In this document: positions 1-64,000 of the stretch, piece after piece
How the letters are laid out: each line of letters opens with the position of its first letter
Numbering within the stretch: position 1 is the stretch's first letter
IMG/VR virus record: IMGVR_UViG_3300031730_000003
Span: 1 to 64,000 of that record
Source of the DNA: a virus
Length of the DNA: 64,000 nucleotides
Strand: one strand, 5' to 3'
Program-made: the position numbers and the translations under genes
The notes under the pieces: model-generated
What the model was told of the DNA's origin: nothing
Seen by the model: only the letters and a program-made list of their open reading frames with translations
Database searches by the model: none

Positions 1-1642
1 CAGCGCCGCCAAGTCCCGTTGTGGAGTTCCAACCTGTCCGAATCCAGTCGTTGAAACCCTGGTTAACCGTAGCCCTTCCGTCGTTCTGCCACCCGCAAAG
101 GGTCGTCCTCGTGGCCATCACAATCCGAACATTTGAACCAAGCGCACGAAGCAATCCCGCCATGGTGACATAGTTCGCCTGGATGCTGGCGAGGCTGTTC
201 CCGACGTTGATGTCAACGGAGGAAGTAGTGAAGACAACCACAACGTTTCGCTTCGTGGCGCCCCTGATAGTGTCGTACGTGTCCGCAACCATCGTCTGGA
301 AGTGCGAAATCTGGTTTGCGGTGTCGATGCCGCCCGACGCGTTGTTGTAGACGATCGCGCCGGGGATGAGGCTTGGCAACATCAGCATCGGCCAGGAGTC
401 GCCAGTGATCCCGCTCTGCCCGGTGTTGTCGCTTGGGCCTAGAACGATGATTGCATCGTCGTTCTGGCGCTGGATATTGAAGGCGTGCTCGGCCTGGGCG
501 ATCACCGCAGGCTGCGTGGAGGTGACGCTCAGCGCGGTGTTCCAGATCGCCAGCGCGCCAAGGTGCATGATCGCGCCGGTGTCAGCGGCAATTCCTCGGC
601 CGATTGTCGCGCCGGTCTTCACCGCTACGTCTGCCGAGTGGAAGGTGCTGACATGATCGTTGTTCAGATAGAGGTGCCAAAAGCCATTCGTCCCGGTCGA
701 GGAGGACGTGATCATGAACGCTGAGGGAGACGTCGGGATCGCAGTCGTAACCCCACCCAAAATGCCTAACGCGGCAACACCCGAGCCGGGAGGGCTGCCC
801 GAGGTCACCCACCCGACGGCTTCATCCGGCGTTTCGAGCAGCGTCGAGACATCCGCGAGAGACTTGGAGTTGTTTTGGATACCCACCATCATCCATGAAG
901 CCGCAGTCGGAGACCACGACATTGCAGCGGGGATGGCCAGGGACTGCGCGTAGTTTGTCGGCCCCCCGCCGGCGATCGTGTGCTTGTTGCTCTCGAACGA
1001 CACTACGCGCTGGCCGTTCAGGCGCTTGTATCTGTCCCACATCGGGGCAGAGTCAGCGCCGACCGTGGCAGTCACATTCGCGGCGTCATAGCCGTTGCCG
1101 CTCTGGTCGTACCAGATCGTGACGAAGCACGAGACGACGTCGGCGGCGCAGAACGCATCCGCGGTGCCCCCGTCGATCGTATCGTCCTGGAGGAAGCTGA
1201 TATCCTGCGTGGCCGCGTCACTCGTGCGGGTCAGTCGAAGCGCAGGGCCGACATAGGCGGTCAACAGTCGCCGTGTGCCGTAGAGCGCCTTGAGGCTGGT
1301 CGTCTGACCGTCGAAAGGGCGCTGCGGGCCGCTGTTCGTCGGCACCCAAAGCCCGAGTTTGACTGTTGGCGTCTCGGGGCTCGCAGTATCGGTGGAGAGA
1401 GCCTTCCAGGTAAACCCTGTGGTTTGATCGAGCCAAATATCGGCGATCTGATATCCAAGGGCGGAATTGTCGGTGATCGCCGGAGGCCGCAGGTTCGCAG
1501 GGTTGACGGGCGGGAAGTCCTGCGCCTTTCGTGCCCCGGCCGGGTTGGCCCGGATTTGTGGGATCGCCGGAGGCAGCACGGACTGCGCCAGCGCGCCCGT
1601 CGCCCAGACCAGTGCGCCGAGCGCGAGGAGAAGGCGCTTCAT
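1..1642 (-). CDS. Exported tail-fibre-like protein: GH54-like domain plus SGNH-like domain (3' end outside window)
   Basis: The 547 visible codons start at an ATG (1642) and run off the left edge, so the C-terminus is missing. Residues 1-20 form a classic Sec signal peptide ending in ATGALAQ. Roughly residues 90-160 carry the alpha-L-arabinofuranosidase B (GH54) signature: LYGTRRLLTAY, a Cys-rich stretch and TIWYDQSGNGYD. Residues from about 370 resemble an SGNH/GDSL hydrolase with a modified first block (GPSDNTG), a central Gly block and SSVDINVG in place of GxND; the Asp-His block would lie beyond the window. In phages such pairs act on surface polysaccharide. The signal peptide is unusual for a virion protein. 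The next gene upstream ends 4 bases before this start and also encodes a signal peptide. Domain calls are from motifs only. Confidence 0.8.
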   Translation of the reverse strand, partial: MKRLLLALGALVWATGALAQSVLPPAIPQIRANPAGARKAQDFPPVNPANLRPPAITDNSALGYQIADIWLDQTTGFTWKALSTDTASPETPTVKLGLWVPTNSGPQRPFDGQTTSLKALYGTRRLLTAYVGPALRLTRTSDAATQDISFLQDDTIDGGTADAFCAADVVSCFVTIWYDQSGNGYDAANVTATVGADSAPMWDRYKRLNGQRVVSFESNKHTIAGGGPTNYAQSLAIPAAMSWSPTAASWMMVGIQNNSKSLADVSTLLETPDEAVGWVTSGSPPGSGVAALGILGGVTTAIPTSPSAFMITSSSTGTNGFWHLYLNNDHVSTFHSADVAVKTGATIGRGIAADTGAIMHLGALAIWNTALSVTSTQPAVIAQAEHAFNIQRQNDDAIIVLGPSDNTGQSGITGDSWPMLMLPSLIPGAIVYNNASGGIDTANQISHFQTMVADTYDTIRGATKRNVVVVFTTSSVDINVGNSLASIQANYVTMAGLLRALGSNVRIVMATRTTLCGWQNDGRATVNQGFNDWIRTGWNSTTGLGGA

Positions 1643-1646
1643 GGCT

Positions 1647-2099
1647 TCAGCCCCCTGCCAGGGTGACGGTCTGCGCGGAACCGCTGTCGGTTATGGCGGT
1701 GATCGCCGCAGACGGTATGGGGAAGCCGATATTGCCGAAGTTGGCACAGCCGCCGCCCGCTGCGACGGGGATGCCGGTGTTCACGACCGCCGCCGCGCCG
1801 GCCGAGTTGAGCCACACGTTCGTGGTTGAGGTCGGCAGCGTGCAGACCTGGAGCGCCCGCTTGTAGGCGCCGGCGCTGACGAGCGTGCCTGACGTGGTGG
1901 CGACGCTCGCCGAGGTCGAACCGCCATAGGCCAGGATGCCAGGACCAATTGGGAGCGGGCTGGCAGCCGAGCATGGCACGTAGCCGCCGCTGGCGCCGGG
2001 GCAGAGCGGGAGCACCTGCTGCTGAGCAACCGCCGGGTTCGCACCCAGCAGGATGGTGAGGAAGGCCGCCAGGCCGACCAAGACCGAGAGCCGCTTCAT
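1647..2099 (-). CDS. Small secreted protein of the tail-fibre region
   Basis: A 150-residue protein with an N-terminal Sec signal peptide (MKRLSVLVGLAAF, then a cleavage-like NPAVAQ at about residue 25). The mature part is rich in Gly, Ala, Ser and Thr and has paired cysteines (LCPG, VPC, QVCT, GGCA), consistent with a disulphide-stabilised beta-rich exported protein. It lies directly upstream of the exported GH54/SGNH protein and is probably co-transcribed with it. No known family was recognised; a fibre chaperone, receptor-binding accessory or exported host-modifying factor are all possible. Confidence 0.7.
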   Translation of the reverse strand: MKRLSVLVGLAAFLTILLGANPAVAQQQVLPLCPGASGGYVPCSAASPLPIGPGILAYGGSTSASVATTSGTLVSAGAYKRALQVCTLPTSTTNVWLNSAGAAAVVNTGIPVAAGGGCANFGNIGFPIPSAAITAITDSGSAQTVTLAGG

Positions 2100-2171
2100 C
2101 TAGTCCTCCAACCACAACAGGTTGGGGCCGGACCCTATTGAAAACCCCCACCCGCTGCAATGATGTCGGCG

Positions 2172-5100
2172 TCAGGGTCCAAAAAAGCGGATCGCGTTTC
2201 CCTTGTTGATGTTCTTCTCGCGGGTGCGCAAGGCGCGGAGGTCGTCGCGGCGCTGGAAGGCCTCGCCGCGCTCCGGGTGGCTGATGAAGCCGGGTGCCGG
2301 CGTGATGCCCCAGAAGGCCAGGGCCTGCTCAAGCGGCGATGCTCCCTGCGCGCCGAGGCGCTGCGAGCCGCGGTAGCTGAAGGGCAGCACCTGGCCGGCG
2401 AGGAAATTGCCATAGGCCGTCGCAGCGTTCTCGTCTGGCGCCTTGATGATGCCGCCGTAGAAGTCGCGGTTGGTGCGAAGCTGGTTCAGCGTCGACAGCA
2501 GCGGGTGGGTCTTGTTGACGGCGGTCTGGAAGGGCGCATGGACCCACTCCAGCACGTCCTTGGCGTAGGTGGGCAACGACAGGCGCCCACCTTTCCCGTC
2601 AGGCGGGAAGAAATAGTCCATCTTGTCCTGCGGCGCCGCGCCGGTATTGAGGTAGGTGATCAGTGCTCCATAGGGCGCCACGACCAGTGGCAGTGCCAGG
2701 GCATAGGACATGCGCCGCGTCCATTCCGGCTTGCCGAGGGTAGCGACCTCTTTGGCCATGCGCGCCGTGTCCACCGCCGCGCCGCCGATCTCGCGCACGG
2801 TGCCGACGTTCCAGCCGACGGAGCGCGTCGCGATGAAGGCGGTGTCCTTGAGCGTCTTGCTCCAGAACAGGTTGTCGTAGACCAACTGGCCGAGCCGGTT
2901 GTCCACGCTGTCCCATGCCTTGATGAGCGCCTTGGCGGTCTCCTCTGGCGTGGCGTGCGGATTCTGCCGGGAGAAGTCCTCCGCCATGCCGTAGAAGACG
3001 CCGAGCTTGGCCCGCGGCACGAGCCAGCCCATCAGCGGCTCAGTCGTGGTCTGCAGCACGCGACCGACGACTCGGAAGGGAAGCGCCAGCAGCGGCGTCT
3101 CCTTGGCCATGGCCTTGATCTCTCGGCCGAAGTCGCCCGGGTTGGTGAACAGGCGCTTGAAGCCGTCCATGTCCCGGATGAAGGCGCCACGCTGGTCGGC
3201 GTTGTGGAAGCCGTCCATCTGGATCCGGCCGCCGGCGGTGTTCAGCGCCTGCACCATCTTGCGCGCCTCGGGGGGCAACATCGCTGGATCACCGAGATAC
3301 CAGTTCCGCAGCTTGGCGCCCTTGATGATCGTGGGGACGGTGCCGGTGACGAGGTTGATGCCTGGCACCATGCCGATGGCAGCGTGCCCGAGGCCGGCGG
3401 CGGCTTCCTTGATGTTGCCCTTCGCCGCGCCGGCCACGGCCTGGTCGATGCCGCGCGCAGCGGCGCTGATCATGGTGTCAGCCGTGACGAAGGTGGCGTG
3501 GAAGCCGGAGAGGCCAAGCTGCGCCATGTTCAGCGCGTTGCCGACCTGCCGGATGGTGTCGTAGATCGGGCTGCGGCCGGCGAGCCCCTGCGAGACGTAG
3601 TTGTTGAAGACCCGGGCGACCGGCTCGGGGGCGTAGTAGGCGCCGGGGGCTGCCGGGCCCTTGGCCGTGGGCAGGCGCGGCTGGAACAGCCGGTCTTCCA
3701 GCTTCTCCCAGCCGGCCGACTTAGCGGCGCTTTCCTGGCTGTGTGGCACCCAGGCCGCCATGTGGCTCTGCTTGATGGCCTCGCCCAGCGTGGTGCCGTG
3801 GTAGAACTTCTGCATCTCAAGCAGTTTCAGGAACTGCATGCGCACCGGATTCGTGGTCACCGGGATGAGCCCGGCATCCATGGCTTCCTTCAGCGTGGCG
3901 AAGGTGCGCTGCTTCAGGAAAGCACCGGAGCCTGAAATGGGCGCCTTGGCCTGCATGGCGGCGTACTGCTGGCGCAGCTTGTCGCGGAGTTCCGGCGGCG
4001 TCAGCGGCGCCTCGCCGCGGCTCCACTCGTCATAGTTGCTGTATGCCCGACCCATGTAGTCGGCATTGGCTTCCCGCAGAAGCGGCCGGTCGATCAGGCG
4101 GCCAAGCTGCTGGATTTTCGCGGTCCAGCCGTCGAGTTCCTTGCGGGTGCCGTCGACGACGCGCTGCAACTCTGGATTGGCCTGGGGCTGGCGCGTCTCG
4201 GCCTTGTGCCAGACGTCAAGCTGCTCGGCCTCTGGTAGCCGGTCGATCTCGCGCACCAGCTTGTCGAGCGCATGGCCGGTCTTGGCGGCCGACTGCGCGC
4301 GCTCGGCGGCGCTGCGGCGGACCACGGCTTCCATGGCGTCGGCACCGGGCCGGGACGTCGGGCTGAGCCAGCGCTGGAGGTTGTCGACCACGTCCTTGGC
4401 GAGGTTCTTGCGCTCGGTCGCCAGGGGAAGCCGGCCCTGGTTGCGGGCGGCGAACAGCGCGTCGTCCTCGGGTTCCCGGGCGGACTGCTTCGCCGGCTCC
4501 TCGGGGGCCGCGCGGGGTCCTTCCGGCACGCCTTCCTGCCCCTCGCGTTCGCCATGCAGCAAAGACCGGAACACGTCGTCGCTGGTGCGGAAGCCCTGAC
4601 CACGCAGGGCCTGACCGACGCCGACCACGAAGTTGCGCATGTTGCGGGCCGCGCGCAGCACCGCCGGCGGCTCCTTCATGCCGTAGGACAGGGCTTCCTC
4701 GGCCAGCCGGGCGACTGCTTCCTCGCGCAGGATGGCGCGATCGGCCTTGGGATAGGCCTTCTTCAGCGCCGCCTCGTTCTCCGGCTTCTTCAGCCAGCGC
4801 TCGGCGGCGAGGTTCAGTGCCTTGTGCTCGGCCGGCGTCAGCAGCCCAAGCTTTGGGTCGACCAGGGCGTGGATCACCTCGTGGAACAGCTTCAGCGGCA
4901 CTTCGCCGGGCGGCGTGTCCATGGCGAATTCGATGAGGCCCCTGCGGTAGGAGGCGTCCGCGCCGCCATCCAGCAGCCGGTCGACCAGCTTCAGCCCGAC
5001 GCGCGGCGGCAGCCCGACGTAGCGCATGAAGGCCTGCATCGTGCGGTAGAGCAGTTCCCGCGCCTGCTTCACTTCCTCTGGCTGGCCCTTGGACTGCGCC

Positions 5101-7967
5101 GCGGCGTGCTCCTCGGCCACCTTAGCCTCCCGCGCCGCGAACATCGCCTCCTGACCCTTCGGCGCATCGCCGCGCAGGCTCCGCATGATCTCCGTCGGGT
5201 CGCTGATCGTGTGGCCTTCGAGGATCGCCGGCCGCTGCTTCTGGGCCCGTGCCGCGTACTCGGCCAGGAAGTCCGCCACCGGCTTGCGCCCGGCCGGCTG
5301 GCGCATGCCATCGTCGCGGAAGAAGTTGCGCAGGATGCCCACAGCCTCGGCGCTGACCGGCGGCTTCTCGAAGTCCACCTGCGACAGCACATCCTTCACC
5401 GACCGCCCCAGGCGTCGTGCCTCGGCCAGTGTCTCGACGGCTTCGACCAATGGGCGCGTGATGTCCAGGCTGCGCGGGATGTCGCCACGCTCGGCGGCGG
5501 CGCGAAGCTGGGCCCAGGAGCCGGCCATGTCCTGCATGGCGCCGGCGACCGCCTTCATGCCCTCGCTTTCGGAATTGAGGAACCGGTTCAGCACCGCGCC
5601 GGCCTCATCGCCATAGGCGTGCGCCATGACGGCACGGGAGATGCGGTCGGCCCCGTCGGGCGATAGGTTGCCATTGGCGTCGACCATGCGACCGCGCTCG
5701 GTGGCCGGCAGCGCAGCCATGAAAGCCCGCACGAAGCCCCTGTTGCTCGCCGAGGTGGCAGAGGTGCCTTCCCACAGGTTCATGGCCTGGGCAGCCCTTG
5801 TGGCGTCCGCACGGGCCGCTTCAGCCGGGGACATGGCCATGTTGGTACGGTCATTGGCCTCGATCGCGAAGACCGGCCGTTGCTCCGGCGCCAAGTCGCT
5901 GACACGACGCGACACCAGCACCGGGTTCTGCAGGCCGGCCGTGTCGTAGCCCTGGCTTTCCAGCCACGCCATGTAGGCGTCGCGCTTCGGGCGCAGCGCC
6001 GGATCGGTGAGGACTCTGGTGAGCGCCATGACGCGGCCATTGCCGGACTCGACGGCGCCGTCCGGCCCGATGATGGGCGCACCGGTAGTGACGTCGGGGC
6101 CCGGCGCGAGCAGTTCCGGCCGGAGGTTGCCGGCGATCTCCTGGACCTGGGCCTGCGAGGCGGCCTGCGAGCGGTCCCGCGGCTGGAGCTCGGCCGGGTA
6201 GGCTGGGTTCACGCGCCCGTCGGGGTGGTTGCTGGGCACGAGTTGCGACAGGTCGACCAGTTCCGGGCGCAGGGTGATCTCGGCGCCGGACGGAGTGAAG
6301 GCGCGGAATGGCTCGGCGGCTTCCGGTTGACTCGGAGCTCCTTCGCGTTGACTAACCGCGTCCTCCGGTTGACTAAGTGGCGTTTCCGGTTGACTCGGCA
6401 CCTCGGCCCGGGGCGGCGGTGCGGTCGATACCCCAGCCTTGCGGGCCGCCATGTCCTCGGCGCTGATGGGCCGACCGATTGCCTCGATCTCAGCCGTCTG
6501 TATGCGCTGCGCCTCGCGCGGGCCGACGCCGTCAACCTGCTGGATTTCGGCCAGGGTGCGGATGCGAGTGGGGGCGGGTGGGATAGTCGGTTCCGGCGGG
6601 GCTGAAACCTGGACTTCAGGCGCGGCCGCAGCTGGCGGTTGGCTGATTTCTGCGGTGGGAGGGATGGTAGCGGGCGGGGCTGAAACGGTCGGTTCCGCGG
6701 GCGGAGTTTCGACCTCTGGGACCTTCAGCTCGGGCTGCTGCTGGTGCGTGCCGGCGGCGATGTCGTCCAGCACGTTCAGCGCCGAGCGCATCGCGGGCGG
6801 CTCGCCGCCGGGAGCGGGAGGTGGCGGGGACTCTGCTGACGGCGGCGGTGGCGGCTCGGGCTGCTTGCCCTGCGCGATGTCCGCCAGCACCTGCTGCGCC
6901 CGGGCGAGTTCCCGCGTGTTCGCATCCGCCATGGGCGCCACCGCGCGCCGGGCGCCTTCGGTGACACCATGGGCGACAGTGCCGCCGAGTGGGATCAGCG
7001 CACCGAGGAAGGCGCCTTCCATCGTCGCATCAGCCACACCCTGTGTCAGCGGGCGTTCAGGGTCGAAGGTCTGCTGGGCCACGTAGTTGTCAGCGAATTT
7101 TCCCAACGCCGTGAGGCTGCCGAACTCGATGCCCCCCTTGGTCAGATTCACCAGCGTGTTGGCAAAAGGCTCGCGGAAGGCCGCCGGGATACGGCCGAAA
7201 ACACGGGCGACTGGCAGGCTCATGATACCTGCCTGTGCGGTCGCATTGGCCATCGCCGCCGACACCGCTTGTTCCTCTGGCACGCCTTTGGCCCGGGCCT
7301 GCTCCAGCGTCCCTGCGTAAGTCTGCGGCCAGATGACCGCCGACGCGCCGAGTGCCGCGCCTGCTGGGCCGCCGGCTGCACCGCCGATGATCATGGTCGG
7401 GAGTGCCGTTACAAGACTGCCGGCCGACCGCGCTACCCCTGTCCCGAAACCTTCCTGCGTGGGGGAAACGGGGTTGTCCTGCTGCACGTTGGCGGAAATG
7501 TCGCGCCCGGCCTCCATCAGCGCATTCGGCGGGGCTGTCGCCGCTTCCTGCCGCAGCCCGGCGATCTTGGCGCGAAGCTCGGCGCGACGCTCTGGGCTCG
7601 CGCCTTGGTACTGGATGATCTGGGGCGGAGTGGCCAGCGGATTGGGAGCGCGCTCGCCGCGGTCTACTCGGTCCATCATCTCCAGCAGGCTGGTGGCTGC
7701 GCGATTGCCGAGGCCTCGCGGGATTTCCCCGACGCCTTGAACCGCCTGCCCTACGCCACCGACAGCGCCCTGAATGGCCGCATTTGCCAACGCCCCAGCA
7801 TAGGACTGGTCGCTGGTATCGGCTGGCTCGTCCGGGAGCGTCTCAGCCTGCGCAACCTTGGTGGCGAACGGATCTCCCTGCACCGGCTCGAACTTCCAGC
7901 CGCCACTCCCTCCCGCCGGCGGTGCCTTGAACGGGTCGCCTTCTACGGGAACGAGGTTCCATGCCAT
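2172..7967 (-). CDS. Giant polyvalent / internal virion-type protein (DdrB-ParB, zincin and LPD38-like regions)
   Basis: A 1931-residue multidomain protein, the largest in the window. The N-terminus has two short copies of a VPVEGDPF-type motif (about residues 6-12 and 26-32). Residues about 180-215 are hydrophobic and Gly-rich. A Pro-rich linker (350-550) contains helix-hairpin-helix-like VDGVGPREAQRI and four 7-residue SQPE repeats. Residues about 555-735 match the DdrB-like ParB superfamily domain of phage polyvalent proteins (LVPSNHPDG, SGNGRVMAL). HEVIH at about 1024-1028 is a zincin HExxH motif. The C-terminal 500 residues resemble the large polyvalent protein-associated domain LPD38. 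Such proteins are packaged and ejected with DNA, or act on host DNA on entry. Being downstream of structural genes in a genome without a tape measure fits an internal ejection protein. Domain names rest on recalled motifs. Confidence 0.85.
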   Translation of the reverse strand: MAWNLVPVEGDPFKAPPAGGSGGWKFEPVQGDPFATKVAQAETLPDEPADTSDQSYAGALANAAIQGAVGGVGQAVQGVGEIPRGLGNRAATSLLEMMDRVDRGERAPNPLATPPQIIQYQGASPERRAELRAKIAGLRQEAATAPPNALMEAGRDISANVQQDNPVSPTQEGFGTGVARSAGSLVTALPTMIIGGAAGGPAGAALGASAVIWPQTYAGTLEQARAKGVPEEQAVSAAMANATAQAGIMSLPVARVFGRIPAAFREPFANTLVNLTKGGIEFGSLTALGKFADNYVAQQTFDPERPLTQGVADATMEGAFLGALIPLGGTVAHGVTEGARRAVAPMADANTRELARAQQVLADIAQGKQPEPPPPPSAESPPPPAPGGEPPAMRSALNVLDDIAAGTHQQQPELKVPEVETPPAEPTVSAPPATIPPTAEISQPPAAAAPEVQVSAPPEPTIPPAPTRIRTLAEIQQVDGVGPREAQRIQTAEIEAIGRPISAEDMAARKAGVSTAPPPRAEVPSQPETPLSQPEDAVSQREGAPSQPEAAEPFRAFTPSGAEITLRPELVDLSQLVPSNHPDGRVNPAYPAELQPRDRSQAASQAQVQEIAGNLRPELLAPGPDVTTGAPIIGPDGAVESGNGRVMALTRVLTDPALRPKRDAYMAWLESQGYDTAGLQNPVLVSRRVSDLAPEQRPVFAIEANDRTNMAMSPAEAARADATRAAQAMNLWEGTSATSASNRGFVRAFMAALPATERGRMVDANGNLSPDGADRISRAVMAHAYGDEAGAVLNRFLNSESEGMKAVAGAMQDMAGSWAQLRAAAERGDIPRSLDITRPLVEAVETLAEARRLGRSVKDVLSQVDFEKPPVSAEAVGILRNFFRDDGMRQPAGRKPVADFLAEYAARAQKQRPAILEGHTISDPTEIMRSLRGDAPKGQEAMFAAREAKVAEEHAAAQSKGQPEEVKQARELLYRTMQAFMRYVGLPPRVGLKLVDRLLDGGADASYRRGLIEFAMDTPPGEVPLKLFHEVIHALVDPKLGLLTPAEHKALNLAAERWLKKPENEAALKKAYPKADRAILREEAVARLAEEALSYGMKEPPAVLRAARNMRNFVVGVGQALRGQGFRTSDDVFRSLLHGEREGQEGVPEGPRAAPEEPAKQSAREPEDDALFAARNQGRLPLATERKNLAKDVVDNLQRWLSPTSRPGADAMEAVVRRSAAERAQSAAKTGHALDKLVREIDRLPEAEQLDVWHKAETRQPQANPELQRVVDGTRKELDGWTAKIQQLGRLIDRPLLREANADYMGRAYSNYDEWSRGEAPLTPPELRDKLRQQYAAMQAKAPISGSGAFLKQRTFATLKEAMDAGLIPVTTNPVRMQFLKLLEMQKFYHGTTLGEAIKQSHMAAWVPHSQESAAKSAGWEKLEDRLFQPRLPTAKGPAAPGAYYAPEPVARVFNNYVSQGLAGRSPIYDTIRQVGNALNMAQLGLSGFHATFVTADTMISAAARGIDQAVAGAAKGNIKEAAAGLGHAAIGMVPGINLVTGTVPTIIKGAKLRNWYLGDPAMLPPEARKMVQALNTAGGRIQMDGFHNADQRGAFIRDMDGFKRLFTNPGDFGREIKAMAKETPLLALPFRVVGRVLQTTTEPLMGWLVPRAKLGVFYGMAEDFSRQNPHATPEETAKALIKAWDSVDNRLGQLVYDNLFWSKTLKDTAFIATRSVGWNVGTVREIGGAAVDTARMAKEVATLGKPEWTRRMSYALALPLVVAPYGALITYLNTGAAPQDKMDYFFPPDGKGGRLSLPTYAKDVLEWVHAPFQTAVNKTHPLLSTLNQLRTNRDFYGGIIKAPDENAATAYGNFLAGQVLPFSYRGSQRLGAQGASPLEQALAFWGITPAPGFISHPERGEAFQRRDDLRALRTREKNINKGNAIRFFGP
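6321..6404 (-). repeat. Four 21-bp tandem repeats inside the polyvalent gene
   Basis: TTGACT on the plus strand recurs exactly every 21 bases (6327, 6348, 6369, 6390), most copies within CCGGTTGACT. On the coding strand each unit encodes a heptad of the form xSQPExx (one copy SQRE). The repeats sit in the flexible linker before the ParB-like domain and probably vary in number between relatives. Confidence 0.8.
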
Positions 7968-7968
7968 T

Positions 7969-10900
7969 TCACGGTCCGGTCTGAACAGCCTTCAGCCAGC
8001 CACCCTTACCATCCGGCACGAACCAGTCGCCAGCGCCATTCTGGCGCGCACCGGCGGGGAGCCCGGCTGGCGCATTCGCGGCCGGAGGTGGCGCGGCACC
8101 GGCTGGCGCTGCGCTACGGGCATTGGCCTGCGCGCCGCCGGTGATCGTCCGCGCACCCTTGATCGCCTCGTCGACGCTCTTGCCGGCACCGATCAGGGAG
8201 CGCGTGGTCGCCAGCTCCTGGTCGGTCATGCCCTTGATGACCTTCTGCTGGTCGTTGGTCACGGCGCGGTTGAAGCGGTCGCGCGCCAGGGCGATCGTGT
8301 CCTGCCGAGCCGCCAATTGGGCCGTCTGGTACTCGTTCATCGGCCTGGCGCCGACCCGCACACCGGTGGCATGCACGCCAGTCTTGTCGGCGACGATCGC
8401 GTTGCCCTCGTCGTCCGTGCCGATGTAGTTCGGCCGCCCTGCCTGTTCCTCCATGACCTGGTTGTGCCGCTGCGTCTCGCCTAGGTGGCCGCCGGAGATC
8501 GCAAGCTGCTTGTTCTGGTGGTCGATCTGCGCCGCCAGCTTCTCCGCTGCCTGCTGCGCCGACGCGGCGCGCCACTCGCGCTGCATCTGCACGGCGTCCT
8601 TGCGGGCCTGGACCGCCTCGCGCCGCACGGCATTCTGAGCGGCGATCTGCTTCTGCTGCTGCAGATCGGTCAGCCCGGCCATGGCCCCGGCGCCGATGTT
8701 GGTCAGCGCGTGCGGCGACTTGCCTGCGGCCATGGCAAAGCCGGCCTTGGCAACCGAGAGCCATGGGTCTGCCTTGAGCATTGGGTCCTCGGTCGCCGCC
8801 GGCGTCCAGCCACCACCGCTTGTGCCATCGCCCCCGTCAGGTGCGCCGGGCGGGACTGGCGGTGGTGGCGGGATGCCCATGTTGGGGCCGGCGGCAGCCC
8901 CCAAGCCGCCGCCCTGCGGGGCCATGCCAGGCCCTGTTGCCGCAGCCAAGCCGCCGCTGGGAGCCTGCCATGGCGCCTCGCCGCGGGGATCGGTGGAAAT
9001 GCCGACGGGAGTTCCGCTGACGTCGATCACGGAGGAATTGTCGCCGGTGTCGGGGGGCATCTGGTCGATCGGATCGGCAAAGTCCGGCGTATTGCCGCTG
9101 ACGAGACCGGGATCTAGGTCGCCCCACGGTGTCGTCGGGAGAAGGCCGCCAGCATCGCGGTGCAGCGGGCCGCCGCGGCGCATGCCGCGTGCCTCGGCTG
9201 TGGCGTCGCCCTGCGCGCCGATATCTGGCCCACCACCGAGACCGCCGCCGTTATCCCCTCCGCTCAGCGAGTTCGTCGCACCGCCGGTGATGTCGCCCAT
9301 GGGACCGCTCATGCCGCCGACGCCGCCAGCCAGGCCAGCCATGGCGCCGGTGCCGAAGCCTCCTGCACCGACGTCGGGGTTAACCTCGATCTCCTTGCCG
9401 CTAAGGCCGTCGACGCTGCTAGAGGTCGAAGTCGGGGTGCCGAACAAATCCTTGATGGCACTGATCGCGGCCTTGCTGGGCGATCCCGTCTTGCCATTGG
9501 AAGCCGCCAAGGCGCCGACGAAGCCTGCCGCCCCTAGCGGACCGCCGAAGACTGCCCCAAGGCCACTGGCTACAGCGCTGGCAAAATCACCGAAGTTGGA
9601 GACGGACCCGTTGAAGCCCTGGTCCGTGGCGCCGGCACCGCCGTTGCTGCCAGACTCGGTCCGTGCCGCAACGCCGGTGGCGTCGAGGCCGCCGGTGCCA
9701 GCCCCCCCTGTCGTGCTGCCCGACGGATTGAAGTCCACCGTGGGGAAGTTGTACGACACGGGCGGCGGCGCATTCCAACCGGGAACCTGGGAATTCAGAT
9801 AGTCCTGCGTCGAATTGCCACCGTCGGTGCCGGTGCGCAGCATCGGTACACCGATGCCGCCCGCGTAGCTCGACGGATTGACGGTCACCAGCGGGCTCGA
9901 CGGCAGAGAGCCGCCGGCGGCGCGGCGCACGCGATGGCCCGGGAACGGGATCAGGATACCGCGGGGCTCGTCCGGCACGGCGCCGCCACGCTTCGAGAAC
10001 AGGTTCGTCAGCCAGCCATTCGATCCGAAGCCGCCGGTGCCCCCAATCAGGCCTGTAGCGCCAAGCGCGAGGCCCCCAAGCTGCGAAACGGTGCTTGGTG
10101 CCGGCGCGCTGGTGGAACTCGTGCCGCCGGAGGCGCCCCCGAGCCCGGTGCCGATGCCGCTCAGCCAGGATGTGGTCTGGAACGGGTAGGCCTGCTGCGC
10201 CTGCCACTGGTAGTACGGCACGTTCAGGCCGGCTTGCGCCTGCTGCTGCTGGGTGGCGCCAGAGGAGGCCAGTGCGTTGGCGCCGGCCAGCGAGCTCGTC
10301 AGCGCCTGATTGCCAAGCGCGGACATGCCGTAGCCGGTCTGCAGTCCGAGGCCGGCTTGTGTCGTCGCCGCGCCGAGGGCCTGGCCGCCGAGGCCGGCAA
10401 TCCCCGCTCCAGCGCCCTGCTGAAGCTGTGCCTGTTGGCCGGCAGCGCCGAGGGCTTGGTTGCCCAGCGCCGTGTAGCCCTGCGCGCCCTGGAGCGCCAA
10501 CGCTCGGCTCTGCGCATCGGCGCTGAGATTGACGCCCTGCTGCTGGTTGAACTCGTTCAGCGCCTGGCTATAGCCCTGATTGTAGAGCCCGGCGATCACC
10601 GGCGCTTGAGCGGTCTGCTGCTGCCCGGCCAGCACCGCCTTCGCGATGCCAGCCCGGTCGCCGCCCCAGGCGCCCTTCGAGATCAGGTTGCCGGTCAGGT
10701 CATTCTGCTGCTGCGCATTGGTGTTGTTGAACTGCGCCTGCGTGGCGTTGACCACGCTGTTGGTATAGGGGCTCGCGTACTGGTTCACCGCATTCGCCGA
10801 GAAGCCCGCCGGCGTGATCGCTGCTGACCCCGAACCGAAGCCGCTGGCGGCCTGCGTCTGCCACGGCGAGACGGTTCCGGTGAGGTCGGTGTTGCCCGAC

Positions 10901-11211
10901 GCGTTGAAGTAGCTGCCGGCTGCGTTCGTGAACGGCGACAGCGTCGACCCCAGCGGGGCGTTCGCCTTGTCGTAGTAGCTGGCCGCGGAGTTGATGTATG
11001 GCGCCGCGATGCCTTGGCTATCGCGCACCTGCTGCATTGCCTGCAACTGGTCTGGCGACAGATCGGCCACCATCTGGCCGCCATATTGGGTGTACGGCGT
11101 AGCCGCGACCGTCTGGGCGCGCGAGAAGATGTTCTTGTAGGCGTCCAGGAAGGCCTGGTTGGGCTGGGACGACGTCGTGGTTGTGTCAGTCCCCTTGCTG
11201 CTGCTGCCCAT
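7969..11211 (-). CDS. Large Gly/Ala/Gln-rich virion protein
   Basis: A 1080-residue protein whose stop lies next to the start of the polyvalent gene. The first half is a long Ala/Gln/Gly-rich, low-charge region with helical repeats of the type QALGAAGQQAQL. The middle has two basic Gly-Gly segments (LFSKRGGAVPDEPRG near residue 410 and GMRRGGPLHRDAGG near 690) between Gly/Ser-rich linkers. The C-terminal third is predicted helical and charged (about 850-950, QKQIAAQNAVRREAVQ). Position and composition suggest a structural or internal virion protein. No enzymatic motif was seen and no named family is claimed. Confidence 0.75.
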   Translation of the reverse strand: MGSSSKGTDTTTTSSQPNQAFLDAYKNIFSRAQTVAATPYTQYGGQMVADLSPDQLQAMQQVRDSQGIAAPYINSAASYYDKANAPLGSTLSPFTNAAGSYFNASGNTDLTGTVSPWQTQAASGFGSGSAAITPAGFSANAVNQYASPYTNSVVNATQAQFNNTNAQQQNDLTGNLISKGAWGGDRAGIAKAVLAGQQQTAQAPVIAGLYNQGYSQALNEFNQQQGVNLSADAQSRALALQGAQGYTALGNQALGAAGQQAQLQQGAGAGIAGLGGQALGAATTQAGLGLQTGYGMSALGNQALTSSLAGANALASSGATQQQQAQAGLNVPYYQWQAQQAYPFQTTSWLSGIGTGLGGASGGTSSTSAPAPSTVSQLGGLALGATGLIGGTGGFGSNGWLTNLFSKRGGAVPDEPRGILIPFPGHRVRRAAGGSLPSSPLVTVNPSSYAGGIGVPMLRTGTDGGNSTQDYLNSQVPGWNAPPPVSYNFPTVDFNPSGSTTGGAGTGGLDATGVAARTESGSNGGAGATDQGFNGSVSNFGDFASAVASGLGAVFGGPLGAAGFVGALAASNGKTGSPSKAAISAIKDLFGTPTSTSSSVDGLSGKEIEVNPDVGAGGFGTGAMAGLAGGVGGMSGPMGDITGGATNSLSGGDNGGGLGGGPDIGAQGDATAEARGMRRGGPLHRDAGGLLPTTPWGDLDPGLVSGNTPDFADPIDQMPPDTGDNSSVIDVSGTPVGISTDPRGEAPWQAPSGGLAAATGPGMAPQGGGLGAAAGPNMGIPPPPPVPPGAPDGGDGTSGGGWTPAATEDPMLKADPWLSVAKAGFAMAAGKSPHALTNIGAGAMAGLTDLQQQKQIAAQNAVRREAVQARKDAVQMQREWRAASAQQAAEKLAAQIDHQNKQLAISGGHLGETQRHNQVMEEQAGRPNYIGTDDEGNAIVADKTGVHATGVRVGARPMNEYQTAQLAARQDTIALARDRFNRAVTNDQQKVIKGMTDQELATTRSLIGAGKSVDEAIKGARTITGGAQANARSAAPAGAAPPPAANAPAGLPAGARQNGAGDWFVPDGKGGWLKAVQTGP

Positions 11212-11214
11212 GCG

Positions 11215-11868
11215 TCAGCCCCCCGGGGGTTTCGGATAGATGAAAAAGGCGCCCGTCGGATTGCCGAACCGACGCCACATGCGCGCCTTCCGCTCAGCGC
11301 CATCGACGTTCAGCACGCTGGTCATGAGGTAGATGCGATAGCCGAAGCCGCGCGTCCACTCGTCTGACACCCAATTCGCGAACTGCAACAGCCGGCGACC
11401 GAAGGCGGTGTGGCGATAGGCCGGGTCGACGAAGGAGGCCACCTCTCCGATATGACGCGCCTCGCTCCACCACCATTGCCGCGGCACCAGCACAATGTAG
11501 GCCGCCAGCCGGTTCGGCTCCTTGGCGGGGATCACGCCCACGATGCCGTCCTCCCGCTGCAGGCTTGGCCGCACTGCTGCGACAAGTCGATCTTCGCTGA
11601 TCGGCGCGACGCCGGCGGCGCCGACCTCCTGAAGCTCCATCCGCATCAGCCGCAGGATTTCTGACTCGTCGGACTGCACGCCGATCTTGACTTCGGCGGG
11701 ATACTCGAAGGGTCCGTTGATGGGCTCCTGTGGGCCGGCGTCCGCCAGCATCAGCCGCAGTGCCTTTCGGCCGGCGCGAAGGTCGCCGTTGCCGAGGTGA
11801 GCCAGTTGCTCGTCCGTGACCACGTAGCCGCCGGGCCCCTCGGGGAGCCGCTTCACCGCGGCGCTCAT
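11215..11868 (-). CDS. GNAT acetyltransferase-like virion-region protein
   Basis: 217 residues. The C-terminal two thirds look like a GNAT N-acetyltransferase: an alternating strand-helix pattern, a central YIVLVPRQWWW strand, then VDPAYRHTAFGRRLLQFA as the acetyl-CoA-binding loop and helix, and a final YLMTSVLN strand. The R/Q-x-x-G-x-G/A signature is degenerate, so activity is uncertain. Residues 12-41 (PGGYVVTDEQLAHLGNG and following helix) match a module occurring twice in the upstream neighbour. The start overlaps that gene by four bases (ATGA). GNAT-like proteins are often encoded beside internal virion proteins in podoviruses. Confidence 0.7.
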   Translation of the reverse strand: MSAAVKRLPEGPGGYVVTDEQLAHLGNGDLRAGRKALRLMLADAGPQEPINGPFEYPAEVKIGVQSDESEILRLMRMELQEVGAAGVAPISEDRLVAAVRPSLQREDGIVGVIPAKEPNRLAAYIVLVPRQWWWSEARHIGEVASFVDPAYRHTAFGRRLLQFANWVSDEWTRGFGYRIYLMTSVLNVDGAERKARMWRRFGNPTGAFFIYPKPPGG

Positions 11869-12512
11869 GACTTCTTCGGCCCGGGCAGCTTGCGCATCGT
11901 GTCGGCAGTCTTCTTGCGGATATGGAGCACGAAGGCGTCGAGGATCTCGTGACCCTTCTTCATGTTGCCGGACCCCAGCGCCCGTACGTCAGCAGGGCTG
12001 ACCACGTACTCCCCGCCGGCGGCGATGATCGGGACGGGCTTCGGCACCCCGCCGCCGCGCGCCTCGTGCAGCACGCCGGGCGCCCGCGGCATCCCACGCT
12101 GCGCCATTGCTGGCGCCGAGGTGCCCCACGGACCGCTGCGCAGCGCCAGGTCCAGGTGCTTGGCGCCGGCCAGCGTGTTGCCCTCGCCCAGTCCCGAGAC
12201 GACGTCTGCCGGGATGACGTAGGAGCCGCCGGGCGGCGACATCTCGATCTTGTCGGTGCGGCCCGGTATGTTGGAGTGGATGAGGCCAGACGGGATTTGC
12301 TCGCCGCCGGCCTCGCGCCTGATAAAGGTCGGCACGGGAGGGGCGCCGCCGGTGGCGAAGGATGCCGCTGCGATGCCACCGCCGGCAGCGTGGCTGGAAC
12401 GCTGTACTCGATAGGCCGCCGCGAGACTTTGCGCCTGCGGGTGACCGGCCTTCATCATTTCAGCGACGTTGCTGCTGAAGGCATCTTTCGAGGCGCTGTG
12501 GATTAGCGGCAT
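11865..12512 (-). CDS. Virion-region protein with duplicated GG-YVV module
   Basis: A 215-residue protein. The N-terminal 38 residues resemble the short phage DUF6496-type helix (AFSSNVAEMMKAGHPQAQS). Residues 94-124 and 165-195 are repeats of one module: PGGSYVIPADVVSGLGEGN with a following helix, and AGGEYVVSPADVRALGSGN with a following helix. A third copy opens the next gene. The linkers are Gly/Ala-rich with Arg. The tail is strongly basic (LHIRKKTADTMRK). It is probably structural; the function of the module is unknown. Confidence 0.7.
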   Translation of the reverse strand: MPLIHSASKDAFSSNVAEMMKAGHPQAQSLAAAYRVQRSSHAAGGGIAAASFATGGAPPVPTFIRREAGGEQIPSGLIHSNIPGRTDKIEMSPPGGSYVIPADVVSGLGEGNTLAGAKHLDLALRSGPWGTSAPAMAQRGMPRAPGVLHEARGGGVPKPVPIIAAGGEYVVSPADVRALGSGNMKKGHEILDAFVLHIRKKTADTMRKLPGPKKS

Positions 12513-12589
12513 CGGCCATCTCCGGGGCGAACCGGCCGCAATCTACAGGACAGCGGCGCGAATTTGCTAGGGGTTGCGTCTCGGCGCCG

Positions 12590-13081
12590 TCACGTCCCCA
12601 CATCTTGCAGCCACGTCGCGAGGCCAGCCACCCAGGTCAGACGCAGCACTTCCTTGGCGCCGACGCCGTTCAGATTGACCACTGTCGCGCCAGTGCCGTC
12701 GATGTTGGCGGTCACAGAAACCGTGCCGGCGCCGTAGCGCTTCACCGCAAGCTGGTGGCCGTCGGTCGTGCCGGCCGCCAAAGTCATAGCCACTGGAATG
12801 GCCGAATTCACCAGTGCGAGGCTGTCCGTGACAGCGATGGCGCCGGCGGCGGTGTAGGTGGTGGTGATCGGCAGCGGCACGTCGCCCTGCGTCAGCACGA
12901 CCACGCCAGTGCGCCCCGCGACGGATAGCACGGGCCCGGCCACCGAGACCGCTGTGATTGCCGCGGCGATGGCTTCAAGCTGGGCGAGGATGCGCCCCTG
13001 CAGCTTCACCAGTTGCTGGAGAGGGTCGGCGACCTGCGTGAGCGAGGTGCCTGGGGCAGCCGGGTTGCCGAAGCCGCTCAT
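12590..13081 (-). CDS. Small beta-rich structural protein (head/tail fibre-like)
   Basis: 163 residues. The chosen ATG overlaps the stop of the upstream gp10-like gene as ATGA, which is why a longer upstream start was not used. The N-terminal 45 residues include a helix (LQQLVKLQGRILAQLEAI) that could trimerise; the rest is hydrophobic beta sequence (VLSVAGRTGVVVLTQGDVP, ending LTWVAGLATWLQDV) typical of short phage fibre or head-decoration proteins. No catalytic motif. Confidence 0.65.
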   Translation of the reverse strand: MSGFGNPAAPGTSLTQVADPLQQLVKLQGRILAQLEAIAAAITAVSVAGPVLSVAGRTGVVVLTQGDVPLPITTTYTAAGAIAVTDSLALVNSAIPVAMTLAAGTTDGHQLAVKRYGAGTVSVTANIDGTGATVVNLNGVGAKEVLRLTWVAGLATWLQDVGT

Positions 13082-15063
13082 GCCTTGCCGTCCGGCCGCA
13101 CGTCCAGGCGAACCGCGCCCATGCGCCACATTGAGCCCAGATCGTCACTGCTGAACACGAAGCGGAACTGGCGAGCCCGGATGCCAGGGTTCACGTACTC
13201 GATGCTGGGCGTGAAGATGTATGGGCCATAGGCCACCTCCGGTTCGTTCGGGTAGTCCTGGCCATAGATCGTGAGGTTGACCGCGGGTGTGCCGGCCAGC
13301 CAGTTGAAGTCTGGCACGACCCTGTCCATGAACCAGTACTGCTCGCCATCAGTGACGTCGAGATCGCCGCTGCCGATGCTGACGCTCATTGGCGTGCCGT
13401 CGGCGTCAGTCCCGATGTTGTGCTGCTGGACCAAGCCCGACGAGTCGGTGCCGATCGGGGCGCCCAGCGGGGAGTGGTCGATCCAGGCAGTGCGCTCCAG
13501 CCAGCCGTAATCCCAGAGGTTGTCGACGTAGTTCCATTTTACGAAGGCCATCTCCCCGCTTGTGGTCGGGAAGAAGATGGCGACCTCGTGGTAGGTGCTG
13601 TCGGTGGCAGCAAACACTTCGCCAAGCTGACTCTGGTCAAGATTGTCGTAGAAGAAGTCCCACACCGGGCAATCCATCGGCTGCACGCCGCCGCCGGCGT
13701 AGATGAAGAAGCTGTGCAAGCCGGGCCAAAAGACGCCGGCGCTGATCGTCGCCACCGCCCGTGCCGCGAGCAGCCCGCAATTGGCCCCCGCCTCGTTGAT
13801 CGAGAAGATGCCTGGGGTGCCCGAGTAGAACATCGAATAGAGGGAGGTGTCGGTCCACACCAGCGCGCCAAGGCCGCTGCCGCGAGCGCCCACGATCCGC
13901 GAGCCCTTGGTCAACTGGAAGCTGCCGGCCTGGTTGCTAGCGCTCGCCGTCCACACCGTGAAGTCGGCGACGTCGCTCCAGCGCAACAGCATGGGGTACT
14001 GCGTGCCGAGCACCTCTGCGCCGAGCGCCACCAGGATCTGCGCCTGCGAGAAGACGAAGATGCCGTTGTTCATGGTCGGCGCCGTGCCGATCAGCGTCAG
14101 CGGCACCGTCGGATCGGGGGGCGCCCAATAATAGATGCCGCCGCCCGTGTAGTTGGCGACGAGATCCTCGCCCCATTGGTCGAAGAACCATTGCCGCATC
14201 GGGGCGGTCAACTGCGCGCTGTTGCCCAGGCCGTAGTCGCCGGCGCCATAGTCCCCCACGCCATAGCCTGACAGGGCAGTGTTGACCGCGTAGCCGCTCG
14301 CCAGCAGGTACTGGATACGGACATTGCCGCCGTTCTCGGAGCCCGATGTCGTCGAGCCGGCCAGCGAGCCGCCGGTGATGTTGAAGGTGTTCGCCGAGAG
14401 CACCGTGACCGCGTAATCGCCGAAGATGACGATGGTAGCCACCGTGGTGGAGACCTTGACGCTGAAGGTGCTTGCGTTGGTCAGGCCGTGGTTGGCCAGT
14501 GTCACCAGGATCGTGGCCGAGCCGTTGGTGGTATTGAACAGCGGCACCGCGCCGGCATTGGCGACGGTGGAGGTCGCGTTGCTGGCCGCGGTGATCTGGT
14601 AAGCGGTGCCGCTGATCGACGCCGTGACGATGTAGTAGCCCTCGAGCACCAGGCCGCCGATGGCCACCGGAGTGAGGATGTTGATCCAATCCCCGACGGC
14701 CGGGCTGTGCGCGGCATCCACGATCGTCACCAGGGGGGAACTGATCGTCGTCGAGAAATTCACGGCCACGTTGGTGGTGGCCGCGATCGGCGTGATGTCG
14801 TAGAGCGTGCCGCCGATCATCAGGTAGACGCGCTGCTCGGTACCGAGCGCGAGGTAGGGATTGCCCTGGTAGTCCGCCCAGCCGAACAGGCCGCGGCAGG
14901 TGCCCACGAAGGGCGTGTCATTCATGTGCTGCCAGCCGGCGTATTTCTGCGGCTGCTTGTTCAGCCACCGGATCAACTGGCTGGTCGACCAGCCCGTCGA
15001 GTTCAGGGTGGTGGTCTTGGTGGTGTCGATGCCCGGCTGAAGCGCGAGGCGGCGGAGCGACAT
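13078..15063 (-). CDS. P22 gp10-like tail/DNA-stabilisation protein
   Basis: 661 residues from ATG 15063; the upstream gene's stop is one base away. The N-terminus (ALQPGIDTTKTTTLNSTGW, then RWLNKQPQKYAGW) matches the packaged-DNA stabilisation/tail accessory factor family typified by P22 gp10, which plugs the portal below the adaptor. The body is beta-rich with several Thr/Ser/Val strands, and the C-terminal half has propeller-like SDVADFTVWTAS and GLLAARAVATI segments. It is downstream of two adaptor-like genes, the same functional order as in podovirus tail machines. Family call is by N-terminal motif and context. Confidence 0.75.
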   Translation of the reverse strand: MSLRRLALQPGIDTTKTTTLNSTGWSTSQLIRWLNKQPQKYAGWQHMNDTPFVGTCRGLFGWADYQGNPYLALGTEQRVYLMIGGTLYDITPIAATTNVAVNFSTTISSPLVTIVDAAHSPAVGDWINILTPVAIGGLVLEGYYIVTASISGTAYQITAASNATSTVANAGAVPLFNTTNGSATILVTLANHGLTNASTFSVKVSTTVATIVIFGDYAVTVLSANTFNITGGSLAGSTTSGSENGGNVRIQYLLASGYAVNTALSGYGVGDYGAGDYGLGNSAQLTAPMRQWFFDQWGEDLVANYTGGGIYYWAPPDPTVPLTLIGTAPTMNNGIFVFSQAQILVALGAEVLGTQYPMLLRWSDVADFTVWTASASNQAGSFQLTKGSRIVGARGSGLGALVWTDTSLYSMFYSGTPGIFSINEAGANCGLLAARAVATISAGVFWPGLHSFFIYAGGGVQPMDCPVWDFFYDNLDQSQLGEVFAATDSTYHEVAIFFPTTSGEMAFVKWNYVDNLWDYGWLERTAWIDHSPLGAPIGTDSSGLVQQHNIGTDADGTPMSVSIGSGDLDVTDGEQYWFMDRVVPDFNWLAGTPAVNLTIYGQDYPNEPEVAYGPYIFTPSIEYVNPGIRARQFRFVFSSDDLGSMWRMGAVRLDVRPDGKA

Positions 15064-15064
15064 T

Positions 15065-15811
15065 TCATGCCCTCGGCAGCGCGGCAACGGGCGCTGGCGC
15101 CATGGTCTGCCAGCCGGCCGACTGCGACTTCTTGCGGGCCTCCTCGACCGCCGCTCCCTTCTTGAGGTCGTTGTACTGCGTCACCCAGGTGGTGGCGCCA
15201 GGTGCATCCTCGGCCAGCGCGCTCCAGTTCTGCTTGATCGCGTTCCAATAGATCATCGCCGCCACGACGTAGAGGTCCGGCAGGTTCAGGGTCAGGAAGT
15301 TCGAGGTGTTCGTACTGGAGAGCGGCGTCGGGCGCACCGTGCCGTAGAATTCGATCTGGTAGGCAGCGTCCGGCACCGGGCCGAGCACAAAGGTGCTGTC
15401 GTCCTGCGGCGCGACATAGGTCGGCAGGCCGCGGCTCGCGACGGTCATGCTGCCCCAGGCAAAATTGATGAAGTCGCGCGAGGCTGGCAGCAGCGGGGTG
15501 CGGGTGGAATTGCTGGCGTTCGGCGCCGAGCCCGCGGGCGAGATCACCGCAAGGCTCTCCGCCACGATCATGCTGGCCGGCTTGGCCACGGTGCGCGTGC
15601 CGGCGGCGCAGGTGCTGGTGGCCGTTGTGTAGGCGGCCAGGAAATTGAGGTCGGGGTCGCGCAGCAGGCGGAGCTCGGCGAAGCTGATGGACTCGCTAAG
15701 CGCGGTGTTCAGCCGGTCGGTGGTGAAGGGCGTGGCGGAAGCGGCCCCGGTCGCCGAAAGGGGCGTCGGATAGAGGTCGCCGATCCAGGTAGTGTATTCG
15801 GACCAGATCAT
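15065..15811 (-). CDS. Head-tail adaptor-like protein
   Basis: 248 residues beginning MIWSEYTTWIGDLYPTPL; the ATG overlaps the previous stop (ATGA). The pattern of early helices (RLNTALSESISFAELRLLRD), a central beta region with FVLGPVPDAAYQIEFYG, and a C-terminal helical part (PDLYVVAAMIYWNAI, then WVTQYNDLKKGA) is that of phage adaptor / P22 gp4-like connector proteins, which form the ring below the portal. The gene lies between a decoration-like protein and the gp10-like protein. A second adaptor-like gene is at 16897. Confidence 0.7.
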   Translation of the reverse strand: MIWSEYTTWIGDLYPTPLSATGAASATPFTTDRLNTALSESISFAELRLLRDPDLNFLAAYTTATSTCAAGTRTVAKPASMIVAESLAVISPAGSAPNASNSTRTPLLPASRDFINFAWGSMTVASRGLPTYVAPQDDSTFVLGPVPDAAYQIEFYGTVRPTPLSSTNTSNFLTLNLPDLYVVAAMIYWNAIKQNWSALAEDAPGATTWVTQYNDLKKGAAVEEARKKSQSAGWQTMAPAPVAALPRA

Positions 15812-16521
15812 GACAGCACCGGCTCCAGACCGGCCATGATCACAAGCCCGGCGGTCGACTGGATCGCATTGGCGAAGTTCACCGCAAGACGGTCTCCGGC
15901 GACCATGTGGACGGTGTTGAACGTCGCCAAAAGCGCCGTCTGGAGGGTATTCGCCGTGGCATTCAGGTTGAAGCTGCTGCCCATGATCGAGGTCCCGCCG
16001 CCGGGCGCCGTTGTGCCGGTGTCCTTGGTTACCGTCAGCGTGCTGGTGCCACCGGCGGCCACCGAGAATATGCAGCGCAGCGACTTCACCCGCATGGGCC
16101 GATACGCCATGAAGAAGGACCGGGCAGTGGCCGCCGGAGTCCCCGTGAAATAGAAGATCGCCGGGATCAGATTGGCGTCGCCGGCAAGAAACAATTCCCC
16201 GTCGTTGGCGGCGGAAGATCCTGCGCCGGGATCCAGGTAGACGCTTCCTCCAAACGTGCCGTTCGACCCGCCAGCAACGTGTGTGTTGCCGCCAAAGCCG
16301 GTCGCCGCCCCGTCGCGGCCTGTTACGTTGAGTGCGGCAGCGGCGCCCAGGATGCCGTCTACCACGGGGGTCCCGAAGGTCGGGTCCAGGCCTGAGCCAA
16401 GGATGTCGCCCACTGTCGCACTGGTGGTCAGCGTCTGGCCATTGCGGACCTGAAAGAGCGTGACGATGTCCGCCAAGGAGATCGGCAGCGTCGGCGCGTT
16501 GTATTGGTTGCCTTGGGCCAT
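15808..16521 (-). CDS. Structural protein of the connector region
   Basis: 237 residues. The N-terminal 45 residues (NAPTLPISLADIVTLFQVRNG) are followed by a Gly-rich beta region that reads like a fibre or capsid-binding trimer domain (TGFGGNTHVAGGSNGTFGG) and a compact C-terminal beta domain (KSLRCIFSVAAGGTSTLTV). ATGA overlap with the downstream adaptor gene. Probably a head fibre or decoration protein; not assigned to a family. Confidence 0.6.
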   Translation of the reverse strand: MAQGNQYNAPTLPISLADIVTLFQVRNGQTLTTSATVGDILGSGLDPTFGTPVVDGILGAAAALNVTGRDGAATGFGGNTHVAGGSNGTFGGSVYLDPGAGSSAANDGELFLAGDANLIPAIFYFTGTPAATARSFFMAYRPMRVKSLRCIFSVAAGGTSTLTVTKDTGTTAPGGGTSIMGSSFNLNATANTLQTALLATFNTVHMVAGDRLAVNFANAIQSTAGLVIMAGLEPVLS

Positions 16522-16530
16522 CAGGCGCTC

Positions 16531-16896
16531 CTAGCCGGGCGGCGTGGGAATGAAGCCGGTGTCCATGATAGGCGCCCACTTCGTGTCCTGGATAGGATCG
16601 CCGTTCGTATCGCTGATCACCAGGGAATAGTCGGATGCTGTCAGGAAGTCCGGCCGCGGCTGGCTGACCGGAATCGGGTCAGGGGGGAGGATGATGGTGC
16701 GCAACTGCTCCTGCGGGACGTCAAGGCAGATGTCGCATACCAGGAAGCCGGTGTCGGTGATCTTGGTGCCGTACCACTGCTTCTCGGCATAGAGGTCAGA
16801 GCGCAGATACTCAAATCCGCACGTGTCACAGATAGCGAATGCGGATGGCGCCGTGGCATCAACGCGGGCCCGGCCATGGCGGTTGGGGATGGCCAT
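16531..16896 (-). CDS. Small zinc-ribbon protein of the connector region
   Basis: 121 residues. Two CxxC knuckles about 31 residues apart (CDTCGF and CDICLD) form a probable zinc ribbon. The remainder is acidic and Pro-rich. It starts one base after the stop of the adaptor gene. Similar short zinc-ribbon proteins occur beside connector genes in podoviruses; their role, structural or regulatory, is unknown. Confidence 0.65.
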   Translation of the reverse strand: MAIPNRHGRARVDATAPSAFAICDTCGFEYLRSDLYAEKQWYGTKITDTGFLVCDICLDVPQEQLRTIILPPDPIPVSQPRPDFLTASDYSLVISDTNGDPIQDTKWAPIMDTGFIPTPPG

Positions 16897-17580
16897 CTAC
16901 TTGCGCCAGTAGTTGCTCAGGTTCGGCACGATGGTGATCGGCGCGAGTTCGGTGTCGGCATCGCGCGCCCGCACCCAGGCCGCGTCGCGCTCTATCTTCA
17001 GGTCGTCCTTGATCTTCAGCCACGTCTCGATCTCGGTGAACTTCGAGCCGACGTCGTAGGCAAGTTCGAGCACTGCGGCCTTGAGGAAGTAGTTCGGCAG
17101 GTTCGGCGTCTGGCCGTTCGAGGCTGCCACGTCCTGCACCGGCCGCATGTAGTTGAACTTGACGTCGCAGTTCGGGCTGCTGGTCGTGTCCTGGCTGGGC
17201 ACCTGGTACAGCGTCACGTTCGGCGCGATGGTGCGCTCGAACCAGTACTGCGTCGGGCTGCCCTGCTGCTTCTTGTTCGGGATCTCGGCGTACTGGTCGC
17301 GCGTGATCGGGATCAGGATGCGGTCGGTGGTGCCGTTGCCGGCGCCGGCGTCGACCGCCCACCACATGTCGAGGAGCAGGACGCAGTTGGTCGGCAGCGC
17401 GTAGCTGGCCGTGCCGATGACCACGCCCAGGAGGTTGTCCTTCGAGATCGTCCAGAGGTTCGGGCCCTTGTTGGACCAGTCCTGCAGGATGAGGTTGAAG
17501 GAGCGCATGGCCGAGATCATGAACTCGGTGGTGATCGCGGCCGGTCGGATGCGCGCACGCTCGAAGGCGTCCAGGACCAT
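16897..17580 (-). CDS. Phage adaptor (gp4-like) protein, start probably further upstream
   Basis: 227 residues from the first ATG. The protein opens with a family-typical VLDAFERARIRPAAIT helix, then SFNLILQDWSNKGPNLWTI, a beta stretch around ASYALPTNCVLLLDMWW, and a C-terminal helical segment ending NLSNYWRK. This is the phage adaptor/head-completion fold. Relatives start about 15 residues earlier with a TSGTYNFxLSxGD segment. That segment is present here in frame (TSSGTYNFSLSAGD), but the only candidate initiator after the in-frame stop is ATC at 17625, behind an AGGAGG site. ATG 17580 lacks a good ribosome site. Confidence 0.75.
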   Translation of the reverse strand: MVLDAFERARIRPAAITTEFMISAMRSFNLILQDWSNKGPNLWTISKDNLLGVVIGTASYALPTNCVLLLDMWWAVDAGAGNGTTDRILIPITRDQYAEIPNKKQQGSPTQYWFERTIAPNVTLYQVPSQDTTSSPNCDVKFNYMRPVQDVAASNGQTPNLPNYFLKAAVLELAYDVGSKFTEIETWLKIKDDLKIERDAAWVRARDADTELAPITIVPNLSNYWRK

Positions 17581-17622
17581 GTCGCCGGCGGAGAGCGAGA
17601 AATTGTAGGTGCCGCTGGAAGT

Positions 17623-17637
17623 GATGGCCGGCCTCCT
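17623..17637 (-). promoter_or_regulatory. AGGAGG ribosome site before a putative ATC start
   Basis: On the minus strand AGGAGG (17637-17632) is followed by six bases and then ATC (17625-17623), in frame with the adaptor gene. The frame is closed upstream by TAG, with no ATG, GTG or TTG before the ATG at 17580. The spacing is ideal, so initiation at ATC is the simplest reading. Confidence 0.5.
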
Positions 17638-17655
17638 GACGCTGGCCGGAGCGTG

Positions 17656-18180
17656 CTACCCGCGGCCGATGCCCGGGAACTTAGCGTGGACCTTCCGGCG
17701 AATGGTAGTCTGTTCGGCCGGGCTCGCATTCTGCGCGGCCCTGGCCAGCGCGTTGCGAGCGTGAGAGGCGTCAGGGATCGGATAGCTGCCCGACCCCTTG
17801 CCGCCGCTGCCCGAGCCATGCCCGGGCAGTGCGAAATCCGAATCGGGGAGTTTCCGACGCGCCTCTGCGGTCAGTCGCCCCCCGCGTGCTCGGTCGTGTT
17901 CGGTGTCGTCGCCGCCTTTGCCGCGGGCGGTCGTCGCCGGCACGCCGCCGGACTCGTACGGCTGGCCCTTCATGTTGCCCGCGCCGCTGAGCGGCGAACT
18001 CGGCGTCATGCGGCCACCACGGGCCCGCTTGTCGAGCCGGCCGCCGGACTTCATGCCGCCGACCGCCCCGCCGTGCTTGTAGGCCTGCGGGCCCTTCATC
18101 GCCATCGGGGGAATGCTGCCGCCGTCCGCGCGCTTCTTGCCCTTGCCGTGCCCCGGATGGCCGCCGGTCTTGCCCTTCAT
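17656..18180 (-). CDS. Basic virion-region protein with DUF6582-like C-terminus
   Basis: 174 residues. The ATG was chosen because AGGAGA precedes it by seven bases; a longer frame exists upstream. The first 80 residues are very basic and Gly-rich with repeated K-x-G-G motifs (AYKHGGAVGGMKSGGRLDKR). The C-terminal 45 residues (YPIPDASHARNALARAAQ, then a basic helix ending KFPGIG) match the short DUF6582-type domain seen in phage structural regions. It shares the RLDKR motif with the protein at 24623. It may bind DNA or the capsid; the role is unknown. Confidence 0.7.
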   Translation of the reverse strand: MKGKTGGHPGHGKGKKRADGGSIPPMAMKGPQAYKHGGAVGGMKSGGRLDKRARGGRMTPSSPLSGAGNMKGQPYESGGVPATTARGKGGDDTEHDRARGGRLTAEARRKLPDSDFALPGHGSGSGGKGSGSYPIPDASHARNALARAAQNASPAEQTTIRRKVHAKFPGIGRG

Positions 18181-18229
18181 CTGCCGTCTCCTGGCTGCGG
18201 CCACACTCGGCGGTGGTGGCGTCCCGTCG

Positions 18230-18895
18230 TCAACCTTGCACAATGCCGGCTTGTATCGCCTTCAGCGTGGCAGTTCCAGCACCGGCCGTGATCGTAACCC
18301 GGAAGGCGAAGCAGGGGCGCTCGAATGAGCCCTCCGCGTTGCCCGTGACGCCCGTCATGGTCGGCAGCTGCCACACGGTAGGGGGCACGCTGCTGAGCGG
18401 CTCAACGGTGGTTCCCCATGGCGTCAGCACCCAATTCGGGTCGTCGTACGTGTAGTCGACCTGCGACGTCGTGCCGCTGTTCTCAAGCGTGACCGTCAGG
18501 TTGAAGGGGGTGATCTCGCGCGTGGGGAACAGCCAGGGGCCGCTCGCCACTGCGTTGGTGCCCACCGTGAGCGCGCCGGCCGCGGCGCCGCTGATGGCGA
18601 TCCGGCTGACCGTCAGGAAGTCGGCCAGCGTGTAGACCGTGGTGGCGTTCGGGCCGGTCAGGATTTCGACCTGCGCGTTGCCGTTCCGGTCGGTCCCCGT
18701 GATGGTGAAGGTCCGGTTGGAGATGTCGGCGGCCGACGTGATGGCCACCCGGCGCGCGGGCGTCAGCGTCGCCACGCCGACGGTCGCCAGCGAGCCCGTG
18801 ATCGTGAGGTTGCCGGCAGCCCCCGGCGTCTGCGAGAGCGAAATCGCGTTGGCGCTCCCGGCGGCGATCGTGATGGGGCAGACGATCGGGTTCAT
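18230..18895 (-). CDS. Beta-rich structural protein
   Basis: 221 residues from ATG 18895, four bases downstream of the previous stop. Nearly all beta-prone, with Thr/Ala/Gly repeats (AISLSQTPGAAGNLTI; RTFTITGTDRNGNAQVEIL) and no charged helices. Similar small beta proteins next to capsid genes serve as head decoration or completion proteins. No family was recognised. Confidence 0.6.
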   Translation of the reverse strand: MNPIVCPITIAAGSANAISLSQTPGAAGNLTITGSLATVGVATLTPARRVAITSAADISNRTFTITGTDRNGNAQVEILTGPNATTVYTLADFLTVSRIAISGAAAGALTVGTNAVASGPWLFPTREITPFNLTVTLENSGTTSQVDYTYDDPNWVLTPWGTTVEPLSSVPPTVWQLPTMTGVTGNAEGSFERPCFAFRVTITAGAGTATLKAIQAGIVQG

Positions 18896-18899
18896 GGCA

Positions 18900-20192
18900 T
18901 CAACCCAGGTTCTGGGTGACCCCGTACAGCGACACCGCATTCGCCTGCGTGGCCTTGGTGGCGCTGTTGACCCCCACGGCGGTCTCCATGAGCAGGAAGC
19001 GCCCCGTGACTGCGGTGCCAGATGCGGCGCCGTTGGAGGCGCTGGCGCCGATGCCCGTGCCGCCGCCGGCGGCGCCGGTCTGGATCGTGCCGCGCGTGTC
19101 ACCAGTGGTGGTTGTCGCCGGCGAGGTGCCGACCGGCGCCGTGTAGCCCTGCGAGGACGTCATCAGCGCGCCGGCCCAGCAGACTTTGCTGTCCTCCCAC
19201 ACGCCGGTGCGGGCGTGGAAGCCGAACACGTCCGAGGTGCCGACCGAGTAGGTGTAGGTGGCCTCGGTGACCGACGGCGTGACCGTCTGGATCGCCTTGA
19301 ACGCCTTCACGCCATAGGCGACCAGGGCCGAGCCCGGCGTGATGGTGATCGCCTCGCTCATCGGCACGCCGTAGACGTCCCAGCCGACCACGGTGAAGAC
19401 GTTGGTGGCTGCGCTGGCGTTGTTGGCGGTGATCGACACGCCGCGGGCGATGGCCTGGCGCGGATCCAGCATCAGGCCAGTGCCGGCGCCGAGGAACGGC
19501 ATGTGCGCCGTCGGCACGAACGAAGTGCCGCTGCCGTCCTGCGGCAGCCACAGGTTGCCGGTGCCGCACTGCGCCGAGGATTTGGTGGCGAGCGGAACAT
19601 TGTTCGCATCGACCGTAATGGTGGTCGCGCTGGCGATCGTGGCAACGGAGGTCAAGAGCGCTGTCGTGCCGCCGGAATCGCCCGCCGTGGCAATCACAAG
19701 CGGCATGCCGACGGTGAAGGCGGTGGAGTCGGCGACGGTGACAGTGGCACTGCCTGCCGTGGTGGCCACGTAGGCGAACCCGAAATCCAGCACAATATGG
19801 GCGGTGACCACGGCGTCGCCCCCGGGCATGCCGTTGAACGGCACCCATGGGATGTTCCTGGCGATGCCGGCGGAGACCACGGCCAGCGTCATGGCGGTGC
19901 TGGCGACCGTGTTGGCCGCCGCTGCGATCTTGGCGGCGCCAAGCGCGATCGGAATGGCGCCCACCGAGCGGATGTTGGCGATCGAGTAGAGGCCCTGGAA
20001 GGAGCCGCCGCGGCCCTGCATGCGGTCCGGCAGCGCGACGATGCGCGGGTCCGGCAGGAAGATGCCCTGGTAGATGCCGCTCGGGCCGGCGTCAGGGTCG
20101 TAGTCGGGGACCGGGCTGCCGCCGAGCGACGCGGGCAGGTTGCCCATCGACCCGATGACATTGAATGGCCCGGTGACGTTCGTCGTACCCAT
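18900..20192 (-). CDS. Structural protein downstream of the capsid gene
   Basis: 430 residues. The N-terminal 80 residues include VPDYDPDAGPSGIYQG and RGGSFQGLYSIANIRSVG. The centre is a beta domain with TVTVADSTAFTVGMPLVI. The C-terminus is Thr/Gly-rich, ending in FLLMETAVGVNSATKATQ. The gene lies 37 bases after the major capsid gene, so a head decoration or cement protein is likely. This is inference from position and composition only. Confidence 0.6.
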   Translation of the reverse strand: MGTTNVTGPFNVIGSMGNLPASLGGSPVPDYDPDAGPSGIYQGIFLPDPRIVALPDRMQGRGGSFQGLYSIANIRSVGAIPIALGAAKIAAAANTVASTAMTLAVVSAGIARNIPWVPFNGMPGGDAVVTAHIVLDFGFAYVATTAGSATVTVADSTAFTVGMPLVIATAGDSGGTTALLTSVATIASATTITVDANNVPLATKSSAQCGTGNLWLPQDGSGTSFVPTAHMPFLGAGTGLMLDPRQAIARGVSITANNASAATNVFTVVGWDVYGVPMSEAITITPGSALVAYGVKAFKAIQTVTPSVTEATYTYSVGTSDVFGFHARTGVWEDSKVCWAGALMTSSQGYTAPVGTSPATTTTGDTRGTIQTGAAGGGTGIGASASNGAASGTAVTGRFLLMETAVGVNSATKATQANAVSLYGVTQNLG

Positions 20193-20229
20193 CAGATCAC
20201 CCCTTCAGGTGCGAGGCTCGGAAGACGGC

Positions 20230-21138
20230 TCAGTTGGTGGGGAAGGTGCCCCAGCCCGCGCGCCAGTCGTCGTAGCCGAGGTAGTAGCGCTCGTAGCCCT
20301 TCACCATCAGGTTGTCGGTGGTGAAGTCCACGTGCATGGACGACTCGAACGGCGTGCGGGTCAGGTGGATGAAGCCGCCCTGGTCGCTCAGCACGAACCA
20401 GGCATAGGGGCTGGTGAGGTACTGGTTGACGATGTAGCCGTCGCGGAAGTCGTCGTTCTCCTTCATGGAGGCGATGTCGTTGTTCGCCGTGCCGGGCCGC
20501 AGGTGGGCTTCGGAGAGGCGCTTGGCGATGTGGCGGAGTTCCAGCGGCACCAGGAGCAGCCGGGCCTGCGCGCCGACCTGGAGGCCGGCGTTGTCGCGGA
20601 AGCGGCGGATCTGGTTGGCGGCCAGCATCAGGCTCGATTCGGAAAGCTGGATCTGGTTGGTGGGCGTGTTCTGCACCGAGTAGCCGTCGACCGGGTGGGC
20701 GGTGCTGAACAGGGCCACGCCGTCGCCGCCGTTCGCGGCGTTGTAGGTGTTGCCGGTGTTGAAGACGTCCGCGGCCACGATCTCCTTGAACTGCTTGAAG
20801 GACTTCAGCAGGCCGAGGTTGGTCGGGTTGAAGGCGGACTTGTAGAGGTTGTCGTCGAGCGCCTCGCGGGTGAAGACGTAGCCGAGGCCGACGGCGATGT
20901 GTGTGTGTGTGTAGGCATAGCGCTGGCCCGCACCCTGATCGAAATAGGTCTGCTGGCCCTGGCCCTTGAGGGCGGGCAGCGGCAGGTAGCGCATGGACAG
21001 CGTGCGCTCGGTCTGCATGTCGGAGTTGCCAGTGGCGAACAGCTTCGGCCAGACGGCTGGGACCTCTGCGTAGTCGCCCTTGAGCTTGCGGACGCCCGGC
21101 AGCAGCAGCCCCGGAATTTGACTCGTCGAAACGGGCAT
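20230..21138 (-). CDS. Major capsid protein (HK97 fold, Mu gpT-like)
   Basis: 302 residues. Recognisable capsid features are the E-loop-like region with repeated aromatic and Gln residues (GQGQQTYFDQGAGQRYAY), the conserved VALFSTAHP motif near residue 155 found in Mu gpT-like capsid proteins, and the P-domain helix LMLAANQIRRFRDN followed by LLVPLELRHIAKRL. The C-terminus ends DWRAGWGTFPTN. It is downstream of the scaffold gene and is probably expressed from a promoter near 21900. A 15-base TG run lies inside the gene. Confidence 0.85.
   Translation of the reverse strand: MPVSTSQIPGLLLPGVRKLKGDYAEVPAVWPKLFATGNSDMQTERTLSMRYLPLPALKGQGQQTYFDQGAGQRYAYTHTHIAVGLGYVFTREALDDNLYKSAFNPTNLGLLKSFKQFKEIVAADVFNTGNTYNAANGGDGVALFSTAHPVDGYSVQNTPTNQIQLSESSLMLAANQIRRFRDNAGLQVGAQARLLLVPLELRHIAKRLSEAHLRPGTANNDIASMKENDDFRDGYIVNQYLTSPYAWFVLSDQGGFIHLTRTPFESSMHVDFTTDNLMVKGYERYYLGYDDWRAGWGTFPTN
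20898..20912. repeat. 15-base TG dinucleotide run in the capsid gene
   Basis: An uninterrupted TG tract (AC on the coding strand) encodes a Thr-His-Thr-His stretch of the major capsid protein. Such a tract in an essential gene is a possible slippage site. Confidence 0.7.
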
Positions 21139-21151
21139 GGTGCCTACTCCC

Positions 21152-21784
21152 TCAGATGCCGAGCGCGGTCGTGAGCTCGGAAGTGTTGAGCTTCACGAGG
21201 GCGTAGTTGTTGGCGTTTGCGGCCAGGATTTGGCTGGCCAGAGACGCCGTCGGATCGGTCCCCCCCAGCGCCTGTTGCGAAGTGCCGACGATGCGCAGCG
21301 GGAGCGTGGCGGTGACGGCCACAGAGGAATAGAGGAGACCCATCCGACTGAGCCCGGTCGCTGTGTTGGCGCCGCTCGTGTTGGTGATCTCGGCGTTCAG
21401 GCCGCGGTCCGTGGCGTAGAGGACGGGGCCGCCGCTGGCCTGGATCGAGAAGACCATCCAGGGATCGTCGTAGATCCAGCACGCGACGTCGCTGGCGGCG
21501 GATTCGGTGCCCGCCCAGAACTGCTTGTTGACGGACTGCTGCAGCACCGTGTCGTAGTACGGGCCGGCGAGTCCGGCGAACACGCCGAGCACATGGGCGG
21601 TGCCGGCCGTGTAGATGTTGACGTAGCCCTGCTGGGACGACGCGCCCGTGATGACAAGATCGCCGAGCCCGATCGCGGTCGCGTACCCCTGCTTGATGTA
21701 GTAGAGGTTCGCCCCGAAATTTGGTCCGTTCTGCTGCTGCGAGCGGACCGGCGTGAGGCCGAAGGGCGCGTATGCCGTCGTCAT
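21152..21784 (-). CDS. Structural protein upstream of the capsid gene
   Basis: 210 residues from ATG 21784 (a TTG five codons earlier is possible but has no ribosome site). The sequence MTTAYAPFGLTPVRSQQQNG followed by a compact beta-rich domain with VLGVFAGLAGPYYD and CWIYDDPWMVFSIQA resembles small capsid-adjacent proteins of podoviruses, probably decoration or auxiliary head proteins. It is the first gene after the predicted promoter at 21884-21913, ahead of the capsid gene in the same transcript. Confidence 0.65.
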   Translation of the reverse strand: MTTAYAPFGLTPVRSQQQNGPNFGANLYYIKQGYATAIGLGDLVITGASSQQGYVNIYTAGTAHVLGVFAGLAGPYYDTVLQQSVNKQFWAGTESAASDVACWIYDDPWMVFSIQASGGPVLYATDRGLNAEITNTSGANTATGLSRMGLLYSSVAVTATLPLRIVGTSQQALGGTDPTASLASQILAANANNYALVKLNTSELTTALGI

Positions 21785-21883
21785 GTGGGGAAGCCCCAAC
21801 CTGGGCGGAGGCTCCCCGCGATACGCGGCTGAGTTTTGCGCCGATTGATGCGACCCCAGCGATGCGCTCGGGGAGACGGCCGG

Positions 21884-21913
21884 ACGCTATGCGGGATGTT
21901 TGTCGCGCGTCAA
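21884..21913 (-). promoter_or_regulatory. Candidate sigma70-type promoter for the capsid operon
   Basis: On the minus strand TTGACG (21913-21908) and TAGCGT (21889-21884) are separated by 18 bases, in the 172-base gap between the gene starting at 22202 and the structural protein at 21784. Such CTTGAC-type boxes are common in alphaproteobacteria. The -10 match is weak. Confidence 0.4.
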
Positions 21914-21956
21914 GCGGTTATTCCGAAAATTGGACAAACCACCTGGCGCGGAACGC

Positions 21957-22202
21957 TCAGACTGCTTCGTAGGTGGCTTCGAAGATATCCGGCTTGCAGG
22001 GATAGAACTCTCCCTTGATGCCCTTGATGATCCAATCGCCGGCGCCGGCTGTCATGGTGCCTTCAAGCGTCGGGATGCAGATCGTGGGCGCCAAGGCGGG
22101 AGGGTCGAATGCAGTCGGACAAAAGGCCAAGCACTCGGCGTCATTCTTGCCGGTGAATTGCACCGCTTCTATCATAACGGGTTTTTTGCGAAACCGCGGC
22201 AC
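21957..22202 (-). CDS. Conserved small phage protein
   Basis: 81 residues from a GTG that lies one base from the previous stop. The N-terminus reads PRFRKKPVMIEAVQFTG and the C-terminus GDWIIKGIKGEFYPCKPDIF, the two hallmarks of a widespread short phage protein family of unknown function. Its conservation across phages argues that the GTG start is right, since the ATG ten residues later would remove the conserved basic N-terminus. Confidence 0.75.
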   Translation of the reverse strand: MPRFRKKPVMIEAVQFTGKNDAECLAFCPTAFDPPALAPTICIPTLEGTMTAGAGDWIIKGIKGEFYPCKPDIFEATYEAV

Positions 22203-22203
22203 G

Positions 22204-22803
22204 TCAGACCTCCTTCGCCACGTCCGGCATGCTGACGACGCGCTCGTTCTGGTAGTCGGTCGTGACGCGCTTGAGCGGGCCAGGATCGCCGGCGAGCGCC
22301 GCCGCCATGCGCGCCTGCTTCTGCTCGTTCGCCTTGTTCTCCAACTCGCGCCGCGCCGCGATCGACAGTTCAAGCCGGCGCACGTACAGCCTGCTGCCCA
22401 TGCGGTCGATGGTGTCCATCTTGATGCCGTTCGGCAGCATTTCGGGCGCGAGCGCAGCGGGAAGTGGCTTCCAGCCGGCCTCGGCGGTCTGCACCAGCAC
22501 GCCAGGATCGACCGGCTCGTTGAAGATTTTCACCGTGATCCACTGGAAGTCGAAGCCCGGCAGCCGGGAATAGACCACCTTCGGGATCTCGAAGTCGCCG
22601 TCGACCAGCGTTTCCGTGGCGCGGCGCGTGGCGGTGGCGGCGGTGGAGAGGAATTCCTCAAGCAGGTCGGCATCGACGCCGTCGGCGGCCTCACGGGCAA
22701 GCGGCGAGCGCGCGTTGCGGGCATCTGCGTCGGCAGAGTCCGTGCCGGGTTTGCCGCGGGCAGCGCGGCTGGCGGGGATGGTGATCTCGGTGGGGTCGCT
22801 CAT
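22204..22803 (-). CDS. Virion-region protein between scaffold and capsid genes
   Basis: 199 residues. The N-terminal 60 residues are polar and disordered; the remainder is mixed alpha/beta (DFEIPKVVYSRLPGFDFQWI; AGWKPLPAALAPEMLPNGI) with a basic C-terminal helix (RRELENKANEQKQARMAA). The gene sits 12 bases after the scaffold gene. It may be an auxiliary head-assembly protein. No family recognised. Confidence 0.65.
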   Translation of the reverse strand: MSDPTEITIPASRAARGKPGTDSADADARNARSPLAREAADGVDADLLEEFLSTAATATRRATETLVDGDFEIPKVVYSRLPGFDFQWITVKIFNEPVDPGVLVQTAEAGWKPLPAALAPEMLPNGIKMDTIDRMGSRLYVRRLELSIAARRELENKANEQKQARMAAALAGDPGPLKRVTTDYQNERVVSMPDVAKEV

Positions 22804-22814
22804 GGTGTGTTCCT

Positions 22815-23726
22815 TCAGCGATACGTCGCGCCGTCGCCGCCGCCGAACAGGCCGGTGGGGCGTCCGTCGCGCTTGGCCGCAATGATCTCGGCCTGGTCCT
22901 TGAGGTAGGCGTCGTACTTCATGCCGTTCCAGTCGGCCGCCGTTTTGAGGTCGCTGACCTCCACGCCGAGCGCGCGGGCGATGTCGGACTCGGTCAGTTG
23001 CGTGGTGCGTGCGCCGCCGCCGTCGCCGCCGCGGGCGGGCGAAGCTGCCGTCGAGGATGCGGGGCGGCGGGTCTGGGTCACTGCGGGCCTCGGGGTGCTG
23101 GTTGTGTCGGGGAACTCCCGTGCAAGGCGGCTTTCGACGAAGGCGAAGTATTCGGGCGTGTCCACCGATTTGCCCTGCGCGACCCACCGGTGGTGAGCCG
23201 CGAGCGCCTCGGTGTGGTACTCCTGGTCGGTGTTGAAGCGCGGGTGCGCGTCGATCCACTGCTTTGCCGCCGGGGTGATCTGGGGACCGTCGTTCTCGCG
23301 CTGGGGCTGCTTGGCCGCCGTCTCGCGCTGACCCTTCAGCCAGTCGCGCTCGCGCTCCGCCAGCTTCTTGTCGGCCAGGGCGTCCTGCAGCGCCGCGTCG
23401 GCGGTGTCCTCGGCGTCTGGATCGCCGGCGTCCCGGGCGGCGCGGCGCGCGGCGCGGGCCTCGTTCACCCGGGACTCGTAGCCGCCGATCTTGGCCTCGA
23501 TCGCCTGCTCGTGGGCGCTGGCGACGCTCGTGCGTGCCGTGCTCTCGGCCTCGGCGGCGCGTTTCTCGGCGGCGAGGCGGCCGGCGCGCTCCTGGTCGAC
23601 CTGCCGGCGGGCGTCCTCGACGGCCTGTGTCGGGTCCGGCCGCTCGCCATCCTGGGTCTCCTCGCCGTTCAGCGAGCCGGAAATGACCGCGTCGTCCGGG
23701 AGGACGTTGGTGTCGGACTCAGCCAT
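22815..23726 (-). CDS. Scaffolding protein
   Basis: 303 residues. The acidic N-terminus is followed by a long coiled coil (about residues 35-135, rich in Ala, Glu, Arg, Lys, for example RRQVDQERAGRLAAEKRAAE). A Ser/Thr/Pro-rich linker follows, then a C-terminal basic region (LKDQAEIIAAKRDGRPTG) ending in a Gly-rich tail. This is the usual architecture of phage internal scaffolds, and the gene precedes the capsid gene. ATG overlaps the previous gene's stop region. Confidence 0.8.
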   Translation of the reverse strand: MAESDTNVLPDDAVISGSLNGEETQDGERPDPTQAVEDARRQVDQERAGRLAAEKRAAEAESTARTSVASAHEQAIEAKIGGYESRVNEARAARRAARDAGDPDAEDTADAALQDALADKKLAERERDWLKGQRETAAKQPQRENDGPQITPAAKQWIDAHPRFNTDQEYHTEALAAHHRWVAQGKSVDTPEYFAFVESRLAREFPDTTSTPRPAVTQTRRPASSTAASPARGGDGGGARTTQLTESDIARALGVEVSDLKTAADWNGMKYDAYLKDQAEIIAAKRDGRPTGLFGGGDGATYR

Positions 23727-23937
23727 GGAGTGCTTCCTCCAGCAGCGTCTTGGTGACGCGGGAAATGTGGTCGCGATCGAGGACGGCGGGGTCGATGGCG
23801 GCGAGCGCGGCGCGGGCCGCGGCGGCGAGCGATGGGTCGGTGCCGATCTCCGCCTTGAGCGCGGTGCGCGCGGCGCGCTGCGGGCTGCTGCTCATCGCCT
23901 CGGGCATGCAGGCGCGCAGGTGTGTGGCGAGGTCCAT
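23719..23937 (-). CDS. Small helical protein
   Basis: 72 residues, Ala-rich and helical (AARTALKAEIGTDPSLAAAARAA) with a C-terminal segment SRVTKTLLEEALHG. The stop overlaps the scaffold start by eight bases, and the start lies one base after the GroES-like gene. Translationally coupled within the head operon. Function unknown. Confidence 0.65.
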   Translation of the reverse strand: MDLATHLRACMPEAMSSSPQRAARTALKAEIGTDPSLAAAARAALAAIDPAVLDRDHISRVTKTLLEEALHG

Positions 23938-23938
23938 G

Positions 23939-24433
23939 TCAGACCAGCATCAGCGGATCGTCGACACGCCCATAGAGGTCCGCCGCGTAGACCAACCGGC
24001 AGGGCCAGCCCTTGTCACGGATGGCCGGGAAGTCCTTGGCGATGGCCGGGCTGGTCTTGGCGCCTTCGCCCTTCACGTTCAGATCGAATGCCTGGCTGGC
24101 GCTATGGAATACCCAATCGCCGACGCGCGGGGGGCGGGCGCCCCATGGATTCGGCAAGTGCTTCATGTCGTGGTCGCGCTCCATGACGGAGGTCGCGGTC
24201 GGCCCCATCTTGAGGATCAGCACCACCTTGCCCTGGTAGAGGTCTTCCTTCTGCAGGCCCGGCATGATGATGCCCCCCTGCGTCGTCTCCCCTCGGAGGT
24301 AGATGCCGACCAGGATCTGCTGGCCGAAAACCTCGATGCCGGAGAGGTCACCCACTGACCGGCGGATTTCGGCGCCGATGTCGACCGTGGGTTTCATGTC
24401 GTGAAGCATACCCGTCGTTGCGACCGAGCTCAT
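23939..24433 (-). CDS. GroES-like co-chaperonin protein
   Basis: 164 residues. The region around residues 35-75 has the GroES/gp31 beta-barrel signature: VFGQQILVGIY, then a mobile-loop-like ETTQGGIIMPG, and YQGKVVLILKMGP, where GroES has GKVVAVG. The C-terminal half adds WVFHSASQAFDLN and a conserved ending. T4 gp31 replaces GroES so that the capsid protein can fold in GroEL, and the position here just upstream of scaffold and capsid genes supports the same role. The protein is longer than GroES (about 97 residues). Structural equivalence is inferred. Confidence 0.65.
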   Translation of the reverse strand: MSSVATTGMLHDMKPTVDIGAEIRRSVGDLSGIEVFGQQILVGIYLRGETTQGGIIMPGLQKEDLYQGKVVLILKMGPTATSVMERDHDMKHLPNPWGARPPRVGDWVFHSASQAFDLNVKGEGAKTSPAIAKDFPAIRDKGWPCRLVYAADLYGRVDDPLMLV

Positions 24434-24437
24434 GCTT

Positions 24438-24626
24438 TTACCTTTGCGAGTTCAATGCCTTAACCAGTTCGTCGAGCACGGTGCGTGCCTCGTCGATGCC
24501 TCTGACCTTCCCTTGCGTCTCGCGGAATTCATTCCCGTCGGATTGCAGGAGGAGGCTTTCCATGTGCCTGTGGCGTGCTTCCTGCAGCTTCTCCCTGAGA
24601 CGTTCAACCAGTTCGTGTGGGTTCAC
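24438..24626 (-). CDS. Small coiled-coil protein
   Basis: 62 residues, almost entirely helical and charged (LVERLREKLQEARHRHMESL; GIDEARTVLDELVKALN). It overlaps the upstream stop by four bases (ATGA) and precedes the GroES-like gene. Similar short phage helical proteins are of unknown function. Confidence 0.65.
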   Translation of the reverse strand: MNPHELVERLREKLQEARHRHMESLLLQSDGNEFRETQGKVRGIDEARTVLDELVKALNSQR

Positions 24627-25561
24627 GGCTGCCCGAGCCGCGCCTTGTCGAGCCGGCCCTGCGCGGAGCCGGCGCCGGCCGTCATGTGTGGGATGGTACC
24701 CCCGCGCTTCATGGGCGGCGCGCCGGGCGGCCGGCCCATCATCGGGGGCGGTCCACCGGGCCCGGCACCCGGCGGCATGGGCGGAGGTCCACCGGCGCCT
24801 GGGGGCGGCATCGGCGGCCCGCCGGCGCCGGGCGGCGGGGCCCCGGGGGGACCACCAGCACCAGCGATCTTCTTCGCCACGGCCGCAGCGCCCAGCTTCG
24901 CACCGGCAGCTAGGCCCTGCTGCTGGCCGAGTTGCTTTGCCTGCTCCTGCCCGCCGGCATTGACCAGGATGTTGACCTTGGGGGCGCGCTTCACCTTGCC
25001 GCCGCGCTTGAAGCCTTCGTAGTTCGCGCGCGCGTGCGCGATATCATCACCCTCGACGAACTTCCCAGGCTTCGCCCCTCGGTCCGCTGCTCTGGCGCGG
25101 TTGAATTCCTCTTTCTGCGCGGGCGTCAGATCATTGAAAGACCTTGATGCTATGGCAGCCAGCGCGCTCTGATATCGCTGACGCGCCGCTGGTCCTTGAT
25201 CCGATTTCTCCCATGCGTCGTCCAGGTCGTCGTTCCCGGTCCGGCCGCCGCTGGCCCTGAACTGAGCCCCGTCATTCTTGCTGACCGCTGCCTTGGTCGC
25301 TCCGGTGATGTCCCTGTTCTGCGAGGCGTCGCCGCGCGGGCGCTTGTCCAGCCGGGCGGTCGCCTTGCTGCCGGCCACGGCGCCGCCGGACTTCAGCTTC
25401 GGCTTGTCCTCCTTGTCCTCGGCCTTCTTGATCATGGACGAGATCAGCTTCTTGTCCTGGGCCTCATCATCATGGACCGCGCCGCCGCGCTTGTAGCCGC
25501 AGCGGTTGAGCATGGCATCGGCCCGCCCGGTCTGCGCACGTCGAATGGAAGCTACGCCCAT
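24623..25561 (-). CDS. Basic, repeat-containing virion-region protein
   Basis: 312 residues from ATG 25561 (GAGGTGG upstream); a longer frame without a ribosome site was rejected. Several basic Gly-Gly motifs occur: YKRGGAVHD, LKSGGAVAG, FKRGGKVKR and MKRGGTIPH. RLDKRPRGD and RLDKARLG echo the protein at 17656. A central helical segment (SFNDLTPAQKEEFNRARAAD) and a very Pro/Gly-rich stretch (about 230-290) follow. It may be a capsid- or DNA-binding protein. Confidence 0.7.
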   Translation of the reverse strand: MGVASIRRAQTGRADAMLNRCGYKRGGAVHDDEAQDKKLISSMIKKAEDKEDKPKLKSGGAVAGSKATARLDKRPRGDASQNRDITGATKAAVSKNDGAQFRASGGRTGNDDLDDAWEKSDQGPAARQRYQSALAAIASRSFNDLTPAQKEEFNRARAADRGAKPGKFVEGDDIAHARANYEGFKRGGKVKRAPKVNILVNAGGQEQAKQLGQQQGLAAGAKLGAAAVAKKIAGAGGPPGAPPPGAGGPPMPPPGAGGPPPMPPGAGPGGPPPMMGRPPGAPPMKRGGTIPHMTAGAGSAQGRLDKARLGQP

Positions 25562-25680
25562 GGTCCACCTCGCCGGGTCAAGCCCTGAAGCCCGCATATA
25601 GGCACCGAACGGCCACGCTCCGCAACAGGTTGGGTATTGCGCCGGCGGGGCGACCGTGGCTATGGTCGGTTTGAACGCAG

Positions 25681-25704
25681 AAAGGCCCCCCGAAGGGAGC
25701 CTTT
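25681..25704 (-). terminator. Hairpin with TTCG loop, minus-strand terminator candidate
   Basis: Ten-base arms with one mismatch (25681-25690 and 25695-25704) enclose CGAA, which reads as a TTCG tetraloop on the minus strand and is followed there by a short T-rich run within the stem end (CCTTTCTGCG). It would stop transcription from the portal side before the capsid block. The T-run is weak. Confidence 0.5.
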
Positions 25705-25741
25705 CGCGGACTGACGAGGTTGGAAGCCTCTGAAAGTCCGT

Positions 25742-25768
25742 GGCCACCTGTCGTTGGGGAAGGTGGCC
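25742..25768. other. Perfect 8-bp hairpin upstream of the HNH gene
   Basis: GGCCACCT (25742-25749) and AGGTGGCC (25761-25768) flank an 11-base loop. No T-run follows on either strand, so a leader structure or protein site is as likely as a terminator. The remaining gap 25562-25841 shows no other gene. Confidence 0.4.
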
Positions 25769-25841
25769 GCCGGTAGAGAGCATATGCTCGCGCCTTCATG
25801 CATTCAATCCCTGGCGTCACTCCTCTCATGGAGTTGCCCGG

Positions 25842-26363
25842 ATGGCTAAAAAGACCCTGCAAGACCTACAGAAACAGATCGAGAAACTGGAGGGCCGCCA
25901 GGAAACTGAGTGGAACTCCAACCGCGCCAGCATGATCCGCTATCTCAAGGTGAACATGATGCGGACCGCCGGCGTCACCGACTCCACTACGGTACGCTGG
26001 ACCGGAGCGCCCAAGAAGGAGAAGGCGCCGAAGGTCAAAGCCGCTGCCGCGCCCAAGCCTGCCAGCGGCCTGAAGGACGCCATCGCGGAGTTCTACGATT
26101 CCTGGGACTGGAAGACGCTCCGCTACGTCGTGCTCAAGGAGCGCGGGCGGAAGTGCGAATGCTGCAACCTCTCAGCCGACGACGGTGCCGTGATGAACGT
26201 CGATCACGTCAAGCCGATCCGGCTGCACTGGGACCTTCGGCTGGTGAAATCCAACCTTCAGGTGTTGTGCAAGGACTGCAATATGGGGAAGGGTAGCTGG
26301 GATCAGACAGATTGGCGGCAAGGCACTGAGTTCCCCATGCAGCAGGACGGGCGATCGACATGA
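25842..26363 (+). CDS. HNH homing-type endonuclease
   Basis: 173 residues, the first plus-strand gene in a run of minus-strand structural genes. The C-terminal half carries a zinc-stabilised HNH core: KCECCNL, VDHVKPI and CKDCNMGKG, with Asp-His as the metal/catalytic pair and Asn in SNLQVL. The N-terminus is a short coiled coil (LQDLQKQIEKLEGRQ) and a basic Lys/Ala/Pro linker. Insertion in opposite orientation between the capsid block and portal, with its own hairpins, is typical of free-standing phage homing endonucleases. A VSR-like or packaging-associated HNH role is less likely given the distance from terminase. Confidence 0.8.
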   Translation: MAKKTLQDLQKQIEKLEGRQETEWNSNRASMIRYLKVNMMRTAGVTDSTTVRWTGAPKKEKAPKVKAAAAPKPASGLKDAIAEFYDSWDWKTLRYVVLKERGRKCECCNLSADDGAVMNVDHVKPIRLHWDLRLVKSNLQVLCKDCNMGKGSWDQTDWRQGTEFPMQQDGRST

Positions 26364-26563
26364 ACGGCACCCACTTCCCCTACCACATGGACGGCCTGGA
26401 ATTCGCGTGGCTGATGCTCCAGGGCCTTGTGATCGGCTGCTTCTGGACGTCGATGGTCGTCGTGGTGCCGGCGGCGGTGCTGGCGTTCAGCGAGTGGGCG
26501 CGTTCAGCTTGGCTTCGCTGGCGCGGGCGGGTTCATGGCGGCGATGCGGTCCGTCTCCGCTGA
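26360..26563 (+). CDS. Small membrane protein
   Basis: 67 residues starting in ATGA overlap with the HNH stop. One strong membrane helix (WLMLQGLVIGCFWTSMVVVV) is followed by a basic tail. Its last 60 bases run antisense to the end of the portal gene, so the 3' part might not be conserved. It is accepted because of the start overlap and the clear helix; function unknown. Confidence 0.5.
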   Translation: MNGTHFPYHMDGLEFAWLMLQGLVIGCFWTSMVVVVPAAVLAFSEWARSAWLRWRGRVHGGDAVRLR

Positions 26564-28870
26564 GTGCCGGTCGACCGAGTGCCTGTGGAACTGGTCGTGC
26601 GCGGCCAGGCCGGTGGTGACGACTCGGTTCGCGTGCTCCAGGGTCTGCTCCGCAGCGTCGTGCGCTGCAACGCGCTGGGCCCGGATTTCCTCGATGTAGA
26701 GCCGCCAGGCCTCGATCTGCTCCTGGATCGTGGCGATGCGCTCGCGGCTGGCGTTTTCGGCCTTCTTGGCCTCCATGTTCATCTGGATTTCGAGCATGCG
26801 CAGCTGCATTTCGGCGCTGGCCTGGGCGGCTTTGCGCTGGCTCTCGGCTTCCTTCTGCTGGATCGCTGCCATCTTGGCGGGATCCGGCTGCGGACCCTGC
26901 TGCGGCGGCGCGAACGAGCTCTGGTCGAAGCCGATGCCGATGATGCGCATCACCTTGGACGCGACCCACTTCGGGCTCAGCACGCCGGGCTGCGAGGACG
27001 CCATCTGAAGCAGCCCCACGGCCTGCATGATGCGGTGCACGTGGCTGGGCACGTTCGGGTCGCTGGCGGGCACCAGGGTCTTCGAGGCGAGTTCCTCCGC
27101 CTGCTCCCACTTGCGCGCCGGGTTCTTGGCGAAGCGGCTCAGCGCGCTCGGGTCCTCGATAAACAGTTCGTGAAGTAGCAGGAATTCCTCGGCCTGGGAG
27201 GCGTGCAGGCCTTTGTGCACGGCGCTCATGACCTGCTTTGCCTGCTCGATGCCGACCAGCGCCGAGCCGACGGGGATGTCAGCGCGTCCTTCGCCAATGG
27301 GCACGTCGGCCTCGCCGACCATTTTCTGGGACTTGTCCGCCAGCAGTTCCATGATCTGGACCAGCACTGCCGACGGGTCCTTGTAGGGCAGCGGCAGCAC
27401 GGCATCGCCGATCGGCTTGCCCAAGGTGTCGATTTCCTGGCCCTGGCCGGGATTGACCACCATGTCGGTGTTGACCTGCCGAGCCATGCCCTTGGCGATC
27501 AGGAAGCCCGGGAAGGACGCGAACATGCCGGCGTCGAGCAACATCTGCAGGCAGGCGGTCAGGGCGCGCTGGGCATTCCCCAGGATGTGCAGGTAGCCGT
27601 AGTAATAGAATCCCATGCCGGGCACGAGGCCGTACATGACGTAGCGCTGCCGCGGCGCCATGAGTTCGTCGTCCTCGCGCCAGTTGCGCCTGATTTCGAG
27701 GACCTTGCGGCTGGTCTTGTCGATGGTGATGCGATACGGCAGCGGCAGCGCGGTGCGGTCCCAGCGGTCGGGCGCCTCGGCGTCGCCGCCGTCCCAATCT
27801 TCGCTTTCCTCCTCGTGCTCGAAGCCGACCAGGTCGAGTTCGGTGTAGCATTCGTAGATGGTGTGCGGGATGTCGCGCGGCTCCTGCGAGGTGCCGTCGA
27901 TGCCCTCGGCCGCGTCGATGGTCTGCTTGGCGTCGTTGAATTCCTGCACCGGCTGGGTGAGGTCGACGTTGCGCCAGTGACCGGAGACCTGCAGTCGCTT
28001 GACCACGGGCTGCCGCATTTCGATGCGCTCGGTGATGCGGCCGGCGTCCGACATGGCGGTGCTGTCGGGGCTGATGATGAGGTTGAGGCCCTTCACCCAT
28101 TGGCTGACCGGCCGTTTCTTGATCGGGCAGTGGAAGACCTTGCGGAACTCGGTGCCGGTCGGGCCCAGACTGAACAGCATGCGGCTGTAGTCCTGGTAGT
28201 AGGAGCGATCCACCACCGTGAGGTAGTGGTTCATGTCCTTCTCCAGCGCCTCGGCGATCTCGCTGCGGCCGACGACCGGCGGGGCTGGATCGTCCCCTTC
28301 GATGAGCTCGGGACCGCCATTGTGGCCCGCGCCCGGGGCGCCGGCGGCCGAGTCTGGCGTGATCTGCACCGGCGCCGGCTCGTCATCGCGCACCTTGACG
28401 GGGCCAGCCGCGGGCAGCAGTTCCGGCAGCGCCTTGGACCAGAAGCCGATGGCGGCGTCCATGATCAGCGGGTAGCCGACATTGGCCACCCGGCCGGCGG
28501 AACCGACCTTGGGGCTGGCGTCCTCCAGCTTGACGCCCATAAGTTCGACGACCTTGGCGACGTTGCTTTCCCAGACCGCGCGGGAGGCGATATCCATCTC
28601 GATGCCCTGCAGCAGCCTGGCTGAGATACCGGAAAGGTCGGTCTCGTCCATGTGTTCGGCGAGATTGTCGTCGAAGCTGCCGCGCAGGTGGTTGGGCAGC
28701 GCCGGGTCAGGCACGTCGCGCGGCTTGCTGACGGAGGCCTCGCCTTCCGGGCTGATCGAAATGACACGTTCGGCCTCGCGTTGCGCCTGGATCGGCAAGC
28801 GCTCCCCGACGGTGTTCGGGTCTTCCCGGAGACCGGTGGGGAACGGGATCGCTGCGAGGCCGCCTGACAT
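26504..28870 (-). CDS. Portal protein
   Basis: 788 residues, the length of large podovirus portals. Recognisable features are the early acidic region, a clip/stem-like central part with YYQDYSRMLFSLGPTGTEF and HCPIKKRPVSQWVKGLNL, the helical LGNAQRALTACLQMLLDAG, and GSALVGIEQAKQVMSAVHKG. A long coiled-coil barrel-like C-terminus rich in Gln, Glu and Ala occupies about residues 680-780. It lies between terminase large subunit and the head block. The call rests on these motifs plus position. Confidence 0.8.
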   Translation of the reverse strand: MSGGLAAIPFPTGLREDPNTVGERLPIQAQREAERVISISPEGEASVSKPRDVPDPALPNHLRGSFDDNLAEHMDETDLSGISARLLQGIEMDIASRAVWESNVAKVVELMGVKLEDASPKVGSAGRVANVGYPLIMDAAIGFWSKALPELLPAAGPVKVRDDEPAPVQITPDSAAGAPGAGHNGGPELIEGDDPAPPVVGRSEIAEALEKDMNHYLTVVDRSYYQDYSRMLFSLGPTGTEFRKVFHCPIKKRPVSQWVKGLNLIISPDSTAMSDAGRITERIEMRQPVVKRLQVSGHWRNVDLTQPVQEFNDAKQTIDAAEGIDGTSQEPRDIPHTIYECYTELDLVGFEHEEESEDWDGGDAEAPDRWDRTALPLPYRITIDKTSRKVLEIRRNWREDDELMAPRQRYVMYGLVPGMGFYYYGYLHILGNAQRALTACLQMLLDAGMFASFPGFLIAKGMARQVNTDMVVNPGQGQEIDTLGKPIGDAVLPLPYKDPSAVLVQIMELLADKSQKMVGEADVPIGEGRADIPVGSALVGIEQAKQVMSAVHKGLHASQAEEFLLLHELFIEDPSALSRFAKNPARKWEQAEELASKTLVPASDPNVPSHVHRIMQAVGLLQMASSQPGVLSPKWVASKVMRIIGIGFDQSSFAPPQQGPQPDPAKMAAIQQKEAESQRKAAQASAEMQLRMLEIQMNMEAKKAENASRERIATIQEQIEAWRLYIEEIRAQRVAAHDAAEQTLEHANRVVTTGLAAHDQFHRHSVDRHSAETDRIAAMNPPAPAKPS

Positions 28871-29079
28871 TATCTGACCCTCCTGAACGAGGCGGCTAGA
28901 TGTTTCTCTGCTGCCATTTCTTCGGGGCTTCCTGGTTCAAAGGTGCCCATGCGAATGATGACAGGGGACTCGTCGGGCGCCACTGCCATCCGATGCTTCT
29001 GATTCCGCTCAACCTCGAAAATGACGTCGTGGAGAGGAGCCGGAGAGAGAGGGCGCCGACCTTTAGAATAACGCTCCAT
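28870..29079 (-). CDS. Small protein upstream of portal
   Basis: 69 residues from ATG 29079, which overlaps the preceding stop (ATGA). A basic N-terminus (MERYSKGRRPLSP) is followed by beta and acidic segments (MAVAPDESPVIIRMGTFEPG). Its stop overlaps the portal start by one base. Function unknown. Confidence 0.6.
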   Translation of the reverse strand: MERYSKGRRPLSPAPLHDVIFEVERNQKHRMAVAPDESPVIIRMGTFEPGSPEEMAAEKHLAASFRRVR

Positions 29080-29321
29080 CAGGTTGCCCTTTCCAGAACG
29101 CCGCCCGGAGCCAGCTTGGTCGGCAGGTATTCGTCCAGCCATTGCCGCCAGGCTGCTTTGGATGTCTCTGTCGGCGCATTGTCGGCATTGCCGATCACCA
29201 CGATCAGGTCGAACCTATGCCCCATGCACGCGCCAAAGATTGGCATCACGTGGGCTGGCGCGAACAGTTTGCGCGCCATGGGGAACACCAAAGGGTCGAC
29301 AACGATGCAAACCTCTGCCAT
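29079..29321 (-). CDS. Small alpha/beta protein
   Basis: 80 residues with two hydrophobic strands (VCIVVDPLVF; FDLIVVIGNADNAP) and a C-terminal amphipathic helix (AAWRQWLDEYLPTKL), suggesting a compact alpha/beta fold. Its start abuts the upstream stop. Function unknown. Confidence 0.6.
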   Translation of the reverse strand: MAEVCIVVDPLVFPMARKLFAPAHVMPIFGACMGHRFDLIVVIGNADNAPTETSKAAWRQWLDEYLPTKLAPGGVLERAT

Positions 29322-29665
29322 CAGGTTTCGCCTTCAACGTCGATGAGTTGCGGCTCGCCGCGGGAATCTCTGTCCTGGGGCTGCAGCAGCTGGCCACGGG
29401 TGATCTTCGAGACGTCGAAGCTGACCGGCGCCGGCTCGGGGGCGCGACCCAGCACGTGCTCGCCACACCAGTAGTCGTTTGGGACCTGGACGGGGAAGGT
29501 GTTGATCAGCGGCGTAGGTGGCCGGCCGGCGAGCGTCGGTGGGGCCAGGCCGGTCATGATCGGCACCGGCGGAAAGCGCCGGCACATGCCGCCCCCTTCG
29601 GCGATGCGCACGAAGAAGCGGCAGGAGGCGCACTCGGGAGCGGCGGCGGGCTCGATGTCGGCCAT
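29321..29665 (-). CDS. Cys-rich small protein (probable metal site)
   Basis: 114 residues. The pattern CASCRFF, then GGGMCRRFPP, then WCGEH gives four cysteines and a histidine arranged like a short zinc- or iron-sulphur-binding phage protein. The C-terminal 40 residues are acidic. It shares its Cys-rich character, but not its sequence, with the paralogous pair at 33447 and 45289. Confidence 0.65.
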   Translation of the reverse strand: MADIEPAAAPECASCRFFVRIAEGGGMCRRFPPVPIMTGLAPPTLAGRPPTPLINTFPVQVPNDYWCGEHVLGRAPEPAPVSFDVSKITRGQLLQPQDRDSRGEPQLIDVEGET

Positions 29666-29687
29666 GCTCTGGTTTTTCCTTTGTGGC

Positions 29688-30434
29688 TCAGAACGACGAA
29701 AGCGGCGTTCGGGCCCAATTATTCGGGCCGGTGCACACGTAGAAATAGTTCACATCCCACGTGATGTCGCCGGCAGATCCAGGAGACGTCGATGTCGCGG
29801 GCGGCACTGCGGATATGTTGAATTGCACCAGGCTTGAGACGCGATCGACCTCGACTGCGAACTGAGCCGCCCCGCCGATCAGCATGGCCAGTTTGTTGAG
29901 AGCGCGGTCGTAAGTCAGAAAGTCGGTCGCATCGAAAGCGATGATAGGATCGCCGGCAGAAATAACGATGTAAAAATTGTCATCTATCTCAAACTCCGGG
30001 GCCACCACGCGGTCACGGGTAGCAATCGGCACACCGATGACGTTGGTCCCGTCGCAGTAGGTCCAGTACCAGAACCCGTCCGCCGGCAGCGTGATCGTGG
30101 TGCCAGCGCCAGTGGTCAGTACGACGCTGCTGCTGTCGCTCGTGGCATTGGCGAACAGGCCCAGCTTCGGCACGCTCGGTACCGTCACCGTGCAGGTGCC
30201 ACCCGGCGTGCCGGTGAACTTGATGATCTGATTGCGCGCCTGGTCGGCCGCGCCATTGGCCGTGGTCAGGCTCTGCGTCAGGCCCGTCAGCGCCACGCTG
30301 GACAGCCCGGTGATTGCCGCCTCGATCAGCGTCATGTCGGCATTCAGGATGCCGCCCCAGACATTCCGCACCGCCGGATTTCCCGGAACCGGCTCGCCCA
30401 GCCGCAGCGAAGTCGTGTAATTCGTGCCAGACAT
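29688..30434 (-). CDS. Short tail-fibre-like structural protein
   Basis: 248 residues. The N-terminus (SLRLGEPVPGNPAVRNVWGG and following NADMTLIEAAITG) is typical of the virion-attachment end of phage fibre proteins. The central part is beta-rich, and the C-terminus ends VNYFYVCTGPNNWARTPLS, a widely seen fibre ending. It lies between terminase and the portal block, away from the other tail genes. Confidence 0.65.
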   Translation of the reverse strand: MSGTNYTTSLRLGEPVPGNPAVRNVWGGILNADMTLIEAAITGLSSVALTGLTQSLTTANGAADQARNQIIKFTGTPGGTCTVTVPSVPKLGLFANATSDSSSVVLTTGAGTTITLPADGFWYWTYCDGTNVIGVPIATRDRVVAPEFEIDDNFYIVISAGDPIIAFDATDFLTYDRALNKLAMLIGGAAQFAVEVDRVSSLVQFNISAVPPATSTSPGSAGDITWDVNYFYVCTGPNNWARTPLSSF

Positions 30435-30443
30435 GGCGCTTTC

Positions 30444-31994
30444 CTAGACGTTGTACAGAGGCTTTCTCACGCCACGGTAACGCTTCCGCTCCTGATCTTC
30501 AAACTCAACCTCCTCGCGGAGCAGGGCCTGCCCGTTGTCGCGCAGGAACCGGATGGCCTGTGAGACCGTGTCGGTCAGGTCGTCGTGGCGCGCTTTCGGG
30601 AAGGTCGACACCTCCTCGATGACCATGTCCGCGAACTCGCGGTCCGGCGCCCAGATCAGGCCCTCGGCAAAGATCGCATCCGTCGAGCGTAGTCGGCCGA
30701 CCTTGTCCCCCTTCGGGATGATGGTCAGCGTCCGCCAGTCCCGCCGGCCGAAGATGCGCACGATCTCACTCGCCACGTGCGCACCGGAGGCCTTGTCCTC
30801 GATCAGCAGGTGGTCGACCTTGTGCTCGCGGCATAGCGCGCCGATCTCCTGCGTCGTCTCGTGCGTCGTCGCCCGGCCCCGCCAGGCGAACTTGAGCATG
30901 AAGTTCAGCCGGTCACCCCGCATGAAGGCGCCCCAGATCGTCATGGCGTTGTAGCTGTTGCGGGCGATGTCGGCTCCCGAGTTGGCGAGGTCGCAGGAGG
31001 CAACGATGAAGTTGAAGTCGGGGAAGGCCGGCTGGTCCCACAGCCGCCACCACTCGGACTTGATGATGCCGCCGCCGCGGGGGCTCGGGATCTGCTGGAA
31101 CTGCGACGCCACGGCGAATGGACCCATGGTGCGCTCCTCGCGCGCCACGGTGACCTCTGGGAAGCGGGCATCCCAATAGAGCTCGCCATCTTCCGTGCGG
31201 GGATCCTCCCAGCCGATCTCGGTCGTGCAGTGCCGGTCGGGGTCATAGCGCATGGGGATGCAGAGGTGCACCCAGCCATCGGGGTTGGCCAGGATGGCGC
31301 CGCTGATGTCGTCGCTGTGGACGCGCTGCATGATGACGATGAAGACCGACTTGACCGGATCGTTCACGCGGGTCGGGATGACCTCGTTCCACCACTGCAA
31401 GGCGGTCTCGCGGACCAGTTGAGAGTCGGCGGACTGGATACTGTGCGGATCGTCAATGAGCAGGTAGTCGCCGCGCTCGCCGGTGGCCATGCCGGTGACC
31501 GACGATGCGATGCGCCAGCCCATTGAAAGGGTGTCGAATCTTTCAGAGCTATCGATCTTCGGGTTGACCTGGACGATGTGGCCCCAGAGGCGCTGGTATT
31601 CGGCGCTGCCGATGATGGTGCGGCAGCGGCGCAGGTCGCGAATCGTTAGCGTTTCAGAATATGCGAAGGTCAGGAAGCGGTGGTCCGGCCGCTCTTTCGG
31701 GCCCCAGAGCCACGCCGGGAAGAACACGCTCACGATCAGGCTCTTGGCCGCGCCCGGCGGCACGTTGATGAGCAGGCGCGTGATGCGTCCGTCGACGGTG
31801 GCTTCGAGGTGCTCGCACAGGGCCTCGATGTGCCAGCCTTCGACGAACTCGCGGCCGGGCTCAAGCAGGGACCAGAAGTGGCGGATGAAATCGAGCAGGC
31901 TGCGCCTTTGTGCCTCGCGCAGCAGTTCGTCACGCAGCCCGGTCATGTCCTGGCCAGCGATGGCCTGCGCGAGAACGGCGAGATCGGTGCTCAT
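30444..31994 (-). CDS. Terminase large subunit
   Basis: 516 residues. The ATPase domain has Walker A INVPPGAAKS (Lys84, Ser85) and Walker B DYLLIDDP (Asp181, Asp182). The RNase H-like nuclease domain has Asp335 in VASCDLANSG, Glu399/Asp400 in LLIEDKASG and His470-Asp471-Asp472 in KARHDDLTD. Together these drive DNA translocation into the prohead and cleavage of concatemers. Length is normal. The likely small subunit is encoded about 6 kb away at 38106, unusually far. Confidence 0.92.
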   Translation of the reverse strand: MSTDLAVLAQAIAGQDMTGLRDELLREAQRRSLLDFIRHFWSLLEPGREFVEGWHIEALCEHLEATVDGRITRLLINVPPGAAKSLIVSVFFPAWLWGPKERPDHRFLTFAYSETLTIRDLRRCRTIIGSAEYQRLWGHIVQVNPKIDSSERFDTLSMGWRIASSVTGMATGERGDYLLIDDPHSIQSADSQLVRETALQWWNEVIPTRVNDPVKSVFIVIMQRVHSDDISGAILANPDGWVHLCIPMRYDPDRHCTTEIGWEDPRTEDGELYWDARFPEVTVAREERTMGPFAVASQFQQIPSPRGGGIIKSEWWRLWDQPAFPDFNFIVASCDLANSGADIARNSYNAMTIWGAFMRGDRLNFMLKFAWRGRATTHETTQEIGALCREHKVDHLLIEDKASGAHVASEIVRIFGRRDWRTLTIIPKGDKVGRLRSTDAIFAEGLIWAPDREFADMVIEEVSTFPKARHDDLTDTVSQAIRFLRDNGQALLREEVEFEDQERKRYRGVRKPLYNV

Positions 31995-32147
31995 GCTCTA
32001 TCCTCGCCCGCCGCGGCTCTGGACTTCAAGGTCCCCTCGGCCCCGCGAACGAATCGCAGCCGGGCCTTGGGGCGGTAGCGGTTTGTCCTGGCTCTCGCGC
32101 AAAGATGCCGATTCGATGTGCCAAGGCCATGGGGCCGCTGCCGGTGG

Positions 32148-32327
32148 TTACCTGAGAGGCACGTATGCCTTGCGTACATGAATTTGGCAGTACGGCCTGC
32201 CGTCGGCGCTTTCGGCTCCGCAGAACCTGAAGCTCGGGGTGCCCGGCTCGCCGAACGGCCACTGGCCGGGCCGCTTCACGACGGCGGGCTGCGGCGGCCG
32301 GGGCGGGGGCTTCGGCGTCTTGGCCAT
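32148..32327 (-). CDS. GcrA C-terminal-domain-like small protein
   Basis: 59 residues from ATG 32327. After a Pro-rich basic N-terminus, the rest matches the C-terminal sigma-interacting part of GcrA: WPFGEPGTPSFRFCG, then GRPYCQIHVRKAYVP. The alphaproteobacterial pattern is roughly C-x-W-P-I-G-D-P, F-x-F-C-G, P-Y-C-x-x-H, A-Y-x-P. The first Cys is replaced here and the N-terminal DNA-binding helix-turn-helix of GcrA is absent. GcrA is a cell-cycle activator that binds housekeeping sigma through this domain. A stand-alone copy could sequester sigma or redirect polymerase. Gap 31995-32147 holds no convincing gene. Confidence 0.7.
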   Translation of the reverse strand: MAKTPKPPPRPPQPAVVKRPGQWPFGEPGTPSFRFCGAESADGRPYCQIHVRKAYVPLR

Positions 32328-32351
32328 GACCTCTGCTCCGGCCTGCACGAG

Positions 32352-32588
32352 CTAGTCCGCGGCGTCGCGGGCCGGCGTGACCGGCTCGACGACGACGGGC
32401 TTGCGGGGCTTGGACTCGGCGCGCAGGGCAACGCAGGTCACGGTCGCCTTGGCGCTGGTGATGTCGTGCGCGGTCATGGCGGCCTCGAAGTCGACCAGGA
32501 GGGGATCGAGCTTGGCGATTAGGCGGGACTGCTCGCGCTTGTCGTCGGTTGCGGGGATGGTGATGGCGATGCGGATTTCGGAGGGCAT
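32352..32588 (-). CDS. Small hypothetical protein
   Basis: 78 residues: a strand (IRIAITIPATDDK), a long helix (SRLIAKLDPLLVDFEAAMTA), then a strand and a Pro-rich tail. It belongs to the accessory block between terminase and the Tad1-like gene. Function unknown. Confidence 0.6.
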   Translation of the reverse strand: MPSEIRIAITIPATDDKREQSRLIAKLDPLLVDFEAAMTAHDITSAKATVTCVALRAESKPRKPVVVEPVTPARDAAD

Positions 32589-32632
32589 GTTGGGCCTTTC
32601 GGTGTTCAGACGGTGTGGGTGCCTTCGACGCC

Positions 32633-33001
32633 TCAGCGCATGCGGGCGAGGGTGCGCTGCTGCAGCCAGTGCATCACCTCCTCGATATGCGTCAGGGCGC
32701 AGGCATTTTCCTTGCAGGAGAACGGTCCATTCTGAAAGGACCGCAGCCGGTCTGCGACGATGGCGAGGAGGACTTCCTGCGTGACGCCATTCACGCCAGC
32801 CTCTGGTATCGTCCCGTTTTGGAACAGGACGACAAGCGGTTCGCCTTGCAGATCGTCGACATCGGATGGATTGGTGGAGACGTCGAAGCCGCCAACCACG
32901 TAGCGGTGGTTCGCACCGCCGGCTCCAGGCTGATCAGTGGCTTCGATGGTGAGTTTGTCATTCGCCGGGTTGACGATGTGCTCGGTTAGGGCGCGGGGCA
33001 T
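32633..33001 (-). CDS. Tad1-like anti-defence protein (candidate)
   Basis: 122 residues from ATG 33001, preceded by AAGGAA. The C-terminal part follows a phage family pattern: LFQNGTIPEAGVNGVTQEVL, LLAIVADRLRSFQNGPF, CKENACALTHIEE, WLQQRTLARMR. Tad1 proteins bind and hide the gcADPR signal of Thoeris and, in some cases, CBASS cyclic trinucleotides. Residues I recall as lining the Tad1 pocket (Phe82, Asn92, Arg109, Arg113 in cbTad1) have equivalents here at identical spacing: Phe89, Asn99, Arg116, Arg120. The N-terminus is a short beta region as expected. Identification rests on this spacing and motif; no search was run. Neighbours are other accessory genes. Confidence 0.55.
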   Translation of the reverse strand: MPRALTEHIVNPANDKLTIEATDQPGAGGANHRYVVGGFDVSTNPSDVDDLQGEPLVVLFQNGTIPEAGVNGVTQEVLLAIVADRLRSFQNGPFSCKENACALTHIEEVMHWLQQRTLARMR

Positions 33002-33011
33002 GGCGTTTCCT

Positions 33012-33146
33012 TCAGGGTTGGTGGGGCAGGCGCCCCGGGCGTTGGGCACGATCCTGGCGCGCGTTCCAGCGGTGGATCGCGACCAGCATGAGGATGGCGA
33101 GCACCGGCATGAGCACCAGGCCGGCCACGATGGCGGTGTCGGTCAC
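33012..33146 (-). CDS. Small membrane protein
   Basis: 44 residues from GTG 33146 (GTGA overlap with the preceding short gene). One membrane helix (AIVAGLVLMPVLAILMLVAI) is followed by a basic tail. Position 10 bases before the Tad1-like start suggests coupled translation. Short, so moderate confidence. Confidence 0.5.
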   Translation of the reverse strand: MTDTAIVAGLVLMPVLAILMLVAIHRWNARQDRAQRPGRLPHQP

Positions 33147-33235
33147 GGCCGGCCGAACACGAAGCGCCGGCGCGCGGGCGACGTCGGGCTCGACCAGGCA
33201 GTGAAGACGAGCGCGAGGAGGGCACGGCGGGTCAT
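33143..33235 (-). CDS. Very short basic/hydrophobic peptide gene
   Basis: 30 residues with a hydrophobic N-terminus (ALLALVFTAW) and a basic end. Both ends are in stop-start overlaps (ATGA at 33235, GTGA at 33146), which is the main evidence that this small frame is translated in the operon. Confidence 0.4.
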   Translation of the reverse strand: MTRRALLALVFTAWSSPTSPARRRFVFGRP

Positions 33236-33450
33236 GCCTTTACCACCCAGCGCTCGAACTCGTCAGGTTGCCCGCGGTTGACGACCTCGACTGTCGCGCA
33301 GCGGCGAAGGTCGTCCCGCATCACGGAACCGCCACGCAGGAAAGCATGGACCACGCGCTGCTGGGCAGTCATGAAGGCGAGCGCGCCAGCGGCATCGAAT
33401 GGCGGGTTGATGCGCACCTCGCTGTAGCCGGCGATCTGCTGCGTGATCAT
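33232..33450 (-). CDS. Small hypothetical protein
   Basis: 72 residues from ATG 33450, overlapping the upstream stop (ATGA). A beta N-terminus (YSEVRINPPFDAAG) is followed by a helix (ALAFMTAQQRVVHAFLRG) and a basic C-terminus. Function unknown; operon member. Confidence 0.55.
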   Translation of the reverse strand: MITQQIAGYSEVRINPPFDAAGALAFMTAQQRVVHAFLRGGSVMRDDLRRCATVEVVNRGQPDEFERWVVKA

Positions 33451-33695
33451 GCCTTCGCCTCCCAAAGCGAGCCCTTTGGCCCGCACATGCCGAGGTGGGT
33501 CTGGCGCTGCACGGCGCAGCGATGGATGCCTCGCTGGAGCTCCTCGCCGGTGACCAAGTCGTAGACCGGCCCGTTGAGTTGCGGCGCGGTGCAGTAGTGC
33601 TCGATGCCGGATCCCAGGCTGCTGCGCACCGGCACGACCTGCTGCACGGAGTTGCACCAGCGGCAGTTGATGCAAAAGGGAGGCCTGTCGCTCAC
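33447..33695 (-). CDS. Cys-rich protein, paralogue of the one at 45289
   Basis: 82 residues: CINCRWC, YCTAPQ, YDLVTGEEL, RCAVQRQ and MCGPKGSLW. The same ordered motifs occur in the plus-strand protein at 45289 (CWDCKW, CRAPQ, DLVTGLPV, FCANQRQ, LCGPEGKWW). Cys spacing suggests a small zinc-binding domain. Two divergent copies in opposite operons of one phage imply that the function is used twice or under different control. Confidence 0.65.
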   Translation of the reverse strand: MSDRPPFCINCRWCNSVQQVVPVRSSLGSGIEHYCTAPQLNGPVYDLVTGEELQRGIHRCAVQRQTHLGMCGPKGSLWEAKA

Positions 33696-34237
33696 CGGGG
33701 CAGCGCGCCTTGCGGCGTGAATGGCCAGAGCTTCGGTGGGAAAAGCGGGTCGAACCCGATGACATCTGAAGCCTTCGCAGCGAGCACGGGGTTCAACTGC
33801 TCGACCTGGATCTCGCCAGCGCCCCCCTCAGTGTGCACCATGGCCAACCGCACCGCCTCCTTGGCGCTTGCACCCGCGGCCAGGGCACCGAGCATGAACG
33901 CCTCGGCGGCGCCGAGCACGTGGTACGGCGCTTGTAATGCGAAGGGCAGCCACTCCTCGTCGTAGCGTGTCACGCCGCCGTCGGCATGGACAATCAGCGC
34001 CTGGAAGCCATCGCCGGCCTTGACCGCCTCGCGCTCGCCTTTCCCGCCGGCTTCCAGCCATTCATGGAACCTCGCGATCACACCGGAAGCACCAGCGCAG
34101 ACGACCAGCGCGCCAGCCATCAGCGGGGAGTTCAAGCGCCTGATCTTCTTGTTGTGGCCGGTTATGACGCGGCCGCCGGCGCCCCAGGTCGCACTATCGG
34201 CGGCCACCACTCCGTCTCGATACGCCACCAGCGTCAT
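33692..34237 (-). CDS. HslV-like Ntn-hydrolase protease
   Basis: 181 residues from ATG 34237 behind GGAGG; an in-frame extension upstream would cross a terminator and was rejected. Thr2 follows the initiator Met, ready to become an N-terminal nucleophile, and TLVAYRDGVVAADS, NKKIRRLN and ALVVCAGASG mirror the start of HslV (conserved Asp14 and Lys31 equivalents). GASAKEAVRLAMVH matches the C-terminal helix. HslV normally works with the HslU ATPase, and no such gene is present here, so the host ATPase, autonomous activity or capsid-linked use is possible. Members of this family occur in phages. Confidence 0.75.
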   Translation of the reverse strand: MTLVAYRDGVVAADSATWGAGGRVITGHNKKIRRLNSPLMAGALVVCAGASGVIARFHEWLEAGGKGEREAVKAGDGFQALIVHADGGVTRYDEEWLPFALQAPYHVLGAAEAFMLGALAAGASAKEAVRLAMVHTEGGAGEIQVEQLNPVLAAKASDVIGFDPLFPPKLWPFTPQGALPR

Positions 34238-34300
34238 GCCTGCCTCCACCAATTGCTGTGGAAACTTACGCGCAAAAGTTGACAGCCGCAAGCCGTGCGC

Positions 34301-34342
34301 AAAGAAAAACCCCCGGCGCGGATTGAACCACGGCCCCGGGGG
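34301..34342 (-). terminator. Rho-independent terminator upstream of the HslV-like gene
   Basis: On the minus strand CCCCCGG (34342-34336) pairs with CCGGGGG (34316-34310), followed by TTTTTCTTT (34309-34301). It ends transcripts of the 34.4-36.5 kb genes, so the HslV-like gene and its followers need their own promoter between 34237 and 34300. Confidence 0.75.
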
Positions 34343-34427
34343 CTGCCAAGCGGCAAAGTCTGATAGATGAGGAAACATGCGCCGTTCACACGACCGCGAG
34401 CACTCAGCGCCGTGCCGGCGTGGCGCG

Positions 34428-34607
34428 TCAAGCAGTTTGCGTGGCGTCGCCCTTCTTCCCCTTGGTGCCCTTGTCGTCGGGGGCCGGCGCCGCGGCAGCT
34501 TCGAGGGCAGCAACGCGCGCTTCGAGCGCAGCGACATGCTCGTGCACCCAGACTGCCACGGCCTGCACGCCATGGTCAGCAAACTCTGGCAGTTCGATTC
34601 CCGGCAT
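34428..34607 (-). CDS. Small coiled-coil protein
   Basis: 59 residues; ATG 34607 preceded by AGGAGA. An N-terminal acidic segment, then a helix (VAVWVHEHVAALEARVAALE) and a Lys-rich tail. It overlaps the HTH gene by 32 bases and ends before the terminator. Function unknown. Confidence 0.55.
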   Translation of the reverse strand: MPGIELPEFADHGVQAVAVWVHEHVAALEARVAALEAAAAPAPDDKGTKGKKGDATQTA

Positions 34608-34794
34608 CTCGGTCTCCTGTTGAGCGCCGTCGCACTGCGCGCCAGCGGTACTCGGTTCGGCTTATACCCCAGGCGGCCAGGCAGTTGCGAACGGTCTGTG
34701 GCGCGCAGCCGAGGTGGCCGGCGATGCGCCCGAGCGGCCATTTGCCGCGGTAGCGCCAAAGCACATAGGCCTGTTCATCGGCCGTCAACCTCAT
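34576..34794 (-). CDS. Helix-turn-helix DNA-binding protein
   Basis: 72 residues from ATG 34794 (ATGA overlap with the previous stop). LTADEQAYVLWRYRGKWPLG is followed by RIAGHLGCAPQTVRNCLAAW, a clear helix-turn-helix of the resolvase/transposase or small-regulator type. The tail is basic. Probably a phage regulator; the target may be the operators at 36543 or 41852, but this is not shown. Confidence 0.65.
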   Translation of the reverse strand: MRLTADEQAYVLWRYRGKWPLGRIAGHLGCAPQTVRNCLAAWGISRTEYRWRAVRRRSTGDRDAGNRTARVC

Positions 34795-34994
34795 CCTCGA
34801 TGCTCGCCGGCGATCCGGTAGACCTCCTCCAGAGCCGCGCGCTTCATGGCGTTCCAGCCAGCCGCGCCGAATCGCTCTTGCCAGCGCGCGCTGACGCCTT
34901 CCCACAACTGCCTGTACGGCGGCCACTCTGCCATGAGGCGATCGTGCCTCAGTTCGAGATCAGCCTCTCTCATGTCTGGTCCGGGCGTCGGCAT
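34791..34994 (-). CDS. Small helical protein
   Basis: 67 residues, with a helical centre (ADLELRHDRLMAEWPPYRQL; WNAMKRAALEEVYRIAGE). It overlaps the HTH gene start by ATGA. It lies 17 bases after the previous gene. Function unknown. Confidence 0.55.
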   Translation of the reverse strand: MPTPGPDMREADLELRHDRLMAEWPPYRQLWEGVSARWQERFGAAGWNAMKRAALEEVYRIAGEHRG

Positions 34995-35011
34995 GCTGTG
35001 CAGCGTACCTA

Positions 35012-35728
35012 TTATATACTGTGGGTCGGCGCGGGCCGCCCGACGACGATGGTGAAACCCTGGATCGCCGCCGCCTGCAGGATCTGCTGCAGCGCTTCAG
35101 GTGCGCCGCTGCTGACGGAGGGACGCAGCGGCAATGGGCACGATTGCCCTTGCTCGTCGACGACGCGAAGGAGCGCGATGCCCAAGGCGCCGGCCGCCGC
35201 GTGGGCGCGCTCGTGCGAGATGAACACCGTCTTCAGCGCCTTCTCAGGAGCGCGCTCGTCGTCGGCGTGCACCCAGGAAGTGCTCATGTGCGCCACGGGA
35301 GGCTCCGGCTCCGGCACGATCGACTGCCCGGCCCGCAGCCGGCTCAGTTCGTCGGCGGTCAGAATGCCGTCGGCGTAGGCAGCGCGCCCCTGCGAGTTCA
35401 CGCCAGGATCGAGGCGCCAATCGTAGGTCACACGCCGAAATGACGTGCCGAAGATCAAGGCGTCGTGGATGTGCTGCTCGTCCGATTTCTCGGCAGGCTC
35501 ATGCAGGTCGAACAGGCTTGTGGCCGCCTCATGCCGCCAGTACGCCGCCCACCACGCCGGGAAGTCGTCCTTGCTCACAGAGGACCGGCTGGCGATGCGG
35601 GCGTCGAGCTCGGCTCGGTCGCGCCTGGCACGCACTAGGCGCTCATGAGCCCGGTCGCGGGCCCACTTCTCCGGGCAATATTCGTAGTCGAAGTCGTGGT
35701 GCGACTGGCAGGTAGGGCACCACATCAT
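35012..35728 (-). CDS. Zinc-knuckle protein of the accessory block
   Basis: 238 residues beginning MMWCPTCQSHHDFDYEYCPE, a CxxC zinc knuckle with an additional His-Cys pair, followed by a helix (RAHERLVRARRDRAELDAR). The middle is mixed (FPAWWAAYWRHEAATSLFD; GTSFRRVTYDWRL), and the C-terminus contains KTVFISHERAHAAAGALGI and QILQAAAIQGFTIVVG. No enzyme motif recognised. ATGA overlap with the upstream gene. Confidence 0.6.
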   Translation of the reverse strand: MMWCPTCQSHHDFDYEYCPEKWARDRAHERLVRARRDRAELDARIASRSSVSKDDFPAWWAAYWRHEAATSLFDLHEPAEKSDEQHIHDALIFGTSFRRVTYDWRLDPGVNSQGRAAYADGILTADELSRLRAGQSIVPEPEPPVAHMSTSWVHADDERAPEKALKTVFISHERAHAAAGALGIALLRVVDEQGQSCPLPLRPSVSSGAPEALQQILQAAAIQGFTIVVGRPAPTHSI

Positions 35729-35949
35729 GCCGCGCTCTCCTTCCGCCGCTGCAGTGCCTGCACATTCGCCAGCGTCAGTAGCACGGCCTCCATCACCGAA
35801 ATCTCCTCGGCGGCCTGGCGCTCGGTCATCTTCCCGTTCTCGACCCACCGCGGGTACACCCGCCGGCGCATGCTGAGTTCCCGCCGCACCGCTTCCACCT
35901 GCCGCTCGAGCGAAACGCTGTCGGGCAGGCCGCCGAACAGGTCGCTCAT
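35725..35949 (-). CDS. Conserved small helical phage protein
   Basis: 74 residues, helical: SLERQVEAVRRELSMRRRVYP, WVENGKMTERQAAEEISVM, EAVLLTLANVQALQR. This two-helix pattern (VYPRWV, KMTERQA, E) is common to short phage proteins of unknown function. Translationally coupled to both neighbours by ATGA overlaps. Confidence 0.65.
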   Translation of the reverse strand: MSDLFGGLPDSVSLERQVEAVRRELSMRRRVYPRWVENGKMTERQAAEEISVMEAVLLTLANVQALQRRKESAA

Positions 35950-36218
35950 GCCGGCACGCCCCGGCTCAGCACCATCACGCGCACATCGTCCAGCCACGTC
36001 CAAGGCCGCAGTGCATTCTCGGCCGTCGGCGCCGCATCGGCCACGCGCCACACGAACGCGATCTTGTCCTGGTGCCAATACCACGGCTTGCCCTCCCCAC
36101 TCAGCGCAATCGACGTGTAATCGCCCCAGATCGGCGTGCCTGGCGTCGGTTCATGCCAAGGCCGCCAGCCCATCATCGAGCAGCACAGCGCCGTCAGAGC
36201 CTCGTGGCGCGGGCTCAT
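35946..36218 (-). CDS. Small hypothetical protein
   Basis: 90 residues, Trp-rich (MMGWRPWHEP; GKPWYWHQDKIAFVW; PWTWLDDVRVMVLS). The composition suggests a compact beta domain. Operon member by ATGA overlaps on both sides. Function unknown. Confidence 0.6.
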   Translation of the reverse strand: MSPRHEALTALCCSMMGWRPWHEPTPGTPIWGDYTSIALSGEGKPWYWHQDKIAFVWRVADAAPTAENALRPWTWLDDVRVMVLSRGVPA

Positions 36219-36523
36219 GTCGGAAGCCCAGCCGCGAGCCGGTTCCGCTCAGCGTCCGTGAGCTCGCGCTGCTGACTCGGAACAGAGCACGGCGCCATGC
36301 CAGCCAGCCGCGTGAGTTGCTCGGGCGTGAGCGCGGTCTGCTCTCCAAGATTGCCGCCCCGCGCTTCCACGAGGCTTTTCCAGTCCTGCGTCACCACGTA
36401 GCCAGGGTGCAGCAGCAGCAGCGCCGCAGCCTTCACCGCCGGGTCCTTCGTCTCGTGCGCGATCTTCAGCGCCTCAAGCGCCTGGGCCGGCGTCAGCCGA
36501 GGCTCGGCGTGAACGATCTCCAT
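36215..36523 (-). CDS. First gene of the 34.4-36.5 kb accessory operon
   Basis: 102 residues from ATG 36523 (AGGAG six bases upstream); a TTG two codons earlier overlaps the ribosome site. Helical N-terminus (LTPAQALEALKIAHETKDPA) followed by LTPEQLTRLAGM and a basic end. It directly follows the inverted-repeat operator candidate at 36543. Function unknown. Confidence 0.6.
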   Translation of the reverse strand: MEIVHAEPRLTPAQALEALKIAHETKDPAVKAAALLLLHPGYVVTQDWKSLVEARGGNLGEQTALTPEQLTRLAGMAPCSVPSQQRELTDAERNRLAAGLPT

Positions 36524-36542
36524 GCTCAACTCCTGTCCAATA

Positions 36543-36564
36543 TCGTGTAAACATCTTCACACGA
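36543..36564. promoter_or_regulatory. Inverted-repeat operator candidate
   Basis: TCGTGT and ACACGA flank a 10-base AT-rich spacer 20 bases upstream of the first gene of a minus-strand operon. Size and position fit a small dimeric repressor site overlapping a promoter. No clear -35/-10 pair was found. Confidence 0.4.
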
Positions 36565-36730
36565 AACGCTGGACAGCGCAACGCCGCCGTGCCATGAAAA
36601 CAGCGCTGCCGGCGAGTTAGCTCGTGATCGCCGCCTATCCCGCGAGGTCATCGGGGCAGCTGGAGGCGCGGCGGGGCGCTCGACACCACCCTCCCCCAGG
36701 AGGTCGGGCGCCCTAGCCCCGCACAGCAAA

Positions 36731-36752
36731 ACGGGCCGCCGAAGCAGCCCGT
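36731..36752 (-). terminator. TTCG-loop terminator candidate
   Basis: On the minus strand a nine-pair stem (one G-T wobble) closes a TTCG loop and is followed by TTT. It lies 30 bases after the stop at 36782. The rest of the 36524-36781 gap shows only the operator-like repeat. Confidence 0.6.
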
Positions 36753-36781
36753 CTTACCCCCAGACGCAGCCCCCGTGACGT

Positions 36782-37348
36782 TCAGGCAGCGAGCGCAGAC
36801 AAAGCAGCAAGCTGCGCAGCGCTCGCCGGAGCAGAACCGTCAGAAGCAGAAACCAGCGCCGTGGCAATCGCGCCAGCCAGCATCGCCTTGCTGATCTGCG
36901 GCGACACGCCATCGCCAAGCGCCACAATCACCTGCAGCTGAACATCCGTGGCGCCAGCATCACGGGCCGACTGGATGGCGGCAGCGAATGCAGCAGGATC
37001 GACATTCACCGGCGGAGCAGTCGGGTCGTCGCTTTTCAGCGTCGTCGACATGCCGCGGATCCGGCTGATCAGGTCGTCGAATGCCGCAGCATCCCCCGTG
37101 GACAAGGTCCCCTGCGCCGCTATGGCGTCCTTCAGCTGCTGCATTTCCGTCGCGATATCGGTACTCAGATCACCGAGAGCAGAAAGAACCTCCGCAATCT
37201 TGGAGCCAACAGTTGCCGACATTTCGATTATCCTCCTGATGATGACGTGCTGGTGCTCATGAACAAGCCCGAGAAGACCGTCAATGCCCGCCAGCCGATC
37301 AAGTATCAGCCCGAGCAGTTGCCGCTCGCTCATCTGATCGCGGTGCAT
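36782..37348 (-). CDS. Helical protein of unknown function
   Basis: 188 residues from ATG 37348, preceded by GGGAGGG. A long coiled coil occupies about residues 15-110 (LLGLILDRLAGIDGLLGLVH; KIAEVLSALGDLSTDIATEM), with an Ala-rich C-terminus. It resembles the repeated-helix Gln/Ala proteins that phages encode near tail genes, but no family is claimed. An in-frame GTG at 37459 would add a hydrophobic segment and cannot be excluded. Confidence 0.55.
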   Translation of the reverse strand: MHRDQMSERQLLGLILDRLAGIDGLLGLVHEHQHVIIRRIIEMSATVGSKIAEVLSALGDLSTDIATEMQQLKDAIAAQGTLSTGDAAAFDDLISRIRGMSTTLKSDDPTAPPVNVDPAAFAAAIQSARDAGATDVQLQVIVALGDGVSPQISKAMLAGAIATALVSASDGSAPASAAQLAALSALAA

Positions 37349-37469
37349 CGAACCCTCCCATCCTTGGGCCGCACCCTTTAACCACGCCACCACCCCGCTG
37401 AGCAGCCCGCGAACCACCAATCCCACCTTCGTGATCACCCAACCACCGCAAACGCTCACCACATTGTGA

Positions 37470-37769
37470 TCAGCGAGAGCCCGCCGGAACACCCTCAATC
37501 GCCCGCACAGCAGCCTCCCAACCATCCTCGCCGCGCCAAATCGGAGCCGGCCCACGCGAATCGTCCGCCGCCCGATACACCACAAAGTTCCGCAAAGCCC
37601 CGCTCGCGCCGAACCGCCACCGCACCGGGTGGACCAAATCGTTCAACTCAAACAGCCGATGCGGACCGTCCTCAGCACCGCGGTGATCGTCCACCCACGT
37701 CTCACAGCGTGCCGGAGGAACAGGCACACCACGGGCCTCACACGCCGATCGCATCACCTCGTCGATCAT
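37470..37769 (-). CDS. Small hypothetical protein
   Basis: 99 residues from ATG 37769, with GGGGGT upstream. It has a helix (MIDEVMRSACEARG), a polar stretch (WVDDHRGAEDG), a beta core (VRWRFGASGALRNFVVYRAA) and the end WEAAVRAIEGVP. Function unknown. Confidence 0.55.
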   Translation of the reverse strand: MIDEVMRSACEARGVPVPPARCETWVDDHRGAEDGPHRLFELNDLVHPVRWRFGASGALRNFVVYRAADDSRGPAPIWRGEDGWEAAVRAIEGVPAGSR

Positions 37770-38105
37770 CAAAACCCCCAATTTCCCGCAAATTTTCGGC
37801 GCCAAGCTGTACGCACACCACAGGTCCGTTCGTCTCAACGCACGAGACGCGATCTCCAGTTTTCATGGCGCGCGCCGCAGACGGCATACGAGAAATTGGA
37901 GCCGGCCAGGGGGGGCTGCCGGGGGTCGCGTGCGCATCCATGCCCGCCCTGACCCGCCGGCCTCGGCCTGACCAACTCGGATCGCATCGGCCGGCCGCGC
38001 AATCGCCTCGCCGTATGTGATCACCACACTGTACAGTCAGCGCACCGCGTTCAAACGGTCGTTTGCTGATGCAGTGCGACATTGGACAGCCGCACTATCA
38101 ACGAC
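37770..38105. other. Gap of about 336 bases with palindromes
   Basis: Between the gene at 37470 and the small terminase. Two perfect 8-bp palindromes, GTGATCAC (38017-38024) and CTGTACAG (38029-38036), lie four bases apart, possibly an operator. A short minus frame near 37738-37866 has no ribosome site and is not accepted. Nothing else clear. Confidence 0.4.
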
Positions 38106-38642
38106 TTAGCTCGCCGATCCGTCGATGGTGGGTGGTTCGTCCGATGCTGGCTCTGGTGCTGGCACGAATGCGCCGCTGTCCAGGATCGCCCGGAGCGCGG
38201 CCAGCTGGTCGGCACTGAGGCGGGCCAGATCCAGGGTCATGGCGGGCGGTGCGGTGGGAACGAGCTCGGTCACCTTCCCGGCGCCTCGGTCGAGCACGGC
38301 TTGAGCGGCGACGACGCGGACGCGGCCGTCTTCGGTCGGATCGGACATGATGGCGATCAGGGCTTCCATCGCTTCGACCGTCTTGCTGGCGGCCAACTGC
38401 CGCATCGCCGTGACTTTGCCCTGCTTCCCGGTCGGGTTGCCGGACTGCCCTGGCTGCCACATCCGCAGGTTCTCGATCCGACCACTGCGCGCGCCTGTGG
38501 GCGCAATCGGCCCCGGCACACTGTCAGCGGCCTCCTCGCTTGTGGTGACCGAGCGACCATTGACCGCGTTTGAGCCGTCCTGTTGACCGTACGCGGCCTG
38601 ATCATTGACTGGCGGGTGTTCGGCCTGGAGGGCGGCTGACAT
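38106..38642 (-). CDS. Probable terminase small subunit (DUF5681 type)
   Basis: 178 residues. MWQPGQSGNPTGKQGKVTAM is the DUF5681 signature found in many phage small terminase or packaging proteins. A helical segment follows (AMRQLAASKTVEAMEALIAI; VRVVAAQAVLDRGAG), and the C-terminus is helical (LSADQLAALRAILDSG). Small subunits recognise pac/cos sites. Here the gene is about 6 kb from the large subunit and adjacent to the structured non-coding region 39380-39565, which could be a packaging site. Confidence 0.65.
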   Translation of the reverse strand: MSAALQAEHPPVNDQAAYGQQDGSNAVNGRSVTTSEEAADSVPGPIAPTGARSGRIENLRMWQPGQSGNPTGKQGKVTAMRQLAASKTVEAMEALIAIMSDPTEDGRVRVVAAQAVLDRGAGKVTELVPTAPPAMTLDLARLSADQLAALRAILDSGAFVPAPEPASDEPPTIDGSAS

Positions 38643-38783
38643 GGGCTGTACGACCCCTTGATTGACCGGGGGACCCTATTGCGGTGGAGGGCGGTGCTGC
38701 AACCTCAGAGCGTGGTTGGCGTCTAGCGCCTTTGCCCTGCACCTTTCATCGCGCTGCGCTTCGCTTAGACCGCGCGGCGGATT

Positions 38784-39275
38784 TCAGTGCTTTGATTGTG
38801 CCCCCTTCCTACGTTTCCCCCGCTGCTTCGGTGGTTTGCGGGTTTGGAGTTCGGTTGCGGCTGCGTCTCGCATGTGGCGGAGGAGAGCCGGGGCGCCTTT
38901 GCGGTGGGCGTCGATGCGATGCTCGGGTGAGTTCAGGATGGCGAGGAGTTCATCGTAGGAGCGGGCTTTGACGAGTTGTCGGGCTACAACCTCGGGATCG
39001 TCTGGCCTGAGTGCGTGAGGATCGAGGAGGCGGGTTGGCGGTGGTGTGATTTGGTTCGGGTCTGGTTGGCCACGCAGATTGAGAGCGCGCTGGATCCAGA
39101 GGCTACCTGTCCGGTTGATGCCGGGCCTGTATGCATTGATGAGCCACCGAATAGCGCGTCGGATGCGCCACACTTCCCAATTGGCCGGGATTGGATTGGG
39201 CTTGGTTTGCTGGTCGATGCGATCGGCAGCGAGGGAGAGAAGGGCGCGCGGGATTTTCAAGACACAGTTCCCCAT
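38784..39275 (-). CDS. Hypothetical protein
   Basis: 163 residues from ATG 39275 (a longer upstream frame lacks support). The N-terminal half is basic with Trp and Arg (WEVWRIRRAIRWLINAYRPG, LWIQRALNLRG). The C-terminal half is helical (VVARQLVKARSYDELLAILN; LRHMRDAAATELQTRK) and ends in a Lys/Arg tail. Possibly nucleic-acid binding; no family recognised. Confidence 0.55.
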   Translation of the reverse strand: MGNCVLKIPRALLSLAADRIDQQTKPNPIPANWEVWRIRRAIRWLINAYRPGINRTGSLWIQRALNLRGQPDPNQITPPPTRLLDPHALRPDDPEVVARQLVKARSYDELLAILNSPEHRIDAHRKGAPALLRHMRDAAATELQTRKPPKQRGKRRKGAQSKH

Positions 39276-39379
39276 TGAAGCGAGAGGGAAACGCGCCCCA
39301 GGCGGCCTTCGGTTTGACGGGCGGGGCCACATTCGGAGGAGCATGTCACCATGCCGACCTGTCCGCGCCGCTGGTTCCA
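39276..39379. other. First part of a 329-base non-coding gap
   Basis: No convincing frame with a ribosome site in 39276-39604. This part shows no strong structure; the rest is described in the next two entries. Confidence 0.4.
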
Positions 39380-39565
39380 CAGCCGGTTGGTCCCGTCTAA
39401 CCTAGAACCCCTGGCTGTTAGCTTATCGGAGTGACTACCGACGCGGCTTGACTTCCGGGCCTGCCAGCCCTTAATAACGTCCGCGCCGGACGATTTAGGG
39501 CCGCTTGGGTTCCGCCAGCAGCCTAAAAGGAAGCCCCACCAGATGCAAGTCTGGTGGGGTTTCTC
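39380..39565 (+). ncRNA. Candidate structured RNA or packaging site: six successive stem-loops
   Basis: Paired segments in order: CAGCC/GGCTG (39380-39417) enclosing GGTT/AACC; TCGG/CCGA (39426-39441); GGGC/GCCC (39457-39470); CGTCCG/CGGACG (39478-39492, three-base loop); TTTAGG/CCTAAA (39494-39527, with an inner GCTTGG/CCAGC stem); and the 10-bp terminator stem. A plus-strand promoter-like pair, TTGACT (39448) and CTTAAT (39470) spaced 16 bases, could yield an RNA of about 85 bases ending at the terminator. Neighbouring genes are all minus strand. The same palindromes could instead be a terminase recognition site. Confidence 0.4.
39534..39565 (+). terminator. Strong perfect-stem terminator
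   Basis: CCCCACCAGA (39534-39543) pairs perfectly with TCTGGTGGGG (39550-39559) around a six-base loop, followed by TTTCTC on the plus strand. On the minus strand the same stem is followed by CTTCCTTTT, so it may also end the 41.8-39.6 kb operon. Confidence 0.75.
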
Positions 39566-39604
39566 ATTCTAGAGCCCAGCTTGCGCCGGGCCTGAGAGCT
39601 TGGG

Positions 39605-39832
39605 CTAGCGGTGCGCGGCCTTGAGCCTTCTGACGTGGCGACGCCAGCCTTTGGAGCGGCGAGGCATGCCCGGCCAGCGCTTGGGATCTGCGATGCGAGA
39701 GAACTGGAAGGGCGTGGTACCGGGCTCCGGGTTGGGCACGCGCGTCACCTTAAACCACTCGACGTGCGAGAAGGACGGGCCCACGGCGAAATCCATGGCC
39801 GCGAAGGGCTCCGGCGTCTCGTTCACAGCCAT
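39605..39832 (-). CDS. Small basic protein, last gene of the 39.6-41.8 kb operon
   Basis: 75 residues from ATG 39832. An acidic N-terminus (ETPEPFAAMDFAVG) precedes a strongly basic C-terminus (RRSKGWRRHVRRLKAAHR). Overlaps the upstream gene by 10 bases. Function unknown. Confidence 0.55.
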   Translation of the reverse strand: MAVNETPEPFAAMDFAVGPSFSHVEWFKVTRVPNPEPGTTPFQFSRIADPKRWPGMPRRSKGWRRHVRRLKAAHR

Positions 39833-40170
39833 TGGAGCACGTCCGCTTCGAGCAACTCGGCGATGTCGGAAAGGTGCGCAGCGGTGCAGGGCTGGAGTTG
39901 CAAGCGGCTGTAGATGTCGCGGCGCGTGCGCTGATCGGCGCCGGCGAGTTGTTGAATGGCTTGGCCGAGCGCGTTGTCCTTTGTGCGGCCTGCGCCGTAG
40001 AGCTTGGGCCAGGAGTAGCCATCGTCTAGGACCGCCACGAAGCCGGCCGGAGCCTCGCCGAGCGCGTGCACGACTGCGGACTGGCAGGGCTTGAGGAAGC
40101 AGGAGCACAGGGCTTCCGAGTGGCGCAACTCGGCGCAGGCATTGCGGACCGACTGAATGGACGCGCTCAC
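39823..40170 (-). CDS. Small hypothetical protein
   Basis: 115 residues from GTG 40170 (GTGA overlap). Helical N-terminus with Cys pairs (ACAELRHSEALCSCFLKPC), then VAVLDDGYSWPKLYGAG and a C-terminal helical part resembling a winged helix (ALGQAIQQLAGADQRTRRDI; AAHLSDIAELLEADVLQWL). Possibly a DNA-binding regulator; weak. Confidence 0.55.
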   Translation of the reverse strand: MSASIQSVRNACAELRHSEALCSCFLKPCQSAVVHALGEAPAGFVAVLDDGYSWPKLYGAGRTKDNALGQAIQQLAGADQRTRRDIYSRLQLQPCTAAHLSDIAELLEADVLQWL

Positions 40171-40328
40171 GTGCGCAACCCCAGAGCGGCGCGGCGATCT
40201 GCTTCGGTGAGCACCTTGTTGCACGCGTGGAGGACGTCCCAGGCTGAGCGCGGCACGTCGACGGTCCACATGATGCCGTAGCGGCGGCAGAGGTCGCGGA
40301 AAGCTTCAATGGCCTGCTGCTTGGTCAT
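40167..40328 (-). CDS. Short hypothetical protein
   Basis: 53 residues with a helix (AIEAFRDLCRRYGI), a beta turn (MWTVDVPRSAWDVL) and a second helix. ATGA/GTGA overlaps on both sides support translation. Confidence 0.5.
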   Translation of the reverse strand: MTKQQAIEAFRDLCRRYGIMWTVDVPRSAWDVLHACNKVLTEADRRAALGLRT

Positions 40329-40540
40329 GCCACGAGCTCCCGGACGATTTTGAATTGCGGCGTGAGCCCGTAGTCCCAGGCTTCGAGCTCCGCCGTGCGC
40401 AGGAGCCGGGCCTTGTGTTCGTCGGCCTCGGCCTTTGTCTCGTGCGTGCCCTGCACCAGCCAGCCGCACGCTTCGCAGGATCCTTGCCGGGCGAGCCACG
40501 CGTTGAAGCGATAGACCACGTATTCATGCTGGCCGCTCAT
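40325..40540 (-). CDS. Small protein with CxxC
   Basis: 71 residues, YVVYRFNAWLARQGSCEACG followed by helical TKAEADEHKARLLRTAELEA. The single SCEACGW knuckle may bind metal. Coupled to both neighbours by overlaps. Function unknown. Confidence 0.55.
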   Translation of the reverse strand: MSGQHEYVVYRFNAWLARQGSCEACGWLVQGTHETKAEADEHKARLLRTAELEAWDYGLTPQFKIVRELVA

Positions 40541-40881
40541 GCTGCAATTTCCTTTGCGAGAATGCGGCGCATACGGTGCGCGTCGCCAGCGATGCCACCA
40601 TGGTTGCGCAGCGAGCGCACCAGATCGGCCCGCCACGTGTCGAAATGCGCTTCCAAGGCCGCGATAGCGCCGGCCCGGTCAGTATGCCACGTGCAGCGAT
40701 TGGAGCCCCACACGGGCGAGACACCGACGGCGAGCACATGCTTGCCATCCTGGCTGGCGGTTGGTGAGTCGGCATAGTCGAGGAAATAGCCGACGCACAC
40801 CTTGACCGGCCAATGCGGCATGGTGAGCCACGCGCGATCGGACGCGGCCGGGTTGGCGCGGTCCCACACTGGCGCGCTCAT
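40537..40881 (-). CDS. Hypothetical early-type protein
   Basis: 114 residues. N-terminal Trp-rich part (WDRANPAASDRAWLTM; VKVCVGYFLDYADSP), then VLAVGVSPVWGSNRCTWHTD and a basic helical end (AAIAALEAHFDTWRADLVRS). Coupled by ATGA overlaps. Function unknown. Confidence 0.6.
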   Translation of the reverse strand: MSAPVWDRANPAASDRAWLTMPHWPVKVCVGYFLDYADSPTASQDGKHVLAVGVSPVWGSNRCTWHTDRAGAIAALEAHFDTWRADLVRSLRNHGGIAGDAHRMRRILAKEIAA

Positions 40882-41306
40882 GCTGCGGAATCCTGATTGG
40901 AGGCGTGGTGCGGGGTCGCGGTTTCAACCCAGCCTCGGCCGACGACGTACCACCCGCCGCGCAAGACCTCGGGACTCTGGCGCAGCGGGTCATCCGCCGC
41001 GATCACGCCATAACGGGCCGGATTCGCTTCAAGGTGGGCCCAGCTTTTGAGGTGTTCGGCGAGGCGCCAAGCGTTGAAGGCATCCAGGAGATCCTGCGAC
41101 ACAGGCTTGTGGCTGTGATGATAGCGCAGGAGGTTCACGCCGTGCGGCGCATCCTGCCGACCCTGCTCGTTGAGGTGCTGCATGTAGTAAGGTTCGAGCG
41201 AATGAATGGAGGCGTACTCCATTTCCGCCTGCTGCTGACCATCGAATACCTTGAAGTAGACGTGGCCCATGCCGGAGCACGTCCACGCGAACCGATAGGC
41301 GTTCAC
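40878..41306 (-). CDS. Hypothetical early-type protein
   Basis: 142 residues from GTG 41306 (GTGA overlap). AYRFAWTCSGMGHVYFKVFD opens a beta domain, followed by a long helical part (QDLLDAFNAWRLAEHLKSW) and a C-terminus with VLRGGWYVVGRGW. No known family. Confidence 0.6.
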   Translation of the reverse strand: MNAYRFAWTCSGMGHVYFKVFDGQQQAEMEYASIHSLEPYYMQHLNEQGRQDAPHGVNLLRYHHSHKPVSQDLLDAFNAWRLAEHLKSWAHLEANPARYGVIAADDPLRQSPEVLRGGWYVVGRGWVETATPHHASNQDSAA

Positions 41307-41545
41307 GCGAGGACGCTCCCGAGTGCGCCGAGCATGGCGGCGGCTTTGTCGAGGGTGTGGAGCGCGACGAGCTCGTTGGCTTCGGCAGCGGCATCCTTGG
41401 CGGCTTGCGCGATGATGTCGAGCCCGCGCGCGTATTGCGTGGTGCTGATAAACTCGGGGGGCTCGCGGCCCGTGAGGTAGCGCCGGTCGAGCGCGTCGGT
41501 TGCGGTTTCGACCCAGGCTTCGATGCGGCGTTCCGGGAGGGGCAT
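41303..41545 (-). CDS. Small helical protein
   Basis: 80 residues, helical: RRIEAWVETATDALDRRYL, LDIIAQAAKDAAAEANELV, LDKAAAMLGALGSVL. Ends in GTGA overlap with the next gene. Function unknown. Confidence 0.6.
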   Translation of the reverse strand: MPLPERRIEAWVETATDALDRRYLTGREPPEFISTTQYARGLDIIAQAAKDAAAEANELVALHTLDKAAAMLGALGSVLA

Positions 41546-41557
41546 GACGGTTTCCTT

Positions 41558-41782
41558 TCAAGCGGCAGCGTATTCGATGGTGGGCAACACACCCTGAAAT
41601 TCTGTTTCGATCTTTGTGCACGGGTGCAGGCCATGCAGCCGCTTGAAATGCCGAGCCGCGCGCATGCGACCCTGTTTTGCAAGGGTAGCGTCATCCATGA
41701 GCACGCCATCCTTGAGGGGCAGCGCGATATCATCGGCGATCTTGCCATACCGGCAGACGAACCATGCGACTTGAGCGGTCAT
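41558..41782 (-). CDS. First gene of the leftward early operon
   Basis: 74 residues from ATG 41782 with AAGGAA upstream. TAQVAWFVCRYGKIADDIAL precedes a helical basic segment (LAKQGRMRAARHFKRLHGL). It directly follows the operator region at 41852. Function unknown. Confidence 0.6.
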   Translation of the reverse strand: MTAQVAWFVCRYGKIADDIALPLKDGVLMDDATLAKQGRMRAARHFKRLHGLHPCTKIETEFQGVLPTIEYAAA

Positions 41783-41851
41783 TGGCGGTTTCCTTGGGCC
41801 GGCCATGATCGCCCTATGCGATCCCATCCCGGCGAGCGCACCCTGGCACAC

Positions 41852-41883
41852 GGTCAACGATTGGTCAATAATAATAGTTGACC
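41852..41883. promoter_or_regulatory. TTGACC operator in the divergent early promoter region
   Basis: Three half-sites: GGTCAA at 41852 and 41863, and TTGACC at 41878-41883. The last two form an inverted repeat with a 9-base AT-rich spacer that contains TATTAT, a -10-like box, on the minus strand. It lies between divergent operons starting at 41782 (minus) and 41947 (plus), so a dimeric repressor here could control both. Confidence 0.5.
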
Positions 41884-41946
41884 GATTACGCACGCTGTGC
41901 CAACGTCCTGCTACCGGCACAGACCGGCCAACAGAGGAACAGGCAA

Positions 41947-42264
41947 ATGCAAGCAATGCTTTCAATAGTTCAGGCGCAGTACGAGACGCGGCCGGGCAGC
42001 CACACAATGGAGACTTCACGTTTCCTCATTGGTGCAGGCGCAGAGCATCCCGCGCGGCACGTCGAGGTGAAGACCTTGGACGGGCTCCGTGCGCAAGTTG
42101 GCAGCTATGGCACCGAAGTTGCCGCCGCACTGCCCGACCTATCCTTTCGTGTCTATGTGCGAGTGGCGAAGGGATCGCGGAAGTTGCCGGGATTCGATGC
42201 GATGGAGCGCGCCGACTACTTCGGCGGCAAGGCTTGGATGCGCACCGTAGCGCGGGAGGTCTGA
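41947..42264 (+). CDS. First gene of the rightward early operon
   Basis: 105 residues from ATG 41947 behind AGAGGAACAGGCAA. A longer frame starting inside the operator was rejected. Mixed alpha/beta: MLSIVQAQYETRPGSH, VEVKTLDGLRAQVGSYG, LPDLSFRVYVRVAKGSRKL. Function unknown. Confidence 0.6.
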   Translation: MQAMLSIVQAQYETRPGSHTMETSRFLIGAGAEHPARHVEVKTLDGLRAQVGSYGTEVAAALPDLSFRVYVRVAKGSRKLPGFDAMERADYFGGKAWMRTVAREV

Positions 42265-42267
42265 GCC

Positions 42268-42405
42268 ATGCGCAACCATTCCGACCCCACCGACTGGCTT
42301 CCGATTGCGAGCACGAAGGACAACCGGCGCGTGCGGCTTGAGCGGAGGACGGCACAGCGCCGCGCCCGCTGGGCCGCAAAGCAGGGGCGGAGGGTTGCGC
42401 AGTGA
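42268..42405 (+). CDS. Short basic protein
   Basis: 45 residues, ATG 42268, with a very basic C-terminal half (RLERRTAQRRARWAAKQGRR). The stop overlaps the GTG of the next gene (GTGA). Possibly nucleic-acid binding. Confidence 0.5.
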   Translation: MRNHSDPTDWLPIASTKDNRRVRLERRTAQRRARWAAKQGRRVAQ

Positions 42406-42584
42406 GCAAACGCAGCCCCGAATACATGGCAGCCTATCAGGCGCATGCAGTCACTGTGCCCGAGCTCCACCGCTTGGAGAAGATGGAAGCCGACGGCGAA
42501 CTGAGCCCGGCCGACAAGTCCGAGCTTCAGGCCCTGCGCCTCTACCGCGCGGCGATCTGGCGGCGCATTTCGGCGAACGCCTGA
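42402..42584 (+). CDS. Small helical protein
   Basis: 60 residues from GTG 42402. YMAAYQAHAVTVPELHRLEK and LQALRLYRAAIWRRISANA are helical; a central KMEADGELSPADKSEL motif is common to short phage proteins. Function unknown. Confidence 0.55.
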   Translation: MSKRSPEYMAAYQAHAVTVPELHRLEKMEADGELSPADKSELQALRLYRAAIWRRISANA

Positions 42585-42654
42585 CGCACACGGCAGGGGC
42601 GTTGCGGCGCCCCTCTCGCGTGCGCCAGTGCACGGCAACAACGAGGAACGGCAA

Positions 42655-42846
42655 ATGACCCGCTTCACCCTGACGATCGACTGCGACAACGCCGCGTTCA
42701 TTGAGACGGAATACAGCCGCGACGAGGAACTGAAGCGGATCATTCGCAAAGCGCTGGTCGACCTGGACTATGAGAACGAAGGTATGTGTCTGGACATCAA
42801 CGGCAACCGCGTGGGCGAATGGCGCATCAGCGAAGGGGAGGGCTGA
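42655..42846 (+). CDS. Small acidic protein
   Basis: 63 residues from ATG 42655, with a ribosome region (CGAGGAACGGCAA) closely resembling that of the gene at 41947. TRFTLTIDCDNAAFIE is a strand, followed by an acidic helix and GNRVGEWRIS. Function unknown. Confidence 0.6.
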   Translation: MTRFTLTIDCDNAAFIETEYSRDEELKRIIRKALVDLDYENEGMCLDINGNRVGEWRISEGEG

Positions 42847-42849
42847 GCG

Positions 42850-43434
42850 ATGAGCACCACCCTTCCGCGCGTCCTGCAGCCCAAGGACAAGGACTACGCC
42901 TTGCGCATGCCAGACGGCCCGCTGTTCAGCGTCACCGCGGCCCTGGTGCGCTTGGGCGTGCCTGCCCATGGCAAGCCGCCGCACGACTGGCACGACACGA
43001 GCGACCGCTGGCTTGTCGTGGTGAAGGTGCAGCCGGCCGCGACACAGCCCGCCGTGGGCATGATGGAGTTCGATTACTGGACGGGCGTGGGCAATCGTGC
43101 CCACCCAGGCTGGCCGCCGGTCGAGCGGGGCCTGAAGCCCGGCACCGTCGCGCAGCACGAGCAGGAGGAGCGCAAGGTGCCCGTGCACCCTGACCTGCGC
43201 TCGATCCTGACCTGCATTTGCAGCGATTGGGATACGGCCGTGCAACTGCCGCCGGGCGATGCCGAGGCGATGGACTACTTGCAAGACGAGTTTGGCAACG
43301 AGCAGAAGGCTTCGGACCTGCTGCGGCTGGTGCAGGCCCTGCGCACCATGCAGCGCAAGGTTGAGACGATGCTGCGCGGCGCCAACGTCAAGCCTGCTGA
43401 CTTCGCGGCCTGGTGCGCGGAGCTCGACGCATGA
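42850..43434 (+). CDS. Hypothetical phage protein
   Basis: 194 residues. N-terminus LQPKDKDYALRMPDGPLFSV, then MMEFDYWTGVGNRAHPGW and a C-terminal helical region (YLQDEFGNEQKASDLLRLVQ; ALRTMQRKVETMLRG). The gene starts three bases after the previous stop. No family recognised. Confidence 0.6.
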   Translation: MSTTLPRVLQPKDKDYALRMPDGPLFSVTAALVRLGVPAHGKPPHDWHDTSDRWLVVVKVQPAATQPAVGMMEFDYWTGVGNRAHPGWPPVERGLKPGTVAQHEQEERKVPVHPDLRSILTCICSDWDTAVQLPPGDAEAMDYLQDEFGNEQKASDLLRLVQALRTMQRKVETMLRGANVKPADFAAWCAELDA

Positions 43435-43640
43435 GCGCCATACGCTGCCTGCGCGCGATGCCTGGCGCCCCGCACGTCTGGCACGTGCGCGGGCGTGCGC
43501 GGGCCGGAGGCGGGCGCACGAGCGTTTGCGTCTACACGGCCGCGCCGCTGCAGCCGCGAGCCTGGGCGGACGCCTGGGCGGACCACTCGACGTGGCTCGA
43601 CATCAAGCAGGTGCTGTACGTTGGCGAGGGCGTGGCATGA
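43431..43640 (+). CDS. Small hypothetical protein
   Basis: 69 residues; ATGA start overlap. A beta-prone, Arg-rich N-terminus (GAPHVWHVRGRARAGGG) precedes VCVYTAAPLQPRAWADAWAD and LDIKQVLYVGEG. Function unknown. Confidence 0.5.
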   Translation: MSAIRCLRAMPGAPHVWHVRGRARAGGGRTSVCVYTAAPLQPRAWADAWADHSTWLDIKQVLYVGEGVA

Positions 43641-44113
43641 GCGAGCACACACGCGAGACGATGCCGCCGGTGCCTCCTGGCATGGTGCGTCTGGCCAACT
43701 ATGGGACAATCACCCCGGGCCTATATGCCGATATCACCCCGCTTGAGCAGGGGACAGGCGATCTGCACGGCTGCCCCATCGTGCGCCTTCAGCATATCAC
43801 GCGCGGCTATGTGGTGGCCGGATCCTGCTGCCGCTGGGATGAGGCGTGTTGGTCCGTGCAGTGGGACGACAACAGCAACAACACCACGCACGGCAAGCGG
43901 TTCAAGATCGAGCACGAGGCCGAGGCGCGGGCATATTATGCCAAGCTGACGGACCCCCAGGCGGTGAGCGCGCGGCGCCAGCATGACGCGATGATGGAAG
44001 ACACCGTCTACGCGCCAGCCCGTGCGGAGCGTGCGGCGCGGTTGGCAGCCCATGCCGAGGAGGAGCGGGCACGCAAGGATGCGCGTCGGCGCGCACGGAG
44101 GATCGCGGCATGA
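43637..44113 (+). CDS. Hypothetical early-type protein
   Basis: 158 residues; ATGA start overlap. The N-terminal half is a small beta domain (GMVRLANYGTITPGLYADIT; CPIVRLQHITRGYVVAGSCC). The C-terminal half is a charged coiled coil (AARLAAHAEEERARKDARRR). Function unknown. Confidence 0.6.
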   Translation: MSEHTRETMPPVPPGMVRLANYGTITPGLYADITPLEQGTGDLHGCPIVRLQHITRGYVVAGSCCRWDEACWSVQWDDNSNNTTHGKRFKIEHEAEARAYYAKLTDPQAVSARRQHDAMMEDTVYAPARAERAARLAAHAEEERARKDARRRARRIAA

Positions 44114-44337
44114 CGGCGCGCGAGTGGCTCAACGTGCTGGCGATCCTCAACAGCATCGACGAGGTTCCAGGGATGCCGGTTCCTTCGATGGCACCGCCGG
44201 GCGAGGGGCGCGCCTATATCGCAGCACAGCAGCGTCGGTTTCGTCGCGATCCTGTCGCCTACTTGCGCGGCGCATCGGATGCCGAGGAAATTGCGATCTG
44301 GGCCGAGGTTGAGCGTCGGCTGGCGGGTGGAGCATGA
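44110..44337 (+). CDS. Small helical protein
   Basis: 75 residues; ATGA overlaps at both ends. WLNVLAILNSIDEVPGMPVP is followed by YIAAQQRRFRRDPVAYLRGA and an acidic helix. Function unknown. Confidence 0.55.
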   Translation: MTAREWLNVLAILNSIDEVPGMPVPSMAPPGEGRAYIAAQQRRFRRDPVAYLRGASDAEEIAIWAEVERRLAGGA

Positions 44338-44507
44338 TGACCGCCGAGCGAGACATATTCGGCGAGGCGCCCCGACGCTGGGAATATCAGGCCGGCAAGC
44401 GCGCGTTCGCTGCGGGAATCCCCTTCGATGCAGATCGGCCGGCGCCGTGGCAGTGGGGATGGGAAGATGCGCGCGATGCAACCGCCCAGCCGGAGCTTGA
44501 CCTGTGA
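44334..44507 (+). CDS. Small ribosome-modulation-factor-like protein
   Basis: 57 residues from ATG 44334 (ATGATG; overlap with the previous stop). YQAGKRAFAAGIPFDADRP and WQWGWEDARDA follow the RMF pattern of an aromatic-Gly-Ala segment and a Trp-x-x-Gly-Trp segment. RMF dimerises 70S ribosomes in slow-growing bacteria. Short match, so the role is a suggestion. A second such segment ends the protein at 51989. Confidence 0.45.
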   Translation: MMTAERDIFGEAPRRWEYQAGKRAFAAGIPFDADRPAPWQWGWEDARDATAQPELDL

Positions 44508-44797
44508 TCGCGTGCACCCGCTGCGGCGGCGAGTGGGCGACCGATCCGCGGCGCGGCGTGCGCTGCCCCGTGGTGTCGTGCGCGAGCGAGCCCGGCGAGG
44601 CGTGTTGGCGCCCGCCCACGGCCCGGCACCCTGCGGCCTACCTCGCATCAGTCCACGCCGAGCGAGAGGCCCAGGCGGTCAAATGCGGCCTCCTGCGAGC
44701 CTGTCCCGCGCTGACCTGGTCGAACCGCCACGAAATGCGCGCCGCCTACCACTGCGACGACCCGGCGCCGCGCGGCTACCAGCTTCCCCTGCTTTGA
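44504..44797 (+). CDS. Double Cys-knuckle protein
   Basis: 97 residues from GTG 44504 (GTGA overlap). ACTRCGGEW and CPVVSCASEPGEACW form two Cys pairs, a small zinc-binding phage module; the C-terminus has CGLLRACP and an acidic ending. Function unknown. Confidence 0.6.
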   Translation: MIACTRCGGEWATDPRRGVRCPVVSCASEPGEACWRPPTARHPAAYLASVHAEREAQAVKCGLLRACPALTWSNRHEMRAAYHCDDPAPRGYQLPLL

Positions 44798-44807
44798 AAG
44801 GAACCCC

Positions 44808-45068
44808 ATGCAAGTCGTAGTCACCCTGGACCTGGCCGCACTCAGCGCCGGCATCCCAGCACACGAGGCCGCAAGCCGCATGCTGCGCGAGCTCTGCGCC
44901 CGCATGATGGCCGACGAGGAGATCGACCCGCAGCGCCTGCGCATCACCAACGGCGCGGGCGTGGACCTGGCCACCGTGGCGCTGCACGAGCCGGCGCGCA
45001 TCCTCGTCGGCGACGAGGTGCACATCAAGCGGCGGGGCGCGGCGTGGCCGGGCGAGGAGCGCGCATGA
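44808..45068 (+). CDS. Small hypothetical protein
   Basis: 86 residues from ATG 44808 with AAAGGAACC upstream. Beta N-terminus (MQVVVTLDLAALSAGI), helical centre (HEAASRMLRELCARMMAD) and a C-terminal strand (ARILVGDEVHIKRRG). Function unknown. Confidence 0.6.
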   Translation: MQVVVTLDLAALSAGIPAHEAASRMLRELCARMMADEEIDPQRLRITNGAGVDLATVALHEPARILVGDEVHIKRRGAAWPGEERA

Positions 45069-45292
45069 GCCGGCGCCAGCGCCCCAACTTCCTGCGCAGC
45101 ATCACCGCGGCGCACATCAACGGCGAGGACGCACTCTCCGTGCGGACCCCGCTGCTGACGATCTCGGTGCGGCGAGGGCTCACGGGAACAATAACCGTCG
45201 CTGTGCAGCCCCACGGAGACGACGTGGAGATGACGTTCCGTGCCGACGGCGACGCGGTCCTGGTCACGGCCGGGCCGAAGGAGGCGGCATGA
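45065..45292 (+). CDS. Small beta protein
   Basis: 75 residues; ATGA start overlap. SVRTPLLTISVRRGLTGTIT and VAVQPHGDDVEMTFRADGD are strands. Function unknown. Confidence 0.55.
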   Translation: MSRRQRPNFLRSITAAHINGEDALSVRTPLLTISVRRGLTGTITVAVQPHGDDVEMTFRADGDAVLVTAGPKEAA

Positions 45293-45534
45293 CCTTCACC
45301 GGAGAATATCCGCCCGAACCTTCGCCCGCTCCGGTCAAACTGTGCTGGGACTGCAAATGGCGAAGCCGGTGGCTGGCCAAATGCCGCGCGCCGCAAAATA
45401 TGGACATCGACCTTGTGACCGGCTTGCCAGTGCCCCGCGTGGTCTTTTGCGCCAATCAACGGCAGGCCACGGATTACACCAAAAATCCCTTGCTATGCGG
45501 CCCTGAAGGCAAGTGGTGGATGCCCCGCAAATGA
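45289..45534 (+). CDS. Cys-rich protein, paralogue of the one at 33447
   Basis: 81 residues: CWDCKWRS, KCRAPQN, DIDLVTGLPVPRVVFC, NQRQATDY and LCGPEGKWW. The motif order is shared with the minus-strand protein at 33447. Probable small zinc-binding domain. ATGA overlaps link it to both neighbours. Confidence 0.65.
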   Translation: MTFTGEYPPEPSPAPVKLCWDCKWRSRWLAKCRAPQNMDIDLVTGLPVPRVVFCANQRQATDYTKNPLLCGPEGKWWMPRK

Positions 45535-45719
45535 CCCGCACCACGCCACTCACGCCCGAAGAACTGGCGCGTATGGCGCAGCTATGCCGCATCATCGAGA
45601 CCCTGTTCCTGCCAAGCGCCTGGTATCTCCAGGAACAGTTGCTCGACATGCGCTCAATCGCGGCCGAGTTGCGCCGCATGTTCAACCTCCCGGAGGACCC
45701 ATGGAATTCGCCGAACTGA
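45531..45719 (+). CDS. Small helical protein
   Basis: 62 residues; ATGA start overlap. Helices LTPEELARMAQLCRIIETL and YLQEQLLDMRSIAAELRRMF. Function unknown; a small DNA-binding or capping protein is possible. Confidence 0.55.
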   Translation: MTRTTPLTPEELARMAQLCRIIETLFLPSAWYLQEQLLDMRSIAAELRRMFNLPEDPWNSPN

Positions 45720-46000
45720 TCACCTACAAACTCGGCCAGCGCGGCGCCGAGATCGTGCTGCGCGACGGGCTCCAAGCCGTGCCGATCGGACACTTCAGCC
45801 CCGGCGCCGATTGCGCAGCCCACGCGCAGAAGATCGTCCCCGAGATCCTGCCCGCGCTCGCGCTGCTCGACAGCCTCGTGGTCGAGGTCGACATGACCTA
45901 CCCGGCCAAGAAGCTGACCGAACTGGCGATCGACTGGCCGGACCTGCACAACATCGTCAAGGAGGCGCGGGCGCTGCTGAAGCGGGCGGGGGCGGCATGA
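45701..46000 (+). CDS. Small hypothetical protein
   Basis: 99 residues from ATG 45701 with GGAGG upstream; overlaps the previous gene by 19 bases. AELITYKLGQRGAEIVLRDG and LPALALLDSLVVEVDMTYP suggest alpha/beta. Function unknown. Confidence 0.6.
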   Translation: MEFAELITYKLGQRGAEIVLRDGLQAVPIGHFSPGADCAAHAQKIVPEILPALALLDSLVVEVDMTYPAKKLTELAIDWPDLHNIVKEARALLKRAGAA

Positions 46001-46290
46001 GCCAGCGTTCCCGAGAGATCGATGCCCTTATCAGCAAAATGCGCCGGGGGATTCGAGCCGAACCCGCGGCCGGCGTAGTGATTGGTACGCTGCACATCCA
46101 CGACGGCACTGTGGATATCGCCGTGGGGGCAGAAGGGTTTTCGCCGATGCATTGGGTGGCCCTCGGCGATGCCGCCCTGGAATGGGCCCATAAGCGCCTA
46201 GCGGCCCTGCCAGGAGACAATCGCGACCACCTGATGATGATTGAGCGGGCGCGGACTGCTCTCGATTTCGAGGAGTACACGCGCCAATGA
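45997..46290 (+). CDS. Small hypothetical protein
   Basis: 97 residues; ATGA overlap. IDALISKMRRGIRAEPAAG, a beta centre (VVIGTLHIHDGTVDIAVGA), and a helical end (AALEWAHKRLAALPGD). Function unknown. Confidence 0.6.
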   Translation: MSQRSREIDALISKMRRGIRAEPAAGVVIGTLHIHDGTVDIAVGAEGFSPMHWVALGDAALEWAHKRLAALPGDNRDHLMMIERARTALDFEEYTRQ

Positions 46291-46562
46291 TCCTCACCCT
46301 GGACCGCACCGCCGGCACGATCTGCGGCGGAGGCGTCGTGGCGCAGGTCTATCTGGACGGCGAGCCTATCGTGAACTGGTGCCGGCAAGCCCTGGTCGAA
46401 GGCTACGAACTCCACGGCCGCACGCTCGAGATGTGGGACCGCGGCTGCGACATGGGCGCCAACTACCGGCGTGACTACGGCATCCTGTGCCTGACGGTGC
46501 AGGACGCCCAGCGCTTCATGAGCCCGGCGCCGAAGCCGAAGAAGGGGAGGAAGAAGGCATGA
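46287..46562 (+). CDS. Small hypothetical protein
   Basis: 91 residues; ATGA overlap. Beta N-terminus (MILTLDRTAGTICGGGVVAQ), helical VNWCRQALVEGYELHGRTLE and a Lys-rich tail. Function unknown. Confidence 0.6.
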   Translation: MILTLDRTAGTICGGGVVAQVYLDGEPIVNWCRQALVEGYELHGRTLEMWDRGCDMGANYRRDYGILCLTVQDAQRFMSPAPKPKKGRKKA

Positions 46563-47272
46563 CCGACCGGCCGATCATATTCAGCGGGCCGATGGTCCAA
46601 GCCCTGCTCGCCGGCAGGAAAGGCATGACGCGGCGGTTGCTGAAGCCGCAGCCTCACAAGCCGGATCAAGATATGGCTGGGTGCCGGTGGCGGTTCACGT
46701 CCGGCTACAAGACCACGAAGGCCAATCCTCCATGGATGGAAGCTGTGCGGCCTGCCGTCTATGGGAACGAGATTGTCGTCGCGCCGCGTCGCGTTCCCGC
46801 TCGGATCGGCGACCGCCTCTGGGTGCGCGAGCAATTCGTTTTCCAGCAATGGCACGGCAAGTTCGTGGGCATCGACTACTGCTCCGACAGCGGCTCGCCT
46901 TACCTCACCTACCGCATCCCGCCGGCAGGCGCACAGATCAAGCTCAGCACGCGCCACGAGAAAAAGCAGCCCTCCATCCATATGCCGCGCTGGGCCAGCC
47001 GCCTGACCCTCACCGTGACTGGCGTGAAGGTGGAGCGGTTGCAGGAGATCAGCCGGGCTGATGCGATTGCCGAAGGGTTGTCATTGGCAAGCGCAAATAT
47101 TGAGGAATTCTTCCGGTGGCCCGCGCCGCACGCTGCACATCTATGGCTCTCTCCTATCGCTGCCTATGAGTGGCTTTGGAACTCCCTCCACGGCCCCGAC
47201 GCATGGGCAGCCAACCCGTGGGTGGTGGCCGTCGCCTTCAGCGTCGAGAGGAAGAACATCGATGGCTCGTGA
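46559..47272 (+). CDS. ASCH/PUA-like phage protein
   Basis: 237 residues; ATGA overlap. PIIFSGPMVQALLAGRKGMT and RRLLKPQP form the opening of the ASCH/PUA-like family found in phages, with GDRLWVREQFVFQQWHGKFV and MPRWASRLTLTVTGVKVERL as core strands. ASCH domains bind RNA or modified nucleotides. The N-terminal fit is good; the ligand is unknown. Confidence 0.65.
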   Translation: MTDRPIIFSGPMVQALLAGRKGMTRRLLKPQPHKPDQDMAGCRWRFTSGYKTTKANPPWMEAVRPAVYGNEIVVAPRRVPARIGDRLWVREQFVFQQWHGKFVGIDYCSDSGSPYLTYRIPPAGAQIKLSTRHEKKQPSIHMPRWASRLTLTVTGVKVERLQEISRADAIAEGLSLASANIEEFFRWPAPHAAHLWLSPIAAYEWLWNSLHGPDAWAANPWVVAVAFSVERKNIDGS

Positions 47273-47651
47273 CGTGCTGACCGCCGAGCGCCTGGCCGCG
47301 CGCATGACCAGGGCGGGGGGCCTCGCGTGGCCACTACCCCCTGGCGCAGCCCTGGACGAGCCCACAGCCGTCCTCATGGCCCAGGCCGCCATATTCCACC
47401 TGACCGGAGAGGAAGGGCCTGTACGGGCTCCACAGCGCCGCGGAAAGCCATGCACCACCCACAACTTCGACCTGCTCAAGCCCGGCCAGTTCTACCGCAT
47501 GGAAATGCCCGAGGAAGTGCATCTGCGCCGGCGGGCAGCGAACTCGCTCAAGGCGTCCGCCTCCCGCTTCGCCAAGCAGCACGGCTGGAAGATCCGAACC
47601 TACCGAGACCGGGAGGAGCCCAGCTTCTACCGCGTCGAGCGCGTCGAGTAG
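47262..47651 (+). CDS. Last gene of the rightward early operon
   Basis: 129 residues from ATG 47262, overlapping the previous gene by 11 bases. LTAERLAARMTRAGGLAWPL is followed by a region with LLKPGQFYRMEMPEEVHLRR and a basic end (SLKASASRFAKQHGWKIRTY), resembling a small DNA-binding protein. It converges tail-to-tail, one base apart, with the primase-helicase gene. Confidence 0.55.
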   Translation: MARDVLTAERLAARMTRAGGLAWPLPPGAALDEPTAVLMAQAAIFHLTGEEGPVRAPQRRGKPCTTHNFDLLKPGQFYRMEMPEEVHLRRRAANSLKASASRFAKQHGWKIRTYRDREEPSFYRVERVE

Positions 47652-47652
47652 C

Positions 47653-49464
47653 CTAGTCGTTCCACCGCCGCTGCTCGTGAGTGTCGGCGATCTCCTCAAG
47701 GATCGCTGCACTCCGGTAGCGGCCAGTGTCAGGGTCATAGGACAGTTCAGCCACGGCACCGCGCCGCGCCCAGCGCGTGAATCTGGCTTTGCGCACCAGG
47801 ATTTGCGTGGTGTGCTCTGGGCTGTAGACCACGATTCCCAGATCCGCCTTGTTGTTCCACATAGCCCCGCCGCTGATGTCGTACATGGTGGGGGCTTCCA
47901 CCTTCATGCCAGGCTTGAGTGGGCGCATGTTAATCGGGTGTACTACCAGCCAGATATTGACCCCATGCCGCATAGCAAATGCCTTCAGCCGTTGAAGGGA
48001 TCGGCCGATATACTCGGATTCGGTTAGGTTGCCACGCTCGTGGTCAAGCTCGTTCCAGGGGTCGATTTGCAGATCCGTGATGCCATCGCGAAGCACGGAT
48101 ATCCGCGCCATCTGCAGAACCCAGTCCAGGGTCGGCGACACATCTTCCGAGTCTGCGGAGAACAACTTTAACCGCGGCTTGAGCCAGGTGGCTGCCGTGC
48201 GGACCTCATGGTCAGTCATGCCTGGATGGCCGTTCCCTGGCCAGAACTTCTTGCCCGTCCACGTCTCGGCGAATTGCGCCACGAATTGCTCCCACGGCTG
48301 CATTTCGGGCGAGAATATCGCGAACTTCCGGTTGTGCTCGCTCATCAGGTGGATGGCGATGAACTTTAGCCACGAACTTTTGCCGTGCGTCGGCATGCCC
48401 GTGACAATTATCAGTTTGCCCTCGGCGGGGAACCGCAACTCCCTGTCGGTGGCGATCGCGCCAGTGGTCAATGTTGCCGGCGGTTGACCATGGCGCATGG
48501 CCAGCAACTTGTCCGCATCGATGCTGTGGATCCCTTCGATGGGGTAAGGCTCGGCAGCCTCGACGGCAGCCTGCACCCCGGCCTGCCCGTGCTTGCGGAG
48601 CGTGTCACAAGCGTCCTTGCAGTCCTCTGGCCATGACACCAGCCAGCACCGGTGGCGTCCCATGCGTCGAGCCAATTCCTCACGCAGCACCGCGCCCGGC
48701 CCATCCATGTCTCCCGCCAACACGAACTTGCGGACCTTCGACAACAGATCGGAATGCGTGCGCAGCGCGTCGAACCGCTTGTCATCCTCGCGTCGCGGAT
48801 CGTCTTCCTCCCGGAGCTCGGCCGGCGCACCGTTGGCGAGCGTCACGGTCTGCGGATACCCGGATTCGTGCATGGCCATGCAGTCCGCCTCGCCTTCGAC
48901 CCACCACACCACATCCGGCTCTGCCACCGCGTCGACGTTGAACAGCGAGGCAAGCGGGTTTTTCTCCTGAATGAACTGCTTGGTCGCGCTGCGGTATTTC
49001 CGGTTCACCAGCCGGCCGCCGACGAGATATGGGAACACAAGCGCCGCCTGGTCGCCATCGGATCCGGGAAACCAGTGCCGAGTCATGTAGCAGCCGAAAG
49101 CCTCGACGGTTTCCCGGCTGATCCCACGCTGGGCGAAGAAGGCGAACATCGTCTCTGGCACGGCGCGAGCCGTAGGTGCGTGCTCGGGGGGCGCGGAGGG
49201 AGGATCAACGCGCTGCGGTGCGCGTGGGGATCGCGTTCCGGTCGAAGTGCGGCGACCCTCGGTCCAGGCGCATTCGATGTTGCGGTGGCACTTGGCCACA
49301 AACCCCTCGCCGTCCGTGTCGATCGTCACAGACAGGCTCAGCTCCTTTGTGCGGCCGCCGCCGCATTTCGGGCAGCGCAGTTTCTCGCTGTGCCCCGCCC
49401 GCATCGACTTCAACCGGATACCCAGATCCGCCAGCAGCCCGGGTAGGTCGCTATCACCCGACAT
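47653..49464 (-). CDS. Primase-helicase (T7 gp4 / Twinkle-like)
   Basis: 603 residues. Zinc-binding region: CPKC (31-34) and CHRNIEC (59-65). Toprim-like primase core: Glu190 in WWVEGEAD and Asp252/Asp254 in LAGDMDG. Helicase (DnaB/RecA-like): Walker A TGMPTHGKSSW (Lys362, Ser363), Walker B-like LQIDPWNEL (Asp467), and C-terminal motifs around ISGGAMWNNKAD. It makes primers and unwinds DNA at the phage fork. ATG 49464 overlaps the replication gene upstream by 11 bases. No DNA polymerase gene lies in this window. Confidence 0.85.
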   Translation of the reverse strand: MSGDSDLPGLLADLGIRLKSMRAGHSEKLRCPKCGGGRTKELSLSVTIDTDGEGFVAKCHRNIECAWTEGRRTSTGTRSPRAPQRVDPPSAPPEHAPTARAVPETMFAFFAQRGISRETVEAFGCYMTRHWFPGSDGDQAALVFPYLVGGRLVNRKYRSATKQFIQEKNPLASLFNVDAVAEPDVVWWVEGEADCMAMHESGYPQTVTLANGAPAELREEDDPRREDDKRFDALRTHSDLLSKVRKFVLAGDMDGPGAVLREELARRMGRHRCWLVSWPEDCKDACDTLRKHGQAGVQAAVEAAEPYPIEGIHSIDADKLLAMRHGQPPATLTTGAIATDRELRFPAEGKLIIVTGMPTHGKSSWLKFIAIHLMSEHNRKFAIFSPEMQPWEQFVAQFAETWTGKKFWPGNGHPGMTDHEVRTAATWLKPRLKLFSADSEDVSPTLDWVLQMARISVLRDGITDLQIDPWNELDHERGNLTESEYIGRSLQRLKAFAMRHGVNIWLVVHPINMRPLKPGMKVEAPTMYDISGGAMWNNKADLGIVVYSPEHTTQILVRKARFTRWARRGAVAELSYDPDTGRYRSAAILEEIADTHEQRRWND

Positions 49465-50317
49465 GGCAATTCTCCGGTAGGCGCATAATCCGGCCATGGC
49501 CCGCTTCGACCCATGCCTCGTGTTCGGGCGTCGACCAGCGCGGTTCCGGCAGGGCGCGAACAACCTCGGGGGCCCGGCCGAAATAGCGAGGGTCGCAGGT
49601 ACGGACCGTGGCCGTCTGCTGGAGGGGAAGCTCCGCCTTCCACCGCCCCTGGTTGAGCCACGTGGTCGGCATCGGGATGTATTTCGGCTCATCTCGATTG
49701 AACGGGTAGCGCTTTACACCGCTCAGCAACTCCTCGGGGGTCGCTCCAGCCTTGATCGCTGCGGCGTAGGATTTGCGGGCAGCGTCCTTCGCGTCCTTCC
49801 TCGGATAGAAGGGCCACCACTCGTCGAAATCGATCTGTCCCCCGGAGGGGGATTTAGGGGGACTCTTTCTTTCTGCTTCTGCTTCTGCTTCTTGGACTAT
49901 TAGGGTCCCTATATGGTGATTGCCATTTAACCTATTAGGTCCTCCAGAATGCGATGTGTTTTCAGTATCTTGGTCCCAACGCTTTTTCACGGATTTCCGA
50001 CCTTTTTCCGAGGCAGCAGCGTCTCGCATCATGCGTCGAGATTGTATTCCTCCGGCGCGAGATCGCTCGAACACCCCCTGATTCTCCAACTCATCGAGTA
50101 GGGATTGGACCTCGGTTTCGGCGCCGCCGACCACCCGCGCCAACTGCCCGGCGGTGGGGATCTTGCCCCCTATCAGCACGTGACCGTACGGCTTGGCAAA
50201 GTGCGCGAGGCAGATCAGCCGCATCCACAAACCCTGCGCGGCAAGGCTGCATGACCTCAGTGCTGGGTCGTCACTCCAATCCTGGGGCCAGAACTTCATC
50301 CACCGGTGAGCGGTCAT
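49454..50317 (-). CDS. Phage replisome organiser/DnaT-like protein
   Basis: 287 residues from ATG 50317, ATGA overlap with the upstream gene. N-terminus HRWMKFWPQDWSDDPALRSC with SLAAQGLWMRLICLAHF is typical of DUF1376-like phage replication proteins; a winged-helix segment (KIPTAGQLARVVGGAETEVQ) follows. The C-terminus DFDEWWPFYPRKDAKDAARK matches the replication initiator tail that loads the helicase. Expected to act with the adjacent primase-helicase. Confidence 0.75.
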   Translation of the reverse strand: MTAHRWMKFWPQDWSDDPALRSCSLAAQGLWMRLICLAHFAKPYGHVLIGGKIPTAGQLARVVGGAETEVQSLLDELENQGVFERSRAGGIQSRRMMRDAAASEKGRKSVKKRWDQDTENTSHSGGPNRLNGNHHIGTLIVQEAEAEAERKSPPKSPSGGQIDFDEWWPFYPRKDAKDAARKSYAAAIKAGATPEELLSGVKRYPFNRDEPKYIPMPTTWLNQGRWKAELPLQQTATVRTCDPRYFGRAPEVVRALPEPRWSTPEHEAWVEAGHGRIMRLPENCHVG

Positions 50318-50829
50318 GCCGGCGGTTTCCATTGGACGGTGTTTGTCGCCTCTGCCCACAGGGCATTGGCATGCTCGACAAACCCTTTGGGCGGCGTCTC
50401 CCACCCCTCTCTGAAGCATGTCACCCCATCTGAGAATCGATGCCCTAGAGACGGCTTTAGCCAGCCCGTCACCGCGTCTTCTGCCTCGTGATCGGCATCT
50501 CCGTACCAGCCGATCGGGGCATAGCCATGCGCAGCGGGAGGTGGTGCGACTCCGACAAGAAGGATACGGGCGCTGACGACCCCGCCAGGCCGCGCCGCCT
50601 TCCACATTTTCTCGAATGTCTCATAGTCGAAGGCGTCAATAGGCTTGACCTCTACCAGGATCTTAAACTCCGGCAGGAGGAAGTCTGGCGACCATAAGCC
50701 CAAGTCGAAGGGCTCGTACTCGTGCTCCCAGCCCAGCGCATCGAAGAAGGCCGCCCACCGCGCTTCCAAGCGGCTGCGATACATGCGTCCGCGGTAGAGG
50801 GTCGGGATCGCTGCGATGGTGTATTTCAT
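50314..50829 (-). CDS. PD-(D/E)XK nuclease
   Basis: 171 residues. YRSRLEARWAAFFDALG gives Glu22, and WSPDFLLPEFKILVEVKPI gives Asp49, Glu60 and Lys62: E, PD and ExK in the correct order for a restriction-like nuclease fold of the phage/T7 endonuclease I type. C-terminal WETPPKGFVEHANALW is unassigned. Encoded with replication genes, so branch-cutting or concatemer processing is likely. Confidence 0.75.
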   Translation of the reverse strand: MKYTIAAIPTLYRGRMYRSRLEARWAAFFDALGWEHEYEPFDLGLWSPDFLLPEFKILVEVKPIDAFDYETFEKMWKAARPGGVVSARILLVGVAPPPAAHGYAPIGWYGDADHEAEDAVTGWLKPSLGHRFSDGVTCFREGWETPPKGFVEHANALWAEATNTVQWKPPA

Positions 50830-51050
50830 GCCACCGTTCCATCGAGCATGAGTGCGGTCAACTGTCGTAATTGTTGACCAGTGCCGGTGGATTCCTCCAT
50901 GGCTTCGTAGTAGCCAGGACGGCTTTCCTGCAGCCAAACGATGAACGCGACAGCAAATTGGCGCCTCGCTTCGCACATCTGGTCATATCGTGAAGGGGGA
51001 ACGGCCTTGCCATTACCGTCGGACGCAACTAGGTTGTCGTCGCTAGTCAT
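50826..51050 (-). CDS. Small hypothetical protein
   Basis: 74 residues from ATG 51050. Polar N-terminus, then helical QMCEARRQFAVAFIVWLQES and GQQLRQLTALMLDG. ATGA overlap downstream. Gap 51051-51155 shows nothing clear. Confidence 0.55.
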   Translation of the reverse strand: MTSDDNLVASDGNGKAVPPSRYDQMCEARRQFAVAFIVWLQESRPGYYEAMEESTGTGQQLRQLTALMLDGTVA

Positions 51051-51155
51051 CGCGAAACTCCACTTCGTTGATGAGCCTACTCCCCGAGGAGCCAACCTCG
51101 GTCAGTTACAGAGCAGCCGCCTTTCGCCGGGGCGGCTGTTTCTGCGTCTGGAACC

Positions 51156-51416
51156 TTACCGCCGTGACAGATGTGTGTCTAGCGCTCTCCGCATTGCCCG
51201 CCCACGCGGCCCCAGGTGCGCCTGCCGCAGCCCGCGCTCGAAGCTCATGGCCACCAGCCCAGCGCCCGGGAAGCGCACCCACAGCGCCCGTATCAGCGCC
51301 TCCATGGGCGGGCCGGTGATCGGGCGGAAGGACCCGTCCTCGGGCAGCCAGCGGACCAGGGCGACCTCGTTGGGTGTCAGGGAGCGGAGCTCGGCGGGGA
51401 TGTCAGCGGCGAGCAC
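51156..51416 (-). CDS. Hypothetical protein beside RuvC-like gene
   Basis: 86 residues from GTG 51416, immediately after the resolvase stop. IPAELRSLTPNEVALVRWLP, then a helical basic region (PMEALIRALWVRFPG; RQAHLGPRGRAMRRALDTH). Function unknown; same operon. Confidence 0.55.
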   Translation of the reverse strand: MLAADIPAELRSLTPNEVALVRWLPEDGSFRPITGPPMEALIRALWVRFPGAGLVAMSFERGLRQAHLGPRGRAMRRALDTHLSRR

Positions 51417-51992
51417 CTATGCTGCCTTCCCCCACTGCAGGTCCGCCAGCCGGTGCCGACGATCGTGCTCGAGCAGAACCATGGCGTCCGCCACGTCGTC
51501 GCGCCTGTCCCCCGCCGGCAGCCAGCCCTTGCGGATCGCCCAGGCCAGCGCCTCGGCCTTGGTCGCCTTGGTCGCAGTCTTGCGGATGATCTTCCCGGCG
51601 CTGTCCCGCTGGTGGAAGCGGCCGCGGCCAAGGATGGCGGCGCGCGCCTGGGACTCGTTGTAGTCGACCGCCTGGATCCCATGGTTGCCGGCCACGACGT
51701 TGACCAGGAAGCTCAGCCCGAAGGAGGACCGCAGGCTGGTCTGCAGCACGGTCGCGTTGCCCTTCTCGTCCTTCTTCGCCACCGCCGTCGCCGGCACCCA
51801 CACGATGCGGTCGGGCCGGTGCGCCGTCACCAGGTCGTCCAGCGTGTTGAATGCGGCCACGCCCAGCGCGTTCAGATCGGCGATGCCAGGGAGCGCCACC
51901 AGCCCGCACGCCGGAGCATGGTCGCGCAGCCCCGCACAAGCCCAGCCAAGCCGCCTGGCCGTCAGGTCGACAGCGAGGGTGCGGGCGCTCAG
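51417..51992 (-). CDS. RuvC-like Holliday junction resolvase, probable CTG start
   Basis: 191 residues if started at CTG 51992, which overlaps the preceding stop as CTGA, like the ATGA/GTGA overlaps elsewhere. Motif I (LAVDLTARRLGWA) carries the first catalytic Asp and lies between CTG and the first standard start (GTG 51899). The C-terminal DVADAMVLLEH holds the last acidic residue, and RKTATKATKAEALAWAIRKG the basic helix. An in-frame TGA closes the frame just before the CTG, so no ATG, GTG or TTG can include motif I. It resolves branched phage DNA. Confidence 0.7.
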   Translation of the reverse strand: MSARTLAVDLTARRLGWACAGLRDHAPACGLVALPGIADLNALGVAAFNTLDDLVTAHRPDRIVWVPATAVAKKDEKGNATVLQTSLRSSFGLSFLVNVVAGNHGIQAVDYNESQARAAILGRGRFHQRDSAGKIIRKTATKATKAEALAWAIRKGWLPAGDRRDDVADAMVLLEHDRRHRLADLQWGKAA

Positions 51993-52543
51993 GCTGCGGC
52001 CTCAGCGGCCCTCTGGCGGCCTCCACGGGGCTTCGCGTCGGCCTGTTTGACCGGGGGCTCGCCGAACTCCACGCCGTATTCGACCCAGCCGTTTTGCCAG
52101 GACACGTACTCCGCATCGCCCGGCGTGTGCGGGTTCAGCGATGCCAGGCCGCCCGCCTTGCAGCAGTCGTAGCCGTGGCAGAACGCCCGCGCCTCCAGCA
52201 TCGCCTGCTCAGCCAGCGCCGTGCTCGGCGCCACCTGCTCCGGCATGTCCATCAGCGCGCCCTGCGGCTGCTCGTCCGTGCCGGCCTTCCAAAGCTGGAT
52301 GCGCTCGTAGCCCGCCATCTTCGCCAGCGACGCGTAGTGCGCCTCCCGCGTCTCGTCCGGCAGCTTCGCCATCTTGCGGATCTCGGCGACCGCCGAAGCC
52401 GGCTCGCCTGCGTCCGTCGCCCGCTTCAGCGCCGCGCGGATCTTCCCGACCGCCGTGTCCTTGATCCGCGTCTGCTCCGCGCAGATCGCCATGATCTCGT
52501 AGTACTCCTCGCGCTTCAGGCCGTTCGATTGGGCGTCAGGCAT
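51989..52543 (-). CDS. Helical protein with RMF-like C-terminus
   Basis: 184 residues from ATG 52543 with AAGGAA upstream. REEYYEIMAICAEQTRIKD, then a helical region (IRAALKRATDAGEPASAVAE). The C-terminal third, CHGYDCCKAGGLASLNP and WQNGWVEY, resembles a ribosome modulation factor-like segment. Overlaps the HTH gene upstream by eight bases. Function unknown. Confidence 0.55.
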   Translation of the reverse strand: MPDAQSNGLKREEYYEIMAICAEQTRIKDTAVGKIRAALKRATDAGEPASAVAEIRKMAKLPDETREAHYASLAKMAGYERIQLWKAGTDEQPQGALMDMPEQVAPSTALAEQAMLEARAFCHGYDCCKAGGLASLNPHTPGDAEYVSWQNGWVEYGVEFGEPPVKQADAKPRGGRQRAAEAAA

Positions 52544-52829
52544 GCTGTTGATTCCTTGTGGGTTTGGATTGGCGTCTTTCGATCCGCACGGCATGATCGG
52601 CCGCCACGCGAGCGGCTTCGGTTGCCTTCATGGCTTCGAGCGTGACGCCCTCCAACCCTCGCTTTGCCGCCGCCTTCGCGATGGCCTCGAAGTGCGCCAC
52701 AGGAATGCGGTTGCGGTTTTCCCAAGCGTTGACGGTCGTATACTTGGTTTCCCCTCCCAGGTCGTCGACCAGCATCTGCCTAGTGGGCCAGGCGCGGAGG
52801 AACCAAACGAAGCTTCGCAACTCTGTCAT
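52536..52829 (-). CDS. HTH regulator of the leftward replication operon
   Basis: 97 residues from ATG 52829. WPTRQMLVDDLGGETKYTTV and NAWENRNRIPVAHFEAIAKA form a helix-turn-helix with the spacing of the carph-isopro/Cro-like phage regulators; AAAKRGLEGVTLEAMKA follows. First gene of a minus-strand operon, opposite a plus promoter at 52872, with inverted GCACGATTTT/AATTTCGTGC sites (52842 and 52897) on either side: a likely operator pair. Confidence 0.65.
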   Translation of the reverse strand: MTELRSFVWFLRAWPTRQMLVDDLGGETKYTTVNAWENRNRIPVAHFEAIAKAAAKRGLEGVTLEAMKATEAARVAADHAVRIERRQSKPTRNQQHA

Positions 52830-52841
52830 GTGCAAATGCTC

Positions 52842-52906
52842 GCACGATTTTCTACGGATATCAAGCATGCCTTGCGGGGCGCGTAATTCCGTGTATAATT
52901 TCGTGC
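52842..52906. promoter_or_regulatory. Operator-like inverted pair between divergent operons
   Basis: GCACGATTTT (52842-52851) and AATTTCGTGC (52897-52906) are inverted with two differences. The right copy overlaps the -10 box of the plus promoter; the left copy lies just upstream of the HTH gene start. Consistent with a repressor looping or autoregulating both directions. Confidence 0.35.
52872..52899 (+). promoter_or_regulatory. Sigma70-type promoter for the recombination operon
   Basis: TTGCGG (52872-52877) and a consensus TATAAT (52894-52899) with a 16-base spacer. The start point near 52906 leaves a 25-base leader before ATG 52931. Confidence 0.6.
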
Positions 52907-52930
52907 AGAACCAGCCGACAGGAGAGAGAA

Positions 52931-53005
52931 ATGGCCGCCGTCATCGCGTGCCGGCGCATCTACTTCCACATCCAGGCGCTGAAGCAGAAGGAACCGACCG
53001 CATGA
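52931..53005 (+). CDS. Leader-type short peptide
   Basis: 24 residues (a few hydrophobic and basic residues, VIACRRIYFHIQALKQ) behind GGAGAGAGAA. The stop overlaps the next ATG (ATGA), as in other genes here. Possibly a translational leader rather than a functional protein. Confidence 0.45.
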   Translation: MAAVIACRRIYFHIQALKQKEPTA

Positions 53006-53955
53006 GCGAGAAGCAGGACTGGAAATCTGGGGATTGGGCGGCGGTGCGGATCGTCCGTTTCCCTGCCAGCAACCCGCAATTGGTGGAGATCGAGCGGCCG
53101 GGCAAACCGACAGTGTTGATGTTCGTGGACAGCCTTCACCCGCTGCCGGCCATGGCGGCGGAGGATGTGGGGGTGATCGAGGCGGCTGAGGCTTGGGCAA
53201 CGATATGGTTCCCAAACCCCAATTCCCACCTGATTGGCCTTGTGCCGGAGGTGGCTGACCTACTCGCCGCCGTCCGCGCCCGCGCCAAGACGAAGGAGCC
53301 CCCGCACCCGATCTGCGACCATCCCACGATCTATAACGCCGGGTTCTGCTGCGGCAACACGCCGTGCACGGCTACTGACGGCATGCCCCCCTACGGCATT
53401 GACCTCTCCAACGACGGCTCGGGGCCGGACGTGGAGACGGACGTGGAGAAACCGAAGTTCAAGATCGGCGATCACGTATGGGACGCATTCAAAATGGAAG
53501 GCGTCGTGGAAGAGATCGCAACCTCCGGAGAGCTTGGAGTCCGTTGGCTCAATGGTGGCATGTCTTGGCGCTCACAGCGTAATTTGGCAAACGTTCCGAC
53601 ATCCCCAGACGCACCAGACCCCACCAATTCCGCCCCGGCGCCGGACGTGGAGGCGCTGCGGGAGAAGGTGGTGGAGGCGGCACGGAAAATTCGGACCACG
53701 TATAAGTCCCCGTCCAGTGACTATGTGGACGAATGGCAGCCTCTGTTCATGGCCACCGACGCCCTGAACGCCGCCCTCACGCCGGCGCCCGTCGATCGCG
53801 TGGTGGAGCTGCGGGAGGCGGTTGGCCGGCTGATCCAATACGCCGAGCGCGTCGAGCACGAGAGCAAGGTTGTCGAGCATTACGACATGGCAGCGCATGC
53901 TCGGGACGCCATCACCCGCGCCGAAGCAGCCCTCTCCGCGTTGGGGGACCGGTGA
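53002..53955 (+). CDS. Hypothetical multidomain protein of the recombination operon
   Basis: 317 residues. A beta N-terminus (WAAVRIVRFPASNPQLVEIE), a Cys-rich knuckle (ICDHPTIYNAGFCCGNTPC), a beta middle (KFKIGDHVWDAFKMEGVVEE, a small barrel as in KOW/tudor-like folds) and a helical C-terminus (VVELREAVGRLIQYAERVEH). It precedes the Erf gene with a one-base overlap. Nucleic-acid binding is possible; no family claimed. Confidence 0.6.
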   Translation: MSEKQDWKSGDWAAVRIVRFPASNPQLVEIERPGKPTVLMFVDSLHPLPAMAAEDVGVIEAAEAWATIWFPNPNSHLIGLVPEVADLLAAVRARAKTKEPPHPICDHPTIYNAGFCCGNTPCTATDGMPPYGIDLSNDGSGPDVETDVEKPKFKIGDHVWDAFKMEGVVEEIATSGELGVRWLNGGMSWRSQRNLANVPTSPDAPDPTNSAPAPDVEALREKVVEAARKIRTTYKSPSSDYVDEWQPLFMATDALNAALTPAPVDRVVELREAVGRLIQYAERVEHESKVVEHYDMAAHARDAITRAEAALSALGDR

Positions 53956-54713
53956 TGGCCAACGAAGTCGCCAAGACGCAGGAAGGGGCTGTCGCCGCGC
54001 CGGACTCCATGATGAACTTCATCGCCATGGCGCTGGAGAACCCTGCGATCGACGCGGGCAAGCTGAAGGCCCTACTCGACATGCAGCGCGAAGTGATCGG
54101 TGACCAAGCCAAGGTTGCCTTCAATCAGGCGCTGCACGAGGCCCAGGCTGAGATGCCGCGCGTGAAGAAGACCGGCATGGTCACCCTCGGCGACAAGAAG
54201 GGTGGATACGCCTTCGCGACATGGGCCGACATGGACACCGCGTTGCGTCCTCTGCTGGACAAATACGGCTTCACGCTGTCGTTCGACATGACCGCCAAGG
54301 AAGGCGGGGGCGCCGTTGTTACGGGCACCCTCACGCATGTGGCTGGGCACGGCAAGTCGGTCTCTCTGCCGCTTGCGCTGGACACTGGCCCCGGTCGCAA
54401 CAACCTCCAGGCCATGGGCAGCACCCTCAGCTATGGCAAGCGCTACTGCGCGGAGATGCTGTTCAACATTGTCCGGGAAGGTGCCGATGATGACGGCAAG
54501 CTCGGCGGCACGAAGTTCATCACCGCCGACCAGGTCGCCGAACTCGACGCGCTGCTGAAGGAGGTCGGGCGCGAGGAGGGGCCGTTCCTGGACCGGCTGT
54601 TCTCCGGCGCCGTCCGGTCCTTTGAGGAGGTCGAAGTCGGGGGCGCCTTCATGGCAGCCAAGAGCACGCTCGAAGCCATCCGCGGCCAGCAGCAAAAGAA
54701 GGCAGCCACCTGA
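53955..54713 (+). CDS. erf: Erf-family ssDNA-annealing protein
   Basis: 252 residues. The N-terminal region (VAFNQALHEAQAEMPRVKKT) and YAFATWADMDTALRPLLDKY match the Erf single-strand annealing family, followed by the core FTLSFDMTAKEGGGAVVTGT, LTHVAGHGKSVSLPL and SYGKRYCAEMLFNIV. A linker leads to a C-terminal helical part (FITADQVAELDALLKEVGRE). It pairs complementary strands exposed by the exonuclease that follows. ATG 53955 shares a base with the upstream stop. Confidence 0.85.
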   Translation: MANEVAKTQEGAVAAPDSMMNFIAMALENPAIDAGKLKALLDMQREVIGDQAKVAFNQALHEAQAEMPRVKKTGMVTLGDKKGGYAFATWADMDTALRPLLDKYGFTLSFDMTAKEGGGAVVTGTLTHVAGHGKSVSLPLALDTGPGRNNLQAMGSTLSYGKRYCAEMLFNIVREGADDDGKLGGTKFITADQVAELDALLKEVGREEGPFLDRLFSGAVRSFEEVEVGGAFMAAKSTLEAIRGQQQKKAAT

Positions 54714-55486
54714 TGCCCGTCATCGATTGGAAGCTTCAGCAGGGCAGCCTCGAATGGTACAAAGCGCGGGCCGGCATTCCCACGGCGTCTGAATTCGATT
54801 CGGTTTTGACCCCCAAGACCGAAAAGCTCTCCGAGAGCAGGCACAAATATGCGGCCCGCCTGATCTGCGAGCGGCTGCTGAAGTGGCAGGCCGACAGCCT
54901 CGACAAGATCCAGCACATCGCCGACGGCAAGGAGAACGAGCCCATTGCGGTCGCCCGGCTTGAACTCGTGCACGACATCGAGACGCTGCCGGTCGGGTTC
55001 ATCCGCACCAACGATCTGCGGTTCGGCGCCAGTCCTGATCGGGTGTCCTCGGTCAGCGCCGATCTGCTGCGAGTCGGAATCGTGATCGAGGCGAAGTCCC
55101 CCACGATCCCGAAGCAGATGGAATACCTGCTGTTCGGCCACGACGCGGAATATCGCTGCCAGGTCGCCGGCCAGCTTCTGGTGGCCGAAGCCGACAAGGC
55201 GATCTTCCACTCCTACAACCCGCGCATGCCGGACTACACCGTCGAGACCGGCCGCGACGAGCCCTTCATCGCCAAGCTGAAGGACGCCCTGGAGCGCTTC
55301 TCGGACGAACTGGAGGCCCTGGAGGTCAAGGCGCGGTCCCTGGGGCTCTATCAGGCCTTTGAGGCCCTGGCGACGCCTCTGGACGCTGAGCGGGCCGATC
55401 TGCTGAGCGCTGCCGAGCTCGACGAGTTCCTGGATGGTGACGGGCAGCCGATGAGCTTCGGCGAGGCCCGGATGAGAGGAGGCTGA
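54713..55486 (+). CDS. YqaJ / lambda-exonuclease-type recombination nuclease
   Basis: 257 residues. QQGSLEWYKARAGIPTASEF is the family start. FGASPDRVSSVSADLLRVGI and EAKSPTIPKQMEYLLFGHDA provide the Asp, Glu and Lys of the PD-(D/E)XK site, followed by YRCQVAGQLLVAEADKAIF. Two-component partner of the Erf annealase just upstream (TGATG overlap). Generates 3' single strands from double-strand ends. Confidence 0.85.
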   Translation: MPVIDWKLQQGSLEWYKARAGIPTASEFDSVLTPKTEKLSESRHKYAARLICERLLKWQADSLDKIQHIADGKENEPIAVARLELVHDIETLPVGFIRTNDLRFGASPDRVSSVSADLLRVGIVIEAKSPTIPKQMEYLLFGHDAEYRCQVAGQLLVAEADKAIFHSYNPRMPDYTVETGRDEPFIAKLKDALERFSDELEALEVKARSLGLYQAFEALATPLDAERADLLSAAELDEFLDGDGQPMSFGEARMRGG

Positions 55487-55487
55487 G

Positions 55488-55847
55488 ATGCACCCCTTAG
55501 AAACCGCCGCCCGCCTAGCCGCCAGCGCCAAGGACGCGCCGGAGTTGAACCGCGATGACGTGCCGCCCAGCTTTGCGCGCGGCGTCGCCGAAGCGGCGGC
55601 GTGGATCGAGGCGCAGATCCGGATGGTGCCGGTGGAGGACGAGTTCCAGCGGGGCGTGCGGGCTGGGTTGGAGGCGGCGGCGAAGGCGTTCGACGGCTTC
55701 CGTTTCCACAAGGACACGATGGAACTCGTCAGATGCGGCCGCGCAAACGTGCTGATGATCGTGCCACGCGAGGCGAGGGCGCAGGTTCAAGCCGCCATCC
55801 GCACCCTCTCCCCCGACGCTGTGACCGATGGAGGTGGGGATGTCTGA
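55488..55847 (+). CDS. Hypothetical protein of the plus operon
   Basis: 119 residues. AARLAASAKDAPELNRDDVP, then FARGVAEAAAWIEAQIRMVP and FQRGVRAGLEAAAKAFDGFR, ending TDGGGDV. The terminal DGGGD is encoded by an 18-base sequence that also serves as ribosome site of the next gene and is repeated at 56263. Function unknown. Confidence 0.55.
   Translation: MHPLETAARLAASAKDAPELNRDDVPPSFARGVAEAAAWIEAQIRMVPVEDEFQRGVRAGLEAAAKAFDGFRFHKDTMELVRCGRANVLMIVPREARAQVQAAIRTLSPDAVTDGGGDV
55825..55842 (+). repeat. Repeated gene-junction cassette, copy 1
   Basis: CCGATGGAGGTGGGGATG, ending in the ATG of the next gene. It occurs again at 56263-56280. The cassette encodes Asp-Gly-Gly-Gly-Asp in the upstream frame and supplies GGAGG for the downstream gene. 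Confidence 0.7.
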
Positions 55848-56022
55848 GTTCATGTGCCAACGTTGCGAGGACAGCGGTTACATCACCGTCCGCAACACCT
55901 TCCCCATGTCCTATGTCGGACCCGGTTCTCCGCCTGATTACGCGACCGGGGTATGCGAGGCAAAATGCACGGCATGCCGGTTTCCATTTCGTCAGCATCA
56001 GGAAGATAAGGGAGACGAATAA
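55840..56022 (+). CDS. Zinc-knuckle protein
   Basis: 60 residues from ATG 55840 (GGAGG seven bases upstream). FMCQRCEDSGYITV, VCEAKCTACRFPF: two CxxC-type pairs, a small zinc-binding domain. Function unknown. Confidence 0.65.
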   Translation: MSEFMCQRCEDSGYITVRNTFPMSYVGPGSPPDYATGVCEAKCTACRFPFRQHQEDKGDE

Positions 56023-56288
56023 TGACCGAAAGCGCATGGCTTATCGAGGCGCCAGGGCAGTTCTATTTGCGCGCCGGGCAGGTCGGGCATTCATGGGAGT
56101 TCAAGTGGACCGACGACGCCAACCAAGCACTGCGGTTTGCCTCGCAGCAGCAGGCCGACGCTACCATGATGGCGGTCCGTCAATTGAGTCCAGCGCTCTT
56201 TGATTTCGCACGCACCTTGCGAGACGCGCATGCAATCGAACACGGCTTCCTCACCACCACTGCCGATGGAGGTGGGGATGGCCGGTGA
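56022..56288 (+). CDS. Hypothetical phage protein
   Basis: 88 residues. AWLIEAPGQFYLRAGQVG, WKWTDDANQALRF (aromatic-rich, close to a phage family with the pattern YWLIE-x-P-x-YL), then MMAVRQLSPALFDFARTLRD. The stop region uses the repeated DGGGD cassette. Function unknown. Confidence 0.6.
   Translation: MTESAWLIEAPGQFYLRAGQVGHSWEFKWTDDANQALRFASQQQADATMMAVRQLSPALFDFARTLRDAHAIEHGFLTTTADGGGDGR
56263..56280 (+). repeat. Repeated gene-junction cassette, copy 2
   Basis: CCGATGGAGGTGGGGATG again, identical in 18 bases to copy 1 at 55825, supplying the ATG (56278) of the following gene. Confidence 0.7.
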
Positions 56289-56634
56289 TCCGAGGTTGGG
56301 AATCATCAAGAGCTACTGCCGAGACCGAACGTTTGAGGTATTCTCGAACGATTGGTGGCTGGGCTTGCTCGGGGTGCTGGATGTCCATGCGTGGGTGGTC
56401 GCCGCCTCCCCACCGGCGCAGGGAGGAGTGGTGGTCAGGGTCGCGCTCAGCATGACGCCAGGCGGCCAATGGGACGCGGTGGGGTCAAGCGCGTTCAGCG
56501 ACGAAGAGGCTTTGAGAGAACTGCGCAACTATATGCCTGATAGTGCCGTCGTCGTGGGATGGCTCAATGCTCCGGTAGTGCCGCCGGGACCAATCGAGAT
56601 CCCCGCCAGCGTGTCGGCGGGAGAGGGAACATGA
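56278..56634 (+). CDS. Hypothetical protein
   Basis: 118 residues from ATG 56278. YCRDRTFEVFSNDWWLGLLG and VHAWVVAASPPAQGGVVVRV, then an acidic helical segment. The start uses the repeated cassette. Function unknown. Confidence 0.55.
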   Translation: MAGDPRLGIIKSYCRDRTFEVFSNDWWLGLLGVLDVHAWVVAASPPAQGGVVVRVALSMTPGGQWDAVGSSAFSDEEALRELRNYMPDSAVVVGWLNAPVVPPGPIEIPASVSAGEGT

Positions 56635-56936
56635 CGGACCATTTCCGCATCTCTGGTCCGGCGGTGATCAGCTTCAGCGGTGGACGGACGAGCGCCTACA
56701 TGCTGCACCGCGCCCTCAAGAGCACGATCGCAGCGCCCGGTGATCTTGGCTTCGGTCCGCGCGCGGTAATGGCATGCCATGAATCTGACGACGCTCATTG
56801 TATCGGATGGCTGGTCAACCAACTCGGCCCCGGCAACAACATCGGTCTGCGCATACTGATGATGTCCTGCGAGAACGCCAGGGCGATCAAGCTCCGCGGC
56901 GAACAGCACGAGACATTCGAGGATACGTTGCCATGA
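56631..56936 (+). CDS. Chimeric PAPS-reductase-type N-terminus / DUF6283-like protein
   Basis: 101 residues; ATGA overlap. The start, PAVISFSGGRTSAYML, is the ATP-pyrophosphatase loop (SGGxTS) of phosphoadenosine-phosphosulfate reductases, normally followed by about 200 more residues. Here after about residue 33 the sequence changes to RAVMACHESDDAHCIGWLVN, resembling the C-terminal half of the zinc-binding DUF6283 family. Neither half is complete. It may be a recombination product that keeps a reading frame, or a small protein that reuses the loop. Confidence 0.5.
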   Translation: MTDHFRISGPAVISFSGGRTSAYMLHRALKSTIAAPGDLGFGPRAVMACHESDDAHCIGWLVNQLGPGNNIGLRILMMSCENARAIKLRGEQHETFEDTLP

Positions 56937-57337
56937 CCAAAGCCTGCGAGCCGGCGGACACGGCGATGGATGGGTGCGGGCCACCCCAACATCTGCGCGG
57001 CGCGGACACCATGCACTACGTGCAATGCCGCAATCGCGATCCGGAAATTTCTCGCTGGATACCGGACTACGCCGACACGCCCGAGGGCGGCTTCTGGTGG
57101 CATGGGCGTCGAGATGTGTCGCCTCGCATGATGGCCGATTGGGGTTATCGCTACATCTGCGCAGTCCCCTCCCCGGCCGAACTGGCTGCCCTGGTGCGGG
57201 CGGCTCGGGCGGCAAAGCAATGGCAAGAACGCCGTGTATCTGGCCAAGTCGCTACGTTCCACTCAACGATCGACGATCTCGTATTGGCCGATCTCAACAC
57301 CGCCCTCCAGCCCTTCGAAGGAGTTGCCGATGTCTGA
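56933..57337 (+). CDS. Hypothetical protein
   Basis: 134 residues; ATGA overlap. Cys pairs in TKACEPADTAMDGCGPP, then MHYVQCRNRDPEISRW, WIPDYADTPEGGFWWHGRRD and a helical C-terminus. Function unknown. Confidence 0.55.
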   Translation: MTKACEPADTAMDGCGPPQHLRGADTMHYVQCRNRDPEISRWIPDYADTPEGGFWWHGRRDVSPRMMADWGYRYICAVPSPAELAALVRAARAAKQWQERRVSGQVATFHSTIDDLVLADLNTALQPFEGVADV

Positions 57338-57725
57338 TCGTAGCGCACTGCTGGCGTTGGCTGCGCGGGCGGAAGCGGGTGGGGATGCGGCGCTTTCCAG
57401 GGATGTTTGGATCATGCTGGGGTGGCGTGAAAAGAAGGCACACAACGGCTGGATTCCGCCGGAAAGACCGCAACAAGTCCGAGACTTGGTATGGGGCCCC
57501 CGCCCCAATCTTCAAACCTCGCTCGACGCGCAGGCGGAGTTGCCGGGGCGGATCAGGTCCGTGATGAACTGCGCGCCAGCTTCACCTGGGTCATGGATTG
57601 CATGGGCTGCTACTAGCGCGAACGCGGAAGGACTTCCCGCGTCTGCCCCGACCGAATCGCTGGCAAGGCTCGGGGCACTTCTCCGCGCCCTGGCCGCAGC
57701 CAAGGAGGACGGGGATGGAGAGTGA
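57330..57725 (+). CDS. Conserved phage protein (DUF2591-like start)
   Basis: 131 residues from ATG 57330, overlapping the previous gene by eight bases. LLALAARAEAGGDAALSRDV followed by LGWREKKAHNGW and ALLRALAAAK. This start is common to short phage proteins of unknown function that occur beside recombination genes. Confidence 0.6.
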   Translation: MSDRSALLALAARAEAGGDAALSRDVWIMLGWREKKAHNGWIPPERPQQVRDLVWGPRPNLQTSLDAQAELPGRIRSVMNCAPASPGSWIAWAATSANAEGLPASAPTESLARLGALLRALAAAKEDGDGE

Positions 57726-57981
57726 CGGAATTCCAGTGCATCCGGTGCAGACCGGCTTTCGAGGCGGCCAAGCGCCTCAGTCGGTCACGCTACGGGCGTA
57801 TGAGGTCTACAGCGAGATATACAGCCCGCAGCCGGCCATGATTGAGGACGGCTGCCGGGGCGGCTTCAGCACTGGAGAACTGGTCGCGTTCCTCTACGCG
57901 AGGTCGTTCCCCAAGGCTGAATGGCGCAGGCGATTTGATGAGGCCGTGCGCGGAATGAAAGGATTTGGCCGCCATGCCTGA
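57715..57981 (+). CDS. Conserved phage protein
   Basis: 88 residues from ATG 57715. YEVYSEIYSPQPAMIEDGCR, GFSTGELVAFLYARSFPKAE and a helical end match a recurring short phage protein. Function unknown. It overlaps the next gene by eight bases. Confidence 0.6.
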   Translation: MESDGIPVHPVQTGFRGGQAPQSVTLRAYEVYSEIYSPQPAMIEDGCRGGFSTGELVAFLYARSFPKAEWRRRFDEAVRGMKGFGRHA

Positions 57982-58189
57982 CCCCACCCTCTCCAGCGCA
58001 TCGGAACGCAGCCGACAGGACGATCCATCAGTCTGGTCGTACGAAGAAGCGCTGGAACATGCGCGTAGGGCCATCTACGACGACGGCCGCGGCATGATCG
58101 GAGCAAACCGGAACTACCTCGCCTATCGCGTGGCTAGGGCGTTGCAGGAGGCTCAGCGCGCTTCCCTACGAGCGAGGGCGCAGGGATGA
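57974..58189 (+). CDS. Small hypothetical protein
   Basis: 71 residues from ATG 57974. A polar N-terminus precedes helices (YEEALEHARRAIYDDGRG; YRVARALQEAQRASLRARA). Function unknown. Confidence 0.55.
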   Translation: MPDPTLSSASERSRQDDPSVWSYEEALEHARRAIYDDGRGMIGANRNYLAYRVARALQEAQRASLRARAQG

Positions 58190-58404
58190 GCGGGGATCAG
58201 GGGCCGCGTCGGCCGCAGACCATGGAATACTCAATGGCAACCATGGCGTTGGTCGCTGGTCTGGCCATGTCCGGCGCCCCCATGGGCCGCCGCTTGAAGC
58301 AAGCCCGCCTACGCAGGAAGGCCAAGACGCCAGCGCAGATCGCCCGCAAGGCCAAGCAGGTCGCCCAGCGCAAGGCCCGTAAGATCACGAGGCAGAACCC
58401 ATGA
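58186..58404 (+). CDS. Small basic protein
   Basis: 72 residues; ATGA overlap. A hydrophobic centre (ATMALVAGLAMSGAPMG) is followed by a very basic helix (RRKAKTPAQIARKAKQVAQR). Possible membrane or DNA-binding peptide. Confidence 0.5.
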   Translation: MSGDQGPRRPQTMEYSMATMALVAGLAMSGAPMGRRLKQARLRRKAKTPAQIARKAKQVAQRKARKITRQNP

Positions 58405-58601
58405 CCGCCCGCCGCGCAGCACTTCGCCGGCTGCTGGAGGATTGGGAGGCGGGCATCGCTACGATTGTGTTTGAAAGCGAGATCGCGGAGGCGTCTGAAT
58501 TGGTGCTGGCCGGGATCGTCAAATCTACCGGCGTTCGCACGATGCGGTTAACAGATGCCGGCCTCGCGCTCGCGCGGCGGGACGAGGGAGGGGCGGGATG
58601 A
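58401..58601 (+). CDS. Small hypothetical protein
   Basis: 66 residues; ATGA overlap. A helix (ALRRLLEDWEAGIATIVFES) is followed by SELVLAGIVKSTGVRTMRLT and LALARRDEG. Looks like a winged-helix fragment. Function unknown. Confidence 0.5.
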   Translation: MTARRAALRRLLEDWEAGIATIVFESEIAEASELVLAGIVKSTGVRTMRLTDAGLALARRDEGGAG

Positions 58602-58861
58602 CCTGGGCCAAGATCAACATCAACGACAAGATGCGATTCCAACTGACAGAGCGCGGCAAGAAAATCTGGCTGGATTACTGGCGTCCATATACCGGAGGCG
58701 AGGAACCGACCTTGCCGCAAGAAACTGACGGCTGGTGCTCGGGACAGATGTGGTCGGTGATGTCCGTGTTCGGCCCGCACTTTTCCTGCGGCGCGGATAT
58801 CCCGATCAAGACGGAGATTCTGGTCGAAGTCCCCACCCCCTCGGCCGACGCCGATGGGTGA
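58598..58861 (+). CDS. Small hypothetical protein
   Basis: 87 residues; ATGA overlap. KININDKMRFQLTERGKKIW and VMSVFGPHFSCGADIPI; mixed beta. Function unknown. Confidence 0.55.
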   Translation: MTWAKININDKMRFQLTERGKKIWLDYWRPYTGGEEPTLPQETDGWCSGQMWSVMSVFGPHFSCGADIPIKTEILVEVPTPSADADG

Positions 58862-59045
58862 GCGGGAGGTGGGGCTAGGGACGACTGTGCGGCAGATATC
58901 TCACCCGCACGACGTTGGCTTCGTGGAATGCATAAGCCGATGCGGCGAGATCGCCATCGTGAAGTTGGACGGCCGGCATATCAGCACGCCATACCCGATA
59001 TCTGACCTGGAATCCTGGAACCGCCGCGCTGGCACCCATGAGTAA
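58854..59045 (+). CDS. Small beta protein
   Basis: 63 residues from ATG 58854, overlapping the preceding gene by eight bases. VRQISHPHDVGFVECISRCG and EIAIVKLDGRHISTPYPISD are strands. A KOW/SH3-like small barrel is possible. Confidence 0.5.
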   Translation: MGEREVGLGTTVRQISHPHDVGFVECISRCGEIAIVKLDGRHISTPYPISDLESWNRRAGTHE

Positions 59046-59083
59046 CCCCAACCCGTTGCGCGTGGTGGTGTGTGGAGGGGCGG

Positions 59084-59596
59084 ATGGGTGAGCGTCGCTT
59101 CCGCATCTCGTGGATACCGCTTCGTGAGGCGAACCGCTTTATCGGGCTGCACCATCGCCATCACGTGCCGAGCCAAGGCGGAATCGTCGCCCTGGGGTGC
59201 TGGGAAGGACAGCGCTTGGTTGGCGTCGGCGTGATCGGGCGCCCGGTGTCGCGGAAGCTCCAGGAACAAGGGCATTGCGAGATCGTGCGCAGCTGCGTGC
59301 TGGATGACATTCTTCCGTCCGGGCAGCATGCGGCTTGCGCGGCGTCCGGGCTGTTAGGGCGTCTGCGCCGCCTGGCTGGCTCTCTCGGGTTCGTCCACGT
59401 CGTCACTTACACGCTTCCAGAAGAAAGCGGCGCAAGCCTGACGGCATCGGGTTGGAAGCAAGACGACGCGCTGTTCGGCGGCGGAGATTGGAGCGTGTCG
59501 TCCAGACCTCGCGCAGAATCCCGTCACCCAACAGCGCCTAAGCGCCGGTGGTGGCGCGAAACAGGCGCGCAACCGGAGTTGAAGATAGATGCCTGA
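59084..59596 (+). CDS. XF1762-like phage protein (GNAT-like)
   Basis: 170 residues from ATG 59084 with GGAGGGG upstream. IPLREANRFIGLHHRHHVPS, then VGVGVIGRPVSRKLQEQGHC and VHVVTYTLPEESGASLTASG match the phage XF1762-type family, a GNAT-like fold of unknown substrate. C-terminal tail basic. Confidence 0.7.
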   Translation: MGERRFRISWIPLREANRFIGLHHRHHVPSQGGIVALGCWEGQRLVGVGVIGRPVSRKLQEQGHCEIVRSCVLDDILPSGQHAACAASGLLGRLRRLAGSLGFVHVVTYTLPEESGASLTASGWKQDDALFGGGDWSVSSRPRAESRHPTAPKRRWWRETGAQPELKIDA

Positions 59597-59774
59597 TTCT
59601 AAGGAAGATGACGGCGAATGCCCGAACTGCGGCGGAGAAGGTCTCGTGTGGGGGTGCTTCGAGGATAGCTGTTCCTGCACCGATGACGACGGGCTTGGAT
59701 GCTCGCCAGCTCGATGCGATTGGTGCCAGCCGCCCCACCCCACCGCCTCCGGGGTGACGGGGAGGGAGGAGTAG
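59589..59774 (+). CDS. Cys-rich zinc-binding protein
   Basis: 61 residues, overlapping the previous gene. CPNCGGEGLVWGCFEDSCSC and CDWC give eight cysteines in knuckle spacing, reminiscent of a DnaJ-type zinc domain half. Last gene of the plus operon. Fifteen bases separate it from the convergent lysis-side gene. Confidence 0.65.
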   Translation: MPDSKEDDGECPNCGGEGLVWGCFEDSCSCTDDDGLGCSPARCDWCQPPHPTASGVTGREE

Positions 59775-59789
59775 GATGAGCGGCGCCTA

Positions 59790-60134
59790 CTATCTTCCGC
59801 GCCCCAATGCTGGCAGCACGACCGCCGTTGCCATCGACACCGCCGCCGTAATCCCAAGCCATACCACCTGAAGGACATACAGAGGCTCGTAGATCGTGAC
59901 GATGTCCAGCACGTGCGACCCGGCGCAGCACAGGATGAACGCCACGAACAGCCATGTGCCGGCGCGACTGCTACCGCCACGCCAGAGCCCGAACGCCAGT
60001 TGCAGCGGGATCAGCACATAGGCCACCGCGATTACGCCGTTTGCGATGACGGTAGGGGTGACGAGATTGGCTTGCCACAACAGGCAGAAACCATGGGGCG
60101 TCAGGCCAGACGGCGTGAACAAAGCCTCTAGCAT
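59790..60134 (-). CDS. Three-helix membrane protein like the ethylene-receptor sensor domain
   Basis: 114 residues with three membrane segments: about 25-50 (VIANGVIAVAYVLIPLQLAF), 57-80 (TWLFVAFILCCAGSHVLDIV) and 84-110 (LYVLQVVWLGITAAVSMATA). These align with the N-terminal domain of ETR1-type receptors and bacterial sensor kinases: Tyr39, Ile42, Pro43, Cys70 and His74 correspond to ETR1 Tyr32, Ile35, Pro36, Cys65 and His69, the last two being copper ligands. The Asp25 position is Asn32. FTPSGLTPHGFCLLW also fits sensor-kinase starts. No kinase follows. In the lysis region it may serve as a holin or membrane sensor. Confidence 0.65.
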   Translation of the reverse strand: MLEALFTPSGLTPHGFCLLWQANLVTPTVIANGVIAVAYVLIPLQLAFGLWRGGSSRAGTWLFVAFILCCAGSHVLDIVTIYEPLYVLQVVWLGITAAVSMATAVVLPALGRGR

Positions 60135-60514
60135 CGGTCGTCATCCCGGAGTTCGACGTTATAGGCGCCCATGACCAAGCCGAGACCGTCGCCCGTGATG
60201 GTGATCCAGCGCAACTCGCGGGTATCGGTGATGGACCTCCGGGGGCGCAGGCAATATCGGGTGACCTTGACCACGTTTTGGCCAGGCCGCACCTCATCCA
60301 GCCGCCGGCCTGCCCGCGCCCCTGAGTCAGTCGGGATCGCCTCGTAGAACGCCGAGGACTGGACGTAGGGCACGTATGGCGTCGGCAGGAAGACGCGCTC
60401 CACCGTGGTCACGTAGCCCGTGCCACCGATCGCCAGCGCCGAGCCCGCGAACATGGCGATCCGGCGCACCAGCGGGCTCAAAAAAGGGGGCTTGGCGGTC
60501 GCTACGGAGGGCAT
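60128..60514 (-). CDS. Membrane-anchored hypothetical protein
   Basis: 128 residues. One membrane helix (IAMFAGSALAIGGTGYV), then an exported domain with VVKVTRYCLRPRRSITDTRE and ITITGDGLGLVMGAYNVELR. It overlaps the next gene by seven bases. Possibly a spanin-like or holin-associated protein. Confidence 0.55.
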   Translation of the reverse strand: MPSVATAKPPFLSPLVRRIAMFAGSALAIGGTGYVTTVERVFLPTPYVPYVQSSAFYEAIPTDSGARAGRRLDEVRPGQNVVKVTRYCLRPRRSITDTRELRWITITGDGLGLVMGAYNVELRDDDRC

Positions 60515-60541
60515 GGGGAAGGGTAGGGCGGCGCCGACATG

Positions 60542-61072
60542 CTAGACGAACAACCCTTGCGCCTGCCAGTACATGGACAGGAACCCCTCCAGCGCCTCCG
60601 CATCCGGTTCCGCGGCAGCCGAACCCCGCACCCACTCCTTTTGGTAGGCGCGGGCCAGGTCGGTTGGGGTGCGGATGGTCATCGTCACCACCAGATGCGT
60701 CGTGCCGCCAACGAACAGCCCGCGCGACTGCACGCGGTTGCAGAGGAACGCGAGGCAGTCACCAGCGTCCGCGAACGCCACGAACCGCCGCGTCTTCCCC
60801 GTGCCGTTCTCCGGCAGCACGACGGTCCCGGCGAACAGGTGTGTCAGTTCAGGCGGCCAGCGCGAGCCATCGGCCTGCACCCCGGCATAGTTGTTGTTGA
60901 CGCCGGAGCGCCCGTTGCTGCTCTCGTTCCTGAAGATGATGTAGGCGGTGCGCTGAACCTCTGCCAGAGCGTCCACCGCCCGCAGCGCGTCGATCGCGTC
61001 GGGCATGGCGACGGTGGTGCGGGCAAACAGTACCTCCGGCAATTCAGGGTAGGCGTTCGGAACGGCCGACAC
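60542..61072 (-). CDS. Probable lysozyme-like endolysin (family by motif)
   Basis: 176 residues. AYIIFRNESSNGRSGVNNNY, with a possible catalytic Glu, then GVQADGSRWPPELTHLFAGT and RRFVAFADAGDCLAFLCNRV, and LARAYQKEWVRG at the end. This is a recurring phage protein placed with lysis genes and consistent with a glucosaminidase/lysozyme-like fold. Enzymatic activity is inferred from context. Confidence 0.5.
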   Translation of the reverse strand: MSAVPNAYPELPEVLFARTTVAMPDAIDALRAVDALAEVQRTAYIIFRNESSNGRSGVNNNYAGVQADGSRWPPELTHLFAGTVVLPENGTGKTRRFVAFADAGDCLAFLCNRVQSRGLFVGGTTHLVVTMTIRTPTDLARAYQKEWVRGSAAAEPDAEALEGFLSMYWQAQGLFV

Positions 61073-61092
61073 CGCAGCGGGCGCCGGCCGGG

Positions 61093-61281
61093 CTATTCCC
61101 CCGAGGCTGGCGTCGCCTCCTGGAGTTTGGCGTGGGCGGCATCGAGCGCGGTGTCGATGGCGGCCGTCTGCTCGGGGGTGGCGCCGCCTTTGAGCGCCGC
61201 AATCTCGGTGCTGGCGAGGGTGATCAGTTGCGGGGCCTCCTGAAGGGCGAGCATCAGGAGTTGGAGGGTGATGGGGTCCAT
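61093..61281 (-). CDS. Small helical protein
   Basis: 62 residues from ATG 61281. Helices (LQLLMLALQEAPQLITLAS; AAIDTALDAAHAKLQEATP). Common short protein next to lysis or spanin genes in phages. Function unknown. Confidence 0.6.
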   Translation of the reverse strand: MDPITLQLLMLALQEAPQLITLASTEIAALKGGATPEQTAAIDTALDAAHAKLQEATPASGE

Positions 61282-61291
61282 GGGTTGGGTC

Positions 61292-61531
61292 CTACGACGG
61301 AATGTATGAGGGGCTGGCAGGAAGCCGGGATTCGATCGCTTCAAGCCGATCAAGAATCTGCTTCAGCAGCACGTCTTTGGCTGGATCGACGCAATCACGC
61401 TGACCGGTTTTACGGTCGAACTCCTGTGCCTTTCGGTACCAATCCACGAACGGCCGCAAATCCTGTGCCGGCCACTGTGGCACAGGGCCGAGCCGCATAG
61501 CGTAGTCGGATACAACGCTACTCGCGCACAT
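61292..61531 (-). CDS. Small hypothetical protein
   Basis: 79 residues: VVSDYAMRLGPVPQWPAQDL, PFVDWYRKAQEFDRKTGQRD and LLKQILDRLEAIESRL. Function unknown; lysis-region gene. Confidence 0.55.
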   Translation of the reverse strand: MCASSVVSDYAMRLGPVPQWPAQDLRPFVDWYRKAQEFDRKTGQRDCVDPAKDVLLKQILDRLEAIESRLPASPSYIPS

Positions 61532-61540
61532 TGCGGCCTC

Positions 61541-61846
61541 CTACTTCTTCACCGGGATCAGCGTCACCAGCCGCGCCACCAGCGCCGACGCATCGGCAGC
61601 CGAGAGCTTGCCATCGGACATGGATTTCACGCCGTCGTAGGCGACCTGGTCGGCCGTCTTGATCTGCGCCGACACCGACGCGTCGCTGCACAGGCGCCCC
61701 GTAGGCTGCGGGCACAGCGGCAGTTGCACATAGATGGTCGCCGCCGTCTCGGCAGCCGTCAGGGCAACCTTGGTGGCGTTGACGGCGGTGGGGTCGGCAC
61801 CGCACGCAGCGAGCAGCAGCGCGCCGGCGAGGAGGAGGGGTTTCAT
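61541..61846 (-). CDS. Phage lipoprotein
   Basis: 101 residues from ATG 61846. Signal peptide with lipobox LAAC (MKPLLLAGALLLAACGADPT), so lipidation is expected at Cys15. The mature part is helical and small. A phage lipoprotein here is typical of an outer spanin or of a superinfection-exclusion protein. Overlaps the holin-like gene by four bases. Confidence 0.65.
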   Translation of the reverse strand: MKPLLLAGALLLAACGADPTAVNATKVALTAAETAATIYVQLPLCPQPTGRLCSDASVSAQIKTADQVAYDGVKSMSDGKLSAADASALVARLVTLIPVKK

Positions 61847-62229
61847 GGGGTGGGTCCTTGGGTTGTGGAGGTCGGCAAGATCGAGGCGATCGGCGCCTTG
61901 GTCACATAGCGCATGACATACGACCCGGCCCATGCCCCGACGAGCCCGGCGATGCCCGCCACGAGGTTGATCGTGTCGGGGGTCAGGCAGTTCGCCGCCA
62001 CGACAGTCACCGAGCATGCGAGCCCGTACTTTGTGGCCAGCAGCCCGATCAGGCCAGCGAGCGCGGTGCCCCACGGCGTCTTGCTGTAGGCGAGAGGTTT
62101 CCCGATCAGTTGCTCGGCCAGAGCAGGATCGACCGCCTTCAGGCCCGTGATGAGGCTCTGAGCGTCCTGGGCGACTGCGATGGCTGCGGTGGCGGCAGGT
62201 GTCGTCAGGTTGGCTGGGGTGTCGGTCAT
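61843..62229 (-). CDS. Holin-like membrane protein
   Basis: 128 residues from ATG 62229. Two membrane segments (TALAGLIGLLATKYGLACSV; INLVAGIAGLVGAWAGSYVM) after an Ala-rich N-terminal helix; the tail is short and polar. Size and topology fit class II-like holins of alphaproteobacterial phages. Confidence 0.55.
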   Translation of the reverse strand: MTDTPANLTTPAATAAIAVAQDAQSLITGLKAVDPALAEQLIGKPLAYSKTPWGTALAGLIGLLATKYGLACSVTVVAANCLTPDTINLVAGIAGLVGAWAGSYVMRYVTKAPIASILPTSTTQGPTP

Positions 62230-62245
62230 GGCGGCTCCTACGGGC

Positions 62246-62434
62246 TCACAGAAGGGCGCACAGGGCAGGGGCGCCATACCAGGCCGCTACCCACCCGACT
62301 GCCGCCAGAGCCAGCCCTACGAGGCTCCAGCGGTTCGGACGCCACATCAGCGGCGGCTCATCCAGGCCGATACCATCGCGCTCCGCGAAGCCAGCCATCT
62401 CCTCCGCGGCGTAGACTGGAATCGGCTCGGCCAT
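62246..62434 (-). CDS. Single-span membrane protein
   Basis: 62 residues from ATG 62434. Acidic N-terminus (VYAAEEMAGFAERDGIG) and a C-terminal membrane helix (WSLVGLALAAVGWVAAWYG). Possibly an accessory holin or antiholin. Confidence 0.55.
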   Translation of the reverse strand: MAEPIPVYAAEEMAGFAERDGIGLDEPPLMWRPNRWSLVGLALAAVGWVAAWYGAPALCALL

Positions 62435-62442
62435 TTCGTGCC

Positions 62443-62838
62443 TCACTTTCCAAGCAGCCTGATGACTGTCCACTTGAGCGCGTCTGGCACGAAAGGTGCA
62501 AGCACAGACCACGCCGTGATGCCCAGGATCGCCAGCACGCTCGCCCATTTGGTCGCGCCGGCGTGCCAGGCCGAGAACTCCTGCACCGGGCTCTTGAGGC
62601 TTTCCACGGTCCGGCGCAGTTCGGACAGCCCCGTCTCCAGGCGCTCGCGTTGCATATCCGATGCGTCCGCTCGCGCGCTGAGACGACGATCCATGTTTTC
62701 GAGGGTGTCCCGGAGGTCCCGCACGTCCTCGTCCCGCTGCTTGGCGCTCACTATCAGCGCCTCCATGGAGCCTACCAGCCGACCGACGTCCTGCCGGAGC
62801 GCCCCAAGCTGGGCGAGAGTTTCTCTGGCCTCGCTCAT
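62443..62838 (-). CDS. Coiled-coil membrane protein (inner-spanin-like)
   Basis: 131 residues. Residues 1-95 form a coiled coil (TLAQLGALRQDVGRLVGSME; LRDTLENMDRRLSARADASD), followed by one membrane helix (WASVLAILGITAWSVLAPFV) near the C-terminus. Spanins usually have N-terminal anchors, so topology is reversed; such proteins occur in phage lysis regions of Rhizobiales and relatives. Gap 62839-62958 shows nothing clear. Confidence 0.55.
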   Translation of the reverse strand: MSEARETLAQLGALRQDVGRLVGSMEALIVSAKQRDEDVRDLRDTLENMDRRLSARADASDMQRERLETGLSELRRTVESLKSPVQEFSAWHAGATKWASVLAILGITAWSVLAPFVPDALKWTVIRLLGK

Positions 62839-62958
62839 GATAGCGTCCTCACGATGAAGTTACTCGTCAATTATTCTGAGCGCCTTGAGTAACGCTCCAT
62901 GACCCAGGCCGGGGACGCTCCAACGAATCCGCTCAGCCGCCTCAAGGCTTCAGGCACG

Positions 62959-64000
62959 TCACGGTCCGCACTGCCAGTACATCGTGGCCCCCGCCATATC
63001 GGCTGAGAACGCCGCCACCAGCGTTGTCGTGCTGGTCGATGTGACCGCCGCCGTGATGGCCGAACTGCTGATGTTGATCGTGCAGAACGGCGCATAGGAC
63101 AGCGTCGCCGGGAAGGTCACGGTGCAGCCTGTCGCCACGGTCGGAATGACGACGCTGCCGCGCTGCCAGGAGGCGTTGGTGGCCACGGTGGGCGAGCCCG
63201 ATCCGCAAGATGTGACGGTAGGCGCCCGCGTCGTCGGGATTTTGTCCCAGGCGTTCACCCCCTGCATCAGCAGGCCGGCGCTGGTCGAGCTATCCGTGAG
63301 CGAGGCGGCCCCGACTGTCGAAACGCTGCCATTGCCAGAGACATTGTGCCGCCCGGCAGAGCCCGCAATGTTCATGGCGAAGGAGCACGTCTTGAGCGTG
63401 TTGCCCGTGATATCGGCGATGTAGCTGGCCGCGCCGGTCGAGTTGATGCCGTAGATGGTGCTGGTCGTCGTGCGGTTGCAGGCGATGGTATTGCCGGAGA
63501 TCGTCGCGAGCCCGGCCCCACCAGCCCCGACATTTACCCCGGTATAGGTGCCGACCGTGGACGACTTGCCGTAGTTCAGGATTTCGTTGCCGGTCACCGT
63601 CAGCGTGGTAATGCCGGTTCCTGTGATCGACACCACCGAACCCAGCGCGAAGCTGACCTTGGTGCCCGTGATCAGCAAGGACGAGGTGGCGGCCTGGGTG
63701 GCGAGATTGAAGACCGCCCTGGTGAGGGACGTATCGAAATTGTTCGTGCTGTAGATCTCGCCGCCGGTCCATGCCGTGGTGACGATGGAGGCCGTCGATC
63801 CTTCGACAGACAGCGGGGTCAACGTCTGATCGAAATTCACTCCGGTGATCGTCGAGACATTGATGGTCCCGCTGAGCACGCGAAGGCCATAGGCCATTCC
63901 GTTGACGCCCATGCCGACCAGCGTAATGCCGTCCATCGTGGTCTTCGTGCCGGCCGCGATGTCGATGTGGATGAACTCGCCCGATGTCGCTGTATAGCGC
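62959..64000 (-). CDS. Tail-spike/beta-helix protein (5' part beyond window)
   Basis: The frame is open to the right edge; about 346 codons are visible. The sequence is a succession of short Thr/Ser/Gly/Val rungs (ITGTGITTLTVTGNEIL; NTLKTCSFAMNIAG) as in right-handed parallel beta-helices of phage spikes. The C-terminal 85 residues (VTSCGSGSPTVATNASWQRG to MYWQCGP) form a separate compact cap with cysteines, a head domain seen on several phage spikes. Likely receptor binding or polysaccharide processing. Confidence 0.7.
   Translation of the reverse strand, partial: RYTATSGEFIHIDIAAGTKTTMDGITLVGMGVNGMAYGLRVLSGTINVSTITGVNFDQTLTPLSVEGSTASIVTTAWTGGEIYSTNNFDTSLTRAVFNLATQAATSSLLITGTKVSFALGSVVSITGTGITTLTVTGNEILNYGKSSTVGTYTGVNVGAGGAGLATISGNTIACNRTTTSTIYGINSTGAASYIADITGNTLKTCSFAMNIAGSAGRHNVSGNGSVSTVGAASLTDSSTSAGLLMQGVNAWDKIPTTRAPTVTSCGSGSPTVATNASWQRGSVVIPTVATGCTVTFPATLSYAPFCTINISSSAITAAVTSTSTTTLVAAFSADMAGATMYWQCGP

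What the first reader, a model, noticed from the sequence alone, without database searches (positions are those of the whole stretch)
59790..60134. Phage-encoded ethylene-receptor-like three-helix domain without kinase
Seen: three membrane helices with Tyr39, Ile42, Pro43, Cys70 and His74 matching ETR1 Tyr32, Ile35, Pro36, Cys65 and His69 in order and spacing; only ETR1 Asp25 is Asn. Inference: a copper-binding-type sensor module detached from its kinase and placed next to lysis genes, perhaps reused as a holin or membrane signal decoy.
Basis: partly seen in the sequence, partly recalled or inferred. Interest (0 to 1): 0.75.

Follow-up and report, generated by a model that had tools for sequence, protein, structure and literature searches.

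The report
Phage solo ethylene-receptor-type membrane domain
A bacterial virus carries, as a complete small gene, only the three-helix membrane sensing domain of ethylene-receptor-type kinases, and more than a dozen other virus lineages do too, often beside cell-lysis genes, which suggests that viruses have repeatedly recruited this sensor domain for a job that needs no kinase.

Summary
Window 59790-60134 (minus strand, 114 aa) is a complete gene that belongs to Pfam ETR1_N (65.8 bits, E 4e-18). It keeps the Tyr/Ile/Pro and Cys/His residues, has Asn for Asp25, and has no kinase; neighbouring genes leave no room for one. A profile-confirmed scan of IMG/VR found about 15 further phage lineages with the same solo domain (110-160 aa), plus Maribacter phages Molly/Colly and a few phage kinase or STAS fusions. 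PHROGs and the paper library do not hold this family. Across solo phage copies the Cys/His/Tyr/Ile site and an N-terminal Cys are invariant. The helix1-helix3 Asp25-Lys91 pair, tied to receptor output in ETR1, is usually lost, yet it is intact in kinase-fused and kinase-operon versions, including phage kinases. Topology is N-out/C-in with three helices, as in class I holins. Recognisable peptidoglycan hydrolases lie close by in six lineages; in the window itself this is not proven. Best reading (about 0.45): a late membrane effector or lysis regulator built from the sensor domain, possibly with metal at its site. A decoy for host kinases is the main rival. Ethylene sensing by the window protein is unlikely, because Asp25 is lost.

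The parts
59790..60134 (-). Solo ETR1_N protein, 114 aa, complete gene
   Evidence: Pfam PF25487 E 4.2e-18; custom profile 110 bits; AF2 pLDDT 90.9
59985..60071 (-). TM helix 1 (residues 22-50); contains Asn32 (Asp25 place), Tyr39, Ile42, Pro43
   Evidence: AF2 secondary structure, alignment
59889..59966 (-). TM helix 2 (residues 57-82); contains Ile67, Cys70 (59925-59927) and His74 (59913-59915), the Cu(I)-ligand places of ETR1
   Evidence: AF2, alignment
59802..59879 (-). TM helix 3 (residues 86-111); Leu93 at the place of ETR1 Lys91
   Evidence: AF2, alignment
60128..60514 (-). Upstream gene overlapping the ETR1_N start by 7 bp (ATGCTAG): 128 aa, one TM helix then a likely periplasmic part; same architecture as the partner gene in the L183/L198/L207/L208/L209/L199 phages, homology not shown
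   Evidence: no family hits
60542..61072 (-). 176 aa protein; by eye resembles glucosaminidase-type muralytic enzymes (ES..G...NNN..G..AdG.rW), unconfirmed
   Evidence: No significant hit in Pfam, PHROGs, PDB, NCBIfam, phages or 385 alphaproteobacterial genomes
61541..61846 (-). Lipoprotein-like small protein (signal helix then AAC), similar in kind to lipoproteins near the solo ETR1_N genes of L010, L161 and L177
   Evidence: Sequence inspection; weak phrog_23484 E 0.0029
61843..62277 (-). Holin-like small membrane protein
   Evidence: Hydropathy by inspection; no family hit
62443..62838 (-). Coiled-coil protein with C-terminal TM helix
   Evidence: Inspection; sub-threshold LysB/Rz-type and coiled-coil hits only
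59072..59596 (+). Context only: Mom-like DNA modification protein, convergent with the ETR1_N operon
   Evidence: PF25680 E 1.3e-6; phrog_1384 E 4.7e-24

Best explanation
The gene encodes a free-standing ETR1_N domain, a member of a recurrent phage family that has kept the membrane ligand site and dropped the kinase. SHOWN by computation: domain membership, completeness, three TM helices, invariant Cys/His/Tyr/Ile site, loss of the Asp25-Lys91 pair in most kinase-less copies, purifying selection in two lineages, and recognised lysis enzymes nearby in six lineages. INFERRED: it is inserted in the inner membrane late in infection, N-terminus out and C-terminus in, pairs as a dimer as ETR1 does, and acts on the membrane or on neighbouring small membrane proteins as a holin, antiholin or lysis-timing regulator. 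The Cys/His site probably holds Cu(I) or another soft ligand as a structural or trigger site. Because Asp25 is Asn, high-affinity ethylene binding is not expected in the window protein.
For: Membership. Family in many phages. No overlap with PHROGs. Residues not imposed by the search pattern (C17, Y39, I42, S100) are invariant in 16/16 solo phage rows, while D25/K91 are lost: lineage-level Fisher p 2.5e-5 and 3e-7 against cellular kinases. The pair stays D-K in phage kinase fusions and in cellular split receptors. Positive-inside count K+R: N 10, loop1 42, loop2 5, C 62. Lysis neighbours: GH108 endolysin plus Rz-like gene (L207/L209), M15 peptidase (L161), phage lysozyme (L206), lysozyme2 (L199, L192), amidase (Molly; called its potential endolysin in PMC8776804). 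omega 0.08-0.26.
Against: In the window no endolysin or holin was confirmed by profile. Several lineages sit elsewhere (L184 between terminase and portal; L163/L180 after tail genes; L173, L169, L189 without a recognised lysis gene). Some cassettes carry another holin candidate (L209). The lysis link is rough: 6 of 15 lineages against about 1.5 expected if 10% of genes lie that near (binomial 0.002), falling to 0.056 if the two lysozyme2 cases are tail enzymes. Foldseek does not match known holins.
Confidence: 0.45

Rival explanations
1. Decoy or dominant-negative: the phage domain forms mixed dimers with host ETR1_N kinases and blocks or biases host signalling.
For: ETR1 receptors are dimers (PMC12744750); the domain can stand apart from its kinase in cellular operons (L249, L250, L068); solo phage copies keep the core of the domain.
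Against: Only 28 of 385 sampled alphaproteobacterial genomes hold any ETR1_N; repeated placement near lysis or tail genes; partner genes of their own in some phages; loss of D-K though the split cellular inputs L249 and L250 keep it.
Confidence: 0.2
2. A copper, redox or gas responsive membrane sensor that works through a phage-encoded partner rather than a kinase (for example the one-TM beta-sandwich protein encoded just upstream) to time lysis or exclude superinfection.
For: Conserved metal-ligand places; upstream partner overlapping the ETR1_N start in L207/L208/L183/L198/L199; partner model is TM plus beta-sandwich; the first 130 residues of AzoEtr1 alone bind ethylene (PMC11819568).
Against: Asp25 loss predicted to abolish ethylene binding; no metal data; the window's partner is not homologous by sequence; the partner's fold match is generic and low confidence.
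Confidence: 0.25
3. A recently captured kinase fragment without function.
For: Single, short, at the end of a late operon.
Against: Same compact form in more than a dozen lineages, no kinase remnant, omega 0.08-0.26 in two lineages, site invariant.
Confidence: 0.04

Closest known systems
ETR1_N sensor domains (Pfam PF25487) of plant ETR1, SynEtr1, AzoEtr1 and bacterial hybrid kinases
   Same: Same family by profile, three TM helices, Tyr/Ile/Pro, Cys/His, N-terminal Cys
   Different: No kinase or receiver attached or adjacent; Asp25 and Lys91 replaced by Asn and Leu; shorter first loop
Class I holins (lambda S105 type; from general knowledge)
   Same: Size, three TM helices, N-out/C-in, late or lysis position in several relatives
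   Different: No sequence or fold match; conserved Cys/His/Tyr site that holins lack
Maribacter phage Molly gp65 (QQO97550.1, 'hypothetical protein')
   Same: Phage-borne ETR1_N without kinase, beside an amidase; Asn at the Asp25 place; best viral structural match (a 289 aa entry of the same length)
   Different: 289 aa with an extra C-terminal domain; Asp at the Lys91 place; unrelated myovirus
Cellular split ETR1_N plus kinase operons (L249, L250, L068)
   Same: Solo ETR1_N open frame of 138-182 aa
   Different: Directly followed or flanked by sensor kinases; D-K pair intact in L249/L250

Membership tests
ETR1_N domain (PF25487) | Profile score above gathering cut-off | tested here: met
   65.8 bits vs 27; relatives 23 of 24 above
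ETR1_N domain (PF25487) | Three TM helices, N-out/C-in | tested here: met
   AF2, positive-inside count
Functional ethylene receptor | Cys65 and His69 copper ligands, Tyr32, Ile35, Pro36, Ile62 | tested here: met
   All six identical in P0001
Functional ethylene receptor | Asp25 (mutation abolishes ethylene binding in AtETR1, PMC11819568) | tested here: not met
   Asn32 in P0001
Functional ethylene receptor | Histidine kinase or other output module, fused or in the operon | tested here: not met
   ORFs around 59-62 kb, family scans
Functional ethylene receptor | Saturable ethylene binding / Cu(I) binding | not testable with these tools
   Needs purified protein
Class I holin | Three TM helices, N-out/C-in, about 100 aa | tested here: met
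Class I holin | Homology or fold match to known holin families | tested here: not met
Class I holin | Endolysin gene adjacent | tested here: inconclusive
   Window unconfirmed; met in six related lineages
Class I holin | Forms lethal membrane holes at a set time | not testable with these tools
   Needs expression assay

The most novel reading that the evidence does not exclude
Phages have repeatedly turned the ethylene-receptor sensor domain into a metal- or small-ligand-gated lysis switch: a holin or antiholin whose opening is set by a Cys/His Cu(I)-type site rather than by concentration alone.
Probability: 0.15. Interest if true: 0.9.

Novelty: new variant of a known kind. Interest (0 to 1): 0.62.

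Why it matters
ETR1_N is known as a sensor input to kinases. A broad phage family that keeps the ligand site but drops the kinase and the Asp-Lys output pair separates ligand binding from output in nature, gives minimal 110-130 aa versions of a domain with no solved structure found in the PDB copy searched, and points to an undescribed class of late phage membrane proteins. It makes 'what else can this copper/ethylene site be used for' directly testable.

Tried and rejected
Single-sequence and narrow-alignment scans of IMG/VR found only three extra phage copies. One pattern scan was one base short and is void (loci L095-L156 are chance). Alignment A5 was too diverse to search with. PDB sequence and fold searches found no ETR1_N structure. 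Homology of the window's upstream gene to the conserved partner of the L183-type phages was tested and not shown. The idea that 60542-61072 is the endolysin found no profile support. A single origin or a donor kinase could not be resolved by tree. Asn at Asp25 as a phage hallmark was rejected: solo phage copies have N, D, H or G. PADLOC: no hits.

Full report
OBSERVATION. The named stretch encodes, on the minus strand, a 114-residue protein from ATG to TGA. Its start overlaps the stop of the upstream gene (ATGCTAG), which suggests translational coupling, and its stop lies about 16 bp from the end of a convergent plus-strand frame, so it is a whole gene and not a cut kinase. It scores 65.8 bits (E 4.2e-18) to Pfam PF25487 ETR1_N and 110 bits to a profile built here from 80 cellular ETR1_N domains. 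AlphaFold2 with 61 relatives gives three long helices at pLDDT 90.9. The contig is a 67.1 kb virus record with terminase, portal, SU10-type adaptor, primase/helicase, Erf and YqaJ genes; its terminase is nearest to phages of alphaproteobacteria and uncultured Caudoviricetes, 39% at best.

THE FAMILY. PHROGs has no family for it. In 50,697 phage records, tblastn with four different solo or cellular domains finds only Maribacter phages Molly and Colly (a fifth query found none); Molly gp65 is an ETR1_N protein by Pfam (E 1.5e-16) encoded just before an amidase gene. A DNA pattern for LF..FI..CG..H scanned over IMG/VR, checked with the cellular profile, gave about 25 contigs; 23 of 24 records tested exceed the Pfam cut-off, each with one copy. 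Most are solo domains of 110-160 aa. Exceptions are kinase fusions (L172/L214/L221, L213, L174), one STAS fusion (L009; Pfam STAS E 7e-13) and a broken copy (L178). Counting close relatives once, about 15 solo lineages are seen, from GC 0.33 to 0.69. The terminase profiles tried match only a minority of these records, so viral status of the rest rests on the IMG/VR call and on tail or lysis genes seen nearby; L165 (349 kb) and L174 (279 kb) have terminase matches but could hold host DNA.

CELLULAR CONTROL. In 80 cellular loci all but two frames are 330 aa or longer or run off the contig. The two short ones are a kinase frame interrupted by TAG (L019) and a 182 aa solo frame between two PAS/kinase-type genes (L068). 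In 385 alphaproteobacterial genomes 28 have ETR1_N; of the short frames read, two (138 and 140 aa) are followed directly by a kinase and receivers (L249, L250), one ends at a stop in frame (L252) and one is a divergent orphan (L251). So kinase-less ETR1_N is rare in cells and the rule in phages.

WHAT IS KEPT AND WHAT IS LOST. In 16 solo phage rows Cys65, His69, Tyr32, Ile35, Ile62, an N-terminal Cys and a helix-3 Ser are invariant. Cys65/His69/Ile62 were imposed by the search pattern for most rows; Tyr32, Ile35, the N-terminal Cys and the Ser were not, and the window, Molly and L009 were found independently of that pattern. Asp25 is N, D, H or G, and Lys91 is L, H, R, V, T, G, D, C or K. In cellular domains they are D (43/45) and K (42/45). 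By lineage, Fisher p is 2.5e-5 for Asp25 and 3e-7 for Lys91 (an earlier hand-entered count is superseded). Phage kinase fusions and cellular split receptors keep D-K. Three unrelated solo proteins (L173, L189, Molly) have N at 25 and D at 91, an exchange of the acidic side between helices 1 and 3. Published work summarised in PMC11819568 states that mutating Cys65 or Asp25 abolishes ethylene binding in AtETR1, that Asp25 is modelled to bond Lys91, which is involved in output, and that the first 130 residues of AzoEtr1 suffice to bind ethylene; PMC12643061 places the copper site at Asp25, Cys65, His69. Inference: phages kept a soft-ligand site and shed the output coupling. Within two lineages omega is 0.08-0.26.

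MECHANISM. K+R counts (N-terminus 10, loop1 42, loop2 5, C-terminus 62 over 16 proteins) set the N-terminus outside and the C-terminus inside, as in ETR1 and in class I holins (general knowledge). Neighbours: GH108 endolysin, Rz-like gene, partner, then ETR1_N in L207/L209-type phages; M15 peptidase next to it in L161, a lysozyme (with one in-frame stop) two genes on in L206, lysozyme2 in L199 and L192; amidase in Molly, named its potential endolysin by the authors (PMC8776804). Elsewhere it lies after tail genes (L163, L180, L177) or between terminase and portal (L184/L196). The window has lipoprotein-like, holin-like and coiled-coil membrane genes nearby by inspection, but no recognised endolysin. 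A rough count, 6 of 15 lineages where about 10% would be expected, gives p 0.002, or 0.056 without the two lysozyme2 cases. A second gene, one TM helix plus a beta-sandwich (model pLDDT 70.6; generic fold matches), overlaps the ETR1_N start in L207, L208, L183, L198 and L199; the window's upstream gene has that architecture but no detectable homology. The best-supported reading is a late membrane effector or lysis regulator; a partner-coupled metal sensor and a decoy for host kinases remain open.

KNOWN OR NEW. The domain is known; a kinase-less phage family of it was not found in Pfam annotation, PHROGs, PADLOC or the held papers. It is shown to be neither an ethylene receptor (Asp25 and output missing) nor a holin (no homology); it is filed only as an ETR1_N domain protein. 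Structural comparison with viral proteins returns a 289-residue entry (same length as Molly gp65, 33% identity) as the one confident match and no known holin.

Noticed in passing
L172 5214-6656(-), L214 2414-3856(-), L221 1839-3281(-): Three IMG/VR contigs of about 50-60 kb carry the same 481 aa ETR1_N-PAS-histidine kinase among phage-like genes, that is, whole ethylene-receptor-type kinases on phage contigs.
   Followed up: partly
L009 5890-6948(+): Phage protein joining ETR1_N, a coiled coil and a STAS domain, near a terminase gene: a possible stressosome-type mimic.
   Followed up: partly
L249 4923-5336, L250 4929-5348, L068 2965-3513: Bacterial split receptors: solo ETR1_N gene directly followed or flanked by sensor kinase genes.
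   Followed up: partly
L206 about 3150-3530(-): Phage lysozyme gene interrupted by one in-frame stop codon with homology continuing after it; stop recoding or a sequence error.
   Followed up: no
window 59072-59596(+): Mom-like DNA modification gene (phrog_1384 E 4.7e-24) convergent with the ETR1_N operon.
   Followed up: partly
L009 5309-5869(-) and 7672-9555(-): The same short peptide string (EITPVLSPGQT) appears in two unrelated genes, as if a short DNA insert were repeated in this contig.
   Followed up: no
L173 1436-1885(-), L189 1506-1871(+), L002 7932-8801(+): Asn25/Asp91 exchange: the acidic residue moves from helix 1 to helix 3 in three unrelated solo phage proteins.
   Followed up: partly
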